Below the pieces are notes generated by a model. The model did no database searches. It was not told the origin of the DNA and saw only the letters and a program-made list of their open reading frames with translations. This document shows, piece after piece, positions 1 through 64,000 of a stretch of 64,000 nucleotides of DNA (position 1 is the first letter of the stretch; the number at the start of each line of letters is the position of its first letter). Where the stretch lies: NCBI GenBank assembly GCA_035651995.1, contig DASRER010000034.1, positions 62,001 to 126,000 of the forward strand, in the 5' to 3' direction. The translations under genes and the position numbers were made by a program. The stretch is from Terriglobales bacterium. GTDB taxonomy: Bacteria > Acidobacteriota > Terriglobia > Terriglobales > Acidobacteriaceae.

Positions 1-916
1 GCGTGAACACAATCGTGCCCCCCGTGCCGTACACCTTGATCTGCGCGCCTTCCAGGCGGTTGGTGGTAATCGCGCTGAAGAAGAGCGTGCGCCCGCCGGG
101 ATAGCGATAGACGACCTGCACGTTGTCAGCGACTTCGCGCCCGTCCTTCCAATAGTCGATGCCGCCGGCGCCGATGACCGACTCGGGCACGTCGCCGAAG
201 ACCTGGTTCGCAAGGTGGATGTGGTGTGTGCCGAGTTCGGCGAGAAGTCCGCCGGAAAACTCCTTGTACATGCGCCAGTTGAACAGGCGCTCGAGCTTGG
301 GGTCCTTGGGATCGGGCACGGCGCGGCGCCAGTTGTTGTTGCGGTGCCAGTAAGCGTAAATCTGCGTGACCTGTCCGATCTTGCCGGCGCGAATCTGGCG
401 CAGGCCTTCCTGGTACCAGGGCGCGTAGTGATATTGCAGCCCCACCTGGTAGAGCTTGCCGGTGCGGCGCACCGTGTGAACGACTTTGTCGCATTCGGCG
501 ACGGTCTTGGCCTGGTCTTTCTCACCGTAAACGTGGCGCCCGCTTTCGAGGGAGTCGGTGACGTGCGCTGCGTGGAACGAAAGCGGTGTCGCGATGACGA
601 TGGCGTCGAGATCTTTGGCTTCGAGCAGACGGCGGTAGTCGGCGAACCCCGGCGTGTCCTCGCCGGTGATCTTGCGGGCGGCGGCCAGGCGCGGCTCGTA
701 GACGTCGCACAGCGCGCGGAACTTCACGCCGGGCACGCGCAGGAATGCGCGCATCAGTGCTGAGCCGCGGCTGCCCGGGCCGATGATGCCGAGGTTGACC
801 TGATCAGACGGCGGAACGGCCGCGGCCGCTCCTGAAGATGCCGCCAGCGCGCCGGCGAGCGCGCCAGCCGATGTGCCGATGAATTCGCGACGATTGATCC
901 GAAAGTGATCGTTCAT
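1..916 (-). CDS. Gfo/Idh/MocA-family oxidoreductase, Tat-exported (C-terminus cut by window edge)
   Basis: An open frame starts at ATG 916 and runs off the window edge after about 305 codons. It begins with a twin-arginine signal (NRREFIG, then an Ala/Gly-rich stretch), so an exported location is likely. A Rossmann motif follows (LGIIGPGSRGS, about residues 42-52). The usual EKP motif of this family reads GEKDQAK here. These enzymes oxidise or reduce sugars and polyols with tightly held NAD(P); the substrate cannot be read from sequence. Its start codon overlaps the ApbE stop by 4 bp (ATGA), so the two are probably translationally coupled, at the downstream end of the fucose cluster. Confidence 0.85.
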   Translation of the reverse strand, partial: MNDHFRINRREFIGTSAGALAGALAASSGAAAAVPPSDQVNLGIIGPGSRGSALMRAFLRVPGVKFRALCDVYEPRLAAARKITGEDTPGFADYRRLLEAKDLDAIVIATPLSFHAAHVTDSLESGRHVYGEKDQAKTVAECDKVVHTVRRTGKLYQVGLQYHYAPWYQEGLRQIRAGKIGQVTQIYAYWHRNNNWRRAVPDPKDPKLERLFNWRMYKEFSGGLLAELGTHHIHLANQVFGDVPESVIGAGGIDYWKDGREVADNVQVVYRYPGGRTLFFSAITTNRLEGAQIKVYGTGGTIVFT

Positions 917-2007
917 TGCGGTTGCGTCCTTCCTGCATGTTTGCGTTCGTTCGAAGAAACGGCGGGCCCGGAGGCGCGCCACGGCAGCCCCGCCTCGGTG
1001 GGCCAGCGGAACGAATAGAACGCCGTGGAGTGCTCGGAGCCCGCGTCGCCGGTGATGAACAGCGCCCGCGCGCCGGGGATCGTTTTCAGCAGCGCGGCGC
1101 CGCGCTCGCGCCCCATGACGAACGTCGCGGTGGAGAGCGCGTCGCTGTCAGTGGCGCTGGGAGCGATGACGGTGGTCTGCATCATGCCCTGCACCGGCTC
1201 GCCGGTGCGTGGATCCATGATGTGGCAGTACATGCGCCCGCCGAGGCGGAAGAATTTCTCGTAGTTGCCCGACGTGGAAAGCGACTCGTCGCGCAGCAGG
1301 ACGTCCGAGACAACGGCTTCGCGACGCTCGGGTTGCGAGATGTGCACCAGCCATCCGGCTTTGCCGGGCGGCGTTCCGATGGCGTAGAGCGTGCTGCCGC
1401 CGGCGTCAATGAGCGCGGCGGTAACGCCTGACTCGCGCAGCAGCGCGGCGGCGCGGTCCACGGCGTAGCCCTTGCCGATGCCGCCGGGATCGAGTTCCAC
1501 ACCGCGGCGGGCAAAGCGGACCGTACGCGCGGCCGGGTCGAGCGCGACCAGTTGCCAGCCGACTTTGGAGCGGGCGGCCGCGAGCGCTTCGGCGCTGGGA
1601 TAGCTTCCCTGTCCGCGGAAAAATCCCCAGGCGCGCATGAGCGGCCCCACGGTGATGTCGAACGCGCCATCGCTCCGGCGGGAGAAGTCGAGGGAGCGCT
1701 GGAGTAGCGCGAAGACTTCAGGGTCCGTGGTAACGGATACGACCGCGGCATCGCGGTTGATGCGCGAGAGCTCGCTCGACGGGCGATAGTTGCTCAGCGC
1801 CTCCTCGATGCGCTCGACCTCGTCGAACGCGGCGTCGAAGTGAGCGGAGGCCTGCCGTGCGTCCGGCGCGTAGAGGTGGATGGTGAAGATGGTGCCCATC
1901 GCCGGGCGCGAGTCGGTGAAGAGCCGGGGCTGCTGCGCGTGGGCGAGCGTGGCCAGCGCGAGCGCCACGCATGCTATCCGAGTTGGTCTTCCTCGCAGCA
2001 ACTGCAT
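913..2007 (-). CDS. apbE: FAD:protein FMN transferase (ApbE family)
   Basis: The 364-residue protein has an N-terminal signal peptide ending near AHAQ, as expected for an enzyme that attaches FMN to Thr residues of exported flavoproteins. Family motifs are in order: RPAMGTIFTIHLY, DPGGIGKGYAVDRAA, SLSTSGNYEKFF, HIMDPRTGEPV and SDALSTATFVMG, the last holding the metal-binding Asp/Thr region. Length is normal. It overlaps the downstream Gfo/Idh gene by 4 bp. No obvious FMN-acceptor protein lies next to it, so its target is unknown. Confidence 0.92.
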   Translation of the reverse strand: MQLLRGRPTRIACVALALATLAHAQQPRLFTDSRPAMGTIFTIHLYAPDARQASAHFDAAFDEVERIEEALSNYRPSSELSRINRDAAVVSVTTDPEVFALLQRSLDFSRRSDGAFDITVGPLMRAWGFFRGQGSYPSAEALAAARSKVGWQLVALDPAARTVRFARRGVELDPGGIGKGYAVDRAAALLRESGVTAALIDAGGSTLYAIGTPPGKAGWLVHISQPERREAVVSDVLLRDESLSTSGNYEKFFRLGGRMYCHIMDPRTGEPVQGMMQTTVIAPSATDSDALSTATFVMGRERGAALLKTIPGARALFITGDAGSEHSTAFYSFRWPTEAGLPWRASGPAVSSNERKHAGRTQPQ

Positions 2008-2082
2008 CCCTCGGGAACTAATGCCCCTGCGCGTTTTTGCCTTACAGCGGCGCGGCTGGAAGCCCCGCCATTCAAGGCCCGC

Positions 2083-2526
2083 TCAGCGTCCGCCGTCGGC
2101 CCCTGGGCCAATCGCTACCACAAAATAGCGCGCCGGCGTGGTGCCCACGTTCTTAATGCCGTGCTCGTCGCCCGACTCGACGAATCCAATGGAGCCTGGT
2201 CCGAGCCGCTGCGCTCTTCCGTTGATGGTGAGTTCGGTTTCGCCTTCGCGGATGAGCCACATCTCGCTGTGCACGTGGTGGTGCGCGGCGTGCGGCATCC
2301 CTCCCGGTGGCAGTACGGTGGCGTGCACCTCGACCGGCTCGCCGGTCTTCAGCTTGCCCTTGAAGACGGCGCGCGTCTCCGAGCCATTGGCGTTCTTCTT
2401 CACCGGAAGCTCATCGTAAGGAAACGTGGCGGAGGGCAGCGCGCTGGCGGTTCCCTGCTGCGCCCACGCCTTGAGGACGAACGCGCCCGGCAGCAACGAG
2501 CAGAGCGCGCGACGGGTGATTGGCAT
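2083..2526 (-). CDS. Secreted cupin-domain protein
   Basis: I chose ATG 2526 because AAGGAGA lies 6-7 bases upstream. The 147-residue product starts with an RR-containing export signal (MPITRRALCS, cleavage near AWAQ). A single cupin fold follows, with metal ligands in HHHVHSEMW and a later His in SGDEHGIKN. Small exported cupins of this type occur in sugar catabolic islands, but no reaction can be assigned. It sits between the truncated fucosidase and apbE on the same strand. Confidence 0.8.
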   Translation of the reverse strand: MPITRRALCSLLPGAFVLKAWAQQGTASALPSATFPYDELPVKKNANGSETRAVFKGKLKTGEPVEVHATVLPPGGMPHAAHHHVHSEMWLIREGETELTINGRAQRLGPGSIGFVESGDEHGIKNVGTTPARYFVVAIGPGADGGR

Positions 2527-2594
2527 GTGGTTCTCCTTGCTGTGCACATCCCCGGCCGGCAACGGCCGGTGGCGGCGTTCACGCACTACACAAA

Positions 2595-2615
2595 ATCCTT
2601 CGCTTCGCTCAGGAT
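2595..2615. repeat. Palindromic intergenic repeat, short copy
   Basis: ATCCTTCG...CTCAGGAT forms a short inverted repeat between two genes. A longer member with the same ends (ATCCTTCG ... CTCAGGATGA) lies at 16485-16535. Such repeats are typically dispersed between genes. The function is unknown. Confidence 0.5.
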
Positions 2616-2670
2616 GATGCTCCTGAGGTTTGACCGGAGACGCGGCAAGCCACGTCTCTACGAAAAACTT

Positions 2671-3447
2671 CTAAACACCCATGCGCGGCTTTTCGCGACG
2701 CACAAAAATGTTGTCCTGCACCGGCTCGGCATCGCACTCCAGCGCGATCGTGGTGACCGGCGAATCCGGCGGGTCGTGCGGCAGGCCGGTGATGCGAACG
2801 CGGTACGGGTCCTGCTCGAACTTGAGCGGCTGGCCGGTGGCGAACATGCGCGCCGATTTCACCTTGACACGCATGCCGCAGATGGCGGCGACCTCGTGAG
2901 GCCACCAGTAAAAGTGCGCGAACAGCGTGTCGCCGTTGCGGGTGAAGCTGGCGGTGTGGCTCCGCGAAGGCTGGGCGGGCTGCGTGTCGTAGATGGTGCC
3001 GCCATTGCGCTGCATCCAGCGGCCGACTTCGGTCAGGATGCGGACTGATTCTTCCGGAATCGAGCCGTCGGGCTTGGGCCCGATATTCAGCAGGTAGTTG
3101 CCGCCGCCGTGCGCGCACGTGATGAGGTTGCGAATCACGGTGCGCGGGGACTTCCAGTTGTCGTCCACGTCGTGGTAGCCCCCCGGAATGCCCTCGTTCT
3201 CCATGACCCACTCGTGGCGTCCGATAATGCTGTACAGCCCCCAGTGAATGAACATGCCGAAGCGAGCGGCGTGCCACCACGCCATGCGGCGTTCGCGATC
3301 GGCCTGCTCGGCAGCCGACGCTGGTTGCGTAGCCGTGGTGGGTTGTTCAGAAGCCAGCTGCGCGCTTGCGGGCAGCGCCGTCAGCGCGGCGGCGGAAGCG
3401 GCGCCTGCCAACAGGTCGCGGCGCGTCAGGCCGTTGGTCGGTTGCAT
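2671..3447 (-). pseudogene. GH29 alpha-L-fucosidase with internal in-frame deletion
   Basis: The frame is open for 258 residues from ATG 3447, which has GGAG 7 bases upstream. It has a Tat signal (TRRDLL) and a GH29 opening (WWHAARFGMFIHWGLYS ... HEWVMENEGIP). It then jumps directly to the C-terminal part of the catalytic domain (DDNWKSPRTVIRNL ... GGNYLLNIGPKPDGSIP) and the usual C-terminal beta domain. The middle of the barrel, including the KHHDGF-type region and the catalytic nucleophile segment, is missing. The intact paralogue at the end of this window shows what was lost. The join is near 3180-3183. Fucosidase activity is very unlikely. Confidence 0.8.
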
Positions 3448-3501
3448 CGTGTTCTCCATCGAGTTTCTAGCTTCTCGTTTCTGGAAACTGAAAACTGGTC
3501 T

Positions 3502-3840
3502 TCATGCTTCGAGCTTGAAAATCCTGTCCATGAGCAGCCACTTCTCGCCGGGACGCGCCTGCGGCAGCGGCTTCTGGAACTTCCACATCAGCTGTTCCCA
3601 GTCCTGAACTTTTTGATTGGCGGCGTCGGCTTTCGCTTTGGCTTCGAAAGAAAATCCCGGGCCGACTTCCATGATCATGAACATGCGCGTGCCGAGCAGG
3701 TAGATTTCCATGTCCTCGATGCCGGACTCGCGGATGCTGCGCGTGATCTCCGGCCAGATTTTTTCGTGGTGGCGCTTGTACTCGGCGATCAGCGCCGGGT
3801 CGTCCTGCAAATCGAGCGTCAGGCAGTAGCGGCGGTTCAT
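3502..3840 (-). CDS. L-rhamnose/L-fucose mutarotase family protein
   Basis: The 112-residue protein matches the small RhaM/DUF718 mutarotase family in length and motifs: an early Tyr, HHEKIWPEI with the proposed catalytic His, a central YLLGTRMFMIMEV strand, and the WEQLMWKFQ helix. The enzyme interconverts the alpha and beta anomers of a deoxysugar so that transporter and dehydrogenase see the right form. The ATG overlaps the FucP stop by 4 bp. The context favours L-fucose over L-rhamnose. Confidence 0.88.
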   Translation of the reverse strand: MNRRYCLTLDLQDDPALIAEYKRHHEKIWPEITRSIRESGIEDMEIYLLGTRMFMIMEVGPGFSFEAKAKADAANQKVQDWEQLMWKFQKPLPQARPGEKWLLMDRIFKLEA

Positions 3841-5147
3841 GGGCGCACCTCGGCGGCAGCGCCGCCGGCCAGACCGGCAGGGCGATGGCCGGCAACGGCG
3901 AAGTAGAGAATGTAAACGTAGCAGACAAGCGGCACGATGAATGCCGTCTGGATGTTGGTCGCGTCGGAGATGCGGCCCATGATCGCCGGGAAGAGCGCGC
4001 CGCCGATGATGGCCATGACCATGAAGGACGATCCGCGCTTGGTGTGCGCGCCCAGGTCCTTGATGCCGAGCGCGAAGATGGTCGGGAACATGATCGAGTG
4101 GAACAAGCCGATCAGCACCACGGCCCACACCGGCACGATGCCGCTGGCGATCAGAGCGACGCCGGCGCACAGCACGCATCCGGCGGCGAAGATGGCGAGC
4201 AGGCGCGCTGGCGCAACCGCCTTCATGATGGCGGAGCCGGCGAATCGGCCCAGCATGAATCCGAGCTGATGCCCGAGCAGGTAGTAGGCGGCCACCTTCG
4301 CGGCCATTCCCGGCACAGCGTGCTGCGCGAAGCGGATGACGAAGCTGGCCACTCCGACCTGCGCGCCCACATAGAAGAACTGCGCGATCACGCCTTTCAC
4401 CAGGTGCTTGTGGGCAAAGATGCTGCCGGTGGGCGCGTCGGAATGGACCGTGTCAGTCTTTTCGGACACTTCCGGCAGCCGGGCCATTGCGATGAGCACG
4501 CCAACGAAGACGAAAATTCCCGCGATCAGCAGATAGGGCAGCTTCACCGTGCTGGCTTCGGCCGCGCGATACGCCTGCAGTTCCGCGGCGGACATGGCCG
4601 CGATCTGCGCCGGCGTGTATTCCACGCCGGTGAGAATGAGCGCGCGGCCGAGCAACGGCGAGACAACGGCTCCGACCGAGTTGAACGACTGCGCGAAGTT
4701 CAGGCGGCGTTCCGAGCTGGCCCCCGGGCCGAGAATCGTGACGTAAGGATTGGCGCCGACTTCCAGAAAACTTTGCCCGCAGGCCATCACGAAGAGCGCG
4801 AAGAGGAAAAAGTCATAAACGCCGGCCGAGGACGCGGGCACGAAAAGCACGGCGCCGGCCGCGCACAACCCAAGTCCGGCGAGGATGCCACGCTTGTAAC
4901 CGATGCGCTCCATCAGCCACCCGGCTGGAAACGCGGCGACGAAGTATCCGCCGAAGAAGGCCACCTGAATGAATGAGGACTGAAAGTCGGTCAGGCCGAA
5001 AGCCTTCTTCAGGTGCGGGATCAGAATGTCATTCAAATTGACGCCGAACGCCCACAGGAAAAACAGGCTGGTGATGAGCACCAGCGGCAGCGCGAAGCGC
5101 GGTTCGGTGAGTGGCGCGGAAGCCTTCGCGGGTTGCGGTGCGGCCAT
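3837..5147 (-). CDS. fucP: L-fucose:H+ symporter, FucP-like MFS permease
   Basis: The 436-residue polytopic protein has the sugar-porter layout of FucP: TM1 with FFLWAFGVNLNDILIPHLKKAFGL, TM4-5 with QSFLEVGANPYV, and LNFAQSFNSVGAVVSPLLG. It would bring L-fucose across the inner membrane after receptor uptake. It lies 9 bp downstream of the fucose dehydrogenase and overlaps the mutarotase by 4 bp, so the three are probably one transcript. A related hexose permease specificity cannot be excluded. Confidence 0.9.
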   Translation of the reverse strand: MAAPQPAKASAPLTEPRFALPLVLITSLFFLWAFGVNLNDILIPHLKKAFGLTDFQSSFIQVAFFGGYFVAAFPAGWLMERIGYKRGILAGLGLCAAGAVLFVPASSAGVYDFFLFALFVMACGQSFLEVGANPYVTILGPGASSERRLNFAQSFNSVGAVVSPLLGRALILTGVEYTPAQIAAMSAAELQAYRAAEASTVKLPYLLIAGIFVFVGVLIAMARLPEVSEKTDTVHSDAPTGSIFAHKHLVKGVIAQFFYVGAQVGVASFVIRFAQHAVPGMAAKVAAYYLLGHQLGFMLGRFAGSAIMKAVAPARLLAIFAAGCVLCAGVALIASGIVPVWAVVLIGLFHSIMFPTIFALGIKDLGAHTKRGSSFMVMAIIGGALFPAIMGRISDATNIQTAFIVPLVCYVYILYFAVAGHRPAGLAGGAAAEVRP

Positions 5148-5156
5148 TCGTTTCTC

Positions 5157-5939
5157 CTAGGTGAGGGCGCGGTCCAGGTGCACGTATCCGCCGTCCACGA
5201 ACACGTGCTGGCCGGTGATGTGTCCGGCCTGGCTGGAGATCAGGAACAGGACCATGGCAGCGATTTCGGCGGCGGTGGTCATGCGCTTTTCCAGCGGAAT
5301 CTTGGCAACAATGCCGCGAAGTTTCGCTTCGGGATCGGGAAACGTCTTGAGCCACTGCTGGTAAAGCGGCGTCATGACTTCGGCCGGGACAACGGCGTTG
5401 ACGCGGATGCCGTAGGGCAGAAGTTCGGCGGCCCACTCGCGCGTGAGGGCGAGGATGGCGCCTTTGGCCGAGGCGTAGCCGCTGGTGTTGCCCTGACCGG
5501 TCATGGCGACCTTGGATCCGACGTTCACGATGGCGCCGCGCGCCTGCTTGAGTGCGGGCAGCGCGTAGTGCGCCATGTTGTAGTAGTGCAGCAGGTTGCG
5601 CTCGAGCGAGGCGACGTAGTCGCGCGGCGAGCCGCGCTCCAGGCCGACGCCGTCGTTCACGCCGGCATTGTTGATGAGCGCGTCCAGACGGCCGCACGTA
5701 TTGAGCGCGAGTTCGACGGCGCGCTGGCAGTTCTCGGCGGCAGCGAGCTCGACGGCGACCACCTGGCTGGTCTGGCCCTGGCCGCGCAACTCGGCCTGCA
5801 GCTCGCGCGCGGCGTCGGTGTCGCGGTCCACGATGACCGGCACGGCGCCTTCCTGCGCCAGCGCGCGCACCACCGCGGCGCCGATTCCCTTCGCGCCTCC
5901 GGTCACAAGCGCAACCTTATCTTTGAGCCGCAGGTCCAT
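5157..5939 (-). CDS. L-fucose dehydrogenase (SDR family)
   Basis: This 260-residue classical SDR has the cofactor motif VTGGAKGIG, the NNAGVNDG motif, catalytic Ser in NVGSKVA, and YASAK. The C-terminal signature is FVDGGYVHLDRALT. The NNAGVNDGVGL, GQGNTSGY, PAEVMTPLY and GGYVHLDRAL stretches closely resemble proteobacterial L-fucose dehydrogenases of the non-phosphorylating route, from memory. It should oxidise L-fucose to L-fucono-lactone with NAD(P). Lactonase and permease genes flank it. Confidence 0.85.
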   Translation of the reverse strand: MDLRLKDKVALVTGGAKGIGAAVVRALAQEGAVPVIVDRDTDAARELQAELRGQGQTSQVVAVELAAAENCQRAVELALNTCGRLDALINNAGVNDGVGLERGSPRDYVASLERNLLHYYNMAHYALPALKQARGAIVNVGSKVAMTGQGNTSGYASAKGAILALTREWAAELLPYGIRVNAVVPAEVMTPLYQQWLKTFPDPEAKLRGIVAKIPLEKRMTTAAEIAAMVLFLISSQAGHITGQHVFVDGGYVHLDRALT

Positions 5940-6003
5940 TGATCAGTCACCCATGTTCAGCGACTTATTCGTCAGTAGACTCATGCGTCGGTGGACTCAT
6001 GCG

Positions 6004-6885
6004 TCAGTTGGCGGGGCCTTCGACTGCGGCCAGATGGCCGGCCGGCAGTCCGTAAAATCGGACGGCGTTCCCGCCGAAGATACCTTCACGCTGTGCCAGC
6101 GGCAACGGCGCAACGTAATCGGCGATAAGCTTCTTCACCTGCGAGTAGCTGGCTGCGAGCAGGCACACCGGCCAGTCGGAGCCGAACATGAGCCGGCCGG
6201 CGCCGAAGGCGTCGAAGACGACGTCGAGATACGGCGTGAAGTCGCCGGGGCGCCAGGTCTTCCAGCTGGCCTCGGTGACCAGGCCGGAAAGCTTGCAGAA
6301 AACTTCCGGGCTGCTCGCGAGGCGTTGGATGCCGCTCTGCCAGTCAGCGAATTCGCCCGGGCCGCGCTGCCACTTCGCGATGGCCGGCTTGGCAATGTGG
6401 TCGAGCACGAAGCGCTGGCCGGGACACGCGGCGACGAAGTCGATGGCGGCGGGAAGCTGGTTGGCGTAGATCAGGATGTCATAAGTAAAGTTGTGCTGGC
6501 GCAGGGTGCGCACGCCAGCCAGAAAGTCAGGGCGCAGGAGAAACCGCCGATCGGGTTCGGCCTGCACAATGTGGCGAAAGCCGCGCAGCTTCGGTTTACG
6601 CGCGTAGTGCTCCAGCCGCTCGGCCAGGCGCGGCGAGCGCAGATCGGTCCAGCCGACGACGCCGGTGATGGCCACATTTTTCGCCGCCAGGTCGAGCAGA
6701 AAATCGGTTTCGGCTTCGGACTGGTCGGCTTGGACGGCGATGCACGCGTCAACGCCGCCCGACGCCATCTCGCGCGTTAACTCAGCGGGCAGGAAGTCGC
6801 GGCGCAACACTTGCATGTCTTCGGTGATCCAGGAGTCCCTGACGGGATCGAAGCGCCAGAAGTGCTGGTGCGAATCAATGGTCAT
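6004..6885 (-). CDS. L-fuconolactonase (amidohydrolase family)
   Basis: The 293-residue protein is of the metal-dependent amidohydrolase/lactonase type. It opens with IDSHQHFW, has VVGWTDLRS, RGFRHIVQ, VLDHIAKP and KLSGLVTEA in the middle, and MFGSDWPVCLL near the end, with the conserved Asp. This matches fuconolactonases and relatives that open sugar lactones. It lies between L-fucose dehydrogenase and a second SDR and would convert L-fuconolactone to L-fuconate in the cytoplasm. Confidence 0.87.
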   Translation of the reverse strand: MTIDSHQHFWRFDPVRDSWITEDMQVLRRDFLPAELTREMASGGVDACIAVQADQSEAETDFLLDLAAKNVAITGVVGWTDLRSPRLAERLEHYARKPKLRGFRHIVQAEPDRRFLLRPDFLAGVRTLRQHNFTYDILIYANQLPAAIDFVAACPGQRFVLDHIAKPAIAKWQRGPGEFADWQSGIQRLASSPEVFCKLSGLVTEASWKTWRPGDFTPYLDVVFDAFGAGRLMFGSDWPVCLLAASYSQVKKLIADYVAPLPLAQREGIFGGNAVRFYGLPAGHLAAVEGPAN

Positions 6886-6915
6886 GGCTGAGCCGGTATG
6901 CCGCGAGGTCGCCCG

Positions 6916-7668
6916 TCACCCGCGGAGGTTGAAGAAGCCTCCGTCAATGGGATAGTCGGTGCCGGTGATGAACGATGCTTCGTCGGAGCAGAGGAACAGC
7001 GCCAGCGAGGCGACCTCTTCGGGCGCGGCCATGCGTCCGACCGGCTGCGACTGCGCCAGTTTGCTCAGCATCTCCTGCTCCTGCCCCGGGTAGTTCTTGC
7101 GCACGAAACCTTCGACGAAGGGCGTGAGCACGCGCGCCGGCGAGATGCAGTTGCAGCGGATGTTGTCCTTCAGGTAGTCCTTCGCCACCGAGAGCGTCAT
7201 GGAAACGACCGCGCCCTTGCTCATCGAGTAGGCGAACCGCTCGGGGAGCCCGGCGGTGGCCGCGATAGAGGCCAGGTTCAGGATGACGCCGCCGCCGTTG
7301 GAGCGCATGTGCTCCACGCAGGCGTGCATGCAGTTGTACACGCCCTTCACGTTGACCCGAAAAACGCGATCGAAATCGGGCTCAGCCGTCTGGTGCAGCG
7401 TGCCGACATGGGCGATGCCGGCGTTGTTCACCAGGATGTGGATGTGCTCGCGCGCCGAGATCTGGCGAAACACGCTGTTCACCTGCTGCTGATCAGAGAC
7501 ATCGCAGGCGTAAACGCAGACGTCGCCGCCGGCGCCGCGGATTTCCGCGGCCACCTCCTCGGCGTGCTGGCGGTCGAGGTCGAGGATGCGCACGCGCCCG
7601 CCGTGCGCCGCAAAGCTGAGCGCGATGGCGCGCCCGATGCCGCTGGCGCCGCCGGTGACGACCACCAC
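6916..7668 (-). CDS. SDR oxidoreductase, probable 2-keto-3-deoxy-L-fuconate dehydrogenase
   Basis: This is a classical SDR of about 250 residues: TGGASGIG, NNAGIAHVG, catalytic Ser in NLASIAA, YSMSK and the C-terminal PIDGGFFNLRG. I give the first conventional start (GTG 7668), but the coding signal clearly extends upstream. In-frame codons spell STNGNNAGSFRLDGK back to a CTG at 7716 that overlaps the upstream TGA (7715-7713). There is no in-frame ATG, GTG or TTG in that stretch. The real start may be this CTG, coupled to the dehydratase stop. Its role as the diketo-deoxyfuconate-forming enzyme is inferred from context. Confidence 0.85.
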   Translation of the reverse strand: MVVVTGGASGIGRAIALSFAAHGGRVRILDLDRQHAEEVAAEIRGAGGDVCVYACDVSDQQQVNSVFRQISAREHIHILVNNAGIAHVGTLHQTAEPDFDRVFRVNVKGVYNCMHACVEHMRSNGGGVILNLASIAATAGLPERFAYSMSKGAVVSMTLSVAKDYLKDNIRCNCISPARVLTPFVEGFVRKNYPGQEQEMLSKLAQSQPVGRMAAPEEVASLALFLCSDEASFITGTDYPIDGGFFNLRG

Positions 7669-7712
7669 TTTGCCGTCGAGGCGGAAGCTGCCCGCGTTGT
7701 TGCCGTTCGTGC

Positions 7713-9362
7713 TCAGAGCGAGACACCTCGCTTCCAGGGAATGAAGTCGTCCTGGCGGAGCTGCTCCGCCTTGGTTTGCACTTCGCCGGACGCCACCTTG
7801 ACGACGAAGTCGAGGATCTGTTCGCCCGCCTGCTCCACCGTCGCTTCGCCCGCGACGACCGCGCCGGTGTCCACGTCAATGATGTCGGCCATGCGCTCGG
7901 CGAGCGACGAGTTGGTGGCGATCTTCACCACCGGCGCGATCGGATTGCCGGTGGGCGTGCCGAGCCCGGTTGTGAAAAGCACCACGCTCGAGCCGGCGCC
8001 AACCTGCGCGGTGACGCACTCCACATCGTTGCCGGGCGTGCACAGCAGATTGAGGCCGGACGTCGTGCAGTACTCGGGATAGTCGAGCACCGCGGTGACC
8101 GGCGACGAGCCGCCCTTGCGCGCGGCGCCGGCTGACTTCATGGCGTCGGTGATCAGTCCGTCGCGGACGTTGCCGGGCGAGGGATTCATGTCAAACCCGG
8201 CGCGGACGGCTTTCGCGCGCGCGGCGTAGTCGCGCATGAGCTGAATGAACCGGTCGGCAACCGCGTCGCTGGTGGCGCGGTCAATCAGCTCCTGCTCAAC
8301 GCCGCAGAGTTCGGGAAACTCGGCCAGGATCGTGCGGCCGCCCAGCGCGGCAATCACGTCAGAGACGTGGCCGATGGCCGGGTTGGCGGAGATTCCGGAG
8401 AAGCCGTCGGAGCCGCCGCACTTGAGCGCCACGCAAAGGTCTGAGAGCGGCGCCGGCTGGCGGCGGAGCTGGTCGGCTTCGGCGAGCGCGACGAAGGTGC
8501 GCCGGATGGCTTCGTCGAGCATGGCGGCTTCCGACTTGCTCTGCTGCTGCTCCAGCACGATCAAGGGCTTGGAAAAATGCGGATCGCGCTTTGCGATTTC
8601 CGCCTGGAGGATCTCCACTTGCGAGTGCTGGCAGCCCAGGCTGAGCACAGTGGCGCCCGCGACGTTGGGATGGTGCAGGTATCCGGCGATGAGCGCGCAC
8701 AGGTTGTTGGTGTCCTCGCGCGTCCCGCCGCAGCCGCCTTCGTGCATCAGGAACTTGATGCCGTCCAGGTGCGGGAACAGCCGGGGCGCTCGCGCGCCTT
8801 CCACGGCCGCGCTTAACTCGAACGCCTTCACCTGGCTGAGCTTGCCCTCGCGGTAGAGCTTCGCCATCTCCGCCACGCGCCGGCGATACGGCTGCGGCGC
8901 GGCGAACCCGAGCTCTTCCTCGAAGGCCTGCTTGAGCACCGCGATGTTGCGGTTCTCGCAGAAGACCAGCGGCACAACGAGCCAGTAGTTGCGCGTGCCC
9001 ACCTGACCATCCGCGCGGCGGTATCCGTGGAACTTGCTCGAGGCCCAGCGCGACACGTCGGGCGCCTTCCAGTGAATCGCCTTCGACTTCTGGTGAAACG
9101 CATCCGCCTCGTGGTGCAGGTTGCGGGTCGTAATGGCCTCGCCGCGGCGAATGGGCTGCATCGCCTTTCCGACAAGAACGCCGTACATGATCACACGATC
9201 GCCGACGGCCAGGTCCTGGGTGGCGAACTTGTGCTTGGCCGGGACATCGGAAACCAGCGTGTACTCGGCGCCGTCGAAGCCCACCGACTCGCCTGTGCGC
9301 AGGCTGGAGAGCGCAATGAGCACGTTGTCCCGCGGATCGAGCTGCAACACCTTGGCCGGCAT
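7713..9362 (-). CDS. UxaA/GarD-type sugar-acid dehydratase, candidate L-fuconate dehydratase
   Basis: The protein (549 residues from ATG 9362) has an N-terminal SAF-like domain (VLQLDPRDNVLIAL...) and then the large altronate/galactarate dehydratase domain with GYRRADGQVGTRNYWLV, MHEGGCGGT, LSLGCQHSQVE, ALKCGGSDGFSGISANPA and DYPEYCTTSGLNLLCTPGNDVE. These are iron-dependent dehydratases that turn sugar acids into 2-keto-3-deoxy acids. No enolase-superfamily fuconate dehydratase is visible in the window, so this protein probably fills that step; this is an inference. ATG 9401 is an alternative start but lacks a better ribosome site. Confidence 0.85.
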   Translation of the reverse strand: MPAKVLQLDPRDNVLIALSSLRTGESVGFDGAEYTLVSDVPAKHKFATQDLAVGDRVIMYGVLVGKAMQPIRRGEAITTRNLHHEADAFHQKSKAIHWKAPDVSRWASSKFHGYRRADGQVGTRNYWLVVPLVFCENRNIAVLKQAFEEELGFAAPQPYRRRVAEMAKLYREGKLSQVKAFELSAAVEGARAPRLFPHLDGIKFLMHEGGCGGTREDTNNLCALIAGYLHHPNVAGATVLSLGCQHSQVEILQAEIAKRDPHFSKPLIVLEQQQSKSEAAMLDEAIRRTFVALAEADQLRRQPAPLSDLCVALKCGGSDGFSGISANPAIGHVSDVIAALGGRTILAEFPELCGVEQELIDRATSDAVADRFIQLMRDYAARAKAVRAGFDMNPSPGNVRDGLITDAMKSAGAARKGGSSPVTAVLDYPEYCTTSGLNLLCTPGNDVECVTAQVGAGSSVVLFTTGLGTPTGNPIAPVVKIATNSSLAERMADIIDVDTGAVVAGEATVEQAGEQILDFVVKVASGEVQTKAEQLRQDDFIPWKRGVSL

Positions 9363-9607
9363 GGTTGGGGTACTCGCCTTGATGGCCAATAGTGTATGCA
9401 TTTCGGCGCGTCTCAGAAACGCTTCACGCGGCAGCGCGTGTCCGCGCGGAAGCGGTCGAGCGGCACATCGCGCAGCCGAAACGGGCGGCGCCTCAGGCAA
9501 GACGCACGCCGCGCTTCCGCCGCGAAGACCCGGGCAGGAGGGCAGCCTGTCCGAAGTAAGCAGAAAGCCGGAGGCGGCCGATGCAAGCCGCCTCCGGGAC
9601 ACAGCGT

Positions 9608-12600
9608 TTAGAACTGGAACCGCAGACCGAACTGCAACTGCCGCGGCGTGGTGCCCTGCGCGAGCGAGGTAATTCTGCCCGCGCCGGTCGCCATCGTCGT
9701 GGCGTTGGTATTCACCACCAGGTTGTTGTTGCCCGTCGGCTTGGGCACGTCGTAGTTCTGGATGTTGAACACGTTGAACGCTTCAAAGCGAAGCTGCAGA
9801 CTCATGCCTTCGCGATGCAGGGGCAGCGTCTTGAACATGGAGAAGTCCATGTTGGTGACGTGCGGCCCGCGGAAAGCGTTCTTGCCCAAATTGCCGAACG
9901 CGCCCGACGGAATACCGAACGCGCAGGTGTTGAACCAGCTGGCCACCGTGTGCGTAGCGTCAGCCGCCTTGCCGCCCTGCGAGATGGTCTTCTGGCAGAG
10001 CGGGTCGGGATTGGCCGCCACCGGACCGGCAGCGAACGGATCGGCGATCAGGTTCGGACGCAGATACGTTCCCGGTCCCGCTGGCGCGCTGCCGCGGATG
10101 TTGGCCAGGTCGCCGGTGATCTGCAGGTTGTACGGCTGTCCGGAGCGGACCTGGAAAATGGAGTTCGCCTGCCAGTCGCCGAGCAGCCAGGCCAGCGGCC
10201 CGCTGTTGAGGAACCGCTTGCCGTGGCCGGCCGGCAGGTCGTACATCGTCGCCCACGAGACAAAGTGCGGAATGTCGTAGCCGGAGACACCACGTGCCGT
10301 GTTGAAGTCGTAGAAGTTCTGCACGGTCGAGCCGCCGCCCACGCCGTTTTCCACGTTGAAGTAACCGCTGGAAACGTCAGTGGACTTGCTCCAGGTGTAC
10401 GACAGCAGCGAGAACAGCCCGTTGGAGAAACGCTTCTGGAAGCGCGTCTGCAAAGCGTTGTAGTGGGCGAAGCCGATGCTGCGGGTGTAGGCCAGTCCGG
10501 CCGAGACCCAGGGCATCTGCCGCGCCGCGTCCACCGTTGCCGTGGGCGTGCCGTTGGGAAAGGCCTGATTGGCCGAGTTCGCCTGGCCGGTGTACGGCAG
10601 GCGTCCGCTCTTGCTGCCGACGTACGCGGCTGAAACCATCATGGTTGAAGTCAGCTCGCGCTGCAGTTCGAAGTTCCACTCCTGCGCGTAACCGTCACGA
10701 TAGTGGGCCGGATCGTCGAAGAAGTTGTTGTTGGGTACCCACGGCTGGCCGGTCGCGCCCGAGTACGACGGCAGCGGCGTGGCAAAGCCGCGTCCCTGCT
10801 GCGTGATCAGGTCAACCGCGGTGCCGTTGGTGAAGGCGCAGGCCCCTCCGTTGGTGCAGGCGTTGGCCGAGCCGCTGAACGCAGTGGCGTCGGGCCACAC
10901 GGCCGCTTCCAGGTCGTTCTGCGCGTACTGGCTGCGCGCGGTGAGTGAATCCCAGTAGAGACCGTAGCCGCCGCGCATGACGGTCTTGGGCGTGATTTGC
11001 CACGCCAGACCTACCCGCGGGCCCCAGTTGTCTTTGATCGGAGGCGGGGCGAAGAACGGCTTGCCTGCCGCCACCACGTTGGCCCGGTGCGGATCGTTCA
11101 GGAAAGCGTCGGGCAGACATGGCGCCGAGCCGACCTTGCTGCACACATCGGGCAGCTGCGTTGCCCCGACGATGTAGAGCTGCCGCGCGATGTCGAGCGA
11201 GTTCCACAGTCGGCCATCGAGCGTGTGCGGCTGCGTCACGTAGTCGTACCGCAGGCCGTAGGTCAGCGTGATGCGCGGGGTGATGCGCCACTCGTCCTGC
11301 AGGTAGGCGGCCCACGACGCGTATCCGAACTTCACCGGCCCGCCGTGCAGGATGGGCAGCTGCGCCTGGAACGAGCTGGGGAAGCCCAGCAGCGCCGAGG
11401 CAAGCGAAAGTCCCGTTGTGCTGGCGCATTGGACCCCGGCCACCGTGATCGTCGAAGACGAGCAGGCGGTCTGCGCGTCGGAGAACGTGTAGGTCTGAAA
11501 GGTGTTCAACTGGATGCGTTTCGCGTTGATGAACCAGAAGCCGGTCTTGATGTTGTGACGCCCACGCAGCCAGCTCAGGTTCGGGTTCACGCTCCAGCTC
11601 GGGTTCTCGCGCGGCGCCGGGCCGCGGATGCCGAAGTTGTTGTTGCCGCCATTGGTCCAGTTCGAAAGCGCGACCAGCAGGCCGTGATACTTGTCCACGT
11701 CCTTGAATCCGGCCGTGTTCAGCGGATCGAGGCCGGCAGGATGGTCGTTCTGCTGGCCGGCATCCACCGCCGGACGGCCGGCGTACCCGCCGCGAACATC
11801 GAGGATCAGGTTCGGATTGAAGATGTGCGTCCAGCCGCCACCGTAGTTGCGGCCCTGCGATCCGCCGCCGGTAGAACCCACGGTGCCGATTGGCGTCAGG
11901 ATCGTGTTGCGCTGCTCCGTGTAACGGAAGAAACCGTTGTCGCGGTCGTTGAACTTGTGGTCCACGCGCGCGGTGTAGCCGTTCGAGTTGTTCAGGGTCG
12001 GCCGCGAACGTACGAAATTGTTATTGCCGGCCGGGTCCACAAAGTTGGGGACGGCCGAGTAGGTCTGGAAGAACTTCTGCATCGCCGGATTGATCAGCGC
12101 GGCGGGAAGCTTGTTGCAGATGACGCCCACGTTCTGCGCCTGCTGCTTGGTCACCGGATCCACCGGAAGCGGATTGCCGGCCGCGTCGCAGCGGAACGCG
12201 TCGCGGATGAAGTTGGTGCCCGACGCCCGCGACGAGAACGGATTGTAGATCTGTCTGCGGAACGCCGAAGTGGTATTGGTAAAGTCGCCGGCCAGCTCCG
12301 CGGCCGTGGGAACATAGGACTGCGCCAGGTCGGCCTGGCTGAAACGCCAGCCGTCGTATCCGCCGGAGAAGAACGTCTTGTTTTTGATGATCGGGCCGCT
12401 GATCACGGCGCCGAATTGGTTCTGGTGGAATGGCGCCGGCCCGCTCACCGGAGTCGTCGCGAAGTTCGCCGGCGCAACCTTCGGGCAGCGCGGCGCGCTG
12501 CACACCGCGTCAGTGATCGAGTTGCGCGCGTCGAAGAAGTTGCTGCGCACGTACTCGAAGGCCGAGCCGTGGAAAGCGTTGCCGCCGCTCTTGGAGACCA

Positions 12601-13354
12601 GGTTCACCACGCCGCCCGTGGCGCCGCCGTATTCGGCCTTGGCGTCGTGACCCACGACCTTGAACTCCTGCACCGCATCGACGTTGGGGATGAGGATGTA
12701 TGTCGGTCCGCGGATGTTGGTGTTGATGATTCCGTCGTAGAAGTAGAGCTTGGAGCGGTTCGCCTGGCCATGGAACGAACCGTCGGAGAAGCCCGACCCC
12801 GGAATGCCGACGTTGCCTTCACAACAGCCCACGCTGTTGTTCTGCGAGGTGGAAACCGGTGTCACGCCCGGTGTGAGCGTGAGCAGCTGCGTGAAGTTGC
12901 GCCCGTTCAGCGGCAGGTCGTTCACGACCTTCTGGTCGATGACCGTTCCCAGCTCCGTGGTGGTAGCGTCTACCAGCGCCGCCTCGGCGGTGACCTGCAT
13001 GGTTTCGGTCACGGCCCCCACCGCAAGCTTTAGGTCCTGCTTCACGGCCTGGCGCACGCCGATGGGAAACGCAGCCGTCTGCACGCTCTTGAAGCCCGCC
13101 TTTTCCGCGCGCAGCGTGTACGTGCCGGGCTGCACGTTGATGAAAAGATATTCGCCCGAATCGTTAGTGGTGCGCACGGTCTCGACGCCCGTCGCCTGGT
13201 TGATGAGCCTGACGGTGGCGCTGGAAATGACCGCGCCCGATGGGTCGGTAACGGTCCCGTTCGCTTCGCCCGCCGCGGTTTGCGCTACCAGTGTCGTGCC
13301 CGAAGCCAGCAGCACAACGAGCAGGAAAGTTGCGGCTGCTTTCGCCCAACGCAT
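9608..13354 (-). CDS. TonB-dependent Oar-like outer-membrane receptor with carboxypeptidase-regulatory domain
   Basis: The start at ATG 13354 has GGAGG 6-7 bases upstream; longer frames are not needed. The product is 1248 residues. It has a signal peptide, then a carboxypeptidase-regulatory-like beta sandwich (GEANGTVTDPSGAVI ... GEYLFINVQPGTYTLRAEKAGF), a plug domain (NDLPLNGRNFTQLLTLTPGV ... GGATGGVVNLVSKSGGN) and a long beta barrel ending in LQFGLRFQF. The terminal Phe is the usual outer-membrane insertion signal. It is probably the uptake channel for fucosylated oligosaccharides and the first gene of the fucose operon. Confidence 0.93.
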   Translation of the reverse strand: MRWAKAAATFLLVVLLASGTTLVAQTAAGEANGTVTDPSGAVISSATVRLINQATGVETVRTTNDSGEYLFINVQPGTYTLRAEKAGFKSVQTAAFPIGVRQAVKQDLKLAVGAVTETMQVTAEAALVDATTTELGTVIDQKVVNDLPLNGRNFTQLLTLTPGVTPVSTSQNNSVGCCEGNVGIPGSGFSDGSFHGQANRSKLYFYDGIINTNIRGPTYILIPNVDAVQEFKVVGHDAKAEYGGATGGVVNLVSKSGGNAFHGSAFEYVRSNFFDARNSITDAVCSAPRCPKVAPANFATTPVSGPAPFHQNQFGAVISGPIIKNKTFFSGGYDGWRFSQADLAQSYVPTAAELAGDFTNTTSAFRRQIYNPFSSRASGTNFIRDAFRCDAAGNPLPVDPVTKQQAQNVGVICNKLPAALINPAMQKFFQTYSAVPNFVDPAGNNNFVRSRPTLNNSNGYTARVDHKFNDRDNGFFRYTEQRNTILTPIGTVGSTGGGSQGRNYGGGWTHIFNPNLILDVRGGYAGRPAVDAGQQNDHPAGLDPLNTAGFKDVDKYHGLLVALSNWTNGGNNNFGIRGPAPRENPSWSVNPNLSWLRGRHNIKTGFWFINAKRIQLNTFQTYTFSDAQTACSSSTITVAGVQCASTTGLSLASALLGFPSSFQAQLPILHGGPVKFGYASWAAYLQDEWRITPRITLTYGLRYDYVTQPHTLDGRLWNSLDIARQLYIVGATQLPDVCSKVGSAPCLPDAFLNDPHRANVVAAGKPFFAPPPIKDNWGPRVGLAWQITPKTVMRGGYGLYWDSLTARSQYAQNDLEAAVWPDATAFSGSANACTNGGACAFTNGTAVDLITQQGRGFATPLPSYSGATGQPWVPNNNFFDDPAHYRDGYAQEWNFELQRELTSTMMVSAAYVGSKSGRLPYTGQANSANQAFPNGTPTATVDAARQMPWVSAGLAYTRSIGFAHYNALQTRFQKRFSNGLFSLLSYTWSKSTDVSSGYFNVENGVGGGSTVQNFYDFNTARGVSGYDIPHFVSWATMYDLPAGHGKRFLNSGPLAWLLGDWQANSIFQVRSGQPYNLQITGDLANIRGSAPAGPGTYLRPNLIADPFAAGPVAANPDPLCQKTISQGGKAADATHTVASWFNTCAFGIPSGAFGNLGKNAFRGPHVTNMDFSMFKTLPLHREGMSLQLRFEAFNVFNIQNYDVPKPTGNNNLVVNTNATTMATGAGRITSLAQGTTPRQLQFGLRFQF

Positions 13355-13480
13355 ACTTTGCCTCCTACCGAACTTGCTGAAATGTCCCCTGCACGACGTG
13401 ATTGCAGAACCACTCGCCCCCGCGCGGTTCTTCGTAGGAACGGCCCGAAGCGCTGCCGGGCCGCCGAAAAAACTGGCGTC

Positions 13481-13517
13481 CATATAGCACCCTTCCAGAC
13501 TAGAATTCAATATTGAA
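13481..13517 (-). promoter_or_regulatory. Candidate receptor promoter with 12-bp perfect palindrome
   Basis: TTCAATATTGAA (13506-13517) is a perfect palindrome. Read on the minus strand, TTGAAT inside it could be a -35 box, 18 bases from TATATG (13481-13486) as a -10 box. A regulator bound to the palindrome would block the receptor promoter. The IclR gene next door is the obvious binder. The promoter assignment is an inference. Confidence 0.45.
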
Positions 13518-13523
13518 AATTTA

Positions 13524-13542
13524 TGTTTTACGTATTAAAACA
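13524..13542. promoter_or_regulatory. Perfect 7-bp inverted repeat, second candidate operator
   Basis: TGTTTTA (13524-13530) and TAAAACA (13536-13542) are exact inverted copies separated by 5 bases. The site is 6 bp from the neighbouring palindrome, in an AT-rich island inside an otherwise GC-rich divergent intergenic region of about 305 bp (13355-13659). Confidence 0.45.
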
Positions 13543-13659
13543 ACCGTGGCGCTCCGCCTGGCGCGGGCCCGGCAGTCACGAGGCCGCGCTTGCTGCTTTG
13601 CTGAGGATGCAATCCCGGGGAACGCCTTTCCGCGTCGCCCCGGATGGAGGAAACATCAG

Positions 13660-14463
13660 ATGATCCGCGCGCGCGAATCCAAGGCTGCTCCCGTCGGCGT
13701 CGTTTCAAAAGTATTGCGAATTCTGGAAGTGCTCGACCGGGCGAACTCGGGGTTGCAACTTCGCCAGATTGCCCAGCAGACAGGAATTCACAAGAGCACG
13801 GCCTACCGCTTCCTGGCGCACCTGGAATCGGAGGGCTATCTGTTCCGCGACAACACCGGCGCCTACCTAGTTGGGCCGAAGCTGGCACGGCTGGGATCGG
13901 GGATCGCCTACCACGCCACGCTGCGCACCGTCAGCCATCCGGTGCTGCAGGAACTGTGGGCGCTGACGCGCGAGACGGTGAACCTGGCGGTGCTGGAAAA
14001 CCATCAGGTGCTGTACCTCGACGTGATGGAGAGCACGTACACGTTCCGGCTGGTCTCGCAGGTGGGCGCGCGGCGTCCTCTCTATTGCACGGCGCTGGGC
14101 AAGGCGATGCTGGCGTTCATGTCGGAGACCGAGCGCGAGGCGGCGCTGGCAACCACGCGCTTTGAGCGCATCACGCCACACACCGTCGGCGACCTGCCGC
14201 GGCTGCGCCGCGAGCTGGTGAAGATCCGCCAGCAGGGGTTCGCCCTCGACGATGAAGAGGCTGCCGTCGGTGCTCGCTGCGTGGCAGCGCCGATCCTCGA
14301 CGAAAGCGGAAAGGTGGCGGCGGCGATCAGCGTCTCGGGGCCGATTGCGCGCATCGGGCGCGAGAAGATCCCCAGCTTCGCGGTGGCCATCAAAGACGGC
14401 GCCCGCGTGATTTCGGCGCGGCTGGGATTCAGCGAAGCGCCGGCGGCCGCGACAGCGTCATAA
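13660..14463 (+). CDS. IclR-family transcriptional regulator
   Basis: ATG 13660 has GGAGG 9 bases upstream; longer frames would read into the intergenic operators. The 267-residue protein has an N-terminal winged helix (VSKVLRILEVLDRANSG ... IHKSTAYRFLAHLESEGYL) and a C-terminal IclR effector domain (GKAMLAFMSE, GFALDDEEAAVGARCVAAPI, AAISVSGP). It is divergent from the receptor that heads the fucose genes, so it probably controls both directions in response to a sugar-acid intermediate. Repressor or activator mode cannot be told from sequence. Confidence 0.93.
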   Translation: MIRARESKAAPVGVVSKVLRILEVLDRANSGLQLRQIAQQTGIHKSTAYRFLAHLESEGYLFRDNTGAYLVGPKLARLGSGIAYHATLRTVSHPVLQELWALTRETVNLAVLENHQVLYLDVMESTYTFRLVSQVGARRPLYCTALGKAMLAFMSETEREAALATTRFERITPHTVGDLPRLRRELVKIRQQGFALDDEEAAVGARCVAAPILDESGKVAAAISVSGPIARIGREKIPSFAVAIKDGARVISARLGFSEAPAAATAS

Positions 14464-14585
14464 AAGCAGTTTCAAGTTTCACGTTTCCGCCTCTGGTGCG
14501 GGCGCCCGGGGCGGGGCTCTGCCGGCTGGAAGCAATCAGCCGCAAAATCTCTGTAGCGGCGAACGTTTGTCCTGCGGGAGGCTGC

Positions 14586-16394
14586 ATGGATCGCAGAGAA
14601 TTTCTGCGGGTGTCGTCAGGTGCGGCGGCCGGGTGCATGCTGCTGCCGCCGGCGCTGGAGGCGGCGCTGGCGCCGGGGTTTGGCGCGGCGTTTCGTGCTG
14701 ATCAGGGCAAGGTCGTGCCGCTCGACGCCGCGGCGAACGTGGACAAGATCGTGCTCGTGCGCCGATGGCGCGGCGACGTGCTCACGTCGCAGGTGGTGAA
14801 TCGCAGCAAGCAGCCGGTGCGCATCCGCGAGATTGTGCTGGCGAGCGCGCAGCATGGCATGCCCGCTGAGGCGCGGCTCTACGGCGAGAGCTTCCAGATG
14901 CTCTCGCAAACTTCCGGCACGCTCGCCCGGCCCGAAGACATGGGCTACTCCGAGCGCAAGCACTACCGCATTCCCCAGCCCGAAGACGCGACTTCGATTT
15001 TCAGCCTGCTCATGCTCACACCGCCCGGCGGCAAGACGACGATGGCGGCGTTCACCTCGTGCCGCCGCTTCATTGGCCGGTTCTATCTGCGCCCGCAAAC
15101 GCTCGACACGGTGATCGACACCGAGGGCCTCGAGCTGAACCCGGGCCAGTCCTGGGAGCTGGAAGAATTCATGCTCGGCGAAGGCGCCGGCCGCGCCGGC
15201 CTGCTCGGGCAGCTCTCGGCGCGTCTCGTACAGAACCATCCGCGCAAGCCGTTCACGCCAATTCCGACCGGGTGGTGCTCCTGGTATCACTTCGGCCCGC
15301 GGGTGACCGCAAAGAACGTTCTCGACAACCTGGAGTACATCGCCGAAAACATTCCCGGCCTGCGCTACATTCAGATTGACGACGGCTACCAGGCCGCGAT
15401 GGGCGACTGGCTGGAAACGGGCAAGGCCTTTGGCGGCGACGTGGTTTCGGTGCTGAAGGAAATCAGGAAGCGCGGCTTCGAGCCGGCCATTTGGGTGGCG
15501 CCCTTCATCGCACAGAAGGATTCGCACGTCTTCCAGCAGCATCCGGAGTGGTTCATCATGGATGTGGACGGCAATCCTCTCGCGTCCAACACCGTCACGT
15601 TCGGCGGATGGCGCTTCGGGCCGTGGTACGCGCTCGACGGCACGCATCCCGAAGTGCAGAAGCACTTCGAAGAATTCTTCGGCCAGATGCGGCGCGACTG
15701 GGGCTGCACTTACTTCAAGCTCGACGCCAACTTCTGGGGCGCGATGCACGGCGGCCGCTTTCACGACCCGCGGGCGACGCGCGTGGAGGCGTACCGGCGC
15801 GGCATGCAGGCGATCCAGCGCGGCGTCGGCGACGGGTTCATTCTGGGATGCAATCATCCCATGTGGCCGTCGCTCGGGCTGATTGACGGCTCGCGCTCGT
15901 CCGACGACATCAAGCGAACGTGGGCGAAATTCCGCGGCGCCGGCCGGCAGAACCTGGCGCGCGGATGGCAGAACGGCAAGCTGTGGTGGAACGATCCCGA
16001 CGCGGTGGTGCTCACCGGCGAGATGAGCGATGACGAATACCAGCTGCACGCCACCGTGATCTACGCCTGCGGCGGCATGACGCTCAACGGCGACGACCTG
16101 ACGACCATCTCGCCGGCGCGGCTGGAGATGCTGCGCAAGCTGCTGCCGCCCACCGGCGTCGCTGCCGAATTCGAAGATGACTCGCTGCGCGTTGGTTACA
16201 TCCGCCTGCCCAAAGCGCTCATGGTTTGCCTGTTCAACTGGGAGGAGACGCCGCAGACTTTGTCGTTCCGGCTTCCGGCCGGCGGACGGCGCGTCTCCGA
16301 TTATTGGTCGGAGGAGGACATGGGACGGCGCGACGGCGTGGTTGAGGTCAAGGACATGCCGCCGCACTCGGCGCGGCTGTTCAAGTGCGTGTGA
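14586..16394 (+). CDS. GH36-type alpha-galactosidase-like glycosidase, Tat-exported
   Basis: ATG 14586 has GGGAGG upstream. The 602-residue protein starts with a Tat signal (DRREFLRVSSGAAAG). A beta-sandwich leads into a (beta/alpha)8 barrel with GWCSWYHFGPRVT, YIQIDDGYQAAMGDW, FKLDANFWGAMHGGRF (the KLD Asp is the expected nucleophile) and DGSRSSDD (expected acid/base region). A C-terminal beta domain closes the protein. GH36 enzymes remove alpha-galactosyl residues, but related GH36 subgroups act on other alpha-glycosides. It is the only other plus-strand gene next to iclR and may be co-regulated. Confidence 0.85.
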   Translation: MDRREFLRVSSGAAAGCMLLPPALEAALAPGFGAAFRADQGKVVPLDAAANVDKIVLVRRWRGDVLTSQVVNRSKQPVRIREIVLASAQHGMPAEARLYGESFQMLSQTSGTLARPEDMGYSERKHYRIPQPEDATSIFSLLMLTPPGGKTTMAAFTSCRRFIGRFYLRPQTLDTVIDTEGLELNPGQSWELEEFMLGEGAGRAGLLGQLSARLVQNHPRKPFTPIPTGWCSWYHFGPRVTAKNVLDNLEYIAENIPGLRYIQIDDGYQAAMGDWLETGKAFGGDVVSVLKEIRKRGFEPAIWVAPFIAQKDSHVFQQHPEWFIMDVDGNPLASNTVTFGGWRFGPWYALDGTHPEVQKHFEEFFGQMRRDWGCTYFKLDANFWGAMHGGRFHDPRATRVEAYRRGMQAIQRGVGDGFILGCNHPMWPSLGLIDGSRSSDDIKRTWAKFRGAGRQNLARGWQNGKLWWNDPDAVVLTGEMSDDEYQLHATVIYACGGMTLNGDDLTTISPARLEMLRKLLPPTGVAAEFEDDSLRVGYIRLPKALMVCLFNWEETPQTLSFRLPAGGRRVSDYWSEEDMGRRDGVVEVKDMPPHSARLFKCV

Positions 16395-16484
16395 TGTCAC
16401 AGGAGCCATGCTGAGCGGAGGCTCGCGTAGCGGGCCGGAGTCGAAGCATCTCTGCCTTCAGCACGGCTCGTGGCACGAGCAGGG

Positions 16485-16535
16485 ATCCTTCGACTCGCCC
16501 CTCGCCAAAGAGCCGGCTCGGGGCTCGCTCAGGAT
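16485..16535. repeat. Palindromic intergenic repeat, long copy
   Basis: ATCCTTCG at one end and AGGAT at the other enclose complementary GC-rich arms (GACTCGCCC ... GGCTCGC). It shares its ends with the short copy at 2595-2615. It lies between two convergent genes and could act as a transcription stop for both. Confidence 0.5.
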
Positions 16536-18820
16536 GACAGCATCAGAGGCTGCGCAATCTCCGCCAGCAGGTCCATCGGGTGGTAGACCGTTCGGCTCAG
16601 TCCCTGATGCAACTGCTCCTGGCATGAAGTTCCTGTCGCCACCAGCACACGCTTACCGTCGCGCTCGGCTTCTTCCACCTGCTTGAACAGGTAGCTGCCC
16701 ACGTTCATGCTCAGATCGTAGAAGTCCTTCTTGTAGCCGAAGCTGCCGGCCATGCCGCAGCACTCCACCTGCGATGTTACGACGTCGAAGCCGCAGGCGC
16801 GCAGCAGTTCTTCGGTTGCGGTCGCTGCGCCGACCGTCTTCTGCTGGCAGTGGCTGTGGTAGAACAGGCGCGTGCCGAGCTGCAGGCGGTGTGCCGGAAA
16901 CTGCCGCGCCGCATCGAGACGCTCGCGCTGCGCCAGGCGCCACACGTACTCGGCCGAATCGAAGCAGCAAGTGCGAAGCTGCTCGAACAGCTTTCGACCG
17001 GCGTCATCGGGAAACAGGCGGCCGAGGTCGAGACGAAACGTTGCCAGCACGCTCGGCTCCACGATCACCACGTCGCGATCGTTCGCCACGTAATCCCGCA
17101 GCAGTTCGGCAGCGCGGCGCGCCTGCTGCGTGGCGGTGGCGATCAGGCCCTGCGAGAGTGCGGCGCGCCCGTCGGGCAGCGAGTCGCTGACCACCACGTC
17201 CACGCCGAGGCTGCGCAGCACGCGCAGCGTCGCTAATCCGCGGCAAGGTGAGCCGTAGTTGGTAAAGACGTCGGCGAAGAGCACCACGCGCGCGCGCGCC
17301 GGTTCGATGGGCGCGGGCCTTTCCGCGCGGCACAGCTCGGCCATCGTCCGCGCGGCGAACGGCGGCAGCGCGCGGCGGCGATCGAGGCCCACAACCTTTT
17401 CCATCAGCGCGCGGCTGGCGCCGAGCTTGCCCATGCGGTTCGCCAGGCCTGCCATGCGCGACCCCCACCTGCCAAACAGGTCGTAGTGGCCGAAGAAAAT
17501 CTTGGAGAGCGGGGCCGCTCCGTCTTCGCGCGGCAGCCCGGGCATGACCGCCTCGAGCATTTTTGCGCCCGCCGACGCGTCCTTCTGGTTCAGCCTTTGG
17601 CGGAGCACGATGTTCAGCCAGGGAATGTCAATGCGCACCGGGCAGTTCGGCAGGCAGCGCGAGCAGCCGGTGCAGAGTTCGCTGAAGCGTCCGTGCTCGA
17701 GCGTGCGCGTGCCCGCCTCCCACGGTCCGCCGATGCCGCCCGAGTAGGTTGCGCCCCCGAACGCATGCCCGCCCACCGACTGAAAGTTGGCGCACGAGTT
17801 CAGGCAGGCGCTGCAGCGGATGCAGTAGAGCGCTTCCCGAAGCTGCGGGTCTTCACGCATGCGCAGCCGGCCGTTGTCGATCAGGACTAGGTGGAACTCG
17901 CGGCTCGCGTTCGGTGCGTCCAGCAGCGGCGCCTTCAACGGCGGGCTGAAGATGCTGGTGTACACCGAGAGCGGCTGGCCGGTGCCGCTGGCGGCGAGCA
18001 GTTCCACAAACGGCGCCAGTTCTTTGCGCGATGGAATCACTTTCTCCACGCCTGCAATCGCGATGTGCAGCGGCGGCAGGATGCATGAGGCCCGGATATT
18101 GGCTTCGTTTTCCACGAGCGCGATCGTGCCCGAGTCGGCGCAGACGAAGTTCGCGCCGGAGATGCCGGCGCCCGCGGCGAGGAATTTTTCGCGAAGACGC
18201 TCGCGGGCGAAGCGGGTCAACTCTTCCCCGCTCTCGAGCTGCTCGGTTGTTTTGAAGACGCGCTGGAAGAGCGCGCGAATCCGCTCCGGGCTGTAGTGCA
18301 GCGCCGGCCCGACGATGTGCGAGGGCTGCTCGTCGGCAATTTGAATGATGAACTCGCCCAGGTCGGTCTCAACCACCTCGACGCCGGCGGCCTCCAGCGC
18401 GCGATTCAGGCCGATCTCCTCGGTGGTCATGCTCTTCGCTTTCACCGCGAGTTTGGCGCCGCGCCGGCGGCAGACCTCGGTGGTGTAGCGGGCAGCGTCT
18501 TCGGCGTCGCGCGCCAGGTGGAAGTGGCCGCCGTTGCGCTTCACGGCCGCTTCCACGGTTGCGATCAGTTCCGGCAGGCGCTCGATCGCGTCCTCTTTGA
18601 TGGCGCGGGTGCGGTCCTTGAGCTGCTGGTAGTCGGGAAGAAGCGAAATGGCGCGGTAGCGTGCCGCGTTGTGATGCTGGACGTTGTGGTGGACAGCTTC
18701 GCTCTCGTCGCGCAACGCCATGCGGATGGCGGCGAGCAGCCTTCCCTTGGCGCTCTTGTCGGCGAACTTGCGCGGAGACTCGGACGCGGCGCCCTGCGCG
18801 TTGGAGGCGGGAGCGCTCAT
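16529..18820 (-). CDS. LutB-LutA fusion: iron-sulfur lactate oxidation protein
   Basis: The 763-residue protein joins two normally separate Lut/Ykg subunits. Residues about 1-480 are LutB-like: the DUF162-type fold (GVEVVETDLGEFIIQ, FVCADSGTIALVENEAN) followed by two 4Fe-4S motifs (CIRCSACLNSC and CTGCSRCLPNCPV). Residues about 500-763 are LutA-like, with CCG-type cysteine domains (VTSQVECCGMAGSFGY). LutABC oxidises L-lactate to pyruvate at the membrane. L-lactate is a product of the non-phosphorylating fucose route, so the placement makes sense. It overlaps lutC by 4 bp. Confidence 0.87.
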   Translation of the reverse strand: MSAPASNAQGAASESPRKFADKSAKGRLLAAIRMALRDESEAVHHNVQHHNAARYRAISLLPDYQQLKDRTRAIKEDAIERLPELIATVEAAVKRNGGHFHLARDAEDAARYTTEVCRRRGAKLAVKAKSMTTEEIGLNRALEAAGVEVVETDLGEFIIQIADEQPSHIVGPALHYSPERIRALFQRVFKTTEQLESGEELTRFARERLREKFLAAGAGISGANFVCADSGTIALVENEANIRASCILPPLHIAIAGVEKVIPSRKELAPFVELLAASGTGQPLSVYTSIFSPPLKAPLLDAPNASREFHLVLIDNGRLRMREDPQLREALYCIRCSACLNSCANFQSVGGHAFGGATYSGGIGGPWEAGTRTLEHGRFSELCTGCSRCLPNCPVRIDIPWLNIVLRQRLNQKDASAGAKMLEAVMPGLPREDGAAPLSKIFFGHYDLFGRWGSRMAGLANRMGKLGASRALMEKVVGLDRRRALPPFAARTMAELCRAERPAPIEPARARVVLFADVFTNYGSPCRGLATLRVLRSLGVDVVVSDSLPDGRAALSQGLIATATQQARRAAELLRDYVANDRDVVIVEPSVLATFRLDLGRLFPDDAGRKLFEQLRTCCFDSAEYVWRLAQRERLDAARQFPAHRLQLGTRLFYHSHCQQKTVGAATATEELLRACGFDVVTSQVECCGMAGSFGYKKDFYDLSMNVGSYLFKQVEEAERDGKRVLVATGTSCQEQLHQGLSRTVYHPMDLLAEIAQPLMLSS

Positions 18821-19371
18821 ACCAGCACCAGAACGTGAATGCGATGCGGACCGTGCGCGCCGCGCACCAGTTCGCCCATGTCGCCGGTGGCGCTCGGCCC
18901 GGTGATGAAGACAAAGTTGCGCGTCAGGCCGGCGCCGCCGAGCACATCCGGACGAAACAGGTCGGCGGGGCGGGCGACGATTCGCGCCGAGTCGAGCACG
19001 GCGACGTGCGCGCGCGGCAGCAGGCTCACGTAACCGGCGTCCTCGTGATCAATGTCCAGGCACACCGAACCGGTGCGCGCCACGCCGGCAAACACGTCGG
19101 TAAGGCCGGCGTCGGCGGCGGCGAACTCTTTCTTGCCTCCGCCGGAAAACGCGCCCGGAAGACGGCGGCATGCGGAAAACAGCTCCGCGTCGACGTCCAT
19201 TGGCTCGGCAATCGCGATTCGCTTCGCGCCAGGTTCGAGCCTTTGCACGGCGGCTGCGATCGCGTCCGCAGAGCGCGGCACGCGGTCCACCCTGGCGGCA
19301 GCGGCGCGGGCTGCCGCTTCAAACTGTTCCACAAGCTGCATTACCGGCGATTGTGCCACGAACGCAAACAT
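18817..19371 (-). CDS. lutC: LutC/YkgG-like lactate utilisation protein
   Basis: The 184-residue protein of the LUD domain family carries DVFAGVARTGSVCLD, then SLLPRAHVAVLDSARIV and the C-terminal TGPSATGDMGELVRGAHGP, a hallmark of LutC. It should act with the downstream LutB-LutA fusion. The stop overlaps the fusion start by 4 bp (ATGA). ATG 19341 (MQLVEQ) is a possible alternative start; neither has a clear ribosome site. Confidence 0.87.
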   Translation of the reverse strand: MFAFVAQSPVMQLVEQFEAAARAAAARVDRVPRSADAIAAAVQRLEPGAKRIAIAEPMDVDAELFSACRRLPGAFSGGGKKEFAAADAGLTDVFAGVARTGSVCLDIDHEDAGYVSLLPRAHVAVLDSARIVARPADLFRPDVLGGAGLTRNFVFITGPSATGDMGELVRGAHGPHRIHVLVLV

Positions 19372-19383
19372 GGATGCGGGCCG

Positions 19384-20184
19384 CTAGCTTACCCCGATCA
19401 CGGGATTGGTGAGCGTGCCGATGCCCTCGATCACGATGCTGCACCGGTCGCCATTCTTCAGATAGCGCGGCGGCTTGCGCGCGAAGCCGACGCCGTCGGG
19501 CGTGCCGGTGAAAATCGCGGTGCCCGGCGCAAGCGTGGTCCCGGCGCTGAGGAATTCAATGAGCGTGGGCACGTCGAAGATCATATTGCGCGTGCTGGAG
19601 TCCTGCATGACCTGGCCGTTGAGCACGGTTTGGATGCGCAGCGCGCCGGGATCGGGAATCTCGTCTTTCGTCACGAGACATGGCCCGATCGGCGCGAACG
19701 TATCGAACGTCTTGCCGCGGCACCACTGGCCGCCGCCGGTGGTGAGCTGCCAGTCGCGCGCGCTGACGTCGTTGCCGCAGGTGTAGCCCAGAACGTACTC
19801 CAGGGCGGAGTCGCGGGTCGCGTCTTTGCAAGGCCGCCCGATGATGACCACCAGCTCGCATTCGTAATCAACTTCATTCGGTGCGGCCGCGGGCAGCAGA
19901 ATGGGCGCGTCCGGATGCTGGATGGAATTCACGCCCTTGGCGAAGACGACGGGAACGGTCGGCTCATCCATGCCGGCTTCGGCCGCGTGCGCACGAAAGT
20001 TTTTTCCGATGCACCAGATGGTCGTGGGCACAACCGGCGCCAGCAGGTAGCGAATACGCGCCGGTTCCTGCGTGGGGCGCAATCCGCCGTAGATGTCGCC
20101 TTCCAGGCGCAGGCGCTCGCCGCCAGGCTGCTCGGCGGCGCAGTGAATGCGGCCTTCCGGATCACGGTAGCGGATGATCTTCAT
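19384..20184 (-). CDS. Fumarylacetoacetase-fold hydrolase, candidate 2,4-diketo-3-deoxy-L-fuconate hydrolase
   Basis: The 266-residue FAH-family enzyme carries IWCIGKNFRAHAAEAG, the metal-binding Glu/Asp set in NEVDYECELVVIIG, GYTCGNDVSARDWQ, the Lys in GKTFDTFAPIGP, and TGTPDGVGFARKPP. These enzymes cleave C-C bonds of acylpyruvates. In the L-fucose route the substrate is 2,4-diketo-3-deoxyfuconate, giving pyruvate and lactate. The nearby LutBA/LutC genes support that reading. Its ATG overlaps the upstream glycosidase-like stop by 4 bp. Confidence 0.85.
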   Translation of the reverse strand: MKIIRYRDPEGRIHCAAEQPGGERLRLEGDIYGGLRPTQEPARIRYLLAPVVPTTIWCIGKNFRAHAAEAGMDEPTVPVVFAKGVNSIQHPDAPILLPAAAPNEVDYECELVVIIGRPCKDATRDSALEYVLGYTCGNDVSARDWQLTTGGGQWCRGKTFDTFAPIGPCLVTKDEIPDPGALRIQTVLNGQVMQDSSTRNMIFDVPTLIEFLSAGTTLAPGTAIFTGTPDGVGFARKPPRYLKNGDRCSIVIEGIGTLTNPVIGVS

Positions 20185-22457
20185 GCGCGCGCGTCCCCCA
20201 GCAAGCGGCGGCGGGCGGCGTCGCCGTCGCGATAAATTATGACCGGCCGGCGCGCCGCCACGGCGACGCGCAGCTTGCCCGCCTCGAGCTTCACCGGCAC
20301 TTCTTCCGGCTTGGCGGTTGAAAGAACAATCGCGGCAACCTTGCTGATGTCCCATCCTTTCGGCAACGCGGGAACCAGTTCGCCCGCGCTCACGCTGTAG
20401 AGCGCGATGCGGCCTTCCCCGAAGGGGCAGTAGATGCTCGTATCGCGCGCCACTTCGTTTCCGGCCAGCGAAAGGGTGTAACTCTTCGCGGACCAGTCAA
20501 CCTCCAGCAGCGCATCGCCCTCGAAGCCGATTTGCGTGCGCTCGCCCTCGCGGCGGAAGCTTTCGACGTTGCGCTCGTGCATCAAAAACCACGGCGCCAT
20601 GATGAGGTAGTAGTTGTCGGTTATCTCGCCGCGGTCGATGTCGGCGCGCAGGATCATGTGCGCGCGGGCGTTGTAGAACAGCATGTTGAGCAGGCGCTCG
20701 TTGAGCGGGGCATTGCGCTGCCCGCCGGAAAGTCCCCAGGCGGCGCTCTTGCGGTAAATGGTGGCGAGCAGCGGAATCGCTTTGCCGCCGAAGGGACACG
20801 CGCGCGGCCCGGTCATGTACCAGAAGCAGCTGATGCGGCCGATGAACGGATAGCGCAATGCTTCCGAGCTTACGTCAACGCCGCGCTGGCGGAATTCGTC
20901 GAGGATCCGGCAGCGCGCTTCGAAATTCTTGATCGCCCCCGCCGGGCGCCGCCGGTCCCAGTCATTGCGCATGGCGTAGTAGGAGAGCACGTCAACGTGC
21001 GTGCTCTCGCGCAGCTTGTAGCGCTCGCATGTGTACCTGATCCGCTCCCGGCCTGGGCCTTGCATGTATTTCGCCAGGCCGATGATGTAGGAGTTTTCGC
21101 CCGTCCAGTTGCGGCTCAGCCACAACTCGCCGTCGGGGCGGCGCGCAATGATGGCTTCGTCCCACTCCGGGCTGCTGCGGTAGGCGTCGTCGTAGTTGTC
21201 GGAAAAGGTGACGTTGCAGTTCAGCGGGCGCATCTCGTCCATGAGCCGCATCATGCGGTCGAAGCCGCCGAGGCGCTGGTTGACCTCGCGGACGGCGGGG
21301 TAACCGGTGTCCTTGCCTTTGTACTGCCAGCCCCACAGGTGCGCGACCTGGGGCGCGTGATCGGTGAGCGCGGCCACGTCGCGGATGAGTTTGTCGCAGT
21401 CATCGAACGTCGCGCTCGGCTGCGGGAAGCGCGGCTCGTCGCAACGGATGCCGTAAGTGAACTTGTCGTCGTAGTAGCGCGTGGGGATGGCCGGCATGCG
21501 CGCGCGCACGAGCTTGGCGCCGAGGAGCCAGTCGGCTTTCCCCCCGGCGGGAGCTTCGACGAAGTCGAGACGACATGACGACGGCTGCTCGATGAGCAGG
21601 TTGGGCGTCGTTGCCGTGCCGCAATTCTTCGGCGGCTTGTCGGGGTCGGAGTTCATGTCGTAGCAGCCGCTGCCGTCCACGCGATGCGTCTTGACGGTGC
21701 CGAGCGACGCGCGCCGCGGACCCGCCCCGCCGGAAACGGTGAGCTCGGTGCCGTCCATGTAGGCCGTCGTCTCCTGCACGCAGAGCGCGCGGTCGGTGCC
21801 GACCATGACGAATGGCAGAGTGCCAAGCACTTTTCCCCAGAAGCGGTTCGGCGGAAGGCTCCCTGGCTTGGCGTCGGCGAGCTGCGCGACGTTGCCGCCT
21901 TCGTCGCCGTGCGCAAGCCACGCGCCGGGATCTGACTCGGTAACGGTCACCAGGCGCGGCATGGCGACCTCGATCAGCTCGTAACCGTCGTGCTCCTGCA
22001 CGTCGAACATTGAGACGATCACCGTCGCGCCGGAAAGTTCGTAACCAATGGAGAAACTCGCTGCCGGGCGCGATTCGTGGGCGACGTCGAAAACGAATTC
22101 AGCGTGGCGGGCGTTGCGCTCCGGCTTCATCACCGCGCGTGTGGTAACGGGAATGTTGGCGAACTGCCATTCAGCTTTGCGACAAACACGCGCCGTGATC
22201 GGCTGGCCCAGGTCTTCGCCGAGCATCACCGTGCGGCCGGGGAGCAGCCGGTACTGGTACGGCAGCCCGTGGGCGGAATCGAGCGTGAGTTCGAGCTTGC
22301 CGGTGCGCAGCACGACCGGCTTTGCCGGCGCGGCGCGCCACGTGGGCCTCGCCTCGGGCAGTTGCGCGAACAGCGGCGAACTCGCGATGGCCGCGACACC
22401 TGCGCCGCCAATTTTCAGAAATTCACGCCGCTGAAGCCGCTTCCGCTCCTCGTGCAT
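20181..22457 (-). CDS. Large Tat-exported glycosidase-like protein (GH101/DUF5696-like)
   Basis: The 758-residue protein has a Tat signal (QRREFLKIGGAGVAAIA). A beta-sandwich of about 300 residues follows, and then a barrel-like domain with HLWGWQYKGKDTGYPAVREVNQRLGG, FSDNYDDAYRSSPEWDE, THVDVLSYYAMRNDWDRR and YPFIGRISCFWY. This order resembles endo-alpha-N-acetylgalactosaminidase-like barrels, in which GWQ..G.D..YP is typical. Catalytic residues cannot be named with confidence. It is coupled to the FAH-type hydrolase by a 4-bp overlap, so its product may feed the same route. Confidence 0.65.
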   Translation of the reverse strand: MHEERKRLQRREFLKIGGAGVAAIASSPLFAQLPEARPTWRAAPAKPVVLRTGKLELTLDSAHGLPYQYRLLPGRTVMLGEDLGQPITARVCRKAEWQFANIPVTTRAVMKPERNARHAEFVFDVAHESRPAASFSIGYELSGATVIVSMFDVQEHDGYELIEVAMPRLVTVTESDPGAWLAHGDEGGNVAQLADAKPGSLPPNRFWGKVLGTLPFVMVGTDRALCVQETTAYMDGTELTVSGGAGPRRASLGTVKTHRVDGSGCYDMNSDPDKPPKNCGTATTPNLLIEQPSSCRLDFVEAPAGGKADWLLGAKLVRARMPAIPTRYYDDKFTYGIRCDEPRFPQPSATFDDCDKLIRDVAALTDHAPQVAHLWGWQYKGKDTGYPAVREVNQRLGGFDRMMRLMDEMRPLNCNVTFSDNYDDAYRSSPEWDEAIIARRPDGELWLSRNWTGENSYIIGLAKYMQGPGRERIRYTCERYKLRESTHVDVLSYYAMRNDWDRRRPAGAIKNFEARCRILDEFRQRGVDVSSEALRYPFIGRISCFWYMTGPRACPFGGKAIPLLATIYRKSAAWGLSGGQRNAPLNERLLNMLFYNARAHMILRADIDRGEITDNYYLIMAPWFLMHERNVESFRREGERTQIGFEGDALLEVDWSAKSYTLSLAGNEVARDTSIYCPFGEGRIALYSVSAGELVPALPKGWDISKVAAIVLSTAKPEEVPVKLEAGKLRVAVAARRPVIIYRDGDAARRRLLGDARA

Positions 22458-22605
22458 GGTTCTCCCGCTGGTCTCGGAATGAACGCTTGTTGGAATGAAG
22501 CTCGCAAGAATAACTCAGCGGGGTTGCGCGCCGTAGCGGGGCCCGAGAAAAAATTGCGCCAGTTTCAGGTTCTGAAATCAACACGCGACCTTTCTTTGAC
22601 CTTCG

Positions 22606-24021
22606 TCAGAGCGCCGGCCGGCGCGTATGCCACTCGGTTGCGCGCTCGTAGGCGTGCGCCAGGCGCAGCACATCGGCCTCGCGCCACGGCGCGCCGGTGA
22701 TCTGCATGCCGATCGGCAGTCCGCCGCGGGTGAAGCCGCACGGAATCGAAATGGTCGGCAGCCCGAGGGCGTTGAACGGACGTGTGTTGCGCAACATCAC
22801 GATCTCCTGCTTGCGCAGGTTCTCCATGTCGGCGAGCAGATCGTCAATGCGCGGCGGCGGAATGGCCGTCGTCGGCGTGATCAGCAGGTCCACGTCGCGA
22901 AAGAGCTCTGCCGGCGAATGCCGCAGCGCGTCGACTTCCCTCCGGTGGGCGATGTACTCCGCCGCGCTGATTTCGGCGCCGGTGCGGATGCGGCGCAGCG
23001 TCTCTGGCTGGTAGAGCTCGGGAGAGCGCTCGACGTTCTCGCGATGAAACGCGTACGCCTCGGCGCGCACCAGCGTGCGGTCGTTGCTGGCGGGAATCGT
23101 GATGTCGCGAACGCTGGCGCACAGACTCCTCAAAACATCGATCGCGGCTTCCAAAGCCGAGCCGATCCCGCCGTCAATCTCCTCGAAAAAATACGCTCGA
23201 GGAACGCCGAGGCGCAGAAGCTTCGGGTCCTGCCGAAGCGCAGCCGTGTAGTCGGGAACGGGAACGTCCGCGCTCGCCGGGTCGGCTGGATCGTGCCCGG
23301 CGATGGCCTGAAGCATCACGGCTGCGTCGGCCACCGTGCGCGTCATCGGGCCAACGTGGTCGAGCGTCCAGGCAAGCGGCACTACGCCGCGCGTGCTCAC
23401 GCGGCCGTACGTCGGCTTCAATCCCACAATGCCGCAATAGGCGGCGGGCTGGCGGATGGAGCCGCCGGTGTCGGAGCCCAGCGCGCCATAGCAGAATTGC
23501 GCCGCCACCGCCGCGGCTGAGCCGCCGGAAGAGCCGCCCACGCTATGATCCGGCGACCACGGATTGCGCGTTGGCCCGAAAGCGCTCACCACCGAGCTGC
23601 CTCCGTAGGCGAACTCCTGCATGTTCAGCTTGCCCAGCAGGACTGCCCCGGCGGCCTTCAGCCGACGAACGACTTCAGCATCCTCGGCTGCGATCCGGTC
23701 CTTATATAGGTTGCTGCCGGCCGTGGTGGGCAGGCCGGCGACGTCAGCCAGGTCCTTGAGCGCGATCGGAACACCATGCAGAGGCCCGCGGTACTCGCCG
23801 CGCTGGATTTCCACTTCGGCGGTTTTCGCTGCGGCGAGTGCCGACTCCGCGGTTACGCGAATGAAGCTGTTGAGCTTGCCGTCGAGGCGCTCGATGCGGC
23901 TGAGGCAGCCCTGGGTCAGCTCGACGGGCGAAAGTTGTTTCGCGGTAAGAAGTTGAGCGGCCCAAATGATTGAGCCAGCCACAGGAAATGACGAAATCTG
24001 CAACTGTGACACTTGCGGCAT
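22606..24021 (-). CDS. Amidase-signature family hydrolase
   Basis: The protein (471 residues from ATG 24021) contains the amidase signature: Lys in GVPIALKDLADV, then GGSSGGSAAAVAA and ALGSDTGGSIRQPAAYCG, giving the Ser-cisSer-Lys triad. GatA-like proteins, urea amidolyase components and carbamoylases share this fold; no GatB or GatC is nearby, so a stand-alone amidase is more likely. A GTG at 24087 would add 22 residues without similarity to the family N-terminus, so I did not use it. Confidence 0.88.
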   Translation of the reverse strand: MPQVSQLQISSFPVAGSIIWAAQLLTAKQLSPVELTQGCLSRIERLDGKLNSFIRVTAESALAAAKTAEVEIQRGEYRGPLHGVPIALKDLADVAGLPTTAGSNLYKDRIAAEDAEVVRRLKAAGAVLLGKLNMQEFAYGGSSVVSAFGPTRNPWSPDHSVGGSSGGSAAAVAAQFCYGALGSDTGGSIRQPAAYCGIVGLKPTYGRVSTRGVVPLAWTLDHVGPMTRTVADAAVMLQAIAGHDPADPASADVPVPDYTAALRQDPKLLRLGVPRAYFFEEIDGGIGSALEAAIDVLRSLCASVRDITIPASNDRTLVRAEAYAFHRENVERSPELYQPETLRRIRTGAEISAAEYIAHRREVDALRHSPAELFRDVDLLITPTTAIPPPRIDDLLADMENLRKQEIVMLRNTRPFNALGLPTISIPCGFTRGGLPIGMQITGAPWREADVLRLAHAYERATEWHTRRPAL

Positions 24022-24097
24022 TGTAATAGCGCGGAGTGTGTCCCCTGCGAGTCGGGGCCTAGACACACCTTCTTGTGTGAAGCTCACGATGCACAGC

Positions 24098-25057
24098 TTA
24101 TTTTACGAGCTTCGCCTTAATCAGCCGCAGGGTCGGCGCACCGATGGCGCCGTAAAGATTGTCGTCGTCGTCCTTCGCCATCAACATCCCGAATCCTAGG
24201 GCTGGAACGAAAGCAGTGTGCTTGAATGACGGGTCCAGGACGTCCAGAATGAGGGCTTGCTGCCATACCGCGTTGCCCTGCTGGTGCGCCCTGACTGTGA
24301 GCACTACGTAACTGCCGTCGTGCAGCTTGAAGAAGCGGGCAGTGTAGTCCGAAGGTAGGAACTGCGTACCGCGGGCAGAGGTTGTTACCCGCGTCGGCCC
24401 GAACGTCACATCGGGCTCGTGCACCGAACGCGGTGTTCCCTCCATGTCAAGTACATGGATACGGTACGGATTCTCCGGCTTATACAGAATCTCACGACGC
24501 TCTTCATCAACGACGAGTGAAGTTGACACCGTGTTGAAGTTAGCGGTGATCGGGTTGGGATATCGAGGCATGTCGCCAAACGATACCAACGTTCCGCTGG
24601 GTGACAGGCGATGAATCAGCTTTCCCTGCCACAACCCGGCGCCATAGATATTCCCCTCACGATCCACAGAAATGAAGCGGAAAGGCCGCGGGAACTTCAC
24701 GGCGCGCACCACGGTCAGCTCATGAGAATAGACGAGGACGAAGTTGGACTGGCGAATCCCAGCATAGATATATTCCCCCTGGCAAGCTAAGCTGCTTACA
24801 CCGCTGATGGAAAAGTCGGTCTTTGTCTGCTGAATCTGACCATCAGCGGATACGACGGTCCAGCTCCCCTCTGGATGAGCTACATAAACCATCCCCGCCG
24901 AAACGCACACGGCTGGTCCTCTCGCTTGAGCGTCGCCAATCGAAATGTCCCACGCCTTCTCCAGGTGCATCTCCGCTGCTAGCGAACAGCAGCCGCAGAG
25001 CAGAAGAGGAGCGAGGAGGAGCAACCTAAATGGATTGCCTCGACGACGCTGCGTCAT
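24098..25057 (-). CDS. Secreted beta-propeller-like protein of unknown function
   Basis: The 319-residue product begins with an arginine-rich N-region and a strong hydrophobic signal ending at a Cys-rich box (LLLLAPLLLCGCCSLAAE), possibly a lipoprotein signal. The rest is all-beta in character, with repeated short blocks such as GMVYVAHPEGSWTVV, GEYIYAGIRQSNFVLVY, EGNIYGAGLWQGKLIHRL and DDNLYGAIGAPTLRLIK. These look like blades of an NHL/SMP-type propeller. It overlaps the end of the upstream Cys-rich gene by about 30 bp. No function can be assigned. Confidence 0.7.
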   Translation of the reverse strand: MTQRRRGNPFRLLLLAPLLLCGCCSLAAEMHLEKAWDISIGDAQARGPAVCVSAGMVYVAHPEGSWTVVSADGQIQQTKTDFSISGVSSLACQGEYIYAGIRQSNFVLVYSHELTVVRAVKFPRPFRFISVDREGNIYGAGLWQGKLIHRLSPSGTLVSFGDMPRYPNPITANFNTVSTSLVVDEERREILYKPENPYRIHVLDMEGTPRSVHEPDVTFGPTRVTTSARGTQFLPSDYTARFFKLHDGSYVVLTVRAHQQGNAVWQQALILDVLDPSFKHTAFVPALGFGMLMAKDDDDNLYGAIGAPTLRLIKAKLVK

Positions 25058-25523
25058 CGCCCTTGCGCGAAAACGACGCTCGATTGCGTTTTGCTTTAGG
25101 TTTTGAGGCTTTGACATTGTGGAACTCCTTAATGCCCGATGGCACAACACAGCCCTGGCCGTCGCGCCACAGTCTGGTGAACCAGTCGCTTTTTGCCGGG
25201 CGCACGATCAGGCGCGCGAAGCCGCAGTCGCAGGCCGTTGCAAAGCAGTTCTTGTTCTCCACCGAACCCCCGCCAGGACATTGGCAGAACAGGTCATTGT
25301 CGGTGTAGCAATTGGCACACATTTCGTTCCCTGGATCTTGTTCCGCCGGTGGACACTGGTTGCACATTCCTTGACGCTCGCAGATACGGTCCGGACAGTA
25401 GCCATCAGGGCACTTTGGGAGGTCATAGACGCAGGTGCGATTATCGCAATCCCAAATCTGGGCAACACTGACTGGAGCGGGCAGGAACAAAGCAACTGCG
25501 GCGAGGTAAACGAAACGGGGCAT
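25026..25523 (-). CDS. Secreted cysteine-rich protein of unknown function
   Basis: ATG 25523 was chosen because GGAGGAG lies 5-6 bases upstream and a clean signal peptide follows (MPRFVYLAAVALFLPAPVSVAQ). The mature part has at least 14 Cys within about 85 residues, in clusters such as CPDGYCPDRICERQGMCNQC and CQCPGG. This suggests a disulfide-knotted or metal-binding exported domain. The C-terminus is basic. The transposon insertion about 50 bp upstream probably separates it from its original promoter. Confidence 0.7.
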   Translation of the reverse strand: MPRFVYLAAVALFLPAPVSVAQIWDCDNRTCVYDLPKCPDGYCPDRICERQGMCNQCPPAEQDPGNEMCANCYTDNDLFCQCPGGGSVENKNCFATACDCGFARLIVRPAKSDWFTRLWRDGQGCVVPSGIKEFHNVKASKPKAKRNRASFSRKGDDAASSRQSI

Positions 25524-25572
25524 CGCGCTCCTCCAGCGCATCCGAGTGGCTGACACTGGGGCCTAACGACCC

Positions 25573-25580
25573 GACAGGTG
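25573..25580. repeat. Left target-site duplication
   Basis: GACAGGTG directly abuts the left terminal repeat of the transposon. The same 8 bases abut the right terminal repeat at 29302-29309 in the same orientation. Eight to nine base pairs is the usual duplication for IS1-family insertion. Confidence 0.9.
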
Positions 25581-25597
25581 GGTAGTGGTGCAGTTTG
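25581..25597 (+). repeat. Left terminal inverted repeat
   Basis: GGTAGTGGTGCAGTTTG is an exact reverse complement of 29285-29301. Similarity stops immediately inside it. Confidence 0.93.
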
Positions 25598-25646
25598 AGA
25601 GTCACGGGATATAGCGGGCAGTCGCGGGATGTGGCAGGATGGCGAC

Positions 25647-25763
25647 ATGTCCAAGAAAAAGAAATCTCCCAAAAAGCCCGCCAAGCGCAAGCCCGCCCGC
25701 AAGCGTGAGGATTTCAGCCAAGCTGCCGCCCGGATCGTGCGAGAGGCAACAGAGCGAGGCTAA
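25647..25763 (+). CDS. 38-aa lysine/arginine-rich small protein
   Basis: A short frame starts at ATG 25647, with AGGA about 8 bases upstream. It encodes a basic N-terminus (SKKKKSPKKPAKRKPARKR) and a predicted amphipathic helix (EDFSQAAARIVREATERG). From memory, similar very small proteins with the EDF.QAAARIV.EAT ending occur as hypothetical genes in other bacteria. The basic tail suggests nucleic-acid binding. Its stop (TAA 25761-25763) overlaps the stop of the convergent 263-aa gene. Confidence 0.7.
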   Translation: MSKKKKSPKKPAKRKPARKREDFSQAAARIVREATERG

Positions 25764-26551
25764 AACAGAGCGGCCTGCGCTACCTTTGGCGGGTAAAACA
25801 GCCCTACGATTATCCAAGTGCCCGGGTGCTGGTGGACGGTGCCGACATAAAAGCTCGTATCGTATTTTTCGATCATCTCCTTCTCATATCGCTGTCGGAA
25901 CTTCTCTTCCCATTTTTCGCTGTAATCCTGCTTCCATCTGCGGTACGACTCAGCCATTTCCCAATCGGTACAAATCATCGTGTGACCACTGCAGGAACTG
26001 TCATCGCAGCCGAACTTGTACTGAAACCTAAACGGGATTTTTTCTAGCTGCTTCTTCGGCTTCTCTGCGAACAAGTGTCCCTGCTCAAGGATCGCGCGTT
26101 GCGCTGCCGTCCAGTCTGGCGTATCGGGCGCGATAATCAGCTTCTCGATGTGCTTGGGGCGGAAGATGCCGAGCGTCGGATGGCCCTGCGCATCGCGCTG
26201 TTTTGCAAGGCAGCACAGGCAGTGGGCGCGCAGGGGTTCAATAATCTCCTTTCGCGGTCGCCAGTCATGGTCGGTTGGGAGGGGTTCCGAAAGAATCTTG
26301 ATGCCATTCTGTTTTAGTTTGTAACTCTCTGGTCGCGGGTCGGTGGCCTTTTCCACCGTAAGCTCTACGTGCTGATAGCGTCGGAATTGCTGTTCTGCGG
26401 CCAGGTATCGCCACGGCACAGGGAACAGGCGCAGCCACTCGCCTTTGTCGGTGATCGCAGCGGTGCAGGAAACTTCCGCGCCATTCTTTGCCGGCGTCGG
26501 ATAAGTTCTAACAACAATCAGGGCTTTCTTGATTTCTGTCTTTGCGGCCAT
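25760..26551 (-). CDS. 263-aa protein of unknown function, transposon cargo
   Basis: I do not recognise a named family. The N-terminus (KKALIVVRTYPTPAKNGAEVSCTAAITDKGEWLRLFPVPWR) looks like a beta-barrel-type domain. The middle has a CLCC cluster and GIFRPKHIEKLII. The C-terminal third holds CDDSSCSGHTMICTDWEM and a charged helical stretch with repeated W and K/E (YRRWKQDYSEKWEEKFRQRY), ending in TWIIVGLFYPP. Conserved Cys/His suggest metal or Fe-S binding. It follows the DUF488 gene by 4 bp, so the two are probably co-translated and act together. Confidence 0.8.
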   Translation of the reverse strand: MAAKTEIKKALIVVRTYPTPAKNGAEVSCTAAITDKGEWLRLFPVPWRYLAAEQQFRRYQHVELTVEKATDPRPESYKLKQNGIKILSEPLPTDHDWRPRKEIIEPLRAHCLCCLAKQRDAQGHPTLGIFRPKHIEKLIIAPDTPDWTAAQRAILEQGHLFAEKPKKQLEKIPFRFQYKFGCDDSSCSGHTMICTDWEMAESYRRWKQDYSEKWEEKFRQRYEKEMIEKYDTSFYVGTVHQHPGTWIIVGLFYPPKVAQAALF

Positions 26552-26555
26552 GAGT

Positions 26556-27083
26556 TCATATGTCGAAACCCCTCATGCCGAGCTCTTCCAGCGCCAGCGC
26601 CACGCGATGCCGATGGCATTCCTTGGGGTCCATCTCTGTACACATGAGGGCGACGGGATGCTCAAAGCCGTTAATGAAGAAATGCAGATTACGACCAAAG
26701 AATGATTCCACTACATTGTCGTCGTACCACTCCCAGATGACATCCCGCGTACCCGCTTCGATAGCTTTGGCGCGAATGTCGCGCGGGACGCCAAGCTGCG
26801 GCAGATGAACGTAAGCGATGCCGTGCTCCTCTAGCAGCGTCGCTATATTTCTTTTGCTCAATTCAGGCCTGTACATACTGACTGGGTTCTGGCGAATATC
26901 AATCAGCGTCCTAACGCCGAACGACTTGAGAGCCTCGATGATTTCATGTGTTTTCCTGCCGGAATATCCGAGCGTGAAAAAGTCAGCATCATCGGCAGAA
27001 CGGGTTTCATTCCACACGTCCCTGCCATCACACTGATCCTTGAGCGAGCCAGTAGGAAGGCTTAGCCGATTCTCTTGTGGCAT
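26556..27083 (-). CDS. DUF488 family protein, transposon cargo
   Basis: The protein (175 residues from ATG 27083) has the DUF488 pattern: FFTLGYSGRKTHEIIEALKSFGVRTLIDIRQNPVS, KRNIATLLEEHGIAYVHLPQLGVP, then VALMCTEMDPKECHRHRVA. The CTE...CHR box near the C-terminus is the conserved Cys/His site of this family, whose biochemistry is poorly known. It sits between the zinc-ribbon gene (9 bp gap) and the 263-aa gene (4 bp gap) in one cargo operon. A GTG at 27089 is an equally possible start. Confidence 0.87.
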   Translation of the reverse strand: MPQENRLSLPTGSLKDQCDGRDVWNETRSADDADFFTLGYSGRKTHEIIEALKSFGVRTLIDIRQNPVSMYRPELSKRNIATLLEEHGIAYVHLPQLGVPRDIRAKAIEAGTRDVIWEWYDDNVVESFFGRNLHFFINGFEHPVALMCTEMDPKECHRHRVALALEELGMRGFDI

Positions 27084-27092
27084 GAGCACAGT

Positions 27093-27443
27093 CTAGCCCA
27101 CCTTCCACTTGATGATGCCGTTCTTATCTTTGTTCCGCTTCAGTGCTATGTCCGATTCGAGGCGATGCACCCATTTGTTATTCGGGAACTTCTCAGGGAG
27201 CCTTGCTTCGGTTCGGAGTTCCGTCCAAGTTAGCGGCCCAGACTTGCGCAACGTGTATTCGATCTTGTCGCGGAAGTCCTCATAAGTAAGCATCGGGGCT
27301 GCACGGCGCGGACGGTTCCAATAGGGACTTTTGCATTTTGGGCAGGCGACGGGTTCTTTGTCAGAGGCGGGGTCTTTCGGTATCCACTCCCCGCCGCAGC
27401 GCTCACAGCGGTATCCCATTACAGTGATCGGTACTTTTGGCAT
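27093..27443 (-). CDS. Zinc-ribbon protein with C-terminal winged-helix-like region, transposon cargo
   Basis: The 116-residue protein starts after a strong ribosome site (AAGGAGAGGGGG). An N-terminal zinc ribbon has two Cys pairs (CERCGGEW and CPKCKSP). After a basic linker, LTYEDFRDKIEYTLRKSGPLTWTELRTEARLPEKFPNNKWVHRLESDI looks like a small winged helix, so DNA binding is plausible. It is the first gene of the minus-strand cargo operon and is divergent from the transposase. That makes it a candidate regulator of both. Confidence 0.75.
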   Translation of the reverse strand: MPKVPITVMGYRCERCGGEWIPKDPASDKEPVACPKCKSPYWNRPRRAAPMLTYEDFRDKIEYTLRKSGPLTWTELRTEARLPEKFPNNKWVHRLESDIALKRNKDKNGIIKWKVG

Positions 27444-27488
27444 ATTATCCCCCTCTCCTTACCTTCCGAGATATTAGCCGAATCGGGT

Positions 27489-27536
27489 TATATTAGTCAA
27501 GAAAATACTTGACAATATATCCTATCAAGATAACAT
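27489..27536 (+). promoter_or_regulatory. Transposase promoter overlapped by inverted repeat
   Basis: TTGACA (27509-27514) and TAACAT (27531-27536) form a sigma-70-like promoter with a 16-bp spacer, 19 bp before the transposase ATG. An inverted repeat covers the -35 box: GTCAAG (27496-27501) pairs with CTTGAC (27508-27513). It extends to TATATT / AATATA with one bulged base. A repressor bound here would control the transposase and perhaps the divergent cargo operon. Confidence 0.6.
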
Positions 27537-27554
27537 ATCAGGCAGGATAAGGAC

Positions 27555-28403
27555 ATGAATCGCCTCAAGACCGAAAAGCGGATTCAGGTAATAGCGGCTC
27601 TCGTTGAAGGAACGTCCATCAATGCGACTTGCCGCATGACAGGCGTTGCCAAGCACACCGTCTTGAACCTCCTGCGCGACCTCGGCTGCGCTGCCGCTGC
27701 CTACCATCACCACAACGTTCGCGGCCTCAGCGTGCGCCGTTTGCAGTGCGACGAAATTTGGGCATTTGTCGGTTGCAAGAAGAAGAACGCCACACCCGAA
27801 CAAAAGCAGCAGGGCTGGGGTGATGTTTGGACGTGGACGGCCATTGATGCCGACACGAAACTCTGTGTCACGTACCTGATTGGCCTGCGCGATAAAGCGT
27901 GCGCGATGGAGTTCATGCAGGACTGCCGCGACCGCATCGTTAATCGCCCGCAAATCACTACCGACGCGCACAGGCCGTACATGGACGCCGTTGACGCCGC
28001 GTTCGGTATGGAAGTGGACTATGCCCAATTGCACAAGGTTTTCGGGGCACCGTCCGATGAAGAGCAGCGCCGCTATTCACCCGCGACCTGCATCGGCTGC
28101 GACATGAAAACCGTGACGGGCGACCCCGACCCAAAGCACGTCAGCACGTCATTTGTCGAGCGTCAAAATCTGACAATGCGCATGTCCATGCGCAGGTTCA
28201 CACGGCTCACAAATGGCTTCAGCAAAAAGCTGGACAACCACGGTCACGCTGTTGCCCTATATTTCATGCACTACAACTTCTGCCGCGTGCATAAGACGCT
28301 GCGCGTTACGCCCGCGATGGAAGCAGGCCTAGCAGATCACATTTGGACGCTTGAAGAGCTGGTGGGATTGCTCGTACCAGCACAGGCTACAGCAGTTGCT
28401 TAG
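27555..28403 (+). CDS. IS1-family DDE transposase
   Basis: The 282-residue single-frame transposase has an N-terminal helix-turn-helix (KRIQVIAALVEGTSINATCRMTGVAKHTVLNLL) and a DDE catalytic domain. The acidic residues are in LQCDEIWAFVG, TTDAHRPYMDAV and SFVERQNLTMRMSMRRFTRLTNGFSKK. The ERQNLT...R..R.T..FSK block is characteristic of IS1. Unlike classical IS1 there is no split insA/insB needing frameshifting. AGGATAAGG precedes the ATG. It should act on the 17-bp ends that bracket the whole cargo. Confidence 0.9.
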   Translation: MNRLKTEKRIQVIAALVEGTSINATCRMTGVAKHTVLNLLRDLGCAAAAYHHHNVRGLSVRRLQCDEIWAFVGCKKKNATPEQKQQGWGDVWTWTAIDADTKLCVTYLIGLRDKACAMEFMQDCRDRIVNRPQITTDAHRPYMDAVDAAFGMEVDYAQLHKVFGAPSDEEQRRYSPATCIGCDMKTVTGDPDPKHVSTSFVERQNLTMRMSMRRFTRLTNGFSKKLDNHGHAVALYFMHYNFCRVHKTLRVTPAMEAGLADHIWTLEELVGLLVPAQATAVA

Positions 28404-28462
28404 GGAAGCACCTTGGACGTTACTAAGGGCATCTGTTAGCATTGGATTTGTCATCAAAACTG

Positions 28463-28491
28463 TTGACACGGCTGGGCGGCGTGAATACGCT
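28463..28491 (+). promoter_or_regulatory. Candidate promoter for the NYN gene
   Basis: TTGACA (28463-28468) is followed after 17 bases by TACGCT (28486-28491), in the 170-bp gap between transposase and NYN gene. The -10 box matches consensus weakly, so this is tentative. Confidence 0.35.
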
Positions 28492-28573
28492 TTCAGCCGA
28501 AGTTCTGCCCTCTGTTACGCCCATGATCCAAGTAGGCAGCGATGCCTCGCGTGATGGAGGGCATTAATTTTTT

Positions 28574-29281
28574 ATGGCCGAAAGAGTGGTCGTTCTGCTC
28601 GACGGAGGTTTTGTAAAGAAAAAACTAGAAGAAACGAGCCGTCATTTCCCGACCGTTGCCGAGATCGTTGCGCTGTGCGGCGGCATCTTGGCCAAACCGT
28701 CACTCGCAGGTAAAGACCTCTTCAGAATCTACTACTATGACGCTCCGCCGTTTGAGGGCAGCGTCCGCCACCCGCTGACGCGCCTGAATGTAAATTACTC
28801 AAACACGCCAGTTGCCAATCAGAATAAGTCGCTAATTGATTCGTTAGAACTGCAACCGGATTTTGCAGTGCGACGGGGAACCCTCAAGTGCTCCGGCTGG
28901 AAGCTTGGGCGTACAGCCCTGCGACGCCTGAGCAGGATCGCTCCCGTCGCTGCTCCTGGAGCCGTGGTGGCCCCTCCAGTTCCTCAGCAAGGTGTAGCGC
29001 TGGCCGCCGTAGCGGTCGCCGCGCCCGCCCCGAATCTTGCTGTTACCCCGACCGATTTCGTGCCCAACATGCAACAAAAGGGGGTGGATATGCGAATTGG
29101 CCTCGACATGGCATGGATTGCCCTCAAGCGTCTGGCGGAAATCCTTGTGCTCGTGACCGGCGATTCAGATTTCGTTCCCGTGATGAAGTTTGCCCGGAAG
29201 GAAGGCATGCGCGTATTCCTCGAATGCATGAATCATCCCGTGTCTCGGGATTTGAAAGCCCACGCCGACCGCGTGCTCTGA
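28574..29281 (+). CDS. NYN-domain (PIN-like) nuclease, transposon cargo
   Basis: The 235-residue protein has the NYN acidic layout: Asp10 in VVVLLDGGFV, KGVDMRIGLDMAW in the middle, and Asp197/Asp199 in LVTGDSDFVPVMKFARKEG. These residues usually bind Mg2+ in RNases of the PIN/NYN fold. An Ala/Pro-rich insert (about 123-155) separates the first and second halves. It ends 3 bp inside the right end of the transposon. It is probably an RNase; whether it works with the zinc-ribbon/DUF488 operon is unknown. Confidence 0.87.
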   Translation: MAERVVVLLDGGFVKKKLEETSRHFPTVAEIVALCGGILAKPSLAGKDLFRIYYYDAPPFEGSVRHPLTRLNVNYSNTPVANQNKSLIDSLELQPDFAVRRGTLKCSGWKLGRTALRRLSRIAPVAAPGAVVAPPVPQQGVALAAVAVAAPAPNLAVTPTDFVPNMQQKGVDMRIGLDMAWIALKRLAEILVLVTGDSDFVPVMKFARKEGMRVFLECMNHPVSRDLKAHADRVL

Positions 29282-29284
29282 GGC

Positions 29285-29301
29285 CAAACTGCACCACTAC
29301 C
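29285..29301 (-). repeat. Right terminal inverted repeat
   Basis: CAAACTGCACCACTACC is the exact reverse complement of the left repeat at 25581-25597. Confidence 0.93.
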
Positions 29302-29309
29302 GACAGGTG
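29302..29309. repeat. Right target-site duplication
   Basis: GACAGGTG repeats the 8 bases immediately left of the element (25573-25580). Joining the flanks at this octamer restores one continuous intergenic sequence. Confidence 0.9.
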
Positions 29310-29395
29310 GTGGAGTCTATCAGGCGAGCGAGGGGAGGCAAGCGTCAGAATGCGTCAAGTTAGATAGGTCACTGTGCCTATCGCCAATTGGTCTT

Positions 29396-31876
29396 TCATC
29401 TTTCCGAAGTGGCATGTAACTTGGCCGTATTCACCTCGTATCCCAACCTGCGCGCGCAGTCGGCCAGGATTTCAGCCTCCCACTCCGGACGCCGCGGGCT
29501 CTTCGGATGCGGTTCAGAACTGGGAATGCGCCCGATCAAGTGGAGGAACACGGCAGCGGAGTGCTTGTACGCTGGGACGGGATCGCGGAACGCGATGTTG
29601 CCCAGGTGCTGCAGCGCGTCGGAGAACTCGTAGTAGCCGGTTTCGCCCTCGCTCCACAGGCGGTCGCGCTCGGCGAATTTCTCCGGCGCGAAGGTGGCGA
29701 GCCCGAGCAGGTAGTCGGAGCCGTACTCGATCATGCTGATGCCCAGGTCGTTGCCCGTATAGATCTTGAAGTCGGGCCGCTCCACGTCGCGCAGCCGCAG
29801 CCGTGCCAGCTCCTGCGTGCGGTCCAGCGAGGAATGCTTGATGCCGATCAGCTCGGGAATCTCCATCAGCCCGCGAATGGTGGTTTCGTCGAAGATCTCG
29901 CCGTTCGGTCCGAACATGCGGCCAAGTTCGAACGCGATCACCTGCTTGTAGCCGCTGCAAATGGAGCGATACACGGCCAGCTTCTCGCCAGACTCCTTGC
30001 CGTGCAGGCGCTTGGTCTGGAAGATGATGGGCGTGCCGCCGCGTTCGGCGATGGCGTCCATCTGCTTGCGGTAGAGCTTCACGATGTCGCCCTCGCGGCC
30101 CTCGATGTAAGCGCCGGCGATGAACGGCGTGTTGGGCCCGACGGCCTGCCGCGTCCAGTCGAGCACCAGCCGCATCTCCTCATCGTCGAGCAGGTTGACG
30201 TAGCCGGTGTCCATGTTGACGGCGTTGGTCAGGCCGGCGCGATGCGTAAACGCCAGGTGCGCCTGGAAGGACTCGACCGCGATGCGCCCGTCGGCGCCGT
30301 ACGGCAGCAGCGCCGCCGCAATTCCCTGCGGCTTGCGGCCGGGGCGGCGTTGCGCTTCGTAGTCGCGCAGCGCGGGCCCGGTGCGCGCCGCCTGCGCTTT
30401 GTACTCCTTGCCCTCCTTCAGCTCTTTCAACTGCGCCGAAAGGTGCGAGTTCTTGTAGTAGTCATCGAGCGGATAGCAGCCGGAAGGTAGGCCGTTGCGC
30501 GGGGCCGTGGTGCAATCGCTGAAGGTCCGGCAAATCCGCTTGCGCTCGAGCGGCTTGCCCTTCGTGGCGTCAAGCAGGATCTCCGGATACGGCAGCACCA
30601 TGCGCCCCAGCCCGACCAGGTCGGTCCAGCCTTCTCGCACCGCGGCCTGCGCGACGTTCGGCAGAAACTCCTGGAGATACGTGTATCCGGTTCCCACGAA
30701 GATCAGCTTGGGGAAGCGGTGCTTGAGCCGGCGCGTCACGTCGAGCTGCCGCGCCACCTCGACCAGCGGGTCGGCTGGCGGCAGGTAGCCGTCGGAGGGC
30801 GGATAGAGCGCCGGCCGTTGCAGGTGCGGATTGTAATAAGGACTGCCCGCCGAGATGTTGACCAGGAAAATCTCAAGCTGCTCCAGCAGCTTCAGGAATT
30901 TCGCCGGCTCGTTCAGGTCGGCCTCGAGCGGCTTCAGCGGGTTCACGCCGAATCCCCAGCGATACGGCGTGTAGCGCGCCATGTCTTCGGGAATCCCGAC
31001 GCCGGCGTGGTTCTCGTCGGCAGTGAGCGGATCGGGCATGAACGGAGCGATGTCGAAGGCGGAGAGCCGCACCGCGATCTTCAGGCCGGGCGCGGCGCTG
31101 CGGATGCCGGCGACCACATCGCGCAGGAACCGCGTGCGGTTTTCCAGCGCGCCGCCGTACTTGCCGGGACGCGTGTGCGCGCTGAGGAACTCGTGGCCCA
31201 GATAGCCGTGGCAGTGCTTGATGTCGACGAAATCGAAGCCCAGCTCGCGCGCGATGTGTCCCGCGCGGTGAAAGTCGGTGATGATGCCCTCGATTTCGCC
31301 GTCGGTGAGCACCGGGTAGCGCGAGCTGAGGCCCAGCCGCCGATCGAGAATCGGATGCCGGTACAGGATGCGCGCCTCGCGGCGGCCGTGCTCGTTGGGA
31401 CACGAGTAGCGCCCGGAATGCGTGAGCTGGAGGCCGATCACCAGACCTTCGGCCGAACCGGTTGTCTTGCGGTGGTGTTCGATGAGCGTGCGGCGCAGCC
31501 GGGACAGCCCGGCTTTCGTGTGCTCGGCAATCAGCAGCTGATTGGGATTGGCGCGCCCATCATGCCGGACCGCCACCGCTTCCCCGCCCCAGATGAGTTT
31601 TGCGCCGCTCTCGCCAAAGCGCTGCCAGCGCCGCAGCGTTGCGCGCGTCGGATTTCCTTCCGATGTGCCGTCCCATCCCTCCATCGGGTGGACCGCGATG
31701 CGATTGCCGATGCGGATCGATTCGTGGACGAGGGGCTTCAACAGCGGCGACTCGTCGCCGGTAACAACTTCGTCGTCGCAGGGCAATTCGATGTTGAGCT
31801 TGTCGAGGTGCTCGCGGAAGCGGGCAATGTCGTGCAGCCCGCCGACGCGGACGATGTTGGGCGAGGTCGTGCTCAT
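29396..31876 (-). CDS. Fusion of old-yellow-enzyme-type oxidoreductase and DHDPS-type aldolase
   Basis: The 826-residue protein has two enzyme domains. Residues 1 to about 490 are an NADH:flavin oxidoreductase barrel (IAVHPMEGWDG, LQLTHSGRYS, DIKHCHGYLGHEFLSAHTRPGKYGG, FVGTGYTYLQ, VGLGRM). Residues about 510-826 are a dihydrodipicolinate synthase/N-acetylneuraminate lyase-type barrel (GIAAALLPY, PFIAGAYIEG, and the Schiff-base Lys about position 680 in LIGIKHSSLD). Such a fusion suggests channelling between a flavin-dependent redox step and an aldol cleavage or dehydration, perhaps on a sugar-acid. It is coupled to an MFS transporter by a 4-bp overlap. Confidence 0.85.
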   Translation of the reverse strand: MSTTSPNIVRVGGLHDIARFREHLDKLNIELPCDDEVVTGDESPLLKPLVHESIRIGNRIAVHPMEGWDGTSEGNPTRATLRRWQRFGESGAKLIWGGEAVAVRHDGRANPNQLLIAEHTKAGLSRLRRTLIEHHRKTTGSAEGLVIGLQLTHSGRYSCPNEHGRREARILYRHPILDRRLGLSSRYPVLTDGEIEGIITDFHRAGHIARELGFDFVDIKHCHGYLGHEFLSAHTRPGKYGGALENRTRFLRDVVAGIRSAAPGLKIAVRLSAFDIAPFMPDPLTADENHAGVGIPEDMARYTPYRWGFGVNPLKPLEADLNEPAKFLKLLEQLEIFLVNISAGSPYYNPHLQRPALYPPSDGYLPPADPLVEVARQLDVTRRLKHRFPKLIFVGTGYTYLQEFLPNVAQAAVREGWTDLVGLGRMVLPYPEILLDATKGKPLERKRICRTFSDCTTAPRNGLPSGCYPLDDYYKNSHLSAQLKELKEGKEYKAQAARTGPALRDYEAQRRPGRKPQGIAAALLPYGADGRIAVESFQAHLAFTHRAGLTNAVNMDTGYVNLLDDEEMRLVLDWTRQAVGPNTPFIAGAYIEGREGDIVKLYRKQMDAIAERGGTPIIFQTKRLHGKESGEKLAVYRSICSGYKQVIAFELGRMFGPNGEIFDETTIRGLMEIPELIGIKHSSLDRTQELARLRLRDVERPDFKIYTGNDLGISMIEYGSDYLLGLATFAPEKFAERDRLWSEGETGYYEFSDALQHLGNIAFRDPVPAYKHSAAVFLHLIGRIPSSEPHPKSPRRPEWEAEILADCARRLGYEVNTAKLHATSER

Positions 31877-33117
31877 GCCGTCCTCCGGCGTGCGGGCAAC
31901 GCGGCCACCGCCAGCGCCCCGGCGAGCGCGGCCGCGATGAGTACGGCGAAGCCGGGACCGTAGCTGCCGGAGGCGTCACGCATCCGCCCCACCAGCCACG
32001 GCGCGACCGCTTCGGCAACGCCATCGGCGGTAATGATGATCCCCATCAATCTTCCTAGCACGGCGACGCCGAAGACTTCCGCGGTCATGAGTGGAATGAT
32101 CATATAGTCGCCGCCCAGCGCGATGCCCGAGATCACCGCGTAGACATAAATCACCGCGCGCGATTCGGCTATGAACAGCAGCGGAATCGCCGCCGCCACC
32201 AGACCGTAGATCAGCAGCATGACGTACTTCTTCGGGAAGCGGTCGGCAAGCGAGCCCATCAGCAGCCGGCCGGCAATGCTGGAGGCGAGCACCAGCGAGA
32301 GCACGCGTGCCGTCTCCGACTGCGAGTAGTGCCGGTCGAGGCTGAGAAACAGCTTCAGGCTCTGCTGCGCGCCGGCCACCGCCGCAATGGAGCACATGCT
32401 GCCGATCGCGAGCAGGTAAAATGCCGGCGTCTTCAAGGCGCCGGCAGCGGATGTCGGCGCGGTGGCGGTTCGCGCGCCTGCCGGTGCCTCCTTCAGCACA
32501 AAGGCGAGCGGCAGGGCAATCAGGATGACGAGCCCTCCCAGAATCTGCAATGCTGCGTGCCATCCGAAGCGCTGCGCCAGTTCATTGGCGATCCAGGGCA
32601 CGGCCGCGCCGCCAAACCCGATGCCAAGGTACGCAATCCCCATCGCCTTGCCGCGCGCGCGATCGAAGTTCCGCGAGAGCAGCACCTGGCACGGCAGCGG
32701 ACCGCCGCACACGTATCCCAGAGCGTTGCCTATATAGAAGATGTAGAACAACCCCAGCCTCGAAACCGTGCCCAGCCCCGCGAGCGCCGTCCCGGCGAGC
32801 AAGATGCCGGCCATCATCAGGCGTCGCGGACCGAAGCGGTCCACCAGATATCCGGCAACAAAGCCGAAGGCCGGGCCCACGATGAGCTTGCCGAGCGCGT
32901 TGCCTGACGTGACCTGCGCGCGCGTCCAGCCGAACTCACGCACCATGAAGTCGTAGAAGAACGGCGGCCCCCACACGGCGAAGCCGACGATAGTGAACAG
33001 CGCGAAGAACGCCGTCCCCAGCACCTGCACCGAGCGGGCGTCGCGAAATAATTCAGAAGCTGCGGCCCCGTGGGCGGGTGCGACGGCGGGTTCGGATGTT
33101 GCAACACGGGCCGGCAT
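31873..33117 (-). CDS. MFS transporter
   Basis: I used ATG 33117, just before the first membrane segment; longer frames only add Arg-rich non-homologous sequence. The 414-residue protein has about 12 membrane spans. Its first half carries FAVWGPPFFYDFMVREFGWTRAQVTSG and VDRFGPRRLMMAG, typical of the monocarboxylate/oxalate-type MFS branch. RLLMGSLADRFPKKYVM lies between TM8 and TM9. It probably imports the substrate of the coupled OYE-DHDPS fusion enzyme. Confidence 0.87.
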   Translation of the reverse strand: MPARVATSEPAVAPAHGAAASELFRDARSVQVLGTAFFALFTIVGFAVWGPPFFYDFMVREFGWTRAQVTSGNALGKLIVGPAFGFVAGYLVDRFGPRRLMMAGILLAGTALAGLGTVSRLGLFYIFYIGNALGYVCGGPLPCQVLLSRNFDRARGKAMGIAYLGIGFGGAAVPWIANELAQRFGWHAALQILGGLVILIALPLAFVLKEAPAGARTATAPTSAAGALKTPAFYLLAIGSMCSIAAVAGAQQSLKLFLSLDRHYSQSETARVLSLVLASSIAGRLLMGSLADRFPKKYVMLLIYGLVAAAIPLLFIAESRAVIYVYAVISGIALGGDYMIIPLMTAEVFGVAVLGRLMGIIITADGVAEAVAPWLVGRMRDASGSYGPGFAVLIAAALAGALAVAALPARRRTA

Positions 33118-33246
33118 GCTGCTGGCGGAGTATAGCGCGAGAAGCAGCTGCTGGCTGCTGGCCTCGCGACGGCGAGAATTCTTTCGAGCAGCTGGCAACC
33201 GGCAGCCGGCGGCGTTTTGCGCTATCATGCGCGGCAACCCTCGCCC

Positions 33247-34041
33247 ATGTGCCTGTTTCGCTACGCGCGCGACTACTACGATTCCGCGACGGCGCAGCAA
33301 CTCCTTTCGGCGGCGGCCTGCCTGACGGTCGCGCTGGTGTTCGTCTTCATCGCCATCCACTTGTTGCGGCGCGCGGCGGGGTACCCGGTCGGGCTCCAGG
33401 ACGGGGCCAAGCTTTCGCCCCAGGCCCGGGTTGAGAAATATCAGATCGGCGCGCGGCTCTACCACTGGGGCAATTCGCTGTTTCTCCTTGGGCTCGTGGT
33501 AAGCGGCCTTGCCCTGTTCGCGCCCGCGTCCCTGGGTCCGGCGCCCTGGCTGCGCGTGCATGAAGTCTTTGCGGTGCTGTTCATCGGCGGCCTCGTGCTG
33601 CACATCGTGGTGGCGCCGCGGCGCGGCGATGGACGCGCTATGTGGTTCGAGCGCCGCGATTGGGCCGACCTGAAGCAGATCGCGGCGAACTTCTTCGGCC
33701 GCACGCGCGAGTATCCCGCATTCGGGAAATACGACCCGTTGCAGAAGCTCTATCACGCGCTGCTCACGCTGGTGGCGGCGGCGGCCGTGGTGAGCGGCGC
33801 GTATCTGCTGATCAGCGCGGAAGTGTTGGCCACCTTCACCCATGAGCTGATGCGCCGGATGCGCCTGACGCACGACGTTGCGGCCTTCATCTTCATCGCC
33901 GTGGTGATCGGACACATTTACTTCGGCATCATCCGCGTGAACTGGCCGCAGCTGCGCGCCATGATCACCGGCCGGCTGCGCGGCGCCGAGTTCAACCTGT
34001 ATCACGACGCGGAGCGCTGGCAGCCGAAAGGGGACGACTAG
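33247..34041 (+). CDS. Membrane cytochrome b subunit (FdhI/cytochrome b561-like)
   Basis: The 264-residue protein has about five membrane spans. Candidate haem-ligand His residues sit in RLYHWGN, LRVHEVF, GLVLHIVVAP, KLYHALL, RLTHDVAAF and VIGHIYFG. The pattern fits di-haem cytochrome b subunits of formate dehydrogenase type. It ends 7 bp before the molybdenum hydroxylase, so it is probably the quinone-linked anchor for that exported enzyme. I chose ATG 33247 because the upstream codons show no membrane-protein character. Confidence 0.82.
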   Translation: MCLFRYARDYYDSATAQQLLSAAACLTVALVFVFIAIHLLRRAAGYPVGLQDGAKLSPQARVEKYQIGARLYHWGNSLFLLGLVVSGLALFAPASLGPAPWLRVHEVFAVLFIGGLVLHIVVAPRRGDGRAMWFERRDWADLKQIAANFFGRTREYPAFGKYDPLQKLYHALLTLVAAAAVVSGAYLLISAEVLATFTHELMRRMRLTHDVAAFIFIAVVIGHIYFGIIRVNWPQLRAMITGRLRGAEFNLYHDAERWQPKGDD

Positions 34042-34048
34042 AAAACAC

Positions 34049-37000
34049 TTGGCCGACGACCCAAAAGGCGAAGCCGCCAAGCTCCACCGCGATCCGACCG
34101 ACGGGCTCGCAGGCGACGTCTCCCGCCGATCGTTCCTGCGGGCCGCTTCCGGCGTGGCCGTTGCGACGGCGGCGGTGGCCGCCACGCGCCAGCAACTGGT
34201 CCAACTGGGTGGGCCGCCGCATGCTCCCAAACTGCGCGACGCGCCGTATGGCGATTACCCGGCGCACGTGGCCAGCGTCACGCTGAACGTCAATGGCAGC
34301 GCGCACACGTTGCAAGTGCCGCACCATCGCACCCTGTTGCTGGCGCTGCGTGAAGATTTGGGCCTGACCGGCGCCAAGAAAAGCTGCAACCTGGGCCAGT
34401 GCGGCGCCTGCACCGTGCTGCTCGACGGCGCGCCGGTGTACTCCTGCTTCGTGCTCGCGGCCGATGCCCAGGGGCGCCAGGTCCGCACGATTGAGGGACT
34501 GAGTGAAGGCGGAAAGCTGCATCCCGTGCAGCAGGCCTTCTGCGATCACATGGGCAGCCAGTGCGGACACTGCACGCCGGGCATGATCATGTCCGGCGTC
34601 GCGCTGCTGGAGCAGAATCCGCGCCCCACAGAGGACGAAGTGCGCGCGGCCCTGGCGGGGAACCTGTGCCGCTGTGGAAATTATCCAAATGAGATCGCGG
34701 CGGTGCTGGCGGCGGGAGGGGCGCCAGTCAAAGCGGCGGCCAGTGCGACCGCCCCTGGGCTTCCGTCGCATGTGCAAACCCTCGACGCGCGCGCCAAAGC
34801 TACCGGCGAGGCCAAATACGCAGGCGACTACGGCTTCGGCAGCGCCGACCTGCCGGCCCGTCCGCTGTTTGCCAAGGTCGTGCGCTCGCCATACGGTCTG
34901 GCCGACATCGCTGACATTGACGACAGCGAAGCGCGGACTGTTGCCGGATTTCGCGGCATGGTCACCTTTCGCGACGTTCCCGGCTACCGGGCGCACATAG
35001 AGGACCCACACTCGCCCGTCACTACCGACCGCTGGTGCATGAATGGCCGCGCCCGCTATGTGGGCGACGCGATCGCCGCCATCGCCGCTGACGATCTGTA
35101 CGCCGCCACCGAAGCGGTGCAGCGCGTTCGCGTGGACTACCGCGTACGCAAGGCGCAGCCCGACGCTGAGTACAACCTGCGCAACAACGTGCGCGCCATC
35201 CACCAGGGCGGCGCCGTCGCCGGCTTCGGCGGCCCGCAGCCGGCGGACAAGCCCACCATCGAGTACAAGCGCGGTGACATCGCGGCCGGATTCAAGCAGG
35301 CAGACTTGATCGTCGAGCAGCGCTACGTCACGCCGATTCAGTGCCACGTCCCCATCGAGCCGCACGCGGTCATCGCGCACTGGGCGGGCGACCGCGTCAC
35401 CTTCTGGGACTCGCAGCAGAGCGTCTTCGCCGCACAGGAGACCATCGCCAACGCGCTCGCGCTGAAGGCCGATCAGGTTCGCGTTATCGCCCACTACGTA
35501 GGCGGCGGCTTCGGCGGCAAGTGTACCGATACGCCCGGCAAGACCCTCTACCAGGCCATCGCGGCGCTGCTCTCGCGCAAGACCGGGCGTCCCGTCCGGC
35601 TCGAATACACGCTCAAGGAGCTGATGTTCGCCGAGGACACGCGCAATCCGTTCATCTTTTATTTCAAGACCGGAGTGAAGAAGGACGGCTCGATTACGGC
35701 GCTTGAGTGCAAGGCGATCCAGCCCACGGGCGGTTACGCGTCCAGCGGCCCCCCGGTGGTGAGCGTGGCCGGCGAAGGCGTGGTGGACACCTATCGCATC
35801 CCCAACTATTGGTTTCACGGCTACTCGGTGTACACCACGTCACCTGTGGGCGGCGAGTTCCGCGGCTTCGGACATCCGCAGGCGGTGTTCGCGCGCGAAG
35901 TCCACATGGACGAGGTCGCCGAAGCGATCGGCATGGATCCGGTCCAGTTCCGCCGCAGGAACACGCTGCACGCCGGCGATGTGATCGATACCGACGTGGT
36001 CCCCAACGTGCCGCTGCTCGCCATCGGCGCCGAAGAGTGCCTGCAAAAGGGCGCCGAAGCGATTGACTGGAAGCGCTGGCAGCCGCCGTCGAAGAAGTCG
36101 GGGCGCATCCGTCGCGGGCTCGGCATGCGCTTCAGCCAGGAGCACACCGGCCGCAACGCCAGCAACGGCCTGGTCTGGATGGGCCGCGACGGCAAGGTCC
36201 ACGTGCCCATCGGCTCCGGGAACCTCGGCACCGAATCGCACACCGGTATCGCCGTGATCGTTGCCAACGTGCTCGGTGTTCCCGTCGAACAGCTCGATGT
36301 CAGTTGGGGCGACACCGACACCTCGGCGTGGGATTTTGTCAGCGACGCCAGCCGCGCCATCCACTGCCACGGCAAGGCGATGTACAACGCCGCGCTCGAC
36401 CTGAAGCGCCAGCTCGACGCCCAAAAGCGTGGACAGCTCACGCCGCGCACAGACTTCACGCCGCTCTGCGACGCCAGGAACGACATGAGCCCGTACCTCG
36501 ACGAAACAACCGGCAAGGTCATGAAACCGGCGGCCCCCAAACTCAGTCCGGCCACCGAAGCGATGGCACGCGCCATCGTCGGCGAAGGCGGCATCGTCGG
36601 CTTGGGCTTCTATGTCTGGAACCCGGGTGTTGAGGCTTGGGGCGCGAGCTTCGCCGAAGTCGAAGTGGACATGGAGACCGGCCAGGTGCGCGTGCTCAAG
36701 CTGGTGGCCGCGCACGATTGCGGACGCGTCATCCATTGTCCCGGCGCCGTCGCGCAGGTGCAGGGCGGCGGCATCATGGGCCTCGGCTACGCAACCACCG
36801 AAGAGCTGGCGATCGATCCGCACACCGGCATCCCGGTGAACCAGTCGCTGTACGAGTATCGTCCGCCAACCGTGCTCGATGTCCCCGAACTGGTGCCGAT
36901 CCTGGTGGAAGCCCCGGTCGATCCGGGTCCGTTCGGCGCCAAGGGACTGGGCGAGAATCCGATGTTCGACGCGGCCGCGGCCGTGGGCAACGCGATCTAC

Positions 37001-37090
37001 AACGCCACCGGCGTGCGCATGCGCGAAATTCCGTTCACCGTCGGACGCGTTTATGCGGAGCTGAAGCGGGCGGGAAAGCTCGAAAGCTAG
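34049..37090 (+). CDS. Tat-exported molybdenum hydroxylase, fused 2Fe-2S and Mo-binding subunits
   Basis: The 1013-residue protein starts at a TTG, 7 bp after the cytochrome gene. A Tat signal (SRRSFLRAASGVAVATAAVAA) precedes a plant-type 2Fe-2S domain (CNLGQCGACTVL), a second 2Fe-2S domain (QCGHCTPGM ... NLCRCGNY), and then the full xanthine-dehydrogenase-type Mo subunit. Landmarks are GGGFGGKC, GGEFRGFGHPQ and the catalytic Glu in AKGLGENPMFD. In most relatives these are separate polypeptides. It hydroxylates an aldehyde or N-heterocycle in the periplasm; the substrate is unknown. Electrons probably leave via the adjacent FAD and cytochrome b subunits. Confidence 0.88.
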   Translation: MADDPKGEAAKLHRDPTDGLAGDVSRRSFLRAASGVAVATAAVAATRQQLVQLGGPPHAPKLRDAPYGDYPAHVASVTLNVNGSAHTLQVPHHRTLLLALREDLGLTGAKKSCNLGQCGACTVLLDGAPVYSCFVLAADAQGRQVRTIEGLSEGGKLHPVQQAFCDHMGSQCGHCTPGMIMSGVALLEQNPRPTEDEVRAALAGNLCRCGNYPNEIAAVLAAGGAPVKAAASATAPGLPSHVQTLDARAKATGEAKYAGDYGFGSADLPARPLFAKVVRSPYGLADIADIDDSEARTVAGFRGMVTFRDVPGYRAHIEDPHSPVTTDRWCMNGRARYVGDAIAAIAADDLYAATEAVQRVRVDYRVRKAQPDAEYNLRNNVRAIHQGGAVAGFGGPQPADKPTIEYKRGDIAAGFKQADLIVEQRYVTPIQCHVPIEPHAVIAHWAGDRVTFWDSQQSVFAAQETIANALALKADQVRVIAHYVGGGFGGKCTDTPGKTLYQAIAALLSRKTGRPVRLEYTLKELMFAEDTRNPFIFYFKTGVKKDGSITALECKAIQPTGGYASSGPPVVSVAGEGVVDTYRIPNYWFHGYSVYTTSPVGGEFRGFGHPQAVFAREVHMDEVAEAIGMDPVQFRRRNTLHAGDVIDTDVVPNVPLLAIGAEECLQKGAEAIDWKRWQPPSKKSGRIRRGLGMRFSQEHTGRNASNGLVWMGRDGKVHVPIGSGNLGTESHTGIAVIVANVLGVPVEQLDVSWGDTDTSAWDFVSDASRAIHCHGKAMYNAALDLKRQLDAQKRGQLTPRTDFTPLCDARNDMSPYLDETTGKVMKPAAPKLSPATEAMARAIVGEGGIVGLGFYVWNPGVEAWGASFAEVEVDMETGQVRVLKLVAAHDCGRVIHCPGAVAQVQGGGIMGLGYATTEELAIDPHTGIPVNQSLYEYRPPTVLDVPELVPILVEAPVDPGPFGAKGLGENPMFDAAAAVGNAIYNATGVRMREIPFTVGRVYAELKRAGKLES

Positions 37091-37202
37091 TTGCCGGTTG
37101 CCAGTTTTCGAGAGCGCCACACCGCTGAGGAGCACCGGAATCGGCAAGCGCACGGCGGAAAGCGTTTTTACTGGCAACTGACAACTCGCAACGGACAACT
37201 GC

Positions 37203-38198
37203 ATGTGGTCCATCGCCATTGACGAGCCGAAGCCGTTCGAGCTGCTCTCGCCGCGCACGCTCGATGAAGCCCTGGAACTCGCCTCCCGTCACGGCGTTGA
37301 TGCCGCCTTCCTGGCGGGCGGCTGCGATCTGATCGACCAGCTCAAGCACCAGTGGAGCACGCCGCACTACGTCATCAATCTGAAGACCATTCCCGGCCTG
37401 CGCTACGTGGAGCCCGGGTCGCAGGCGATTCGCATGGGCGCCCTGAGCACGCTGGCGGAGCTGGAGCGCAACCGTGAAATCAGGTCGGCCCTGCCCGGAT
37501 TGGCGCGCGCGGCGGCGCGCGTGGCTACGCCGCAGATCCGCAACCTGGGGACGCTCGGCGGCAACCTGCTGCAGGATTCGCGCTGCCCGTACTATCGCGG
37601 CCCATGGTACTGCTATCGCCACGGCGGCATCGTGTGCGATGCGCGCCACGGCGTCAACGCCGAGCACGCCATTTTCGGCGGAAACCGCTGCTACACCGTC
37701 ACGCCGTCGGATACCGCGCCCATGCTGGTGGCGCTCGACGCGCGCGTCACCATCGCCGGGCGCGATGGCCCGCGCGAGATGCCGCTGGCCGAGATGTTCG
37801 TGGGGCCCGAGGAAAATATCCTCGTCATGCACCGGCTTCGCCCCAACGAGATCCTGGCCAGCGTGACCGTCCCGCGGCGCCCGGACCAGCGCAGCACGTT
37901 CATCAAGTACGCCATGCGCGGCTCCTGGGACTTCGCGCTGGCCAGCGTCGCGGTGGCGTTCACCGCCGGCGGCGGCTACTGCCGCGACGCGCGCATCGTG
38001 CTCGGCGGCGTGGCGCCCGTGCCGTGGCGCAGCGCGGCAGCGGAACGCGAGATCGAGGGCAGGCCGCTGACAGCAACGAACATCGAATCGGCGGCACGCG
38101 CCGCCATCGCGGGCGCCGAGCCCCTGGCGCATAACGAGTACAAGCTTGGCTTGGTGAAGAAGCTGGTGCGCGCGGCGCTGACGGAGCTGGCCTCATGA
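37203..38198 (+). CDS. FAD-binding subunit of molybdenum hydroxylase with probable extra 4Fe-4S cluster
   Basis: The 331-residue protein is a CoxM/XdhB-type subunit: FLAGGCDLIDQLKHQ and ATPQIRNLGTLGGNLLQDSRC contact FAD. Four Cys (128, 137, 145, 163) lie in an inserted loop (SRCPYYRGPWYCYRHGGIVC ... NRC). This resembles the 4Fe-4S loop of PaoB and 4-hydroxybenzoyl-CoA reductase beta subunits. It has no export signal of its own, so it would travel with the Tat signal of its partner, as in PaoABC. It overlaps the next small gene by 4 bp. Confidence 0.87.
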   Translation: MWSIAIDEPKPFELLSPRTLDEALELASRHGVDAAFLAGGCDLIDQLKHQWSTPHYVINLKTIPGLRYVEPGSQAIRMGALSTLAELERNREIRSALPGLARAAARVATPQIRNLGTLGGNLLQDSRCPYYRGPWYCYRHGGIVCDARHGVNAEHAIFGGNRCYTVTPSDTAPMLVALDARVTIAGRDGPREMPLAEMFVGPEENILVMHRLRPNEILASVTVPRRPDQRSTFIKYAMRGSWDFALASVAVAFTAGGGYCRDARIVLGGVAPVPWRSAAAEREIEGRPLTATNIESAARAAIAGAEPLAHNEYKLGLVKKLVRAALTELAS

Positions 38199-38434
38199 AC
38201 AACTTCTTTCGCGACTGGTTCTCCCGGACCCGCACCGAGACCGCGCCGCGCTCCACCGCCGGACGCGAGGTCGCTTGGGCGGGCGGATACAGCCTGCTCG
38301 AACTGGAGCGCGCCGGAGTCACGCCGGAGCAGGCTGCGGCAGCCGGGCTGGCCATCGACCGCGAGCGCGGGTCGGCCCTCGGCTGCAACGTCCTGCAACT
38401 GGAAAAGCTGCGCCGCATCCACGGCTGGCGCTGA
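38195..38434 (+). CDS. 79-aa protein with ribosomal L13e-like motif
   Basis: The protein is short and basic at the N-terminus. The second half, GYSLLELERAGVTPEQAAAAGLAIDRERGSALGCNVLQLEKL, follows the pattern of eukaryotic/archaeal ribosomal protein eL13 (F/YS..EL..AGI ... A...GIAVD.RR ... NV..LK..R). Its ATG overlaps the FAD-subunit stop by 4 bp, so it is co-translated with a redox enzyme rather than with ribosomal genes. A folding or assembly role is possible. The motif match is from pattern memory only. Confidence 0.6.
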   Translation: MNNFFRDWFSRTRTETAPRSTAGREVAWAGGYSLLELERAGVTPEQAAAAGLAIDRERGSALGCNVLQLEKLRRIHGWR

Positions 38435-38599
38435 GCGGTTCACCGTGACCTTTTCCGCTTTCGCCGGTTTTCCCTTGCAAGGGCCGTGCCGGTGGGCGAG
38501 CGTGTGCCACGGTTCCACACAATGGCGAAACAAAAGCGAATGACTCCGCCGGTTTTTTCGGCTAATATCGTCGATTAGTCACTCGAGGCCCATTCGCAC

Positions 38600-39847
38600 A
38601 TGGCGCATCCAGAACCGGCCGAACGCCGGCCCGCGGGCGGTCCCGACCTCTCCGGCCTGAGAATCGCCGACACGGCGCGCAGCGGCGGCGGCTCGCGCTG
38701 GCTGCGCTGGTTCGCCGCCGCGCTGGGTGTGGCGGTGCTTGCCTTGGGCGGCGTTCTCGCCCTGCGCGGCAAAACGCCGACCGTTGAAGTTGTCACCGTG
38801 CATGCCTCCACGCCCGGCGCGCGCGCCACGCTGCTGAACGCGTCGGGCTACGTGACGCCGCGGCGGCGCGCGACGGTGGCCGCCAAGATCACCGGCCGCG
38901 TTGAAGAACTGCACGTCGAAGAAGGCATGCGCGTGAGCGAAGGTCAGGTGCTCGCGGTCCTCGACTCATCGGACGCGCGCGTGCGGCTCGCCTCCGCCAA
39001 GGCCGACCGCGACGCGCAGTCGGCGCAGTTGCGCGACCTCCAGGTCAACCTGGGAAACGCCGAGCGCGAGCTGGCGCGTACCGAGTCGCTGGTGAAGCAG
39101 GGCGTGAGCACCGACCAGGCGCTCGACGCCGCCCGTACGCTGGTCGACAGCCTGCGCGCGCGCATCGCGCTCACCAACCAGCAGGTGCAGGCGGCCGAGG
39201 CGCGGATCAAAGTCGCGCAGCAGGACCTGGACAACACGATTGTGCGCGCGCCCTTCGCCGGCATCATCGTCTCCAAGGACGCGCAGGTGGGCGAGATGGT
39301 CTCGCCGGTTTCGGCCGGCGGCGGCTTCACCCGCACGGGAATCGCCACCCTGGTGGACATGAACTCCATCGAGACGGAAGTGGACGTGAACGAGTCGTAC
39401 ATCGCCCGCGTCAGGCCCGGCATGCCGGTCACCGCCACGCTCGACGCTTATCCCGACTGGCAGATTCCGTCCAAGGTCCGCACCGTGATTCCCACCGCCG
39501 ACCGCCAGAAGGCGACGGTGAAGGTGCGCATCACCTTCGACAAGCTCGATCCGCGCATCCTGCCCGACATGGGGGTAAAGGTCGCGTTCCTGGAAGACGC
39601 GCCAGCGGCGGCGCAGTCCTCGGCCGCGCCCAGGATCACCGTTCCCGCCAGCGCCGTGAAGCAGGAGAACGGCAGCGCCGTGGTGTACGTATATCGCGAT
39701 GGCAAGGTGGAGCGGCGCGCGGTGCGCACCGGCTCCAGCCGCGGCGACTCGCGGGAGATCGTGGCCGGCTTGAACGAGGGCGACCAGGTCGTGGTGCGCG
39801 GCAGCGAAGATCTGCGCGACGGCGCGAAGGTGGCGCTGAAGCAGTGA
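38600..39847 (+). CDS. MacA/HlyD-type periplasmic adaptor
   Basis: The 415-residue protein has a short cytoplasmic start, one membrane anchor (WFAAALGVAVLALGGVLALRG), and a barrel-sandwich half (ASGYVTPRRRATVAAKITGRVEELHVEEGMRVSEGQVLA). A coiled-coil hairpin (about 125-200) leads to the second lipoyl half (NTIVRAPFAGIIVSKDAQVGEMV) and beta domains. It heads a four-gene set with an ATPase and two permeases, so it likely links a MacB-like pump to an outer-membrane exit. No TolC-like gene is nearby. Confidence 0.9.
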   Translation: MAHPEPAERRPAGGPDLSGLRIADTARSGGGSRWLRWFAAALGVAVLALGGVLALRGKTPTVEVVTVHASTPGARATLLNASGYVTPRRRATVAAKITGRVEELHVEEGMRVSEGQVLAVLDSSDARVRLASAKADRDAQSAQLRDLQVNLGNAERELARTESLVKQGVSTDQALDAARTLVDSLRARIALTNQQVQAAEARIKVAQQDLDNTIVRAPFAGIIVSKDAQVGEMVSPVSAGGGFTRTGIATLVDMNSIETEVDVNESYIARVRPGMPVTATLDAYPDWQIPSKVRTVIPTADRQKATVKVRITFDKLDPRILPDMGVKVAFLEDAPAAAQSSAAPRITVPASAVKQENGSAVVYVYRDGKVERRAVRTGSSRGDSREIVAGLNEGDQVVVRGSEDLRDGAKVALKQ

Positions 39848-39928
39848 GCTTCCCCGCGTTCGCGCCGCACAAACCGCGGCGCGAACGTGGGGCGCCATGG
39901 CGACATTATCGAGAGTGATGGAGGAGTG

Positions 39929-40651
39929 ATGGTACGAGTTGACGGCAAGGGCGAGAGCAGCCTCATCCGCGTGCGCGGGCTCGACAAGAAGTACGTCCGC
40001 GGCAGCGAAGAGATACACGTCTTGCAGGGACTGGACCTCGACGTGGACAAGGGCGACTTCGTCGCCTTCATGGGCCCGAGCGGCTCGGGCAAGACAACGC
40101 TGCTCAACCTGCTGGGCGGGCTCGACGTGCCTTCGGCGGGCAGCATCAGCGTGGCGGGCGACGAGATTACGCGCATGTCGGCGAGCAAGCTGACCACCTG
40201 GCGCGCGCGCCACGTTGGTTTCGTCTTCCAGATGTACAACCTCATCCCCGTGCTCACCGCCTTTCAGAACGTTGAGCTGCCGCTGCTGCTCACCAAGCTG
40301 AGCAAGGCGGACCGCGAGAAGCACGTCGCCACCGCCCTCGAAGTCGTCGGGCTCAGCGACCGCATGCATCACTATCCGCGGCAGCTCTCCGGCGGACAGG
40401 AGCAGCGCGTGGGCATTGCCCGCGCCATCGTCGCCGATCCGACCTTCCTGCTGTGCGACGAGCCGACCGGCGACCTTGACCGGCGCAGCGCCGACGAGAT
40501 CCTCGGCCTGCTGGAGAAGCTGGTGAACGACTACGGCAAGACCGTGCTCATGGTGACCCACGATCCGCTGGCCGCCGAGCGCGCGCAAGTGACCCTGCAC
40601 ATGGACAAGGGCGTGCTTCGCGAGGCCGAAGAAGTAGGAGCGGTGCGATGA
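39929..40651 (+). CDS. ABC transporter ATPase (MacB/LolD type)
   Basis: ATG 39929 follows GGAGGAG closely; an earlier ATG is closed by a stop. The 240-residue ATPase has Walker [10 protein letters not shown], the Q-loop in [10 protein letters not shown], signature [14 protein letters not shown], Walker [13 protein letters not shown], and the switch His in MVTHDP. The DEPTGDLD box is typical of the MacB/LolD/FtsE group. The stop overlaps the first permease start by 4 bp. Confidence 0.93.
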
Positions 40652-41787
40652 GATACCTGCATCTGATCTTCGCCAACCTGTTTCGCAAGAAAATCCGCAC
40701 CACGCTCACGGTGGGATCGTTCGCGGTGGCGCTGTTCCTGTTCGGCCTGCTGGCCATCGTGCGCGCGGCCTTCGGCCAGGGCGTGGAGGTTGCGGGCGCC
40801 GACCGCCTGGTGGTGGTCAACAAGACGGCGATCATCCAGCCGCTGCCGCTCTCCTATCGCGACCGCATTCTCGGCATCCAGGGCGTAAAAGGCGTGACGT
40901 TCGCCAACTGGTTCGGCGGCGTTTACCAGGACGAGAAGAACTTCATCCCGCAGTTCGCCATCGATCCAGACACCTACCGCCAGATGTACCCGGAATTCGC
41001 CATCAGCGACGAGGAGTGGAAAGCGTTCGTGGCCGACCGCGAAGGCGCCATCGCCGGCGAGGGCACGGCGAAGAAGTTCGGCTGGAAGGTCGGCGACCGT
41101 ATTCCCATCAAAGGCACGATCTTCCCGGGGCAGTGGGAGTTCAACCTGCGCGGCATCTACCACGGCACGCGCCAGGCCGACGACGTGACCCAGTTCTGGT
41201 TCCAGTGGAAGCTCCTGGACGAGCACAAGCAGTTCACCAAGGGACTGGTGGGCTGGTACGTGCTGCGCATTGATAATCCCGACAACGCGGTGCGCATCTC
41301 GCGCCAGATTGACGAGATGTTCTCCAACTCGCCCTACGAAACCAAGACCGACACCGAGAAGTCGTTCGCCGCGGGCTGGGTGAAGCAGATGGGCAACATC
41401 GAGTTCCTCATCCTGTCGATCGGCGCGGTCGTGTTCTTCACCCTCCTGCTGGTTACGGGCAATACCATGGCGGTCGCGGTGCGCGAGCGGGTCCGCGAAC
41501 TGGCGGTGCTGAAGGCGGTCGGCTTCTCCAACCGCTTCGTGCTGGTGCTGGTGCTGTGCGAGTCGTTCGTGATCGCCGGCATCGGCGGCGCGCTCGGAAT
41601 TCTTCTGGCGAAGCTCTTCTCCTTGCGCGGCGATCCCACCGGCGGCATGCTGCCTTACTTTCACCTCGACACGCTGGCCATGGGCCTGGGCGGAGTGCTG
41701 GCGCTGGCGGTCGGCCTGGTCTCCGGCATCCTGCCGGCGGTGTCCGCCAGCCGGCTGCGCGTGGTTGACGCGCTGCGGAGGGTCTGA
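40648..41787 (+). CDS. ABC transporter permease, FtsX/MacB type (first)
   Basis: The 379-residue protein has one N-terminal span (RTTLTVGSFAVALFLFGLLAIVRAAFG), a large periplasmic MacB-like domain and three C-terminal spans (LILSIGAVVFFTLLLVTGNTMAVAVRERVRE onwards). RVRELAVLKAVGFSNRFVL is the coupling-helix motif facing the ATPase. It is 2 bp upstream of a second permease of the same architecture, so the pump may be a heterodimer. Confidence 0.9.
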   Translation: MRYLHLIFANLFRKKIRTTLTVGSFAVALFLFGLLAIVRAAFGQGVEVAGADRLVVVNKTAIIQPLPLSYRDRILGIQGVKGVTFANWFGGVYQDEKNFIPQFAIDPDTYRQMYPEFAISDEEWKAFVADREGAIAGEGTAKKFGWKVGDRIPIKGTIFPGQWEFNLRGIYHGTRQADDVTQFWFQWKLLDEHKQFTKGLVGWYVLRIDNPDNAVRISRQIDEMFSNSPYETKTDTEKSFAAGWVKQMGNIEFLILSIGAVVFFTLLLVTGNTMAVAVRERVRELAVLKAVGFSNRFVLVLVLCESFVIAGIGGALGILLAKLFSLRGDPTGGMLPYFHLDTLAMGLGGVLALAVGLVSGILPAVSASRLRVVDALRRV

Positions 41788-41789
41788 CG

Positions 41790-42959
41790 ATGGCGATTCC
41801 CATCAACTACAACCTGCGCAGCCTGCGCGTGCGCTGGAACTCGACCGTGGTCGCCGTCCTGGGCATTGCCGGCACGGTCGGCGTGTTCGTCGCCATGCTC
41901 GCGATGGCGCGCGGCTTCAAGGCCACGCTGGTCAACTCCGGCTCGGCGCAGAACGCGATTGCCCGTCGCGCGGGCGCGACCAGCGAGATGGACAGCTCGG
42001 TCACGCTCGACCAGGTGCGCGTGCTCTCCGATGCGCCGGGCGTGGCGCGCGATGCGAACGGCGCGATCGTCAGCCCCGAAGTGGTGGTGATTGCCGCCTT
42101 CCCGCTGAAAGCGACCGGCACCGACGCCAACGTCCAGGTGCGCGGCCTTTCGCCACGCGTGCTCCAGGTGCGCGACACCGTGAAGGTGGTCGAAGGGCGC
42201 TTCTTCCGGCCCGGCCTGAACGAGCTGGTGGTGGGCCGCAACGTGGCGCGCTCCTACCAGGGTTTTGACCTGGGAAGCAACATCAAGTTCGGCGGCGGCG
42301 ACTGGAAGGTGGTCGGCGTGTTCGACGCCGGCGGCAGCGCCTTCGATTCCGAAGTGTGGTGCGACCACACCGTGCTCAGCGAGGTCTACAAGCGCCCCGC
42401 CAACATCTTCCAGTCGGTCACCGCGAAGCTCGCGTCGGCCAACGACCTGACGCGCTTCAAGGACTCGCTCACCTCCGATCCGCGGCTCACGGTGCAGGTG
42501 GACCGCGAGGTGGAGTATTACGAGAAGCAGTCGCGCATGTTCACCACCCTGATCACGGTGCTGGGATCGCTGGTGGCCGCGGTCATGGGCGTGGGCGCGG
42601 TCTTCGGCGCGCTCAACACCATGTACTCGGCGGTGGCGGAGCGCGCCAGAGAAATCGCCACCATGCGAGCGGTCGGGTTCGGCGCCGGGGCGGTGATCAC
42701 CTCTTTTGTCTTCGAGTCGCTCTGCATCGCCGCGGTGGGCGGCGCGCTGGGCTGCGTCGGTGTGCTGCCGCTCAACGGCCTGACCACCGGCACCATGAAC
42801 TGGCAGACGTTTTCGCACCTGGCGTTCGCGTTTCGCGTCACGCCACTGCTGCTGGTGGTTGGGATCGTGTTCGCGCTGCTGATGGGGCTGCTGGGCGGCG
42901 TTCCGCCGGCCGTGCGCGCGGCGCGCGGACCGATTGCGATGGCGCTTCGCGAACTCTAG
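41790..42959 (+). CDS. ABC transporter permease, FtsX/MacB type (second)
   Basis: The 389-residue protein has the same layout as its neighbour: an N-terminal span (STVVAVLGIAGTVGVFVAMLAMARGF), a periplasmic domain, and three C-terminal spans with RAREIATMRAVGFGAGAVI as the coupling helix. The pair shares topology but low sequence identity. It ends the four-gene efflux operon. Confidence 0.9.
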   Translation: MAIPINYNLRSLRVRWNSTVVAVLGIAGTVGVFVAMLAMARGFKATLVNSGSAQNAIARRAGATSEMDSSVTLDQVRVLSDAPGVARDANGAIVSPEVVVIAAFPLKATGTDANVQVRGLSPRVLQVRDTVKVVEGRFFRPGLNELVVGRNVARSYQGFDLGSNIKFGGGDWKVVGVFDAGGSAFDSEVWCDHTVLSEVYKRPANIFQSVTAKLASANDLTRFKDSLTSDPRLTVQVDREVEYYEKQSRMFTTLITVLGSLVAAVMGVGAVFGALNTMYSAVAERAREIATMRAVGFGAGAVITSFVFESLCIAAVGGALGCVGVLPLNGLTTGTMNWQTFSHLAFAFRVTPLLLVVGIVFALLMGLLGGVPPAVRAARGPIAMALREL

Positions 42960-43521
42960 CTCTTGCCACCGACTTACGCGGAGTCTCACCGATCAGCGTC
43001 AAGCCCGCCGTGTCGACCCGGGCCGACCTCACCCGCGTTGCTTGACCCGCCCCCCCTGCTTCTATTGCCTGCAATAACTTGGCGGGGCGGTTCGCTGCAT
43101 GATATTGAGCAGCAGGAGCTTGAAACCGAGGTCTTAAGCCCTTTCTTTCCAGTGATTGTTTGGGACCACCGCCGAGGCCTCTTCTTGGCCCTCTTACTTC
43201 CAGCGTAGCAGGTTGGGCGGAGTGAATGGGAAGGCGACGAGGAAAAATTGTGCCCGCGTTTCCACGCAGTTAGCGGGAAAACTGGGGTTGCCGGGGCTTG
43301 ACAAGGATCGGACACGATGGCGCTTCCCGCCAGGGCGCGCGGGCGGGGTGGCGCATCTGCACCGGGTCCGTGCTCGCACACCGGTTTGTTGAAGCGTGCC
43401 GACGGCGAGGGCGCCCGCCGCTACATCATGGTAAGCACGGAAACCGGGCATTTGGAGCGGGATACGGCCTCAATCCGGGAAAAATCGGCTAAAAAACCCG
43501 GATTCTCAGGTCCAGGGGCTT
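42960..43521. other. 562-bp intergenic region without a recognisable gene
   Basis: No frame in this stretch has coding character I would trust. CCGCCCC (43047-43053) and GGGGCGG (43084-43090) could pair as a weak, long-looped stem after the ABC operon. I see no confident promoter, RNA gene or repeat. Confidence 0.5.
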
Positions 43522-44949
43522 GTGTTTCGGCTGTATACTTGGCGGCAACGCTGGCCCAGCTTCAGAGCGCGCACGCCCTCCCTCTGCAACGCGGCCTGTA
43601 CCGCATACGAGGATTTCCTGACGGCTCCTGCCATCGCGACCATTGGTCCCGGAAAGGCGCCCACACCACCGGACCCGAAGAATCTCGCAACCATGCTGCG
43701 CGACTGGTTGGGACAGGAACGGCTCAACTGGTCGGGCACGCCGGGCGAGCTGGCGTCGGCGCTGAAGGTCAGCGTGCCCGAACTGCTCAGCCTCATCGAA
43801 AACAGCGGGCCCGCGCTGGAGCGCCTGGGAGTGCAGGCCATGGTGCGCACCCAGAAGAGCGGAATGCGCCAGGTGGTGCTGTCGCGCAGCGATGCGCGCG
43901 CTTCGGCTGCCGCAAGTGCGCCGGGACCGGCTTCGAAGACCATCCAGCCGCCTGCGGCGTCGCGCGAAATGGCGAGCGCGACGGTAGTTGATCCGCGGAG
44001 CGTGGTGGTCCGGCCGCCGGCGGAGGAGGTTGCTCGCCGTCCGGCGACCGCTCCCGCTGCGCCGGGCGCTTCGCCGGTGACCGCCGCCAACACGCCCGCA
44101 CCGGTGGCTGCTTCAACAGCGGCGGCAAACACGGCCTCGGTGGCCACAATTGCGGCTCCCGATACAACCGCCGCGCTGACGGCTGCGCCGCGTTCGAGCG
44201 CCGCGGCCGCCCCGGCCGTCGACTACGGGCGGCTGATGGGTTCCGCGCCGGACCCGGCCGGCGCCGAGTCCGCGCGCCGCATGCGGCTGTTTGGCGCCAG
44301 TGCCGCGGCCGCGCTGCTGGGGGCAGTGGCCCTGCTCTGGCTGTTTGCCGGCAGCAACGGTCCCAGGGGCCTGGTGCAATCCGAGCAGGCAGTGCAAACC
44401 GGCGACGTGGGCGCGAACAATCCCGCGCTGCTGGAGGCGGCGAAGGCGGGCGACACCTCGGCGCAGTACACGCTGGCGATGAAATATCTGCGCGGCAACG
44501 GCGGCGACATCGACCGGACGGCGGCGGCCGAATGGCTGCATCGCGCGGCGCGCAGCGGACACGCGGCCGCGCAGTTTGAGCTAGGCAATGCCTATGCCGC
44601 CGGCAAAGGCGTGCGGGCGGACCAGCGCACTGCCTACGCGTGGCTGGCCGTCGCCGAGGCCAACGGCGAGCAGCGTGCGGCCGATGCGCTGCGCCAGGTG
44701 GCGGAGAACATGTCGCGTCCTGAAGTGGGCGAGGCACGGTTCAAGGTGGGCGACATGTATGCGCGCGGCGTCGGGGTGCGGCGCGATTCGGTGGCCGCCT
44801 ACTCCTGGTATGCCCTGGCTGAACAGGCCGGCAATGCGAGCGCCAAGCGGACCACGGCGGGACTGGCCGGCCATATGTTGCCCAGCGACGTCGCGGCCGG
44901 ACGCAGCCGCGCCGCCGACTGGCTGCAAGCGCACGGCGGCGGCAAGTAG
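43522..44949 (+). CDS. Membrane-anchored Sel1-repeat protein with novel N-terminal domain
   Basis: The frame is open for 475 residues from a GTG; the true start may be later (ATG 43693), as no ribosome site favours either. Residues about 54-122 form a small domain (WLGQERLNWSGTPGELASAL ... LERLGVQAMV ... MRQVVLSR). The same domain recurs at the C-terminus of the nearby ATPase. An Ala/Pro-rich linker, one membrane span (about 255-276) and several Sel1 repeats (TSAQYTLAMKYLRGNG, AAAQFELGNAYAAGKG, GEARFKVGDMYARGVG) follow. Sel1 repeats usually bind proteins. Confidence 0.8.
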   Translation: MFRLYTWRQRWPSFRARTPSLCNAACTAYEDFLTAPAIATIGPGKAPTPPDPKNLATMLRDWLGQERLNWSGTPGELASALKVSVPELLSLIENSGPALERLGVQAMVRTQKSGMRQVVLSRSDARASAAASAPGPASKTIQPPAASREMASATVVDPRSVVVRPPAEEVARRPATAPAAPGASPVTAANTPAPVAASTAAANTASVATIAAPDTTAALTAAPRSSAAAAPAVDYGRLMGSAPDPAGAESARRMRLFGASAAAALLGAVALLWLFAGSNGPRGLVQSEQAVQTGDVGANNPALLEAAKAGDTSAQYTLAMKYLRGNGGDIDRTAAAEWLHRAARSGHAAAQFELGNAYAAGKGVRADQRTAYAWLAVAEANGEQRAADALRQVAENMSRPEVGEARFKVGDMYARGVGVRRDSVAAYSWYALAEQAGNASAKRTTAGLAGHMLPSDVAAGRSRAADWLQAHGGGK

Positions 44950-45014
44950 GCGCCGTGGGGTGGAAGTCTTGAGCAAAGGTTGATTTTTCAAATCCGTGAG
45001 TAAAGGACTGGCAA

Positions 45015-45380
45015 ATGCCCGACAGCGTGTACGACATTGCAGTTGCCGCCGCAAAGACGACGGGACCCGATAAGCCTGGTTCATCGGATACGTACTACAA
45101 GGTCCAGGTGAGGGCGTGGACCAAGTTCGATCCGACCAATGCCGAGCTGATCGATATCGCCAGCGCAGTGGAACAGGGGACCGCGTTCCTGACCGCCATC
45201 GAAGTGGCCCGCGTGGCGACGGGCACGCACGAGATTGACGATCCCGACGTGCGTGAGCAGTTCGAGAACGTGGCGGCGGCGGAGCGTGTCGTGCGGCACC
45301 TGGAGGACCTGCCGGACGCGGTGCGCGACAAACTGCGCAGCGCGCTGGCCGGCGGACAGGCCAAGCGCGTCGCCGGGTAG
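45015..45380 (+). CDS. 121-aa hypothetical protein
   Basis: The small acidic protein has no recognised domain. It contains DTYYKVQVRAWTKFDPTNAELIDIASAVEQG followed by an amphipathic helical C-terminus (REQFENVAAAERVVRHLEDLPDAVRDKL). It lies between the Sel1 protein and the ExeA-like ATPase on the same strand, with an 18-bp gap to the latter, so the three are probably one unit. Confidence 0.65.
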   Translation: MPDSVYDIAVAAAKTTGPDKPGSSDTYYKVQVRAWTKFDPTNAELIDIASAVEQGTAFLTAIEVARVATGTHEIDDPDVREQFENVAAAERVVRHLEDLPDAVRDKLRSALAGGQAKRVAG

Positions 45381-45397
45381 ATTTCTGCTCCCTCGCT

Positions 45398-46606
45398 ATG
45401 CCTGCCGGCACGGATAGAGTGCTCACCGAACCCGCGGCCAACGCCTCTCTGTATCTGGGCGGACGATACGCCCAGGCGCTGGAATTTCTGTGCGCGGCAC
45501 GCGAAGGCCCGGCCAACATCACGCTCCTGATCTCGGAACCGGGACTGGGCAAAACCTGCCTCTTGCGCGCCGCCCTGGCGCGCCTCGAACCAGGCTCGCG
45601 TACCGCATTCGTCTTCTGGACACAACTGGAGCCGCTGGAGTTCATCCAGCATCTGCTTTCGGCGGCCGGCGTGTCCGAACCGGCGGGCGACGTGGCGACG
45701 GCGCAGAAACAATTGCAGGAAGTGCTGCAGGATTCCGCCCGCGCCGGGAAGCGCTTCGTGCTGGCGATTGACGAAGCGCAGAACCTTTCGCCCGAGGCGC
45801 TGGAAAAACTCTCCGCCGTGCTGGACTTCGGACTGGCGAAGACCGGGCGGCTGCACGTCATTTTCGCGGCGCTGCCCGGCTTTACCGCCTCGCTGGAAAG
45901 ACCGCAGGCGCGCCGCCTGCAGGAGCGCGTGGGGGGAGTGGTGTCACTGGCGGCGCTCACCCACAACGAGACGGCGGAGTACATCGAATTCCGCAGCCGG
46001 CGTGCGGGCGAAGCGCGCCTTCCGCAGGAAGAGGCCCGGAGGATCGTTTCGGGCAGCGGCGGCGTTCCGCGAGTGATCGATCAGCTCTGCGATGAGGCGT
46101 TGCGCCGCATCGCGGGCAATGAGCAGGAGACCGCCGAGATCACGCTCCTCGATAGCGCGCTGGGCGCCCTCTTCCCTGCCGGTCAGTTGCCGCGCTACGC
46201 AATTCCCTTCGAGCCGGCGCAACCTCCACCGTCGGCTGCGCCAATTGCCCGGCCCGCGGCCACGGCGGACGTCCCGGCAAGGCCTCCTGCGGCGGCGCGG
46301 GAACGGGCAGCAGCTCACCGAGCGCCGGCGCCGCCCGCTTCACCGCCGCGGCCCGCGCCATCCCGCCCACAGGCCGGCCCGGCCGATCCGAGCGTGGCGA
46401 AAGTTTGCGAATGGTTCCTTGAGCCGCGGCGATCGTGGTCGGGTACGCCCGCCGAACTTGCTGTGGCCAGCGGCGCCGCGGCAGAGGGCCTGGCCGAGCG
46501 CCTTCAGGCCAGCGCCGACGTGCTGCGCGGATTCGGCGTGCAAGCAGCCGTGGTGCGGCGTCCCGGCCGGCCGCGCATGATTACCCTCTCCCGCTTGTCC
46601 GCTTAG
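45398..46606 (+). CDS. ExeA-like AAA+ ATPase with shared C-terminal domain
   Basis: The 402-residue protein has Walker A SEPGLGKT (46-53), Walker B VLAIDEAQ (121-128), and a C-terminal AAA lid (EEARRIVSGSGGVPRVIDQLCDEAL), as in ExeA/GspA ATPases. After a Pro/Ala-rich linker (about 255-330), residues 331-402 repeat the domain seen at the N-terminus of the Sel1 protein (WFLEPRRSWSGTPAELAVAS ... LRGFGVQAAVV ... PRMITLSR). There is no membrane span. It may deliver ATP-driven assembly to the Sel1 membrane protein. Confidence 0.85.
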   Translation: MPAGTDRVLTEPAANASLYLGGRYAQALEFLCAAREGPANITLLISEPGLGKTCLLRAALARLEPGSRTAFVFWTQLEPLEFIQHLLSAAGVSEPAGDVATAQKQLQEVLQDSARAGKRFVLAIDEAQNLSPEALEKLSAVLDFGLAKTGRLHVIFAALPGFTASLERPQARRLQERVGGVVSLAALTHNETAEYIEFRSRRAGEARLPQEEARRIVSGSGGVPRVIDQLCDEALRRIAGNEQETAEITLLDSALGALFPAGQLPRYAIPFEPAQPPPSAAPIARPAATADVPARPPAAARERAAAHRAPAPPASPPRPAPSRPQAGPADPSVAKVCEWFLEPRRSWSGTPAELAVASGAAAEGLAERLQASADVLRGFGVQAAVVRRPGRPRMITLSRLSA

Positions 46607-46665
46607 CGATCTCCCAAACCGCCGGGCTTGTTCGCCATCGAGCTGATCTGCCGTTGCGGCGGCAT

Positions 46666-48765
46666 TCAGGCTTCCGTGGTGAGGGCTGCGCGCTCAGCGA
46701 CAGCGACGCGGTCGCGCCCGGAGTGCTTGGCGCGATAGAGCGCATGGTCGGCGGCACGCAGCAGATCGGCCGGGGTGCGGCGGTGTTCGGGAAACGCGGC
46801 AACGCCGATGGAAAGCGTGATGGCCGCGAGCAGCTCGCCGTGCAAGCGGACCGAGAGGCGGCGTGCGCGTTCCAATTGCTGTTCGGCGCGCCGGCGTGCC
46901 TCGTCGGCCGCGGCATCGGGAAGAACCAGGGCGAATTCCTCGCCTCCATAGCGGCAGGCGACGTCTTCACCTCGGACGCCGGTCTGCAGCAGATTGCCGA
47001 TTTCGCGCAGCATGAGGTCGCCGGCCTCGTGTCCGAAGGCGTCGTTGAACCGCTTGAAGTGGTCGACATCCACCATGAGCGCGGCCAGCGGCTTGCCGGA
47101 ACGCGCCGCGCGATGGACCTCGCGCTCCAGCGACTCCTCGAGATAGCGGCGATTGAACAGGCCGGTGAGTGGATCGCGCAGTGACTGGTGGCGCAGGGTT
47201 TCGCGCAGGCGAAGGTTACCGAGCGCCAGCGCGATGTGCTCGCTCACCGTGATCGCGAGCCGGCGGCGCGCCGCTGGATCGCGCCCTGAGGCCTGCGGCT
47301 CGGGGATGGCATTCCCCAGCAACATGAGCATACCGATCGAATCACCCTGTGCGGCCAGCGGAATGCACACGCTGGCCACGCCGGCGGATGCCGGCAGGTG
47401 CGAGCAACGCTGCGCCGGATCCAAACTGAGATTTTCATGCGGGCGATTGCGGCGCAGGGCCCAGCATTGATCGGGCGCAAACACCATCTCGCCGGGCTGG
47501 CGGTCGCCCCAGCGAACGACGGCGTCGAGCAGATTGTGAGACGCGGTCAGGACGAACAAAGCGCCCGAGCAGTCGGGGAAAAAGCCGGGCATGGCGGAGG
47601 CGATAACAGCGTGCGCTTCCTCGCTTGTATAGCACGACTGGAGGAAGTCAGCCAGTTCGCTGAGCCGGCGCAGCTGCTCTTCGCGGAGGCGGGCCGCCGC
47701 CTCGCTTTCTCGCTCGCTGGTAATGTCGCGCACCACCGAACTGAAACCGCGGATGCTGCCGTCGCCATTGCGGACCGCGGCCACGTTGACGTCGGCCCAG
47801 TAGCTGCTCCCATCGCGGCGCAAGCGACGGGCAATCTCGTGATGGCGGCCGTGCGCGCGCGCTGCTGCGAGCACCAGTTCGGGCTTGCCGAGGTCGCGGT
47901 CCTCCTGGACGAAGAAGCGCGAAAAATGCTGCCCCACGACCTCGCTCTCCTGGAAGCCGGCGAGACGCGCCGCGCCCTGGTTCCAGGAAACGATGTGGCC
48001 GGCAGGATCGAGGAAGACGATGGAGTAGCCGCCGATCTGGTCGATCAGCAGGCGCAGGTCTTCACGGCTCTCGCGCAGCGACGACTCGAGCACGCGGCGG
48101 CGGCAAATTTCGCGGCGCAGAAGCAGCACCACGCAGAGCAGCAGGAGCATGCTGGCCCCCGAGCCGCCGATCACCAGCCACTGCACCAGGAACGTCTCGT
48201 GGCGCTGAGCGGCGAGGTGCTGCTCGCGCAGCCGTTCTTCCTCCGTGCGAACCGCGCTGGCGATTCCGGCGATGTCGGCGTGGTCCTGCATGGTGGGCGG
48301 TTCCACCGGATAACGCAGCTGCGCTTCCAGATCGGCGCCGGCATGGATGGAATCCTGGAGCGATTGCTGCAGCAGCGCCAGGCGCGCTTCCAGCACAGGC
48401 TCCAGCGTGCGCAGCCGCTCCTGCTGAGCGGGGTTGTCCCGGGTGAGCGTGCGAACGCGCCGGAAGTGAACCCGCGCCTGCTCGGCCGCCTTCAGGAAAC
48501 GCTCCCGATGCTCGTGGCGGCCGGTGATGGTGAAGCCGTGGTGTGCCACCTGCGCCTCGAGGGCGTGCTGCTGGAACTGCTCGAGCGCATTGATGACCTC
48601 GTGAGTGTGCTCGACGCGCTCCACGGCCGACTCCAGGCGCCGCATCTGCTTGACCGCGAGCACGTCAATGGCGATCAGGATTGCCAGGGCCGCCGCGAAC
48701 AACAGCAGCGCATTGCGATGCGGTCTGTTCCTGTGCGCGGTCTCTTGCCGCCCGGTGTTCGCCAT
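46666..48765 (-). CDS. Diguanylate cyclase with CHASE3, PAS, GAF and GGDEF domains
   Basis: The 699-residue membrane protein has an N-terminal span (LLLFAAALAILIAIDVLAV), a CHASE3-like sensor (about 35-190), a second span near 195-215, a PAS domain (about 225-355), a GAF domain and a C-terminal GGDEF domain. The active site reads GGEEF (607-611). RGED five residues upstream (598-601) is a complete RxxD inhibitory site. It should therefore be an active, product-inhibited c-di-GMP synthase. It is convergent with the ATPase gene and has no EAL domain. Confidence 0.92.
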   Translation of the reverse strand: MANTGRQETAHRNRPHRNALLLFAAALAILIAIDVLAVKQMRRLESAVERVEHTHEVINALEQFQQHALEAQVAHHGFTITGRHEHRERFLKAAEQARVHFRRVRTLTRDNPAQQERLRTLEPVLEARLALLQQSLQDSIHAGADLEAQLRYPVEPPTMQDHADIAGIASAVRTEEERLREQHLAAQRHETFLVQWLVIGGSGASMLLLLCVVLLLRREICRRRVLESSLRESREDLRLLIDQIGGYSIVFLDPAGHIVSWNQGAARLAGFQESEVVGQHFSRFFVQEDRDLGKPELVLAAARAHGRHHEIARRLRRDGSSYWADVNVAAVRNGDGSIRGFSSVVRDITSERESEAAARLREEQLRRLSELADFLQSCYTSEEAHAVIASAMPGFFPDCSGALFVLTASHNLLDAVVRWGDRQPGEMVFAPDQCWALRRNRPHENLSLDPAQRCSHLPASAGVASVCIPLAAQGDSIGMLMLLGNAIPEPQASGRDPAARRRLAITVSEHIALALGNLRLRETLRHQSLRDPLTGLFNRRYLEESLEREVHRAARSGKPLAALMVDVDHFKRFNDAFGHEAGDLMLREIGNLLQTGVRGEDVACRYGGEEFALVLPDAAADEARRRAEQQLERARRLSVRLHGELLAAITLSIGVAAFPEHRRTPADLLRAADHALYRAKHSGRDRVAVAERAALTTEA

Positions 48766-49041
48766 ATGGACGTTCGCCTGAGGGAGGACTCGATGCTAGC
48801 CAACGCGGCGCGGCGGAAGAATACGAATCAGGAGCAGGGGGCGGGCGAGAGTTCCCGTTTTGGCATGCACAAAAGTGGGGTGGCGAATGGGGACGCGGTG
48901 GCGTCGGGACTTGTGGTGGCGTGAACAGCGCGGACGGGGGTGTCCGCGCCACGCGGCCTGTGATCGATTCGCAGGCCTGGTTGCGCGCCCGGCCCCGTCC
49001 CTCCATCACCGTTGCGGATTACGGTGACGGCGTCATCGCTG
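48766..49041. other. Intergenic region with short palindrome
   Basis: No gene is seen here. GCGCGGAC (48928-48935) and GTCCGCGC (48942-48949) form a perfect 8-bp hairpin with a GGGGGT loop, probably an intergenic repeat rather than a terminator because no T-run follows. Confidence 0.5.
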
Positions 49042-49074
49042 AAAAAAGAAGCGCGTCCGAGATGGACGCGCTTC
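49042..49074 (-). terminator. Intrinsic terminator
   Basis: On the minus strand a perfect 11-bp stem (GAAGCGCGTCC / GGACGCGCTTC, loop of 5) is followed directly by six T. It lies 18 bp past the stop of the Gly/Tyr-rich secreted protein gene and clearly ends that transcript. Confidence 0.92.
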
Positions 49075-49091
49075 AGCAGGACCCTGGGGAT

Positions 49092-49763
49092 CTAGCGCCT
49101 GTAGATGCCGTTGCCGTAGCCCTGACGATAGCCCTGGTTGTAGGCCTCGCGATAAGCGTTCTTGTAGATCTGCTTGTCGCCGCCCACGGTGCTCTGGCCA
49201 TGATCGGCGTCCTTCCAGGTGTCGTGCTCGGTCGGACGGAAGCTGTGGCCGGTCTGCCGGTCCTTTTCGCCGTCGTGCAGGCCGTCCTGGTAGCCGTACT
49301 GCCGCGCGGTGCTGACAATGCTGCCGTTGCCATAGCCGCCGTAGCCGCCGTTGCGCCCGTAGCCGCCATTGCCGTACCCGCCGTTGCCGTAACCACCGTT
49401 CCCGTAGCCCCAGTTGCCGTAGCCGCGCCGGTTGCCTTCCTCCCAGCCACGCTTGTAGCCCTGGACGTAGGCGGCGCGGTCCTGGCCGCGGTAGTCGTGA
49501 TCGTCGGCGCGACGGCGGCGGCCATTGCGGGCGTCGGAGAAGCCTTCCCGGTAGCCGGCCTGCCAGGCGGCGCTGTTGTTGCGGCCGTTGCGGTCCCATC
49601 CGCGATCGTCGTCATCGCGATAGTTGCGGTCGCGGTCGCGATCATGGTCGCGATCACGATATCGGTCGTCGTCGTGGTAGTAGGACCAGCTCTGCGCCGC
49701 GGCCAGCGACGCGCTGCCCGCCAGCAGAGCTGCTCCGAAGAGCGCGATTGTGAGTTTCCTCAT
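49092..49763 (-). CDS. Secreted Gly/Tyr/Asn- and Asp/Arg-rich repeat protein
   Basis: ATG 49763 has GGAGGGAAC just upstream and starts a signal peptide (MRKLTIALFGAALLAGSASLAAAQ). The mature 200 residues have three parts. First is a D/R/Y-rich stretch with RDRDHDRDRDRNYRDDDD. Next is a segment with repeated AGYREGF/QGYKRGWEEG units. Last is a run of GYGNG repeats followed by more YREAYNQGYRQGYG units. Low-complexity composition suggests an extracellular or periplasmic disordered or adhesive protein. No enzyme motif is present. Confidence 0.8.
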   Translation of the reverse strand: MRKLTIALFGAALLAGSASLAAAQSWSYYHDDDRYRDRDHDRDRDRNYRDDDDRGWDRNGRNNSAAWQAGYREGFSDARNGRRRRADDHDYRGQDRAAYVQGYKRGWEEGNRRGYGNWGYGNGGYGNGGYGNGGYGRNGGYGGYGNGSIVSTARQYGYQDGLHDGEKDRQTGHSFRPTEHDTWKDADHGQSTVGGDKQIYKNAYREAYNQGYRQGYGNGIYRR

Positions 49764-50176
49764 CGTTCCCTCCCTGCCTCGGGAGGGCCGGAATCGCGGC
49801 CCTGCCGAAAGCCTGGTTTTTCGTTCTGGCGAAAGTGGCTGCTGGTGTAAACACCGCGCCAATCGCCTAGTTGCGACCCCGCCCGAACCGATCGGGCGTC
49901 GCCTTTCGTGGCCCTGTTAACACATAGAACGGCAGCCACAACCAGAGTTGCGGGTGTGAGACATGCGATGCCGACGTGAGTTGCCGGGTTGCTTGGGGGG
50001 TACCACAGTTTCGAGTTTCGCGCAGCTATGTTCCAGGGGAAGCTGAAGGCGGGCGTGCCCAGGCCGCGCACCTGGCGCAGCACGTTGCCGCGCTTGACCG
50101 CGTCAAACATCAGCGTCGAGGTCTCAACACAAAGGACACGAAGCGGCACAAAGGGGACGAAGGACGACGCAGGCGT
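49764..50176. other. Intergenic region with structured element
   Basis: No gene is seen. A nested stem lies at 49873-49902: GCGAC / GTCGC enclosing GCCCGA / TCGGGC with a 5-base loop. It would fall in the 5' region of the secreted-protein transcript. Near 50130-50160 is a purine-rich stretch with repeated ACAAAGG and GACGAAGG words, typical of dispersed intergenic repeats. Confidence 0.45.
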
Positions 50177-51205
50177 TCAGAGCGCTTGTATTTCCCGCCA
50201 GATGTCGGCTCTTACGGCGATGCCGTCGCGCTCGGCGCGGGCACGGCGCTCGGCCATGCGCTGCCCGGGGACGCTGGGAACCTCGGCGCCGGGAGCGGAG
50301 GGCGTGGCCGAATTCACGTCGGCAACGATGGATTCCACGATGACGTTTGCTTTCTCGGCGGCGATTCGCTTCAGGTCGATCGCGATGAAGATCTGCGACA
50401 GCGAAGTCTCGGCGGAACCGGCGGTGATGTGGTGGGTTGCGTGACCTTCGGAGACCGCAGCGGCCAGCGTGTCGAGAAGAATGCGCAGGCCCACGCCCTT
50501 CCACAAGCCGATCGGCAGCAGCCGCTTGGTCTTTAATACTGCGGCCGGATCGCGCGTCACGTGATTGCTGGAATCGAAGCCTGCATCGGCGGGAAGCGGT
50601 TCCCCCGAGCGGGCCGCGCTCTCGATGCGTCCCACGGAGAACTGGCTCATGGCCATGTCGAGAAGAAGATGTCCGCCCTGGCGCGGCGCCGCAATGACCA
50701 CGGGATTGTTGCCGACGCGCACCTGCTGGCCTCCCCAGGGCGGCATGAGCGCGATGGTGTTGGTCCAGCAAATGCCGATGCAGCCGGCGTCGGCGGCCTG
50801 GAGTCCGTAGGTGCCGGCGCGCATCCAGTGGTTGGTGTGTCGCAGGCCCACGCAGCCCACGCCGTGCTTTTCCGCCAGCGCGATGGCGCGGCCCATCGAA
50901 TGCAGCGCGTTCAGGATGCCCGCGCCACCGTGCCCGTCCCAGCGCTCGAAGGCGCCCACCGCGTGCACCAGCTCAGGCGCAACGCCGGTCTTCACAATCC
51001 CTTTGCGGACGTGCTGTATGAAGAGCGGAAAGCGATTGACGCCATGCGAGTGCACGCCGTCGCGCGTGCTCTCGGCGAAAACGCGCGCCATGGTGGCGCT
51101 TTCATCCCGGGTGAATCCGTTCCTGCTCAGAACGCGCTCCAATTCGCCAACCAGCTGATCGAAGGTCACGCGCTCGTTTCGCGGCTTGAGGGTGATTGGT
51201 GGCAT
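50177..51205 (-). CDS. Ldh2/MdhC-type NAD(P)-dependent 2-hydroxyacid dehydrogenase
   Basis: The protein (342 residues from ATG 51205) belongs to the malate/L-lactate/ureidoglycolate/2,3-diketogulonate reductase family. Landmarks are STRDGVHSHGVNRFP with the conserved His, CVGLRHTNHWMRAGTYGL, WTNTIALMPPWGG and LPIGLWKGVGLRILLD. Substrate within the family (lactate, malate or diketogulonate) cannot be told. A longer frame upstream is not supported by the family N-terminus. It lies 76 bp downstream of cobA and may be separately transcribed. Confidence 0.85.
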   Translation of the reverse strand: MPPITLKPRNERVTFDQLVGELERVLSRNGFTRDESATMARVFAESTRDGVHSHGVNRFPLFIQHVRKGIVKTGVAPELVHAVGAFERWDGHGGAGILNALHSMGRAIALAEKHGVGCVGLRHTNHWMRAGTYGLQAADAGCIGICWTNTIALMPPWGGQQVRVGNNPVVIAAPRQGGHLLLDMAMSQFSVGRIESAARSGEPLPADAGFDSSNHVTRDPAAVLKTKRLLPIGLWKGVGLRILLDTLAAAVSEGHATHHITAGSAETSLSQIFIAIDLKRIAAEKANVIVESIVADVNSATPSAPGAEVPSVPGQRMAERRARAERDGIAVRADIWREIQAL

Positions 51206-51281
51206 GAGCACCGGCGAGCATAATTCGCGAGTCGGCGTTTGCCAATCGGGACCGGTCTCGGCGTTTCGGATCGCGCGACGA

Positions 51282-52094
51282 CTACAGCAACGACTCGATG
51301 CACGTTTCCCTCTCGTGCGGCAGGACCGCATGCGGGACGTCGGGCCCTGTCGCGGCGGGATGTTCGGCGGGATGTTCGGCGCGCTTTGCGAGCGCTTTGC
51401 CCACCAGCAGCAGCGCGGGTGTGGGCAGCGGGTCCACCTTGCCCAACTCGGCGAGCGTTTGCGTGGCGGTCTGCTGCTCACGCGTGGCGGCGCGCGAGAC
51501 AATGATGCAGGGCGTGCCGCGCTCCAGGCCCGCGGCGATCAATTCATCAGCCACGCGGCCGTAGTCGCGTCCGGGCATGTAGATGGCGAGCGTGGCGTCG
51601 CTGCGCGCGAGGCCGTGCCAGTCCGTCGCTTCACCGGCGCAGCGGTTGGCGGTGGTCACGATCAGCGTGGCGGCCGCGCGGCGGTCCGTGAGCGAGCGGC
51701 GCACCGACGCCGCGGCCGCGAATGCGGCGGTTACGCCGGGCACGATCTCGTATTCCACGCCGGCCGCGTCCAGCGCATCCATTTCTTCCCCCGCGCGGCC
51801 GAAGACCAGCGGATCGCCGCCTTTCAGGCGCAGCACGTCGCTGCCGCCGGTGGCGAAGAAGACCAGCAGCGCGTTGATCTGCGACTGCGTGGTGCGCTTT
51901 TCGCCGTGCGGCTTGCCCACGTTCACCAGCAGCGCTTCCGGCCGCGCCAGCGCGAGAATCTCGCCGGAAACAAGATCGTCGTGCAGCACCACGGAAGCTT
52001 CGCCGAGCAAACGGTGCGCTTTGCGCGTGAGCAGCTCGGGATCACCGGGGCCGGCGCCCACCAGGTACACCTTGCCGTTGCGCCTGGCTGTCAT
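51282..52094 (-). CDS. cobA: Uroporphyrinogen-III C-methyltransferase
   Basis: The 270-residue SAM-dependent methylase has VYLVGAGPGDPELLTRKA, VNVGKPHGEKRTTQSQIN, VLRLKGGDPLVFGRAGEE and YEIVPGVTAAFAAAA, all classical SUMT motifs. It converts uroporphyrinogen III to precorrin-2 for siroheme. It overlaps the precorrin-2 dehydrogenase by 4 bp. The C-terminus has a His/Pro-rich tail (AEHPAEHPAATGPD) outside the conserved fold. Confidence 0.94.
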   Translation of the reverse strand: MTARRNGKVYLVGAGPGDPELLTRKAHRLLGEASVVLHDDLVSGEILALARPEALLVNVGKPHGEKRTTQSQINALLVFFATGGSDVLRLKGGDPLVFGRAGEEMDALDAAGVEYEIVPGVTAAFAAAASVRRSLTDRRAAATLIVTTANRCAGEATDWHGLARSDATLAIYMPGRDYGRVADELIAAGLERGTPCIIVSRAATREQQTATQTLAELGKVDPLPTPALLLVGKALAKRAEHPAEHPAATGPDVPHAVLPHERETCIESLL

Positions 52095-52741
52095 CCAGCC
52101 TCCTCACGTTTCCGCACCAGGTGTAGGCCGCTGCCTCGCTGCCGCCCGAGCGCCTGCGCGGCCAGGTCATGCAACCGCTGCTTGCGCGCTTCGCCCGGCG
52201 CCTCGGCGGCAAGCACGCTGCGCCGCTCGCGGCCTATCGCGCTCACAAGGTCCTCGTACTCGGGACCGAACTGCGCCTCGAGCTGCTGGCGAAGCTGCTG
52301 CGCCATGGCCGGGCTCTGTCCCGCGGTCGAGATGGCAATCTGCAGGTCGCCGCGGCGAACGACCGCCGGGAAATAGAAGTCACAGTAGTCGGGATCATCC
52401 ACCACGTTGCAGAGCACGTTGCTCTGCCGCGCGAGCGCGGCAACGGTGTGGTTCACGTCGGGCGATGACGTGGCGACAATCACGACAAAGATGCCGCGCA
52501 GGTCGTCGGCGCGAAACGGACGCGGGTCGAACGCGATCGCGCCGGCGCCGGCCCAGCGCAGAATGCGCGGCGTGGCGCGTGGCGCCACCACCCGCACCTG
52601 CGCGCCCGAACGCAGCAGCGGTTCGATCTTCGACTCGGCGACGCTGCCGGCGCCGGCCACCAGCGCGCGCCGCCCGGCGAGCTTCAGCATGAGCGGAAAC
52701 AGCGCGCGATGGTTCGCGGTATCTGGACGAAGTTCGCTCAT
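52091..52741 (-). CDS. Precorrin-2 dehydrogenase/ferrochelatase (siroheme synthase, CysG N-domain/Met8 type)
   Basis: The 216-residue protein starts with FPLMLKLAGRRALVAGAGSVAESKIEPLL, the NAD-binding motif of CysG-N/Met8. The catalytic region is NVVDDPDYCDFYFPAVVRRGDLQIAISTAGQSPAMA. It oxidises precorrin-2 and inserts iron, completing siroheme for the reductase encoded just upstream. Both ends overlap neighbours by 4 bp. Confidence 0.93.
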   Translation of the reverse strand: MSELRPDTANHRALFPLMLKLAGRRALVAGAGSVAESKIEPLLRSGAQVRVVAPRATPRILRWAGAGAIAFDPRPFRADDLRGIFVVIVATSSPDVNHTVAALARQSNVLCNVVDDPDYCDFYFPAVVRRGDLQIAISTAGQSPAMAQQLRQQLEAQFGPEYEDLVSAIGRERRSVLAAEAPGEARKQRLHDLAAQALGRQRGSGLHLVRKREEAG

Positions 52742-54441
52742 GCTTCCACTCCGTGCGGCGGCGCGCCCGGCGAGGCGTCGCGGAGAACGGCCTCCGTGCG
52801 CTCGCCGGCGGCAAACGTGCGCAACTCGCCCTCGCTGTGGCGCGAGAAAAACTGCCGCAGGTTTTCTCCCGGCGAACGCTGCGCCAGGTAGTGCCGCAGC
52901 AGGCGCTCGATGGCCGCGGGAACTTCTTCGGCCAGGCAGCGGTACCCGATGGGCCGCGCAATCGATTGATGGAGTCCCACCGCGCCGCCCACGCAGAAGT
53001 AATAGGCGTCGCGCATCTCGCCGTTGACCTTGATCTTCTTTCCGTCGAGGCCGATATCGGCGATCCAGTGCTGTCCGCAACTGTTGGGGCAGCCGGTCAC
53101 GTGCAGCTTCAGGTGCTGATCGAATCCCGGCAGGCGGTCTTCGAGCTCTTCCGTGAGCCAGCGCGAAAAACCTTTCGTCTCGGTGATGGCGAGCTTGCAG
53201 AATTCCGATCCGCTGCACGCGATCGCGCCGCGCCAGAACGGCGAACCCTGCACCGGCAGGTCGGCCTGGTTCAGTTCGTGCGCCAGCGCCAGCGCATTCT
53301 GCTCGGGCACGTTGACAATGAGCAGGTTCTGCATGTTGGTGGTGCGCAGCTCGCCGGAACCAAAACGCTCGGCGAGGCCGGCGGCGATGCGCATCTGGGT
53401 GGCGCTGATGCGCCCGCGCAACACCGCCGAGCCCACGTAAACGTATCCCGGCTGTTTCTGCCGGTGGATGCCGACGTGGTCGCGATACACGTCGTTCGGC
53501 GGCTGCTCGGGCACGGCCGGATCGAGCGCAAAGCCGATGCGGCGCTCCAGTTCCTGCTGAAAGCTTTCCGCCGTCCAGCCGTGCCGCAAAAACAGAAACT
53601 TCAGCCGCGCGCGCTCGCGGTTCTCGCGGAGAACTTCGGCGTCGCGAAAAATTTCTGCGATGCCCTTCACCACCGGCGCCACCTGGTTCCAGCGGACAAA
53701 GGCGTTCAGCCGCAACGCCAGAAAAGGATCGGCCGAGAGTCCGCCGCCCACGCGCAATGAAAAACCGGTTTCCGCATGTCCGTTCATGCCCCGCGTGATG
53801 GCGGTGAGACCCACGTCGTTGATCTCCGGATACGAGCACCACACGCGGCATCCGGTGATGCTGACCTTGAACTTGCGCGGCAGGTTGTAGAACTCGGCGT
53901 TGCCCACGAGCATGCGCGTGACCTGCACGGCCAGCGGCGACGCGTCGCAGAGCTCGTCGGCGTCCACTCCGGCCAGCGGGCAGCCGGTGATGTTGCGCGT
54001 GTCGTCGCCGCACGAGCCCATGGTCGTGAGCCCGGCGCGCCACAACGATTCGAGCAGCTCCGGCAGCGCTTCAATCGTGATCCAGTGCAGCTGAACGTTC
54101 TGCCGCACGGTCAGGTCGGCGGCGCCGCGCCCGTAGCGCTCCGTCACATCGGCGATCGTCCGCAGCTGGTGCGAAAGCAGCAGCCCGTTCGGGATCCGGA
54201 TGCGCACCATGAAGTACGGCAGCGCCTTGCCCTCGCCATTCTTGCCGCCCACCACGCCGGCGCCGTCGCCCTGCGTGTACACGCCCCAGGCGCGGAAGTA
54301 CGTGCCCAGCCACTCCGGCGGGATGGAAGCGAAACCGGAGCGCGCGAACGCGCGGATTTCGTCCAGGTGCTCCCACGCGTTTTTCTCGCGCTTCAGGCGT
54401 TCCACACGCTGCGCCTTGGTTTCCTGCACTGCCTGCGCCAT
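52738..54441 (-). CDS. Siroheme 4Fe-4S reductase, probable assimilatory sulfite reductase (ferredoxin type)
   Basis: The 567-residue protein has two ferredoxin-like halves and the siroheme/4Fe-4S ligands Cys409, Cys415, Cys451 and Cys455 (CSGSEFC and CPNSC). NITGCPLAGVD and VSITGCRVWC lie in the first half. NirA and SirA proteins share this fold, so either nitrite or sulfite could be the substrate. The cysteine-rich leader upstream argues for sulfite. The start follows GGGAGG by 3 bases. Siroheme genes are coupled downstream. Confidence 0.9.
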   Translation of the reverse strand: MAQAVQETKAQRVERLKREKNAWEHLDEIRAFARSGFASIPPEWLGTYFRAWGVYTQGDGAGVVGGKNGEGKALPYFMVRIRIPNGLLLSHQLRTIADVTERYGRGAADLTVRQNVQLHWITIEALPELLESLWRAGLTTMGSCGDDTRNITGCPLAGVDADELCDASPLAVQVTRMLVGNAEFYNLPRKFKVSITGCRVWCSYPEINDVGLTAITRGMNGHAETGFSLRVGGGLSADPFLALRLNAFVRWNQVAPVVKGIAEIFRDAEVLRENRERARLKFLFLRHGWTAESFQQELERRIGFALDPAVPEQPPNDVYRDHVGIHRQKQPGYVYVGSAVLRGRISATQMRIAAGLAERFGSGELRTTNMQNLLIVNVPEQNALALAHELNQADLPVQGSPFWRGAIACSGSEFCKLAITETKGFSRWLTEELEDRLPGFDQHLKLHVTGCPNSCGQHWIADIGLDGKKIKVNGEMRDAYYFCVGGAVGLHQSIARPIGYRCLAEEVPAAIERLLRHYLAQRSPGENLRQFFSRHSEGELRTFAAGERTEAVLRDASPGAPPHGVEA

Positions 54442-54452
54442 AAACCTCCCGG

Positions 54453-54491
54453 AAAAGCAAAAGACCCACTCCCGTTGCCGGTGAGTGGGTC
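54453..54491 (-). terminator. Terminator hairpin in the reductase leader (attenuator)
   Basis: On the minus strand GACCCACTC / GAGTGGGTC form a perfect 9-bp stem, then TTTTGCTTTT. The hairpin ends 2 bp before the ribosome site of the reductase, so as a plain terminator it would stop the operon. Its loop carries CGGCAAC, which is complementary to GTTGCCG at the Cys codons of the leader ORF. Confidence 0.75.
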
Positions 54492-54520
54492 CTGAATGAA
54501 TAATTGCCGGTTAAATCAGA

Positions 54521-54601
54521 TCATCCATGATCACTCGCCAGAACGGACACACACCCGCGGCAACAACACATACACGCGGCGTTCTGGCAGATGCACATCA
54601 T
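54521..54601 (-). CDS. Cysteine-rich leader peptide (26 codons, 7 Cys)
   Basis: The short frame reads MMCICQNAACMCCCRGC then VSVLASDHG and stop. Cys codons 12-14 are consecutive. There is no ribosome site, but the promoter places the transcript start about 3 bases before the ATG, so translation could be leaderless. The transcript also forms a stem GCCAGAACG / CGTTCTGGC around the Cys codons. Slow translation at low cysteine could change folding and let transcription pass the terminator downstream. It lies 80 bp upstream of the sulfite reductase-type gene. Confidence 0.75.
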   Translation of the reverse strand: MMCICQNAACMCCCRGCVSVLASDHG

Positions 54602-54611
54602 GGACGCACAA

Positions 54612-54640
54612 AGTACAACACGCGACGCGAACCCTGTCAA
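54612..54640 (-). promoter_or_regulatory. Promoter of the siroheme reductase operon
   Basis: On the minus strand a perfect TTGACA (54640-54635) and TGTACT (54617-54612) are separated by exactly 17 bases. The predicted start is about 54604-54605, only 3-4 bases before the leader ATG at 54601. Confidence 0.72.
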
Positions 54641-54739
54641 ACATCGCCCGCGATGCGGGACGAGCCGTCCCGCCCCGGCGATGCGATATAAAGGATGCGG
54701 CCACGAATTGGCGGGTGCAAAGAATTTTGGGAATACGGC

Positions 54740-55960
54740 ATGAACGAGTTCAGCGAAGAGATCGCCCTGGAAGGCCACATCATCGACTCCTGGGTCCTGC
54801 CCAAGGTCTTCGACGCGGTCATGGACCTGGGCGGCTCCTTTGATCTGAAGGAGATACGCGTCGGCCGCCGCAAAGACGAAACCTCGTTCGCGCGCCTGCG
54901 CGTCATGGCCGACAGCGAGCAGCGGCTCGACCGCATCCTGACCGCGCTGCAGCAGTACGGCGCGGTGCTGGTTTCCAGCAGCGATGTCCACACCGAGCCG
55001 GCGCCCTGCGATGGCGCCCTGCCCGACGGTTTCTACTCCACCACCCACATGCCCACCGAGGTGCGCCTGGGCGGCAAGTGGGTGAACGTGGCCGATACGG
55101 AAATGGACCTGGCCATCGTGGTGGACTCCGCGCGCCGCTCCGCGCGCATGCTGCCGATGGCCGACGTGCGCAAGGGCGACGCCGTCGTGGTCGGCCACGA
55201 GGGTATTCGCGTGCTGCCGCCGCAGCGCGCGCGCGAACGCGAGATCTTTTCCTTCATGGCCAGCGACGTTTCGTCGGAGCGCCCCAAGCGCCTGGTGATC
55301 GACGAGATCGCGCGGCAGATGCGCGAGATCCGCTCGCATGGCGGGAAAATTCTCGTCGTCGCCGGGCCCGCGATCGTGCACAGCGGCGCTGGGGCCTACC
55401 TGGCGCGCATCATCCGCGCCGGCTATGTGCAGGCGCTGTTCGGCGGCAATGCGATCGCCGCTCACGATGTGGAAAGCGTGCTGATGGGCACCTCGCTCGG
55501 CGTCGCCCTCCACAGCGGACAGCCCGTGGAAGGCGGACATCGCCACCACATGGTTGCCATCAACGCCATCCGGCGAGCGGGCTCGCTGCGCGCGGCCGTG
55601 GAGACGGGCGTCCTCCGCGAAGGCGTGATGTACGAGTGCATCCGCAACAATGTCGAGATGGTGCTCGCCGGCTCGGTGCGCGACGATGGCCCGCTGCCCG
55701 ACGTGGTCCTCGACATGACCGAGGCGCAGCGCCGCATGCGCGCCGCTGTCAGGGGCGTGGAGATGGCGCTGATGATCGCCACCATGCTGCACTCCATCGC
55801 CACCGGGAACATGCTGCCCGCGGCGGTGAAGGTGGTCGCGGTGGACATCAACCCGGCCGTCGTCACCAAGCTGGCCGACCGCGGCACCTTCCAGGCGCTC
55901 GGGCTGGTGACGGACGCTGAATTATTTGTGCGCGAGCTGGCCGAGGCGCTCGGCGTTTAG
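54740..55960 (+). CDS. TIGR00300/LOR-SDH domain protein, ornithine cyclodeaminase-like
   Basis: The protein (406 residues from ATG 54740) has an N-terminal domain (ALEGHIIDSWVLPKVFDAVMDLGGSFDL) and a Rossmann-type C-terminal part (GKILVVAGPAIVHSGAGAYLARIIRAGYVQALFGGNAIAAHDVE). This is the architecture of the TIGR00300 family, related to the C-terminal half of arginine dihydrolase/ornithine cyclodeaminase. A role in arginine or ornithine turnover is likely but not proven. It is divergent from the siroheme reductase operon. Confidence 0.8.
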   Translation: MNEFSEEIALEGHIIDSWVLPKVFDAVMDLGGSFDLKEIRVGRRKDETSFARLRVMADSEQRLDRILTALQQYGAVLVSSSDVHTEPAPCDGALPDGFYSTTHMPTEVRLGGKWVNVADTEMDLAIVVDSARRSARMLPMADVRKGDAVVVGHEGIRVLPPQRAREREIFSFMASDVSSERPKRLVIDEIARQMREIRSHGGKILVVAGPAIVHSGAGAYLARIIRAGYVQALFGGNAIAAHDVESVLMGTSLGVALHSGQPVEGGHRHHMVAINAIRRAGSLRAAVETGVLREGVMYECIRNNVEMVLAGSVRDDGPLPDVVLDMTEAQRRMRAAVRGVEMALMIATMLHSIATGNMLPAAVKVVAVDINPAVVTKLADRGTFQALGLVTDAELFVRELAEALGV

Positions 55961-56050
55961 CGCTGCTTTCCGGGACTTCAGTGGTGTGTCTCATGGGAAT
56001 GCGCCGCGAAGAAACGGAGCCACGGAGAAGCTCGTTCTTGTGTTTCTCCG

Positions 56051-56074
56051 CGCCTCCGCGCCTCCGCGCCTCCG
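56051..56074. repeat. Three tandem CGCCTCCG units
   Basis: Three exact 8-bp units lie in a purine/pyrimidine-skewed stretch between genes, next to GGAGAAGC and TTTCTCCGC words that can pair with them. Confidence 0.7.
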
Positions 56075-56111
56075 CGGCTGAGCGAACTACCGCAGGGACA
56101 CGCTGATTTAA

Positions 56112-56252
56112 GACCTGCGCTGCGCCGTGCGCCCCTTCCGCCGCACTTCCGGTTTCACGCCGGCGGCCCTGCTCTCGCTGGTGATCGGCGGCGGCGCCCA
56201 CACCGCCATCTTCAGCGTGAGCGGCGCTCCGCTTGCCCGCCTTCCGGGTTTT
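56112..56252 (+). pseudogene. Remnant of an ADOP-type (MacB-like) permease gene
   Basis: One frame translates as DLRCAVRPFRRTSGFTPAA then LLSLVIGGGAHTAIFSV and SGAPLARLPGF. This matches the start of acidobacterial duplicated orphan permeases (DLRYALR.LR..PGFT..A.LSLALGIGANTAIFSV). No start and no continuation are present; stops follow within about 100 bp. It is the only recognisable content of the 541-bp gap 55961-56501. Confidence 0.65.
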
Positions 56253-56501
56253 GCTGGGCAAAGCATTGGGCTTCGCCTTTCTTTCATTTCAGCAGTCGCG
56301 ACTGAGCGTCGCGTTGCCTATCCTCGACGCGTTATAGACCCCATAACTTTTCTTTCTTAGAAGAAAACCGGATAAGCGCGAGAGGAACTATCAATTGGAC
56401 GCGCCGGCGCCGCTCCGGTACTGTCGCTCGCGGTCGAGTTCTTCGCTCAACCAAAAAAACAATTGAGCGCAGGCATTGGGGAGAAGGCGAGCCGTCTCTC
56501 G

Positions 56502-57803
56502 ATGAGAAGGGTGTTTTTTGCTGCGGTGATGATGTTCTGTTCAGCCATTTCCGTCCCGCCAGGGTGCGCCGCCCAAACCTCCGGCGACGCGCCGCCGGAC
56601 CTCACGCGGCGTGTGCAGGAGCTGGAAAAGCAGTTGGAGGACCTGCGCGGGCAACTGGCCGCATTGCGAAACGCCGGTTCTCTGCTCGGCACAGCGGCAC
56701 GGGGCGCGACCCCGGCAATCACAAACGCGGTCCCGGCGGCGCCGCCGGCAACTTCACCGTCGCTCTCGCGGCTGCTCGGCAACACCACGTTCAGCGGCTT
56801 TGTGGACATGTACTACAGCACGAACTTCAATCAGCCGGCCGCGCGCACGGCCGGACTGCGCTCGTTTGACGTGAACAGCAATCAGTTCGGGCTGAACCTG
56901 GTCGAACTGGTCGCCGACAGGACGCCCGACGTGAACAACAGCCGCACCGGCTATCGCATCGCGCTCGGCTTCGGGCAGGCGATGAACGCGGTGAACGGCA
57001 GCGACGCCGGCGGCCTGAATTTCGCGCAGTATCTGAAGGAAGCCTACTTCTCGTATCTCGCGCCCGTCGGCAAAGGCCTGCAGGTGGACGCGGGCAAGTT
57101 CGTCACGCCGCACGGCGCCGAGGTCATCGAGACCAGGGACAACTGGAATTACTCGCGCGGTCTTTTGTTCAGCTACGCCATTCCCTACTACCACTTCGGA
57201 ATGCGCGCCAGGTACAGCTTCAGCGACAAATACTCGCTCACCGGCTTCTTCGTGAACGGCTGGAACAACGTGGTCGACAACAATACCGGCAAGACCTACG
57301 GGCTGGGCCTGGGCTGGAACCCGACGAAGAAGATCAGCGTCGCGCAGAACTACATGGCCGGCCCGGAGCAGGGCGCCACGAACTCCAACTGGCGCCAGCT
57401 CTCCGATACCGTCGTCACCTGCACGCCCAACCCGCGGCTCTCCCTGATGGCCAACTACGACTACGGCCGCGGCGATCGCGTCGCCGGAGTGAAAGGTCCG
57501 GTGTACTGGACCGGCATTGCCGGCTACGTGCGTTACGCGCTGGGCGAACGCTACGCGCTGGCCACGCGCTACGAGTACTACCTGGACCACGACGGATTCA
57601 CTACGGGCACGGCACAGCACATCCACGGCTTCACCGGAACGTTTCAGCGCGCCATCGCGCAGCACCTGCTCACGCGGCTCGAGTTCCGCCGCGACGTCTC
57701 GAACCAGCCGGTGTTCGCGCGCGGCCCGGGGCTCGACAAGGCGCAGAACACCTTCGCGGCGGGCATGGTCTACATGTTCGACAGCCGCGAAGGCGCGAAC
57801 TGA
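56502..57803 (+). CDS. Outer-membrane beta-barrel porin-like protein
   Basis: The protein (433 residues from ATG 56502) has a signal peptide (RRVFFAAVMMFCSAISVPPGCAAQ). A short coiled coil (LTRRVQELEKQLEDLRGQLAALR) is typical of trimeric porins. A long barrel with alternating aromatic strands follows, such as TFSGFVDMYYSTNFNQPA, YYHFGMRARYSFSDKYSLTGFFVNGWNN and MVYMFDS. It resembles OmpL/DUF1597-type porins often found next to ammonium transporters. It probably lets small solutes cross the outer membrane for the Amt protein 177 bp downstream. Confidence 0.85.
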   Translation: MRRVFFAAVMMFCSAISVPPGCAAQTSGDAPPDLTRRVQELEKQLEDLRGQLAALRNAGSLLGTAARGATPAITNAVPAAPPATSPSLSRLLGNTTFSGFVDMYYSTNFNQPAARTAGLRSFDVNSNQFGLNLVELVADRTPDVNNSRTGYRIALGFGQAMNAVNGSDAGGLNFAQYLKEAYFSYLAPVGKGLQVDAGKFVTPHGAEVIETRDNWNYSRGLLFSYAIPYYHFGMRARYSFSDKYSLTGFFVNGWNNVVDNNTGKTYGLGLGWNPTKKISVAQNYMAGPEQGATNSNWRQLSDTVVTCTPNPRLSLMANYDYGRGDRVAGVKGPVYWTGIAGYVRYALGERYALATRYEYYLDHDGFTTGTAQHIHGFTGTFQRAIAQHLLTRLEFRRDVSNQPVFARGPGLDKAQNTFAAGMVYMFDSREGAN

Positions 57804-57979
57804 GCCTGCCGATGCGCAACCTTGCTTTGTTCGAACGGACGTTGGGCGGCGCCTTGGCGCCGGCATTGCGCGGGAGCCCGGCTTGGGCGCGCAGCACTCA
57901 AACACCCCAACGACCAGTGCTCAAGCCGGCCCGCACCAGAAACGAAGCTGGCATTCAGCGACGAGAACGAGGAGCAAGC

Positions 57980-59623
57980 ATGCAGACCGAATCGAACAGC
58001 GGTAGCGGTACCGGAAGATTTTCGCGACTGTCGCGGCGCCTCCGCGACCGTGAGTGGAGGCGCTACGGCGCCCTGCTGCTCAGCGGCAAGCTCATGGGCA
58101 TCGGCCTGGCGCTGATGATCATGTTCGTTGTCTCCAGCGTCTTCTTCACCACGGCGCTGGCGGCGGCAAGCGAGGTCAGGGCCGCCGACATCGTGAACCC
58201 GATCAACACCGTGTGGACGCTGCTGGCGGCTTTCCTCGTCTTCGGCATGCAGGTGGGCTTCACCATGCTCGAGGCCGGGTTCTGCCGCTCGCGCGAAACC
58301 GTGAACGTGCTCATGGAGTGCATCGTTGACACGTGCCTCTGCGGGCTCCTGTTCTACGCGTTCGGTTTCGCCTTCATGTTCGGCAGCGGCAACGGGTTGA
58401 TCGGCCGCCAGTATTTCTTCCTCCAAGGCGCGCCGCCAACCTACGGGACGACGGGCGTGGCATTCCTGGCGTTCTGGCTGTTCCAGTTCGCCTTCGCCGA
58501 CACCTGCTCGACCATCACCTCGGGCGCGATGATCGGCCGCACAGGCTTCGTCGGCGATCTGCTTTACAGCGTCGGCGTCTCCGGATTCATCTATCCCATC
58601 ATCGGCCACTGGGCATGGGGGCCGGACGGCTTCCTCGCGCTGATGGGGGCCGAAGGACACTTCCTGCCCTCGCTCGGCGCCGGCTTTCACGACTTCGCCG
58701 GCTCAACCGTGGTGCACACCATCGGCGGCTTCATCGCGCTCGCCGGTGCGATTGTGCTCGGCCCGCGCCTGGGAAGGCGCTTCAAGCGCGACGGCGGCGG
58801 GCCCATGCTGCCGCACGACCTGGTGATCGCCGCCAGCGGCGGACTCATTCTGTGGTTCGGCTGGTACGGCTTCAACCCCGGCAGCACGCTTTCGGCGATG
58901 GACTACGAGGGCATCGGGCGCGTGGCCGCCAACACCACGCTGGCCGCCTGTTCCGGCGGATTGATCGCCATGATCGCCGCCTACTTCGCCACCAAAAAGT
59001 GGGACCTGGCGTTCACCGTGAATGGATTTCTGGCCGGACTGGTGGCCATCACCTGTCCCTGTTACTGGGTGAGCCCAGCCGGCGCGATCATTCTGGGGGG
59101 CGTCGCCGGGGTGGTTGTGTATCTGGGCGTAGAGGCGCTGGAGTGGCTGCGCATTGACGATCCCATCGGCGCGGTCCCGGTGCACGGCTTCTGCGGCATA
59201 TGGGGCACGCTGTCGCTGGGCCTGTTCGCCTGCGGAAAGTACGGAGCCACGGGGCAGCTGGCGGCCGACAACTCCGCGCCCCTCACCGGCCTGTTCTACG
59301 GCGGAGGCTGGAAGCTGCTCGAGGCGCAGTTGGTGGGCAGCGCGATCGTCACGGCGTCAACTTTCAGCGTAGCGCTTGCGCTCATGTACCTGGTGCATGC
59401 CACCGGCCAGTTGCGCGTCTCGCGCGCGGGCGAGTTGTTCGGGCTCGACCTGCACGAGCACGGCTTCCCCGCGTATCCCGAGTACGTGATCGCGGCCGGC
59501 GCGTCGCCCGCGGGTTTGCTTGCAGTCTCAGAGCCGGCGGCGGCGAAAGCGGCCAGCGCTTCGGTGCCTCCGGTTGCCATCATCGACACCGGCAGAGCGG
59601 CAGAGGCTTCGGCCGGATCTTAG
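57980..59623 (+). CDS. amt: Ammonium transporter
   Basis: ATG 57980 has GAGGAG 5-7 bases upstream; an earlier in-frame ATG at 57812 has no ribosome site. The 547-residue protein carries Amt signatures: MLEAGFCRSRETVNVLMECIVD, FAFADTCSTITSGAM, DFAGSTVVHTIGG (first pore His) and PVHGFCGIWGTLSLG (second pore His). An extra basic N-terminus with one membrane segment precedes the core, and an Ala-rich C-terminal tail follows. No GlnK/PII gene is adjacent. Confidence 0.93.
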   Translation: MQTESNSGSGTGRFSRLSRRLRDREWRRYGALLLSGKLMGIGLALMIMFVVSSVFFTTALAAASEVRAADIVNPINTVWTLLAAFLVFGMQVGFTMLEAGFCRSRETVNVLMECIVDTCLCGLLFYAFGFAFMFGSGNGLIGRQYFFLQGAPPTYGTTGVAFLAFWLFQFAFADTCSTITSGAMIGRTGFVGDLLYSVGVSGFIYPIIGHWAWGPDGFLALMGAEGHFLPSLGAGFHDFAGSTVVHTIGGFIALAGAIVLGPRLGRRFKRDGGGPMLPHDLVIAASGGLILWFGWYGFNPGSTLSAMDYEGIGRVAANTTLAACSGGLIAMIAAYFATKKWDLAFTVNGFLAGLVAITCPCYWVSPAGAIILGGVAGVVVYLGVEALEWLRIDDPIGAVPVHGFCGIWGTLSLGLFACGKYGATGQLAADNSAPLTGLFYGGGWKLLEAQLVGSAIVTASTFSVALALMYLVHATGQLRVSRAGELFGLDLHEHGFPAYPEYVIAAGASPAGLLAVSEPAAAKAASASVPPVAIIDTGRAAEASAGS

Positions 59624-59643
59624 CTGGCCGGTGGGTACGACCG

Positions 59644-59677
59644 CGGCGGGCGCCAAACCTGGCGCCCGCCGGTTTTT
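59644..59677 (+). terminator. Intrinsic terminator after amt
   Basis: A perfect 12-bp GC-rich stem (CGGCGGGCGCCA / TGGCGCCCGCCG, AACC loop) is followed by GTTTTT, 20 bp past the amt stop. Confidence 0.92.
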
Positions 59678-59687
59678 GCTGCGCGTC

Positions 59688-60350
59688 TCAGCCCTTCTTT
59701 TTCGCGCGCTCGATGTTCCTGGCCACGTACCAGTCGTACGCCTTCACCAGCATCCAGGGCGGCAGGGCGGCCAGCGCGATTTCCTTCCACGAAGTCGCGT
59801 CGTGCCTGCGCCAGGCCTCGACGGCGTCGGCAATCTTGCCCTTCATCTCCGCCGCGACCGGCGCCTTGAAACCGATGCCAACCACCGAATGTGGCAGCGT
59901 GCGCATCCCCGCCGCGGTCACCACGCAATCGTCGAACGGCGCCAGCAGCGAGCGGAAGCCGCTGGCGGTGAAGCGCCAATAGTCGTCAGGAAACAGGTGC
60001 ACGGGAAAAAACATGACCGAGCTGAGGATCACCACGCCGCCCGGCGCCAGCACGCGATGCAGCTCCTGCAGCGCCAGCCACGGCTTTTCCACGTGCTCGA
60101 TCGTCTCGAGCAGGATGGCGGTGCCCGCGACTTCGCTCGGAAGATCGAGCCTCTGAACGTCGAGGACGCGGTCAACCCCGATGCCGGGCTCCATGTCTGA
60201 CGCGACATAGTTCCTGCCGCGAAAGAAGTCGCGCACCTTGCCCCGCGACTCCTGCCCGACGGTGTGCCCCGCGCCGAACTCGTAGATGGGTTGCGGAAGC
60301 TGGGTCACCGCGTCAATCCGCTTCACCAGTTTGAGGATGGTGGTCCGCAT
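59688..60350 (-). CDS. Class I SAM-dependent methyltransferase
   Basis: The 220-residue protein has motif I in PIYEFGAGHTVGQ, an acidic ribose-binding site in YVASDMEPG, and ETIEHVEKPWLALQELHRVLAPGGVVILSS, the standard Methyltransf_11-type region. The small C-terminal part ends in a basic tail (ARNIERAKKKG). The acceptor is unknown. It is convergent with amt and separated by the terminator. Confidence 0.85.
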   Translation of the reverse strand: MRTTILKLVKRIDAVTQLPQPIYEFGAGHTVGQESRGKVRDFFRGRNYVASDMEPGIGVDRVLDVQRLDLPSEVAGTAILLETIEHVEKPWLALQELHRVLAPGGVVILSSVMFFPVHLFPDDYWRFTASGFRSLLAPFDDCVVTAAGMRTLPHSVVGIGFKAPVAAEMKGKIADAVEAWRRHDATSWKEIALAALPPWMLVKAYDWYVARNIERAKKKG

Positions 60351-60371
60351 TCGGCTCGGACGCGAGAGTTC

Positions 60372-61172
60372 CTACTTCGCGCTGATCACGTAATCCTTGA
60401 AGTAGCTGCTGCTGTCGGTTTTCGACCACAGCCCGATGCGGCCGGCGACGGGCGGCTGCAGCACCGGGTTGTTCGCGGGAAACAAATCCGGATTGGGCGG
60501 CGCGCCGCCGCGTCCCGGACCGGGCTGGCTGCCGAGCGTGTACTCCAGCGCGAGCGTGCCGTCGAGCCAGGCCTTGAAGTCGGCGCCTTCGACCGACATC
60601 TTCAGCTCATGCCACGCCGCGCGGTCGAGCATGAACGGTCGGGCGCGATCGCTGAACTTCACCGGGCGCCGGATGCCGTTGTGGAACTCCCACAATGCCA
60701 CGTTGTTCTCCGTGTCGTTGTAGCGGACGGCGAGCCAGTCGCCGTTCGGCTTCACGTTGAACAGAATGCCCGAGCAGCGGTCCGCGTCACCGGCGATGGT
60801 CTTGAACTTGACGCTGATCGTGCCGTTGGAAAAATTGTCCACGCCGCGCAGCACGGCCACCGGGTAATAAGCGAACTGCTTGGCGTTGTCCATCAGCTCT
60901 TCGTTGCTGGTGCCATAGAGCCGGCGCGCGCTTTCCACCAGCAGGCGCGTGGGATTGTCCTTGCTCGCCACCCAGGGCCGCCCGTCGACCATGATGACTT
61001 TGTCGGGCCCGTCCTGTGCCACGACCCACGTTCCCACCATTGGCTCAAAAGTTGCCGGGGGCTTCCCTGGCTGCTCCTTGCCGAAGTCAATCTTCTTGTC
61101 GGCCGCCGGCGACCCGCTCGCGCGCAGCGCGGCGAACAGCGCCAGCAAAATCAGGACACGACAACTCTTCAT
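60372..61172 (-). CDS. Secreted concanavalin-like (DUF1080-type) protein
   Basis: ATG 61172 has GGAGGAGC just upstream. The 266-residue protein has a signal peptide (KSCRVLILLALFAALRASGSPAA) and a beta-jellyroll with FSNGTISVKFKTIAGDADRCSGILF, GDWLAVRYNDTENNVALWEF and GRIGLWSKTDSSSYFKDYVI. This fits LamG/DUF1080-like folds that bind or cleave sugars. The start overlaps the ABC permease stop by 4 bp, which ties a secreted sugar-binding protein to an exporter. Confidence 0.8.
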   Translation of the reverse strand: MKSCRVLILLALFAALRASGSPAADKKIDFGKEQPGKPPATFEPMVGTWVVAQDGPDKVIMVDGRPWVASKDNPTRLLVESARRLYGTSNEELMDNAKQFAYYPVAVLRGVDNFSNGTISVKFKTIAGDADRCSGILFNVKPNGDWLAVRYNDTENNVALWEFHNGIRRPVKFSDRARPFMLDRAAWHELKMSVEGADFKAWLDGTLALEYTLGSQPGPGRGGAPPNPDLFPANNPVLQPPVAGRIGLWSKTDSSSYFKDYVISAK

Positions 61173-62494
61173 CTGCTCCTCCGGTAATTCAGCGCGGCGC
61201 ACGCCAGCGCCACGCCCGGCCATGCGACGTAAAACACAACTGCCGCGCCGCGCGGCTCGGCGGCGAGCGGGTGTCCGCGAAAGTCATCGTCATTGTCGGC
61301 GCTCGGCGCGATGCCCGCAAGCGAATAGATGCTCTCCAGCACGGCTTCCGGCGTGGTCGCGCGGCTGCTTGCGCTGCGTCCGTTCAGCTCGTACTCGATC
61401 TCGCCATAGCCGGCGGCGGTCTGCTCGAACAGGCCGATCGAAGTCGTGGAAACATACTCCACGTGAAGCTGCGGCAGCACGCGGCGCAGCTTCGAGAGCG
61501 TCCTTCGCTCCAGGTCAACGCGCCTGGGATCTTCCGGCGCCAGATGCACGCGAATGCGCAGGGGCGCCGCGATCGTGCGCAATGCGGCTTCGTCGCCGCG
61601 CGAGAACGAGTTCATCCGGTTCTCGGCCAGGTCCCAGCTCGGCCGGATCAGGGAGAGCGCCCCTGTGAGGGCCACGGCGGCCACCCCGAGCGCGAGTGAA
61701 GCCCACGCACGCCTTCTGACGGCAGTACCGATGCGGATCCAGATCGCGGCGAAAGCCAGCCCCGCCGCAATCAGCGCAACCGCGATCAGCAACGAATCGA
61801 GCCGCACCAGCCCGTGCTGGAACTGGCCGACCATCGCCGTGGGCGTGTAAGCCGCCAGGCGCTCCCAAAGGCCTCCGTGGATCGCCGCGATGAAACTCAC
61901 GATCCACGTGCCTACCGTGATGCTGAGCGTGATGATCGCCGCAGTGGAGGGATGCTCCGCGATGGCCGCCGCGGCGCAGGCGAGCGCGATGGTGAGCCCC
62001 GCATTCAGCAAGTGCCCGAGCACTACGGCGGCCAGTTCGGGTGCGTAGATGCTTCCGCCATACGCCGCCCACAGCAGAACTGCCGCCGCGGCTGCCAGCG
62101 ACGCGATCAGCCAGCCGGCAAGCAGCACCGCGGCCTTCACCGCAACCCGCACCCATGTGGCAGCAGCAAGCTGCGATTCGATCTTGAGGGCGCCGCTCTG
62201 CTTGTCGCCGGCAACCAGCCGAATCGCGACGAACGGCAGCAGAAATGCCGCCGCAATCTCACAGCCGCTGAACGTCGGCGCCCAGATGCCCACCAGCGGC
62301 GAGAATGCCTCGCCCACGCCGGCGGAGGTGCCGCCACGTCCGCTGGCTTCGCCATACGCGCGGACCGCGCTGATGAATGCCACTCCTACCAGCGGCCCCA
62401 TCAAGACGAGGAAAATCCACCAGGCGCGCGACGCCAGCAGTTCGCGCCACTCTTTTCGGATGAGAGGCCAGACGACTCCCCTAGGTGAGGCCAA
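61169..62494 (-). CDS. ABC-2 type permease with C-terminal GldG-like extracellular domain
   Basis: The most likely start is TTG 62494, which overlaps the ATPase gene by 14 bp; there is no ATG. The first half has six or so spans (IRKEWRELLASRAWWIFLVLMGPLVG and on). The second half is a soluble domain (LRIRVHLAPEDPRRVDLERRTLSKLRRVLPQLHVEY ... YGEIEYELNGR), like the GldG/ABC_transp_aux region, and then a last span (AVVFYVAWPGVALACAAL). The fusion joins the two subunits usually called GldF and GldG. The substrate is unknown. Confidence 0.82.
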   Translation of the reverse strand: MASPRGVVWPLIRKEWRELLASRAWWIFLVLMGPLVGVAFISAVRAYGEASGRGGTSAGVGEAFSPLVGIWAPTFSGCEIAAAFLLPFVAIRLVAGDKQSGALKIESQLAAATWVRVAVKAAVLLAGWLIASLAAAAAVLLWAAYGGSIYAPELAAVVLGHLLNAGLTIALACAAAAIAEHPSTAAIITLSITVGTWIVSFIAAIHGGLWERLAAYTPTAMVGQFQHGLVRLDSLLIAVALIAAGLAFAAIWIRIGTAVRRRAWASLALGVAAVALTGALSLIRPSWDLAENRMNSFSRGDEAALRTIAAPLRIRVHLAPEDPRRVDLERRTLSKLRRVLPQLHVEYVSTTSIGLFEQTAAGYGEIEYELNGRSASSRATTPEAVLESIYSLAGIAPSADNDDDFRGHPLAAEPRGAAVVFYVAWPGVALACAALNYRRSR

Positions 62495-63224
62495 GAAACA
62501 CCTCTTCCAGGCCGGGACCGGCCGGGGCCGCGCCACGCGCGGCGGCCAGCGCGCAGAGTTCCGCGAGCGTGCCTTCGCCGCAGACGCTGCCGGCGCTGAT
62601 CAGGACAAAGCGGTCGCACACCCGGGCCGCGTCGGCAATCTGATGGATGGAGAGCAGCATGGCGCGATCGCCGCCGGCGAATGCGCGCAGCTTGCGCGCA
62701 AGGTCGCGCGCCTGGCGCAGGTCGAGCCCTTCGAACGGCTCGTCGGCCACCAGCAGCGGCTGCGGCGTGAGCAGCCCAATGGCCAGCAGCGCGCGCTTCC
62801 GCTGGCCCTTCGACAGCCGGCCGAGCGGACGGTCCAGCAGCGGCCCCAGCTCGAGGGCGCGCAGCACGTCTTCACGCAGCGGGCGGCGGCCGCCAAAAAT
62901 GTCCATCGTGTAGTCGAGCGCCCAGGCAAGCGGCTGCGAGGGCCACGGCGCGATCGCATCGGGCAGATAGAACAGCAGCGCCGAACGCTCATCCGGCGTC
63001 AACGGCCGGCCGTCGCGAACGATGGCGCCGCTGTCGGCCGCGAGCACGCCGCCCATGCACTCCAGCAGCGTGGTCTTGCCGGAGCCGTTGGGGCCGATCA
63101 GCCCCAGGATCTCGCCGTGGCGGATGGAAAATGACGCGTCCTCGACGGCAACCACCGGTCCAAAGCGCTTCGTGACACCCGCCACCTCCACGAGCGGCGT
63201 TACCGCAGGATTTGGCGCAGACAT
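62481..63224 (-). CDS. ABC transporter ATPase
   Basis: The 247-residue ATPase has Walker A GPNGSGKTTL, signature LSKGQRKRALLA (LSGGQ variant), Walker B PLLVADEPFEGLD and the switch His in LSIHQIADAAR. It is the energy subunit for the overlapping permease. Its spacing relative to the permease (14-bp overlap) indicates co-translation. Confidence 0.92.
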   Translation of the reverse strand: MSAPNPAVTPLVEVAGVTKRFGPVVAVEDASFSIRHGEILGLIGPNGSGKTTLLECMGGVLAADSGAIVRDGRPLTPDERSALLFYLPDAIAPWPSQPLAWALDYTMDIFGGRRPLREDVLRALELGPLLDRPLGRLSKGQRKRALLAIGLLTPQPLLVADEPFEGLDLRQARDLARKLRAFAGGDRAMLLSIHQIADAARVCDRFVLISAGSVCGEGTLAELCALAAARGAAPAGPGLEEVFLGLT

Positions 63225-63324
63225 GAGGAGAATTCAGCCCGTCATTCTACCGGATGCGCCGCCGCCAGTTTCAAACCGTGAGACGCGGTTGACGGTATTC
63301 GGCGCGTGAGTAAGATGACGCACC

Positions 63325-64000
63325 ATGCGTCGACTGCGTACGTTTTTTCTGACCGCGCTCGCCCTCGCGCTCCTGAACACCGCCTTCGCCGCCGCTCAAA
63401 CCGCTGACGTCAACTCCGCCGCCGCCCGCGAGGCGCGCCTGGCCTGGTTCAAGCAAGCCAAGTACGGCATGTTCATCCACTGGGGCCTGTACGCGATTCC
63501 GGCGGGCGAGTGGAAGGGACGGCGTTCGCTCGGACTCGGCGAGTGGATCATGAACCGCTCGCACATTCCCGTGAAGGAGTACGAGCAGCTCACCAAGCAG
63601 TTCAATCCCGTCAAGTTCAGCGCCGATGCCTGGGTGCAGCTCGCGCAGGACGCCGGCATGAAGTACATCGTGATCACGGCAAAGCATCACGATGGCTTCG
63701 CCCTCTTCGACTCCCGGGTCAGTAAGTACAACGTGGTCGCGGCCACGCCGTTCAAGCGCGACATCCTGAAAGAGCTCGCGGCCGCCTGCCAGAAGCGCGG
63801 CATGCCGCTCGGCTTCTACTACTCCCAGTCCCAGGACTGGCATGAGCCCGGCGGCGCCGGCAACGATTGGGACTTCGGCCCCGACATCGGCCCTGACGGC
63901 AAGGAGCGCAAGGACTATGACGCCTACCTGCGCGGCAAGGCCGAGCGGCAGGTGAAAGAGCTGCTCACCAACTACGGCCCGGTCGCACTCATCTGGTTCG
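63325..64000 (+). CDS. GH29 alpha-L-fucosidase (C-terminus cut by window edge)
   Basis: ATG 63325 begins a signal peptide (RRLRTFFLTALALALLNTAFAAAQ) and an intact GH29 barrel start: WFKQAKYGMFIHWGLYAIPAGEW, KYIVITAKHHDGFALFDS, PLGFYYSQSQDWHEPGG, and VKELLTNYGPVALIWF, just before the nucleophile strand. It removes alpha-L-fucose from glycans in the periplasm or outside. With the receptor, FucP and the oxidation genes at the other end of the window it would supply free L-fucose. It is also the reference for the deleted paralogue at 2671-3447. Confidence 0.9.
   Translation, partial: MRRLRTFFLTALALALLNTAFAAAQTADVNSAAAREARLAWFKQAKYGMFIHWGLYAIPAGEWKGRRSLGLGEWIMNRSHIPVKEYEQLTKQFNPVKFSADAWVQLAQDAGMKYIVITAKHHDGFALFDSRVSKYNVVAATPFKRDILKELAAACQKRGMPLGFYYSQSQDWHEPGGAGNDWDFGPDIGPDGKERKDYDAYLRGKAERQVKELLTNYGPVALIWF

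Follow-up and report, generated by a model that had tools for sequence, protein, structure and literature searches.

A putative near-leaderless polycysteine attenuator ahead of probable sulfite reductase and siroheme genes in Acidobacteriota

Introduction

In a Terriglobales bacterium of the phylum Acidobacteriota, a gene for a siroheme-dependent reductase is preceded by a short open reading frame (ORF) rich in cysteine codons, which raises the question of whether this frame serves as a cysteine sensor and by which output it might act on the genes that follow. The locus was analyzed in a stretch of 64,000 nucleotides (hereafter the window, whose first letter is position 1) and in related genomes. 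In attenuators of the trp and his type, the leader peptide carries control codons, an antiterminator and a terminator exclude each other, and the position of the ribosome is the switch.

A 2005 report described runs of Cys codons upstream of cys operons in mycobacteria and Propionibacterium and upstream of cbs in Bifidobacterium; the mycobacterial runs had no conserved terminator hairpins (PMC1262725). The mycobacterial polycysteine ORFs (Canestrari 2020) have been cited as cysteine-responsive leaderless attenuators (PMC13236596, PMC9031893), and these short ORFs are also mentioned in passages of PMC9094748 and PMC4633059; one of the citing passages names the case translation attenuation (PMC13236596). 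For Rhodobacterales, a terminator-type cysteine attenuator has been predicted upstream of cysS in the section on the uORFC-8-2 motif (PMC8632094). As for Acidobacteria, a 2010 survey of premature terminators states, in the part dealing with them, that almost no predicted attenuator had an associated function (PMC2965389), and a search of full-text literature found no report of a cysteine attenuator in this group. Here, anatomy, conservation and modeled folds point to a near-leaderless, cysteine-responsive, ribosome-mediated transcription attenuator of the trp/his type before the reductase and siroheme genes, a reading to which we assign a probability of about 0.86.

The leader ORF and the genes downstream

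A preliminary description of the locus had proposed a near-leaderless frame of 26 codons with seven Cys codons, three of them in a row, behind a TTGACA-17-TGTACT promoter. Translation of the minus strand from 54601 to 54521 confirmed the frame, in which 7 of 26 codons encode Cys and codons 12-14 are consecutive, and the promoter was found as described, with the first ATG 10 nt past the end of the -10 box. If transcription starts 7 nt below that box, the untranslated leader would measure about 3-4 nt. The TGTACT site is missed by a promoter scan that requires A at position 2 of the -10 hexamer. The coordinates of the individual features are listed in Table 1.

Table 1. Predicted and observed features of the leader region and the downstream genes in the window
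Feature	Position	Strand	Basis
-35 box TTGACA	54635..54640	-	read from sequence; spacing to uORF kept in relatives
-10 box TGTACT, spacer 17 nt	54612..54617	-	read from sequence
Predicted transcript start	about 54604-54606	-	inferred position
Polycysteine leader ORF MMCICQNAACMCCCRGCVSVLASDHG, 26 codons and stop	54521..54601	-	translation; conserved in relatives
Strand 1 CCAGAACG, pairs with 54545-54538 CGTTCTGG	54580..54587	-	minimum-energy fold
Control codons TGT-TGT-TGC, Cys 12-14	54560..54568	-	read from sequence
Strand 2 CTGGCGAGTG, antiterminator 5' arm within leader ORF	54532..54541	-	fold of pre-terminator fragment; 2:3 pair counts in relatives
Strand 3 CACTCACCGG, common to antiterminator (2:3) and terminator (3:4)	54478..54487	-	window fold; pair counts
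Intrinsic terminator: hairpin 54492-54463, T tract 54462-54453	54453..54492	-	predicted
Shine-Dalgarno-like GGGAGG of reductase gene, outside terminator hairpin	54445..54450	-	sequence
NirA-type siroheme sulfite/nitrite reductase gene	52738..54441	-	NCBIfam and PDB matches, no NCBIfam cut-off reached
Precorrin-2 dehydrogenase / siroheme synthase N-domain gene	52091..52738	-	TIGR01470 above cut-off
Uroporphyrinogen-III C-methyltransferase gene	51282..52094	-	TIGR01469 above cut-off

Since its matches reached no NCBIfam cut-off, the substrate of the reductase can be named only presumptively. The best solved relative is 1zj8 (E 1.1e-85), deposited as probable nitrite reductase NirA, which we take to be the sulfite reductase of M. 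tuberculosis. The Lys of the motif LPRK(F/Y)K is common to the two proteins and presumably marks sulfite-type enzymes; of two nitrite reductase rows, 3b0l has Asn at this position and 3vlx has Lys. The two genes downstream of the reductase are assigned to siroheme synthesis by their family matches. The reductase adjoins a nitrogen-flavored neighborhood, in which the divergent genes at 54695-59623 encode an ArgZ-like ornithine cyclodeaminase (TIGR00300), a BBP2-type porin and an ammonium transporter.

Predicted terminator and antiterminator in the window

The preliminary description had missed both the intrinsic terminator between the leader ORF and the reductase gene and the antiterminator that would exclude it. 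The terminator hairpin is GC-rich, has a predicted energy of -23.7 kcal/mol (with one extra T) and is followed by TTTTGCTTTT. The minimum-energy fold of the whole leader has a z score of -4.26 against 200 shuffles, and most of the GGGAGG is paired with upstream leader sequence in it. A comparison of 54000-55200 with Rfam gave nothing above gathering score (best match 18.9 bits against a gathering score of 50), and a sub-threshold ctRNA match coincided with the terminator.

Folding was also computed with a ribosome on the leader, under the assumption that its footprint reaches 10 nt beyond the A-site codon. For a ribosome at codons 13-15, the RNA beyond it folds at -22.6 kcal/mol before strand 4 exists, and 14 of the 20 nt around strand 3 are paired upstream; with the ribosome at the stop codon, the corresponding values are -3.6 kcal/mol and 6 of 20 nt. 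Under the assumed footprint, strand 2 would be left free by a ribosome at the control codons and covered by one at the stop codon. The occupancy of strand 3 is not restricted to ribosomes at the Cys run, as 10-17 nt are occupied for ribosomes at codons 2-17 and release begins at codon 18. Once strand 4 is present, moreover, the terminator is the more stable structure at every ribosome position at equilibrium. Given both observations, specificity would have to come from the sites at which ribosomes stall and from kinetics.

Conservation of the leader in related genomes

The conservation of the leader was examined in reductase loci from three sources: 80 named loci (the best 80 of 576); 29 loci, not counting that of the window, taken from 200 same-family genomes, of which 151 had a match; and 60 more regions picked by hand down part of the same-family match list. 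With the window counted once, these made 170 loci, of which 3 were removed for having less than 200 nt of upstream sequence and 17 as duplicates that matched another locus exactly over the last 120 nt; 150 were left. Each upstream ORF (uORF) received a Cys-uORF score of n^2/length, and dinucleotide shuffles served as control. A score of at least 1 was reached in 93 of the 150 real regions compared with 29 of 6000 shuffles; the sequences are related, so such counts are not independent.

The full architecture was defined as at least three Cys codons, two of them adjacent, together with a terminator that lies 15-60 nt past the stop and has an energy of -12 kcal/mol or lower. It was present in 116 of 139 non-identical acidobacterial regions and in 0 of 11 titled Rokubacteria or Methylomirabilota, so that the Cys codons of the preliminary description are retained among relatives. 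The 23 acidobacterial exceptions comprise seven regions that carry a Cys ORF and in which the terminator is weak, distant or absent, and 16 that fail, among which six carry sub-threshold ORFs containing Cys (L069, L129, L140, L141, L144 and L165). In seven regions (L122, L123, L128, L133, L135, L150 and L172), a long gene-like frame ends 19-60 nt before the reductase, and a cysH-like end can be read by eye in this frame in L123 and L133; with such a frame just upstream, no leader would be expected, a pattern suggesting that the leader is tied to the front of the operon. L123 was nevertheless counted among the seven exceptions with a deficient terminator because of a short Cys ORF within its upstream gene.

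The uORFs of the relatives contain 3 to 10 Cys codons, and outside a C-terminal SGAGRLLT-like tail, which is kept in many of them, it is mainly the Cys codons that recur. The coding signal is mild, with a synonymous share of changes of 29% in frame and of 20% and 18% off frame. Codon choice is distinctive: the uORFs use TGT 328 times and TGC 180 times, whereas the reductase genes use them 94 and 777 times, respectively, and among the non-Cys pyrimidine-ending codons of the uORFs the two endings are about equally common (385 T, 407 C). TGT is therefore favored as the control codon.

The predicted near-leaderless start also recurs. The promoter was taken independently as the best -35/-10 pair in 110 nt, and the start codon was chosen second; among the 126 regions with a uORF score of at least 0.4, 124 could be scored (L050 and L060 could not). 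In 105 of the 124, the distance between the end of the -10 box and the first in-frame start is 6-13 nt, with peaks at 7 and 10, compared with 10 of 218 cases in the two other frames. The same holds for 99 of the 114 scorable acidobacterial regions with the full architecture, so that this part of the preliminary description extends to the relatives as well. In three Acidobacteria genomes, the predicted share of leaderless genes averaged 13.3% (PMC3160421), which makes leaderless initiation plausible in the phylum.

Conservation of the proposed switch

In the same 126 regions, a terminator, the T tract being part of the call, was found between the uORF stop and the reductase start in 123, compared with 45 of 378 shuffles, and an energy below -12 kcal/mol was reached in 118 regions and 7 of 378 shuffles. 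The terminator begins 22-33 nt past the uORF stop in 104 of the 123. In 21 of the 123 (e.g., L004, L009, L018, L023, L085 and L087), the hairpin ends at most 12 nt before the reductase start; there, the 3' arm of the hairpin may at the same time be the ribosome-binding site, so that the hairpin could act on translation as well as on termination.

Duplex scores of single loci were modest for strands 2 and 3 (median z -1.7; in 54 of 118, no more than 5 of 100 shuffles did equally well) and weaker for strands 1 and 2 (median z -1.2). As these values are too weak to decide, pairs were counted on an alignment of 83 leaders (up to L121) selected for a strong terminator. The antiterminator counted there joins UCUGGCG..GGG..UGCUGA of the uORF tail with UCGGCA..CCC..CGCCAGA, and the terminator joins AACCCACCGCCAG with CUGGCGGUGGGUU. 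Cells changed on both sides numbered 51 for the antiterminator (shuffled mean 23.6) and 32 for the terminator (shuffled mean 8.9), neither being reached in 500 column shuffles, although the structures came from folds of the same alignment, which favors them. Pairs with two-sided change numbered 12 (6/500) and 7 (5/500), respectively, and further pair types of the terminator did not exceed the shuffles (189/500); the shuffles ignore relatedness, so that these fractions are not probabilities.

Controls in which the partners were slid by 1-3 columns gave a mixed picture. Paired cells made up 81% for the antiterminator and 86% for the terminator and fell to 33-51% after sliding, but pairs with two-sided change were not fewer in the slid controls (9-14 compared with 12, and 4-9 compared with 7), so the number of such pairs does not discriminate. 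The shared strand 3 and the pair counts of both structures nevertheless argue for an antiterminator that excludes the terminator, a feature likely to be common to the aligned leaders.

The geometry of the leader is recurrent. In 60 of 81 leaders, 13 nt separate the end of the longest Cys run from strand 2, and in 68 of 81 the distance from the end of strand 2 (taken as 11 nt) to the stop codon is 12 nt. With these spacings, strand 2 would just be clear of a ribosome that has the last Cys codon in its A site but would be covered by a ribosome that has reached the stop codon; the recurrent distance from Cys run to strand 2 thus fits a readout by ribosome position, which the 13-nt and 12-nt spacing makes directly testable. 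The window itself departs from the family: strand 2 lies 18 nt beyond codon 14 and ends 8 nt short of the stop, and the antiterminator of the window is shifted in register relative to the alignment and contains a mismatch.

Proposed mechanism and alternative explanations

From the anatomy of the leader and its conservation, we infer translation, stalling and termination at this site. RNA polymerase would start about 3-4 nt before the ORF, and a ribosome would load on the 5'-proximal AUG. When Cys-tRNA is scarce, the ribosome would stall at the Cys codons and cover strand 1, so that strand 2 could pair with strand 3 before the polymerase has reached strand 4; with strands 2 and 3 paired, the terminator could not form, and the reductase and siroheme genes would be transcribed. 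When Cys-tRNA is plentiful, the ribosome would reach the stop codon and cover strand 2, and the terminator of strands 3 and 4 would halt transcription before the reductase gene.

The same parts could also work as described for mycobacteria, in that a stall on the polycysteine ORF would uncover the ribosome-binding site of the present reductase gene and the hairpin would mainly sequester that site. Such translation attenuation, so named for the mycobacterial case in passages citing Canestrari 2020 (PMC13236596), would suit the 21 of 123 relatives in which the hairpin lies within 12 nt of the reductase start and strand 4 could be the ribosome-binding site, and the GGGAGG of the window is mostly paired upstream in the minimum-energy fold. 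Sequestering, however, needs no T tract, yet one follows the hairpin in 123 of 126 regions and in only 45 of 378 shuffles; the start of the hairpin 22-33 nt past the uORF stop in 104 of 123 regions suits termination, and the GGGAGG of the window stands outside the hairpin. We therefore consider translation attenuation as the main output unlikely, and transcription attenuation of the trp/his type accounts better for these features.

Two further explanations would dispense with a cysteine sensor. It is very improbable that the ORF encodes a functional cysteine-rich small peptide, binding metal or serving a redox role, ahead of an ordinary leaky terminator. The conserved SGAGRLLT-like tail and the mild excess of synonymous changes in frame would agree with a peptide, but the tail is encoded by the antiterminator arm, so that RNA pairing explains it; elsewhere, mainly the Cys codons recur, at 3 to 10 per ORF, and the recurrent distances between Cys run, strand 2 and stop would be left unexplained. 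Coincidence, in which a Cys-rich frame arose by chance between divergent genes and the hairpin has nothing to do with it, is hardly credible. Short GC-rich frames with several Cys codons do arise, and 354 of 6000 shuffles scored at least 0.5, but a score of at least 1 separates 93 of 150 regions from 29 of 6000 shuffles, and the full architecture is conserved in 116 of 139 acidobacterial regions.

Relationship to known attenuators

The leader agrees with trp and his attenuators in having codons for the end product, an intrinsic terminator before the first structural gene and an excluding antiterminator, and differs from them in the presumed sensing of cysteine, the predicted near-leaderless start and its occurrence in Acidobacteriota. 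With the mycobacterial polycysteine ORFs, as far as these are described in the citing passages, it has in common a short ORF with a Cys run before cysteine or sulfur genes, predicted here to be near-leaderless, and a proposed sensor in the speed of the ribosome on Cys codons. The output is different: translation attenuation is described there, whereas a conserved intrinsic terminator and an antiterminator are present here, in another phylum. The attenuator of the siroheme reductase operon put forward in the preliminary description is supported as a probable polycysteine sensor, with an output unlike that described for mycobacteria. The mycobacterial pattern of a Cys run near the stop and no conserved terminator, given in the passage of PMC1262725, is not found here, where the run occupies codons 12-14 of 26 and the terminator is conserved.

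The uORFC-8-2 motif resembles the leader in its short ORF with tandem Cys codons in the first stem, its following intrinsic terminator and the ribosome-mediated attenuation by Cys-tRNA proposed for it; it differs in controlling cysteinyl-tRNA synthetase, in occurring in alphaproteobacteria and in having two conserved Cys codons, and the section on this motif mentions no leaderless start (PMC8632094). The acidobacterial leader represents a new combination, in a new phylum and across a family, of the known trp/his logic with the known polycysteine sensor. A major soil phylum thereby gains a concrete and testable candidate for an amino-acid sensor, and two distant phyla seem to have come to use leaderless polycysteine ORFs, an unusual kind of sensor, but to have coupled them to different outputs.

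Cysteine-rich leaders at other genes

The reductase leader is not an isolated case: it recurs throughout the family, some members of which also have Cys-rich leaders ahead of cysD. The PF01507 matches of this genome form one cluster consisting of a ThiS-family ORF, cysD, an EF-Tu-like GTPase gene (cysN-like) and a second, cysH-like PF01507 frame. In the sample of related genomes (22 cysD regions, taken from the 21 of 60 genomes in which a match was obtained), a Cys ORF scoring at least 1 lies within 300 nt in 8 of 22 regions compared with 21 of 2200 shuffles, and one scoring at least 0.5 in 15 of 22 compared with 230 of 2200; 3 of the 22 regions contain no Cys ORF. Among 14 cysD leaders picked for their Cys ORF, a terminator closely follows this ORF in 7, and a promoter lies 6-13 nt from its start in 8. 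An extreme Cys ORF, MKSTSHLRCCCCHACCACRGFVRACMCCCC*, was observed upstream of cysD in L246, with no terminator called in the 150 nt past its stop; another mode of control is possible there.

In the genome under study, the ThiS-family ORF upstream of cysD (L228:394-738) extends about 20 residues beyond its GG motif into ...AGVCRAMCCCAGAHTRPRRYR*, with MCCC near its 3' end and a terminator of -18.0 kcal/mol 27 nt past the stop, a short polycysteine stretch and terminator thus standing at the 3' end of a protein gene. Taken alone, this tail is a weak candidate for a cysD leader, with a Cys score of 0.60 and no good promoter. No convincing Cys leader was found at cysS and two cysK-like genes of this genome, and the genome search gave no match over the cut-off for cysE and none for the PF01747 sulfurylase.

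Considering these observations, the cysD operon is likely a further member of the regulon, with a firmer case in the relatives than in the genome under study. A broader proposal is that Acidobacteriota have a lineage-wide regulon in which near-leaderless polycysteine ORFs with intrinsic terminators control the two halves of sulfate assimilation, namely the cysD operon and the sulfite reductase/siroheme genes, arisen independently of the mycobacterial ORFs, acting by termination instead of masking of the ribosome-binding site and possibly having one sensor in frame within a ThiS-like 3' tail; we lean slightly toward this proposal. Cys leaders could also help to recognize sulfur-assimilation genes in uncultured genomes.

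Beyond this family, 16 of 20 reductase upstream regions from other acidobacterial families are without a short ORF of at least three Cys codons. Weak Cys ORFs only were found in L203 and L216. Clear Cys ORFs, each accompanied by a terminator, were found in two regions: that of L207 has five Cys codons and lies about 18 nt from its -10 box, and that of L215 has nine Cys codons and lies 7 nt from its -10 box.
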